A DNA stretch of 9,907 bases from the NCBI GenBank assembly GCA_022562855.1, contig JADFON010000044.1:1-9907 (forward strand), read 5' to 3'. This DNA comes from Candidatus Zhuqueibacterota bacterium (lineage in GTDB: Bacteria; SM23-31). The translations under genes and the position numbers were made by a program. Positions within the stretch are counted from its first letter, which is position 1. Each line of letters starts with the position of its first letter. The notes under the pieces were generated by a model. That model searched no databases, was not told where the DNA came from, and worked only from the letters and a program-made list of their open reading frames with translations. This document shows positions 1 to 9,907 of the stretch, one piece after another.

Positions 1-661
1 CCCTTGCACCAAACCAGGTTACCCAGGCGACAGGATGATCCTCAAAACCGAAAACCGGGACGAACTTACCGTTTTCCAAACGTATTTTTGCGTCAACATT
101 ACTGATGTCATACCATGGTGTTCCAAATTCAATGTCATTGATCGTATCGTTCAAAAAACCGGCAAACTGTTCATTGGTAACTTCGTATTTTCCAATAGAA
201 TAGGCGTCTAAGAATACGGTGTGCACCGGTCGTTCATCGTCGTCTCCTTCATCAAAATTATCACCCATATCAAAGGCGCCGCTTTCTACAAATACCAGTG
301 ACGGAATTGAAACAACATCAACAATAAAAACACCAATATCAGTTTCTTTTCCATCACTGACAATACATGTGATGATGTATATTCCCTGTTCTTGCGGCGC
401 TGTCCATTTAATAGATGTCTGAACATTCATATCAACTTGATTCGAAAACTGACCGCCTTGGCTACTCCATACAAATGTCAACGCATCATTGTTAGCATCA
501 ATAGCAGAAGTAGTTAACGTGATCGTTTCGCCGGTTATTAAAATTGATTCGGTAGATTCTATCTCCTCAAGTCTTGGAGCCAGATTGACAGTGTTTGTTA
601 CTGAATCCGAACTGCAAGACATTAAGAACATTATCGAAACAATAGAGATCAAGCATTTCAT
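1..661 (-). CDS. FGE/SUMF1-like lipoprotein with Ig/PKD-like domain (partial, C-terminus off the left edge)
   Basis: Reading the minus strand from ATG at 661 gives 220 codons with no stop before the window edge. The start is preceded by AGGAG seven bases upstream. Residues 1-16 form a lipoprotein signal peptide ending in the lipobox LMSC (Cys16), followed by Ser-Ser-Asp, so outer-membrane sorting is likely. Residues ~27-117 look like an Ig/PKD-type beta domain (NNDALTFVWSSQGG, then IVSDG). From ~122 the formylglycine-generating-enzyme (FGE-sulfatase/DUF323) fold begins: VESGAFDMGD, ERPVHTVFLDAYSIGKYEVT and, at the edge, HPVAWVTWFGA. The catalytic C-terminal part, including any cysteine pair or copper ligands, is not visible, so true sulfatase activation cannot be judged; many such lipoproteins have other or unknown roles. 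A GldJ/GldK-like gliding or secretion lipoprotein is an alternative, but the Ig-like insert argues against it. The domain assignment is from recognisable motifs; the function is open. Confidence 0.85.
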   Translation of the reverse strand, partial: MKCLISIVSIMFLMSCSSDSVTNTVNLAPRLEEIESTESILITGETITLTTSAIDANNDALTFVWSSQGGQFSNQVDMNVQTSIKWTAPQEQGIYIITCIVSDGKETDIGVFIVDVVSIPSLVFVESGAFDMGDNFDEGDDDERPVHTVFLDAYSIGKYEVTNEQFAGFLNDTINDIEFGTPWYDISNVDAKIRLENGKFVPVFGFEDHPVAWVTWFGAR

Positions 662-907
662 AATCTTTCTCCTGATTTAAGATTATAAAGAGCCATTGCG
701 ATAATTATAATTTGTCTATATTCCCTGCTATTCTAAAAAGTAAATTTCCGGAATAATCAATCACTACAGGAAGACCAAACTGATCATACTCCTCCAACTT
801 ACAAAAATGCAAACTTTATGCCAGACCGGAAATAAAAAACCAAAACCTCATAAACCATAAAAATAACAACATGTTACAAAATCAACAAATTTCACTTTTC
901 CCGAATG

Positions 908-923
908 GTGCAAGTCCTTGCAC
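908..923. promoter_or_regulatory. Perfect palindrome, candidate operator
   Basis: GTGCAAG-TC-CTTGCAC: two perfect 7-bp arms around a 2-bp centre, standing in AT-rich non-coding DNA about 245 bp upstream of the lipoprotein start. The shape fits a dimeric repressor site better than a terminator (no loop, no T-run). No regulator is identified; this is a shape-based guess. Confidence 0.3.
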
Positions 924-928
924 TGCAA

Positions 929-964
929 AAGATAGTAACACTTCCATCGCAAGATAGTGATACT
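929..964. repeat. Direct repeat pair, 22-bp period
   Basis: AAGATAGTAACACT (929-942) recurs as AAGATAGTGATACT (951-964), 12 of 14 positions identical and 22 bp apart, roughly two helical turns, so both copies face the same side of DNA. They lie directly beside the 908-923 palindrome. The arrangement could bind a response-regulator-like protein, but chance is not excluded in AT-rich DNA. Confidence 0.3.
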
Positions 965-1043
965 ACACAATTTACATTAGTTTCCTAACCGTAGAATATA
1001 TAATCCGGCACATCTAACTTTTGTAGAGCTTTTATGAGCCAAG

Positions 1044-2270
1044 TCAATCAAGCCTGATAGCCTCGATAGGAAGTAATTGCGAAGCTTTCCATGCCGGGTA
1101 AATAGTTGCCACCAGGCAAAGCGCCCCTGCGACAGAGCTAATCCACACAAAATTCATAAAATCCAAATCGATCGTGAACGAGCTAATATAATACACTTCT
1201 TTACTCAATGAAATTATTTCATAGGTGTTCTGAATATAACCAATTACAACCGCGAGAGTCGACCCGAAAATAGAAGATAAAACCCATATTATCACTCCGT
1301 CCATAAAAAACACTTTTATAATAGACTTTGACGACGCCCCCATCGATTTAAGAATGCCAATGTCCCTTTGTTTTTCAATAACTATGAGTATCAGGGTGCT
1401 TACAAGATTTATCGAACCGACAAAGAATATCATTCCAAACGCGATCAGAATAGGCCACCTTTGGACACGAAGCCAGTCAAAAAGCGTAGAATTCAAATCG
1501 AGCCATGTTCTCGAGTAAAAGGGGTAGGAAAGATCTTTGTTGATCTTTAAATGTACCTGATCTGCCAGTGAAATATCATGCAGTTTCACATCGATGCCAG
1601 AAATCTGTCCGGGCATTCCAAATAGATTTTGTGCTTCATTCAATTGAACAATTGCAAACAAATTGTCGTATTCGGAAAGACCCGTATCGATAAACCCGCG
1701 AACCTCGAAGGGGAATCTCCGGGGAATCCCAATTATGCCGTCTTTGAAATTTGCGATACTCGCGATCACGACAATATTGTCTTTTACGATTTCAAACCTG
1801 TCCGCAAAATCTGTCCCGATCAAAACACCTGCGACTCCGCTGCTATTTTCGCTGAGGTCGATAGTTTCGTCATCGATGATTTTCTTGATGTCGATTACGG
1901 AAGCGGTTTTTCCCATATCGATACCGCGTACGACGACGCCGTCTTCCAGTGAACCGAACCTCAGGATACATGCCTGCTCAACAAACGGTGCGACCGCCAT
2001 TACTTCAGGGTAAGCGAGAATACGATCCTGGATTGATTCGTAATCATCAAACGGATACCCGTGAAAGGTATCTACCCGGATATGTGCCTGGAAGTTTAAA
2101 ATATTCTCTTTTACAGCATTTTCAAACCCGTTGAGAATACCAAGTGTAATAATTAACGCCGCAATTCCGATGGTTAATCCGGTAATCGAAATGTATGTTA
2201 TAAGAGTTATGAAGCCGGTTTCTTTTTTTTGAGAGAGGTAACGTTTCGCGATGAGAAATTCGAATGACAT
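1044..2270 (-). CDS. lolC: LolC/LolE-family lipoprotein-releasing ABC transporter permease
   Basis: A 408-residue inner-membrane permease of the LolC/E (MacB/FtsX) family, which with the ATPase LolD extracts lipoproteins from the inner membrane and passes them to LolA. The N-terminus FLIAKRYLSQKKETGFITLI is the canonical family start, which supports the ATG at 2270 although no clear Shine-Dalgarno precedes it. Predicted layout: TM1 ~21-48, a large periplasmic domain ~50-270, TM2 ~272-297, TM3 ~319-346, TM4 ~373-392. EKQRDIGILKSMGAS (299-313) is the cytoplasmic coupling segment that would contact LolD, and YPAWKASQLLPIEAIR near the C-terminus is the usual family ending. It is the third gene of the leftward cluster, 77 bp after lysS. 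No lolD follows in the window. Many bacteria outside the gammaproteobacteria have one LolC/E hybrid (LolF) acting as a homodimer, so the symbol lolC is by family only. Confidence 0.9.
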   Translation of the reverse strand: MSFEFLIAKRYLSQKKETGFITLITYISITGLTIGIAALIITLGILNGFENAVKENILNFQAHIRVDTFHGYPFDDYESIQDRILAYPEVMAVAPFVEQACILRFGSLEDGVVVRGIDMGKTASVIDIKKIIDDETIDLSENSSGVAGVLIGTDFADRFEIVKDNIVVIASIANFKDGIIGIPRRFPFEVRGFIDTGLSEYDNLFAIVQLNEAQNLFGMPGQISGIDVKLHDISLADQVHLKINKDLSYPFYSRTWLDLNSTLFDWLRVQRWPILIAFGMIFFVGSINLVSTLILIVIEKQRDIGILKSMGASSKSIIKVFFMDGVIIWVLSSIFGSTLAVVIGYIQNTYEIISLSKEVYYISSFTIDLDFMNFVWISSVAGALCLVATIYPAWKASQLLPIEAIRLD

Positions 2271-2300
2271 CTGGGTTTCGGGCTAAACTTTTCAGGTTAT

Positions 2301-2324
2301 ATTTAGCTGTCAATCCTGCTAAAT
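2301..2324 (-). other. Small inverted repeat between lysS and the lolC-like gene
   Basis: ATTTAGC and GCTAAAT form perfect 7-bp arms around a 10-nt loop in the 77-bp gap, about 30 nt before the lolC-like start. In the transcript it would be a weak AT-rich hairpin in the intercistronic leader. It lacks a T-run in the direction of transcription, so it is not an obvious terminator; a role in processing or translation tuning is only a guess. Confidence 0.3.
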
Positions 2325-2347
2325 CTTTTACTTATTAATTATATGAA

Positions 2348-3859
2348 TTAATCATCCTGAGGTTTCATAAGGGGAAATAATATCACGTCCCGCAAGGTGG
2401 ATTTGTTTGTGAGAAGCATAGTCAACCGGTCAATGCCGACCCCGATTCCCGTTGTCGGCGGCATACCGTATTCAAGCGCCATAATATAATCCTCGTCCAG
2501 CACCTGGGCTTCCTGGTCGCCCAGTTTCCGTTGTTTCATTTGATCGAGGAATCGTTGTTTCTGGTCTCTCGGGTCATTTAACTCTGAGTAACCGTTTGCA
2601 ATCTCAAATCCCGCTACAAATGCTTCGAATCGTTCGACTATATCCGGATTTGATGGACTTTTCTTAGCCAATGTGGAGACTTCCCTGGGAAAATCGATAA
2701 TGAATGTAGGTCTGCTGATTTTATTTTCTACACATTCACTAAAAATCTCTTCAATAATTTTGCCTGGACCCCAGAATTTTTCAACTTCGATATCGAGGTC
2801 TTTTGCGTATTGCTTTAGTTGGTCGACATTGCCAAAGTCAACATTAAGGCTCGTATATTTTTTGATAGAATCGATCATCGTCAGCCGCTCCCACGGAGGA
2901 GCCAAATCGATTTTTTCTCCCTGGTATTCAATTTCTGTCGAACCGGTGACTTCCTGTGCTATATAAGCGACCATTTCTTCGGCAATTACCATCATAAAAT
3001 CATAATTTTTGTAGGCTATATAAAGCTCCATCATAGTGAATTCAGGATTATGCAGCTTGTCGACGCCTTCATTTCTAAAATCTTTCGATATTTCAAATAC
3101 ACCTTCAAATCCGCCTACGATTAACCGTTTCAGATAAAGCTCATCGGCAATTCGTAGATAGAGATCCATATCAAGCGCGTTATGATGAGTCTTAAAGGGG
3201 CGGGCGTTCGCACCGCCATAAATCGGCTGCAACACCGGGGTTTCTACTTCGATATATCCCTTGTTCTCCAAAAACGACCGCATTGAGGAAGATATTTTTG
3301 CGCGGGCAACAAATGTCTCTTTTGTTTCGGGATTAACGGCTAAATCAAGATATCTCCTTCTATACCGCAGTTCTTTATCGGTAAACGCATCATGGGATAC
3401 GATGATTCCGTCGACCTCCTCCTCTTTCACAATGGGAAGCGGAAGCAAGGTTTTCGACAGTAATTGAATTTCTTCGGCAACAACGGTTATTTCATCCGTT
3501 CTGGTACGGAAAACAGTACCTTTAATGCCTAAAAAATCGCCGATATCGACCAGATTCGCAAGTTCATACAGTTTATCCTTCAACCTGTCTTTTCTTAAAT
3601 ATATTTGTATTTTACCCTTACTGTCCCTGATATGACCGAACATAGCTTTGCCCATCTTACGCAAAGAAATAATCCTACCCGCCACCGCTACTTGTGTTTC
3701 ATTTTTTTCGAGCGAGTCGAATTGATCGATTATTTCATTTGAAAAATGAGTACGGTCATAATGCGTAGGATATGGGTCAAAACCAAGTTTTTCGATTTTT
3801 TCCAATTTTTCGATTTTAACATTCCGGAGTTCTTCACCGTATCCGGATTCCGCTTTCAA
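2348..3859 (-). CDS. lysS: Lysyl-tRNA synthetase, class II
   Basis: Cytoplasmic class II LysRS (503 residues, usual length about 490-510) that charges tRNA-Lys with lysine using ATP. The N-terminal OB-fold anticodon-binding domain spans ~55-135 (VAVAGRIISLRKMGKAMFGHIRD). Catalytic motif 1 lies around GYIEVETPVLQPIYGGANAR (201-220), motif 2 around FRNEGVDKLHNPEFTMMELY (261-280) and motif 3 is TGIGVGIDRLTMLL (470-483). Between PLP (~140-142) and RYRRRYLDL there are about 11 more residues than in the E. coli enzyme; from memory this insert is typical of Bacteroidetes-like LysRS. The start is TTG at 3859: AAGGGAG lies seven bases upstream and the next Met (residue 69) falls inside the OB fold. 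It follows prfB by 102 bp; prfB-lysS adjacency is also known in E. coli and other bacteria and suggests co-transcription. Confidence 0.97.
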   Translation of the reverse strand: MKAESGYGEELRNVKIEKLEKIEKLGFDPYPTHYDRTHFSNEIIDQFDSLEKNETQVAVAGRIISLRKMGKAMFGHIRDSKGKIQIYLRKDRLKDKLYELANLVDIGDFLGIKGTVFRTRTDEITVVAEEIQLLSKTLLPLPIVKEEEVDGIIVSHDAFTDKELRYRRRYLDLAVNPETKETFVARAKISSSMRSFLENKGYIEVETPVLQPIYGGANARPFKTHHNALDMDLYLRIADELYLKRLIVGGFEGVFEISKDFRNEGVDKLHNPEFTMMELYIAYKNYDFMMVIAEEMVAYIAQEVTGSTEIEYQGEKIDLAPPWERLTMIDSIKKYTSLNVDFGNVDQLKQYAKDLDIEVEKFWGPGKIIEEIFSECVENKISRPTFIIDFPREVSTLAKKSPSNPDIVERFEAFVAGFEIANGYSELNDPRDQKQRFLDQMKQRKLGDQEAQVLDEDYIMALEYGMPPTTGIGVGIDRLTMLLTNKSTLRDVILFPLMKPQDD

Positions 3860-3866
3860 TTTAGAG

Positions 3867-3873
3867 CTCCCTT
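3867..3873 (-). promoter_or_regulatory. Ribosome binding site fixing a TTG start for lysS
   Basis: On the minus strand AAGGGAG sits seven bases before TTG at 3859. No ATG or GTG in frame lies between this site and the conserved OB domain, so the Shine-Dalgarno decides in favour of the TTG start. Confidence 0.75.
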
Positions 3874-3961
3874 AGAAATAAGATTGCAAAGTTGAGTAAG
3901 TTAAAAATGTGCCGCCCGTTTGCTGTGCGTATGAAATTGATATTAATGGGATAACTACACT

Positions 3962-5066
3962 TTATTTATTATTTTTTCTACTCAGCAAATATGCGTTAAC
4001 AAATTGGTCGAGATTTCCGGCAAGGACCGACTGAACGTTGCCGTTTTCCACATTCGTTCTGTGGTCTTTAACAAGATTATATGGCTGCATTGTATAAGAC
4101 CGGATTTGGTTTCCCCACCCGATATCCGTCTTGCTCTTTGCCAGTTCGTCTATTTTATCAAGTTCTTCCTGTTTTTTCAGCGCATAAAGCCGCGATTTGA
4201 GAACCTTTAGAGCATTTTGCTTATTTTTGTGCTGGGACCTTTCATTCTGGCAAGAAACGACTATCCCTGACGGAAAATGAGTGATTCGGATAGCAGAATC
4301 GGTCTTGTTGACATGTTGTCCCCCTGCTCCGCTTGCGCGGAAAGTGTCTATCCGAAGGTCCTTAGTGTTAATTTCAATAGAAATATTATCTTCTATAACC
4401 GGGTAAACAAAAACCGAAGCAAATGAGGTATGTCTTCTCCTGTTCGAATCAAAAGGCGATATCCGAACTAATCGGTGTACACCGATTTCCGCTTTTGTAA
4501 ATCCATAAACGTTTTTGCCCTTTATCTCGAGCGTTACATTCTTTATTCCAGCCTCTTCCGCATTTTGCCTGTCAAGAAAGTTAACCGTGAAATTCTTTGA
4601 TTCTAACCACTTCAAATACATTCTCAATAACATTTCTGCCCAATCCTGCGATTCTGTACCGCCAGCACCGGGATGAATTGTCATAATGGCATTTTTGTCA
4701 TCATCCTCGCCATCAAGCATGATATCAAGCTCGACAGCTGTAATTTCGCATTCAATTCGCGGTATCTCTTTGTCTATCTCAAGAAATGATTTCTCGTCTT
4801 CTTCAATCCTGGCAATTTCAAGCAAATCAAGATAGTCGGTAACTTCACCATTCAATTTTTCAAAGCTTGTTACAGTATCTTTTAGCTCACTAAGAGTCTT
4901 TAAGGTATTTTGCGCTTTTTCCCGGTTTGACCAAAATGAGTCTTCGGAACTCTTTTTTTCTAATTTTTCTATCTCCGTCAACTTATTATCGATGTCAAAG
5001 ATACCCCCGGATTTTTCGAGTTCTTTCCGATAAATCCTTAAGCTTATTTTCTACTTCCCCGAACAT
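3962..5066 (-). CDS. prfB: Peptide chain release factor 2 (RF2), expressed by programmed +1 frameshift
   Basis: RF2 recognises UGA and UAA stop codons and triggers peptide release. The gene is in two frames: ATG at 5066 (ATGATG, with GGAGG at 5075-5071) opens 23 codons ending ...RKIRGYL at an in-frame TGA (4997-4995); slipping +1 on CTT continues as DIDNK and then about 339 codons to the stop at 3962. The complete product is about 367 residues, matching E. coli RF2 (365). The UGA-specific tripeptide SPF (~203-205) lies in HRLVRISPFDSNRRRHTSF, and the catalytic GGQ (~248-250) in RASGAGGQHVNKTDSAIR; the residue before SGAGGQ is Ala, not the Thr of E. coli K-12. An open frame starting only at TTG 4981 would miss the N-terminal helix and is not the real start. 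It is the first gene of the prfB-lysS-lolC cluster. Regulation is autogenous: low RF2 slows UGA reading and raises frameshifting. Confidence 0.96.
4994..5008 (-). promoter_or_regulatory. prfB programmed +1 frameshift site
   Basis: The minus strand reads GGGGGTATCTTTGAC: a Shine-Dalgarno-like GGGGG three bases before the slippery CTT, followed by the in-frame UGA and C. This is the same core as in E. coli prfB. The upstream frame ends exactly at this UGA, and the +1 frame carries the rest of RF2 without interruption, which shows directly that the shift is needed. Confidence 0.95.
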
Positions 5067-5092
5067 CATTCCTCCGACACAAAACTGGAAAT

Positions 5093-5107
5093 AAATAGCT
5101 ATATAAA
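5093..5107. promoter_or_regulatory. Second copy of the ATAGCTATAT motif in the prfB leader
   Basis: AAATAGCTATATAAA shares the 10-mer ATAGCTATAT with the palindrome at 5148-5163. It lies in the predicted 5' untranslated region, about 18 bp upstream of the prfB ribosome binding site. It could be an auxiliary operator. Low-complexity AT composition makes chance recurrence possible. Confidence 0.3.
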
Positions 5108-5147
5108 CCTGTAAAAAAACAAACATTTCTGTTGTATTTTAGCGTGC

Positions 5148-5163
5148 AAATATAGCTATATTT
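5148..5163. promoter_or_regulatory. Perfect 16-bp palindrome overlapping the prfB -10 box
   Basis: AAATATAGCTATATTT is its own reverse complement across all 16 bases and covers the -10 hexamer of the leftward promoter and part of the spacer. A protein bound here would block RNA polymerase, so it is a reasonable candidate repressor site for prfB-lysS-lolC. AT-rich palindromes do arise by chance; no regulator gene is in view. Confidence 0.4.
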
Positions 5164-5177
5164 AATTTTAATGTCAA
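5149..5177 (-). promoter_or_regulatory. Sigma-70-type promoter of prfB-lysS-lolC
   Basis: On the minus strand TTGACA (5177-5172) is followed by a 17-bp spacer and TATATT (5154-5149): a perfect -35, a 5/6 -10 and optimal spacing. The -10 also reads TATATTTG, which fits the Bacteroidetes-type TAnnTTTG box. The predicted transcript start is near 5142, leaving a leader of about 75 nt before prfB. Confidence 0.75.
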
Positions 5178-5358
5178 GCAAATCCCCTTTACGATCCGGA
5201 GGGGCATTGGGCAGCAATATTACATACACGAGCAACTTTTGTTGAATTACTGACATAAATAAAGTACATATTATGCGAATTTGTTTTATCGCTACTCTTA
5301 TTTTCCATCAGAAATCAGGTAATCGCCTGTAATATTTTACCATTAATGCACTTTTCCC

Positions 5359-5386
5359 TTGACAATTGTTTTTATTTTGATATATT
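5359..5386 (+). promoter_or_regulatory. Sigma-70-type promoter of the first glutamine synthetase gene
   Basis: TTGACA (5359-5364), 16-bp spacer, TATATT (5381-5386); the leader to the ATG at 5415 would be only about 20 nt and has no evident Shine-Dalgarno. Two ATTTTGA copies (5374-5380 and 5384-5390), 10 bp apart, overlap the -10 and could be a direct-repeat operator. No GlnR/TnrA-type or sigma-54 site was recognised. Confidence 0.65.
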
Positions 5387-5414
5387 TTGACATTCTTGAA
5401 ACCTCTACGATTCA

Positions 5415-6743
5415 ATGACAAAGTCAGAAATTATCAGAATAGCCCAGCAGGAACAAGTCCAATTTCTGAGACTCCAGTTTACAGATATCCTCGGACAAAT
5501 AAAAAATGTGGAAATTCCATCTCCCCAGTTTTCAATGGCGCTGGACAGTCAATTCCTTTTTGACGGTTCTTCGATAGAAGGTTTTTCGCGTAAACAGGAA
5601 CTCGATATGATACTTGTTCCTGATTTCGATTCGTTTCGTGTATTTCCATGGACGGAAGATAAGGGTGAAAACAAAATTGCAAGTATTATCTGCGACATTT
5701 ATTATCCGGATGGGAGAGAATTTGAAGGTTGCCCCCGTTTGACATTAAAAAAGGTTCTGGAAAAATGCCGAGGACTCGGATTCGATTATTTTATCAGCAG
5801 TGAAGTTGAATTTTTTCTCTTCAGTAAAAAGCCTGACGGAACACCGACCATGTCTACAAATGATCCCGCCGGTTATTTTGATCTGACCCCGGATGAGATT
5901 GGCGATGCTGCACGCCGCAACATTGTAAAATCGCTTGAAACAATGAATTATAAGGTAGGTTCTTCTCATCACGAAGTTGCACAGGGTCAGCATGAAATCG
6001 ATTTCATAAAGGTGGATGCCGTAAGTGCCGCCGATCATATCGCGAGCTGTAAATATATTGTCCGAAAAGTCGCAGGCAATTTCGGATTACATGCCACTTT
6101 TATGCCTAAACCGTTATTTAACCAATATGGGTCGGGATTACATTTACATCAGGAACTCAGCAAAAACGGCGAAAACGCCTTTTATTCACAAAAAAATGAA
6201 TTACAGCTTAGTAAAACCGCTTTGGCATTTATCGGAGGACAATTAGACCATTCGAGGGGATTTTGCGCCATCACGAACCCGCTTATCAATTCTTACAAGC
6301 GTCTTGTCCGCATGTCGGAAGCGCCTACGTTCACGACCTGGTCCCAGCAAAATATCTCACCTCTTCTGCGTATTCCCGACCAACGCGGAGAAAATACGAG
6401 AATCGAACTGCGGCTGCCCGACCCAACATGCAATCCGTATCTTGCGTTTGCGGTCTCATTGCAGGCGGGATTAGACGGGATCAAAAATTCGACCGACCCG
6501 GGAAAACCGGTCAACAAAGATGTCTACAATATGAGCCAGAGGGAGCGTGCGCGTTTGAAAGTGAACAGGCTTCCAAAAGATTTAAATGACGCGCTTGGTT
6601 ACATCAAAAAAGACAAAGTCGTTCAATCGGCGCTCGGAGACTATATCTTCAATCATTTTTACTCTGCGAAACAAGCCGAATGGAACAGCTATATATCGCA
6701 GATACACCCTTGGGAAATCGAGCGGTATTTCACATACTATTAA
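5415..6743 (+). CDS. glnA: Type I glutamine synthetase (GSI-alpha, Bacillus-like) with an altered active site
   Basis: A 442-residue GSI-alpha family protein; such enzymes form dodecamers and make glutamine from glutamate, ammonia and ATP. Visible motifs: FTDILG (22-27), FDGSSIEGF (49-57), metal ligands in SSEVEFF (E130, E132), HHEVAQGQHEID (185-196), the ATP-site segment FMPKPLFNQYGSGLHLH (229-245), NSYKR (292-296), and TRIELRLPDP..NPYL. R59 matches the feedback-inhibition Arg62 of the Bacillus enzyme. There is no GSI-beta 25-residue insertion or adenylylation site. Oddities: the usual NRSPLIRIP reads NISPLLRIP, so the catalytic arginine equivalent to Salmonella Arg339 is Ile314, and the flap PGYEAP reads RMSEAP, keeping the key Glu302. 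The other active-site arginines (R296, R319, R329, R333) remain. Ordinary synthetase activity is therefore uncertain; a divergent glutamate ligase or a regulatory homologue is possible. It is 62 bp upstream of a second glnA. Confidence 0.9.
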   Translation: MTKSEIIRIAQQEQVQFLRLQFTDILGQIKNVEIPSPQFSMALDSQFLFDGSSIEGFSRKQELDMILVPDFDSFRVFPWTEDKGENKIASIICDIYYPDGREFEGCPRLTLKKVLEKCRGLGFDYFISSEVEFFLFSKKPDGTPTMSTNDPAGYFDLTPDEIGDAARRNIVKSLETMNYKVGSSHHEVAQGQHEIDFIKVDAVSAADHIASCKYIVRKVAGNFGLHATFMPKPLFNQYGSGLHLHQELSKNGENAFYSQKNELQLSKTALAFIGGQLDHSRGFCAITNPLINSYKRLVRMSEAPTFTTWSQQNISPLLRIPDQRGENTRIELRLPDPTCNPYLAFAVSLQAGLDGIKNSTDPGKPVNKDVYNMSQRERARLKVNRLPKDLNDALGYIKKDKVVQSALGDYIFNHFYSAKQAEWNSYISQIHPWEIERYFTYY

Positions 6744-6752
6744 GAACTTTAT

Positions 6753-6781
6753 TTGACCATGATTTTTCAACTCTTTATCAT
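6753..6781 (+). promoter_or_regulatory. Candidate promoter of the second glutamine synthetase gene
   Basis: In the 62-bp gap, TTGACC (6753-6758), a 17-bp spacer and TATCAT (6776-6781) each match the sigma-70 consensus at 5 of 6 positions. The start of transcription would be near 6788, and AAAGGA (6793-6798) lies seven bases before the ATG at 6806. The second gene could thus be expressed apart from the first as well as by read-through. Confidence 0.55.
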
Positions 6782-6805
6782 TAAACGGTTTGAAAGGAAT
6801 AAATA

Positions 6806-8134
6806 ATGAGCTACACCGCGGAAGATGTATTAAGAATTGTGAAGGACAAGAACGTCCGCTTTATAAATCTTTGGTTTACCGATATACTGGGCATTTTGAA
6901 GAATTTTTCCATTACCCCCCAGGAACTGGAGGGAGCGTTCGCCGAAGGAATGGGGTTTGACGGTTCGTCTATCGAAGGATTTGCCAGGATACAGGAAAGC
7001 GATATGGTTGCCTTTCCCGATCCGTCAACTTTTAATATACTTCCCTGGCAGTCGAATAGTCTCGTATTAGGAAGGATGTTTTGCGATATCTATACCCCTG
7101 AAGGCGAACCGTATGAAGGGGACCCGCGGTACTGTCTGAAACGCAATCTTGAAAAAGCGAAGGAGATGGGTTTTGACTCGTTTTATATAGGTCCCGAACT
7201 TGAATTTTTTTATTTTCCGAGTGATAAAGACCCGACGCCACTCGATTCAGGTGGTTATTTCGACCAGCTTCCATTGGATCTTGGCACCGATTTAAGAAAA
7301 GAAACGATCAAAAACCTTGAAGAACTCGGCATCGCAGTGGAATACAGTCATCACGAGGTTGGTCCAAGTCAGCATGAGATAGACCTCCGGTACTGTGACG
7401 CTCTTCGCATGGCTGACCAGGTAATGACGTATAAAACGGTCGTTAAGAGAACAGCGTACCAGAGAGGCTATTACGCCACGTTTATGCCAAAGCCTATAAC
7501 TGGTGTGAACGGTTCCGGAATGCATATCCATCAGTCGTTGTTTAAAGGCGAAAAGAACATGTTTTTCGATAAGAACAACGGCACATATCTTTCCGAAACC
7601 TGTAAACATTATGTCGCGGGAATACTCGCGCATTGCCGCGCGTTTACTGCAATCTCCAACCAGTGGGTAAATTCATACAAACGTCTCGTACCCGGGTATG
7701 AGGCGCCGGTATATATCTCATGGGCACAGAGAAACAGGTCGGCTTTGGTGAGAATCCCCGTTTACAAACCGGGTAAAGAGAGCGCTACCCGAATCGAAAT
7801 CAGGTCACCCGACCCGGCATGTAATCCATATTTGACTTTTGCCGTTATGCTTCGCGCAGGGCTTGACGGAATCGAGAAAAAAATGGAATTGATGCCTGCT
7901 TCTGACAATAACATTTATGAAATGACCGAAAAAGAAAGGAAAGACGCCAATATACTTGCGTTACCCGAATCACTCTGGGAAGCCATTCAGCTTATGGAAA
8001 AAGATGAATTGATAAAGGATGCACTTGGCGATCACATATTCGAACAGTTCATGCGCAACAAGAAGATCACCTGGGAAGATCACCGTGTCCAGGTCACTCC
8101 TTATGAGATTGAGAACTTCATGCCGATATTATAG
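6806..8134 (+). CDS. glnA: Type I glutamine synthetase (GSI-alpha, GlnA2-like), active site intact
   Basis: A second 442-residue GSI-alpha protein. All hallmark motifs are present: FTDILG (24-29), FDGSSIEGFARIQESDM (51-67, including the Arg62-equivalent R61), PELEFF (130-135), SHHEVGPSQHEIDL (181-194), FMPKPITGVNGSGMHIHQSL (226-245), NSYKRLVPGYEAP (289-301), AQRNRSALVRIP (307-318, catalytic arginines kept) and ATRIEIRSPDPACNPYLTFA. It ends TPYEIENFMPIL, resembling the TPFELERYLPVL ending of actinobacterial GlnA2-type enzymes, and it has their NLWFTDILG and SNQWVNSYKR variants. It therefore belongs to a different subgroup from the preceding gene and is the better candidate for the main glutamine-forming enzyme. 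Tyr371 lies near the position of the E. coli adenylylated tyrosine, but alpha-type enzymes are not normally adenylylated. AAAGGA seven bases upstream supports the ATG at 6806. Confidence 0.95.
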   Translation: MSYTAEDVLRIVKDKNVRFINLWFTDILGILKNFSITPQELEGAFAEGMGFDGSSIEGFARIQESDMVAFPDPSTFNILPWQSNSLVLGRMFCDIYTPEGEPYEGDPRYCLKRNLEKAKEMGFDSFYIGPELEFFYFPSDKDPTPLDSGGYFDQLPLDLGTDLRKETIKNLEELGIAVEYSHHEVGPSQHEIDLRYCDALRMADQVMTYKTVVKRTAYQRGYYATFMPKPITGVNGSGMHIHQSLFKGEKNMFFDKNNGTYLSETCKHYVAGILAHCRAFTAISNQWVNSYKRLVPGYEAPVYISWAQRNRSALVRIPVYKPGKESATRIEIRSPDPACNPYLTFAVMLRAGLDGIEKKMELMPASDNNIYEMTEKERKDANILALPESLWEAIQLMEKDELIKDALGDHIFEQFMRNKKITWEDHRVQVTPYEIENFMPIL

Positions 8135-8160
8135 TAATTTGAGAAACGGAATTCAATGTG

Positions 8161-8174
8161 TCCGGGTTTCCGGA
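8161..8174 (+). other. Short GC hairpin after the glnA pair
   Basis: TCCGG-GTTT-CCGGA gives a perfect 5-bp stem with a tetraloop 26 nt after the stop. It is not followed by a T-run, so it is at most a weak pause or a 3'-end-stabilising hairpin and not a clear intrinsic terminator. Confidence 0.3.
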
Positions 8175-8203
8175 GCTAAATAGCCTGTGTCCAGTATTTT
8201 GGC

Positions 8204-8222
8204 AGTGTTTTAATTAAACACT
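8204..8222 (+). terminator. Weak candidate terminator of the glnA pair
   Basis: AGTGTTT-TAATT-AAACACT: perfect 7-bp arms with a 5-nt loop, then a T-rich stretch (8227-8242). The stem is AT-rich and the T-run is interrupted, so efficiency is doubtful. It partly overlaps the left arm of the larger inverted-repeat element. Confidence 0.35.
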
Positions 8223-8413
8223 TAACTTTTGTATTTTTGTTTAAAACCACTTTTAGTTGGATTGAAAACCCAAAGTTGCAAAGTCGGGGTCAGGGACGAT
8301 CCCGACTACGATTCTTTTTGCCATATCTGATGCGGTAGTCCGGTCTGCCCCCTTGATCGGGCTCGTCCCGGAGCCGGACATGATCAATTTAGTCAGAAAT
8401 ACAAAAGTTCAGT
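8220..8413. repeat. 194-nt inverted-repeat element with internal hairpins (MITE-like or structured RNA)
   Basis: The left arm 8220-8245 pairs with 8388-8413: of 26 positions all but two mismatches can pair in RNA (two as G-U). Its core is AACTTTTGTATTTTTG (8224-8239) against CAGAAATACAAAAGTT (8394-8409). Inside are GC-rich hairpins: AGTCGGG (8282-8288) with CCCGACT (8301-8307), and GTCCGG (8338-8343) with CCGGAC (8374-8379); GGCTC (8360-8364) can also pair with GAGCC (8371-8375). GGGACGATCCCGA (8293-8305) is repeated inverted at 8357-8369 with one mismatch, so alternative folds exist. TTAAACACTTAA (8214-8225) and TTAAACATTTAA (8413-8424) are near-identical direct repeats at the ends, like a target duplication. 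No ORF lies inside. It ends 45 bp before the cyclophilin start, so it could be a non-autonomous mobile element, an ncRNA or a leader structure. Confidence 0.6.
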
Positions 8414-8457
8414 TAAACATTTAAATTTATTGAATGCAAGAAATGGAGAAATGCTTT

Positions 8458-9126
8458 ATGAAGAATATTCCGAACAAGATTACGCTCTTAGTTTTGACCT
8501 CCGCTATTACCATTTTGTTTTGCAGCGATTCCGGGGATTTGGGTTCCGATGTTTCCGATGAGCCTATAGTATTGACAAACACAGAAATAGCCGAGGTAGT
8601 AGCAAATCTTCGCTTCATCGAGGCTGTCCCTGTTGAAGAAGGTGAGATAGCAGTGATCGAGACTTCCCTCGGAACAATAAAATTCAAATTCTTTACGGAT
8701 GTAGCGCCAAACCAGTGTGCAAATTTCAAAAAACTCGCAAACAGCGGCTTCTACGATTGGACGACGTTTCACCGTGTCATGCCGGGTTTTATGATTCAGG
8801 GAGGGGATATCAACAGCAAAAATTCGGATCAAAGAGACGACGGCAGAGGCGATCCCGGTTATAACGTCAACGCCGAATTCAGCGATATAAAACACACAAG
8901 AGGAATAGTCTCAACTGCAAGAAAAGCAGGCGACATAAACAGCGCGGGAAGCCAGTTCTTTATCATGCATGCCGTCTCCCCAAATCTTGACGGTCAATAT
9001 ACCGTTTTCGGTGAAGTAATAGAGGGTATGGAAATTGTAGACATGATAGCAGCCGCACCGAAAGACATGAATGACCGCCCTAATGAAAACATTTACGTGA
9101 AACGGGTAAGGGTCATCAAACCTTAA
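8458..9126 (+). CDS. Exported cyclophilin-type peptidyl-prolyl cis-trans isomerase, probable lipoprotein
   Basis: Cyclophilins speed cis-trans isomerisation of X-Pro bonds; this one is exported and so likely acts in periplasmic or envelope protein folding. From ATG 8458 it is 222 residues. Residues 1-21 form a basic and hydrophobic signal ending ITILF-Cys22, followed by an acidic linker; the Phe just before the Cys is atypical for a lipobox, so lipidation is probable but not certain. The cyclophilin domain spans ~64-220: FHRVMPGFMIQGGD (104-117) carries the catalytic Arg106 with Phe111 and Gln114, GSQFFI (164-169) carries Phe168, and LDGQYTVFGEV (177-187) follows. The human cyclophilin A positions Trp121 and His126 are Asn176 and Tyr181, so weak cyclosporin binding is expected. 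The start 8458 is preferred because GGAG (8445-8448) lies nine bases upstream and the signal peptide then begins properly; the in-frame ATG at 8434 lacks a ribosome site. Confidence 0.93.
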   Translation: MKNIPNKITLLVLTSAITILFCSDSGDLGSDVSDEPIVLTNTEIAEVVANLRFIEAVPVEEGEIAVIETSLGTIKFKFFTDVAPNQCANFKKLANSGFYDWTTFHRVMPGFMIQGGDINSKNSDQRDDGRGDPGYNVNAEFSDIKHTRGIVSTARKAGDINSAGSQFFIMHAVSPNLDGQYTVFGEVIEGMEIVDMIAAAPKDMNDRPNENIYVKRVRVIKP

Positions 9127-9166
9127 AAAGTTTCAGATCCTCAGCTTTCAATTTTAACCTGCCTGC

Positions 9167-9211
9167 GGAGAACACCGGTGCGACAATTGAGTGTCATCAC
9201 CGATGTTCCCC
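9167..9211 (+). other. Imperfect hairpin downstream of the cyclophilin gene
   Basis: GGAGAACACCGGTG (9167-9180) pairs with CACCGATGTTCCCC (9198-9211) at 12 of 14 positions around a 17-nt loop. It lies 41 nt after the cyclophilin stop and no T-run follows. It could protect the 3' end of the message or belong to a structured RNA; it is not a standard intrinsic terminator. Confidence 0.4.
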
Positions 9212-9251
9212 TTACACTATTTCTAAGTTCCCGGTCTCTCTCTTCCCAACT

Positions 9252-9292
9252 AATAATTTGTATTTTGTTCACTTCAAATAATTTGTACCTTG
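9252..9292. repeat. 16-bp direct repeats, 25-bp period
   Basis: AATAATTTGTATTTTG (9252-9267) recurs as AATAATTTGTACCTTG (9277-9292): the first 11 bases are identical and 14 of 16 match. TTTG (9257-9260) and TAATTTG (9279-9285), 18 bp apart, loosely resemble a Bacteroidetes-type promoter (TTTG/TAnnTTTG), which would start a rightward transcript near 9292. Confidence 0.35.
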
Positions 9293-9295
9293 AAA

Positions 9296-9323
9296 AATCT
9301 TGTCACACAGGTGTCACAAGATT
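9296..9323. promoter_or_regulatory. 28-bp near-perfect palindrome
   Basis: AATCTTGTCACAC (9296-9308), centre AG, GTGTCACAAGATT (9311-9323): 12 of 13 arm positions are complementary. TGTCACA also occurs twice in direct orientation, 11 bp apart. It could be an operator for a dimeric regulator or the 5' hairpin of a small RNA; it is not a terminator because no T-run follows on either strand. Confidence 0.45.
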
Positions 9324-9441
9324 ATCGTGTTCTTCCGTAAATGTCAAAATAAAAATCGACCAACCAATTTTTGATCTATAGCGTCTAAGATGGTAAAGAG
9401 GATTGAGAGGCTTGTCTGCCAGGCTTTTAAATTGATTACAT

Positions 9442-9468
9442 AAAAATCCCGCACTGCGGGATTTTTTT
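9442..9468 (+). terminator. Strong intrinsic terminator
   Basis: AAAAATCCCGC (9442-9452), loop ACT, GCGGGATTTTT (9456-9466) and further T's: a perfect 11-bp stem and a 7-T run. It is 316 bp past the cyclophilin stop, so it either ends a long 3' region of that message or a separate short transcript. The five A's on the left make it partly bidirectional. Confidence 0.9.
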
Positions 9469-9509
9469 ATTGGCAACATTGTAGACAAATACAGGAGGAA
9501 TGCAGGTTC

Positions 9510-9659
9510 ATGTTTACAATATCATTGAATTTTGATCTGAATCCAACCAAAACTTTTAGAATATTTCTAAGCAAGGAGAAAATTTACCCTGAAATTTTTC
9601 CCTTCCACCGTATTTTATCCTCCCTCAATTTCATCAAAATCATTCGATTTTTGTTCTGA
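9510..9659 (+). CDS. Possible 49-residue small protein, unrecognised
   Basis: An ATG at 9510 opens 49 codons (MFTISLNFDLNPTKTFRIFL...) to TGA at 9657-9659. AGGAGG (9493-9498) is the strongest ribosome-site match in the window, 11 bases upstream, which is longer than ideal. The product is rich in Phe, Ile and Lys, basic, without a clear domain, signal peptide or continuous membrane helix; that composition is also what random AT-rich DNA gives. It begins just after the 9442 terminator and no clear promoter was found. I do not recognise it, and it may well be non-coding. Confidence 0.2.
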   Translation: MFTISLNFDLNPTKTFRIFLSKEKIYPEIFPFHRILSSLNFIKIIRFLF

Positions 9660-9684
9660 TTCTTAAAAAAATATTGTATATTTG
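9650..9684 (+). promoter_or_regulatory. Candidate Bacteroidetes-type promoter of the last gene
   Basis: TATATTTG (9677-9684) fits TAnnTTTG, and TTTG (9650-9653) lies 23 bp upstream, somewhat further than the usual ~19-20. The predicted start is ~20 bp before the ATG at 9710. There is no Shine-Dalgarno; the leader is A/T only, as is common in Bacteroidetes-like mRNAs. Confidence 0.35.
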
Positions 9685-9709
9685 TTCGGCAAATTTTAAA
9701 TAAAATTTT

Positions 9710-9907
9710 ATGAATCGTCGAAATTTTTTAAATCTTATTTTTGTTCTATCGATATCGGTCTTTTTTTGTTTTCCCTCTTTAGCGCTATCTCAGACCATTC
9801 CAAATTCTTTTTTTCATGATACGTCAACTATTCTCCCTTATGCCCATCTAAGAGTTTTCTTAGAGGACGGGCAAACCAGGATGATCCCTTTTACTCCGGT
9901 AGTAATA
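9710..9907 (+). CDS. Exported protein of unknown function (partial, C-terminus off the right edge)
   Basis: ATG at 9710 opens 66 codons without a stop to the window edge. Residues 1-27 look like a signal peptide: basic MNRRNFLN, a hydrophobic Phe/Leu/Ile-rich core, and SLALS before Gln28 as a likely signal peptidase I site (Ala25-x-Ser27). The RRNFLN segment resembles a twin-arginine motif (RRxFLK), so Tat export is possible, although the strongly hydrophobic core fits Sec equally. The mature start QTIPNSFFHDTSTILPYAHL followed by RVFLEDGQTRMIPFTP matches no family I recognise. The choice of start rests on the signal peptide beginning there and on the short AT-rich leader; no Shine-Dalgarno is present. 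The gene seems to be monocistronic at its 5' end, separated from the cyclophilin gene by a strong terminator. Confidence 0.75.
   Translation, partial: MNRRNFLNLIFVLSISVFFCFPSLALSQTIPNSFFHDTSTILPYAHLRVFLEDGQTRMIPFTPVVI

Follow-up and report, generated by a model that had tools for sequence, protein, structure and literature searches.

What kind of element separates a glutamine synthetase gene from a cyclophilin gene in the 9,907-nucleotide stretch of DNA analysed here (the window), and how might it have come to lie there? The window is the entire contig C34 of a 2.5-Mb assembly that consists of 491 contigs and is 80% complete. The initial annotation had described a 26-position outer stem with two mismatches at this junction, and the stem holds: its 26-nt arms (8220-8245 and 8388-8413) pair at 22 of 26 positions by Watson-Crick rules and at 24 of 26 when two G-U pairs are counted. 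No pair of 26-mers with at least 22 paired positions arose in 300 intergenic first-order Markov sequences or in 20 whole-window ones, and the outer stem is the sole pair of that strength within the window. The second inverted pair reported inside it is likewise present, GGGACGATCCCGA and TCGGGCTCGTCCC being complementary at 12 of 13 positions. The flanking direct repeats of the form TTAAACAyTTAA are indeed identical at 11 of 12 positions, and the composition departs from the AT-rich surroundings, with a G+C content of 44.5% in the element and 62% in its core against 35% in the flanks. The 194-nt stretch folds as RNA at a predicted -63.1 kcal/mol (z -3.8), a stability equalled by none of 200 shuffles. 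The 191-bp element contains no transposase gene, and its longest internal ORF is 44 aa. The features of the locus are listed in Table 1. The window also holds tandem glutamine synthetase genes (5415-6743 and 6806-8134), each with full Pfam domains.

Table 1. Features of the element and its neighbours, in window coordinates
Feature	Start	End	Strand	Basis
Upstream neighbour, glutamine synthetase, second of two glnA-like genes	6806	8134	+	PF00120/PF03951
Left target duplication TTAAACAC (12-mer TTAAACACTTAA, 8214-8225)	8214	8221		Sequence; permutation test, 15 copies
Whole non-autonomous element, 191 bp, shell A with REP pair	8222	8412		Seven genome matches; no counterpart at syntenic G001 site
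Left terminal inverted repeat TTAACTTTTGTATTTTTGTTTAAA	8222	8245	+	Arm pairing; end-family matches
Left GTAG-tagged palindrome (REP), GTAGTCGGGATCGTCCCTGACCCCGAC on the minus strand	8283	8309	-	Pattern matches; covariation
Right GTAG-tagged palindrome (REP), GTAGTCCGG...CTCGTCCCGGAGCCGGAC, split by an 18-nt insertion	8335	8379	+	Sequence; alignment with C285 and C244 (without insertion)
18-nt insertion TCTGCCCCCTTGATCGGG inside the right REP, common to C34, C349 and C81	8344	8361	+	Alignment
Right terminal inverted repeat (TTTAGTCAGAAATACAAAAGTTCAG on the plus strand)	8388	8412	-	Arm pairing; end-family matches
Right target duplication TTAAACAT (12-mer TTAAACATTTAA, 8413-8424)	8413	8420		Sequence; permutation test
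Downstream neighbour, cyclophilin-type peptidyl-prolyl isomerase; alternative start 8434	8458	9126	+	PF00160

That the hairpins of the interior are REP sequences with a GTAG tag escaped the initial annotation; the inner inverted pair is two REPs in opposite orientation. Both hairpins carry a GTAG tag at the foot of a 9-bp stem, and the tags face each other. This matches the GTAG REP as defined in PMC3733652, a GTAG or similar tag beside a stem of 6-13 bp with a short loop. The REPs occur as extragenic dimers in opposite orientation, with the tags inside in the kind of outer repeat found in the window (shell A) and outside in a second kind (shell B). Among 47 distinct 27-mers with a common tag and loop, 91.7% of cells are paired, a percentage biased somewhat upwards because we chose the 47 from 51 matches and left four out, and 54 cells show double changes. 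Sliding the structure lowers their covariation score from 0.389 to 0.066 or less; some of the aligned 27-mers come from loci fetched by a search that prescribes part of the stem. Elsewhere in the genome, outside the window, contig C347 encodes a REP-associated tyrosine transposase (RAYT; NF047646, E 3e-35) with the same REPs on its flanks, which is the arrangement of a REPtron; a second gene above the NCBIfam cut-off, on C119, has no such REP adjoining it in pattern searches. On reading the loci, 17 of the 19 strict matches to the REP pattern in the window's genome were assigned to shells, and the RAYT locus accounts for the remaining two. At that locus the RAYT frame (L028 1766-2266) appears to enter a flanking REP, which would then encode the last residues of the protein (SGSGTSRTTGCG).

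A search of the window's own genome with the whole element, the copy-number check that the initial annotation had proposed, showed that the element is not single-copy, with matches at seven places: the window, C349 (94%), C81 (91%), C285, C244, C306 (half of the element) and C293 (at the end of the contig). All copy counts given here come from sequence searches. The C349 and C81 copies are nearly full length; in alignment they and the window copy are alike throughout, including the 18-nt insertion in the right REP, which C285 and C244 lack. Since these three share everything down to the insertion, the composite was copied as a whole after its assembly. The same search of 40 other genomes found no copy outside the window's own. 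The arm sequence TAACTTTTGTA is present at 1015-1025, as had been noted, but the match does not extend and the whole-element searches gave no hit at that place; we rejected it as a second copy and treat it as a coincidence.

The proposed check for an empty site was carried out in a genome of the sister genus, G001. There the order from glutamine synthetase to cyclophilin is kept, the gap between the two genes is 27 bp compared with 323 bp in the window, and the element is absent. This is not an exact empty site, because the 79 bp ahead of the element (8135-8213) also lack a counterpart in G001.

Shell A is bounded by terminal inverted repeats of the CAGTACTTTTGTATTTT family and, in the window, by the imperfect target duplication TTAAACAC/TTAAACAT (7 of 8 positions); ACTTTTGTATTTYT was found at many further places in the genome. 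Where both ends of a copy are available (15 copies), the flanking 7-mers agree with at most one mismatch in 13, against 2.9 expected, and their total was reached by none of 20,000 permuted pairings of left and right flanks. These flanks were collected by hand with offsets of up to 6 bases allowed, and the permutations were treated equally. Duplications are exact at C220 (TTAAATAA) and C244 (TTCAATAT); copies C81 and C357 have no clear duplication. The shell also encloses quite different palindromic cargo (C220, C229, C357, C444, C198 and C83), and in its minimal form, on C318, it measures about 55 bp and has no REP. Shell A without any GTAG REP is found on C318, C403 and C444 and also in G001, where it stands elsewhere in the genome and encloses yet other cargo.

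Among the matches listed from the window's genome, a MAG that is 80% complete, no inward-facing pair of ends was noticed at the distance of an insertion sequence, and no transposase with terminal repeats matching the shell was found in it. IS66, which we considered as a candidate source on account of the GTAA ends and 8-bp duplications in BS750m-G18 (below), is the one DDE family tested and was rejected, as no IS66 transposase (PF03050) is present in the window's genome (G000), G001 or G041. We found no account of nested palindromic IS66-related MITEs in the open-access literature.

The same class of REP is packaged in shell B as well. Its ends, GAGAGTGTTGCA...TGCAACACTCTC, surround REP pairs in about 18 REP-bearing copies in the window's genome, and on C123 they surround other cargo. 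Its duplications are weaker than those of shell A and still exceed permutation in a test of 11 entries that counts one left end twice, as L025 and again as L190. An apparent hybrid (G000 C279:3826-3891 and C306:1-140; L249, L006) joins a shell-B left end, REP sequence and a shell-A right end between flanks TCCCTTAAA and TCTCTTAAA that agree at 8 of 9 positions; the ends of the two contigs coincide over about 80 bp, apart from two differences, and the hybrid may be a misassembly.

A pattern scan located this REP class in many lineages among the matches listed. BS750m-G18, from the Black Sea, has a 124-bp element with GTAACWGTTTAG ends that encloses an inward-facing REP pair of the same type. 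Exact, abutting 8-bp duplications flank 13 of its 17 listed copies (119 matching positions against 55.5 expected, s.d. 6.5) and 18 of 28 in a wider listing; both listings contain a few overlapping or nested entries. The REPs of this genome fall into 23 between two recognisable ends, 19 with one recognisable end and 8 with none, and two of these last eight flank a RAYT gene that is 39% identical to the RAYT of C347. A 124-bp element was also seen, as a MITE within a MITE, inside the terminal repeat of an older shell (L264, L277; G041 C112), where both the insertion (8 bp) and the older shell have an exact duplication of their own. In a Dehalococcoidia genome, C20_metabat.bin.42, GAGAGTGTTGAA-type ends surround REP pairs in four copies. 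Many other lineages among the listed matches have REPs with no evident shell, so packaging is not universal. In LCP-89 and Modern_marine.mb.49 (L126, L128, L134, L139, L143 and similar loci), many REPs seem to lie within or beside the 3' ends of genes that, judged by eye from the locus listing, appear to encode repeated C-terminal domains.

Taken with its lack of coding content, the terminal inverted repeats, the several copies at unrelated loci of one genome, the target-site duplications of the family (7 of 8 in the window's own copy) and the absence from the relative's syntenic site identify the element, very probably, as a MITE carrying a REP pair; a MITE was one of the options raised in the initial annotation. 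The ends, copies and duplications suggest that a cut-and-paste (DDE-type) transposase acting in trans would move the entire shell; such an enzyme is expected to duplicate roughly 7-9 bp of its target. The REP pair could in addition be bound as hairpins by the RAYT of the genome, and it was probably this enzyme that introduced REPs into the shells. At this locus the insertion would have separated glnA from the cyclophilin gene, two genes with only 27 bp between them in the relative; its role might be at most that of a transcript-end or processing hairpin.

Movement by the RAYT alone, as a REPIN/BIME-type element, would make the outer arms a hitch-hiking flanking palindrome comparable to the 'TIRtrons', in which RAYT genes lie in long inverted repeats. 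The genome does hold a REP-flanked RAYT, and Di Nocera et al. (PMC3733652) report both REP dimers in long palindromes and RAYTs with unrelated TIRs. Enzymes of the IS200/IS605 type, however, have no terminal inverted repeats and do not generate larger target duplications (PMC2817692), whereas here duplications abut the ends of the shell, and the shell exists without a GTAG REP on three contigs and in G001. We therefore consider this explanation quite improbable. Still less can be said for a structured RNA, or for a leader that regulates the exported cyclophilin, both suggested in the initial annotation. A leader would agree with the stable fold 45 bp upstream of the cyclophilin gene and with one terminator-like hairpin at 8282-8307 (0.5 expected by chance), but an Rfam scan of the element gave no match, copies reside at unrelated loci and the orthologous junction of G001 has no element, so that neither suggestion is supported and a regulatory role of this kind is very hard to credit.

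A further proposal would add to the MITE reading instead of competing with it: the MITE may since have been domesticated here as a terminator or mRNA-stabilising hairpin of the glnA transcript. The element is directly downstream of glnA, it has a hairpin followed by a T-rich tract, and REPs are mostly downstream of coding regions according to PMC3733652. Nothing here shows selection for such a role, however, and the terminator signal is barely above chance, which leaves domestication unlikely.

Three known systems come close to a MITE with a REP pair as its cargo. The GTAG-15 REP dimers of Anabaena variabilis (Di Nocera et al. 2013, PMC3733652) are alike in having an inverted pair of GTAG REPs within a long outer inverted repeat that recurs in the genome; the accessible part of that report gives no target duplications and interprets the palindrome as a site into which REPs insert. 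In the present case, by contrast, target duplications flank the outer repeat, which also occurs free of REPs, and one REP class is found in two unrelated shells. REPINs or BIMEs with their RAYT (PLoS Genet 2011, PMC3116915; Nunvar et al. 2010, PMC2817692) share the two inverted GTAG REPs and the RAYT gene flanked by the same REPs. A REPIN proper is a unit delimited by two REPs and moved by RAYT, whereas the recurring unit here is delimited by terminal inverted repeats of its own, next to target duplications, and not by the REPs. Prokaryotic MITEs as reviewed (PMC10969869) are similarly short, non-coding and multi-copy, with terminal inverted repeats and target duplications, but the cargo here is REP palindromes, and that review contains neither RAYT nor 'nested', and 'REP' merely as a journal abbreviation. 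The novelty lies in REP pairs being packaged systematically in shells that make duplications, and the precedent for it is the A. variabilis dimers in long palindromes. We found no earlier account of REP-bearing MITEs in the open-access literature, and a prior description elsewhere is thus possible.

The spread of REP sequences is described as poorly understood in PMC8266576. Packaging of a REP pair in a shell that has terminal repeats and target duplications provides a concrete way of spreading in addition to the RAYT. Such packaging occurs in the window's genome and in BS750m-G18, and a Dehalococcoidia genome shows it with a related shell. As a tentative proposal, the main vehicle of GTAG REPs in several uncultivated lineages would be MITE shells that are moved by a DDE enzyme and carry the REPs as interchangeable cargo, and not the RAYT alone; the RAYT would seed the REPs and the shells multiply them, and the RAYT would perhaps also swap cargo or fuse shells through the REPs. 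If this is true, REP dimers 'within palindromes' become composites of two transposases. The distribution of the strict matches in the window's genome, 17 of 19 in shells and two at the RAYT locus, makes it directly testable what each of the two enzymes contributes. REP pairs inside MITEs, found in unrelated bacteria too, may show how some REP repeats spread.
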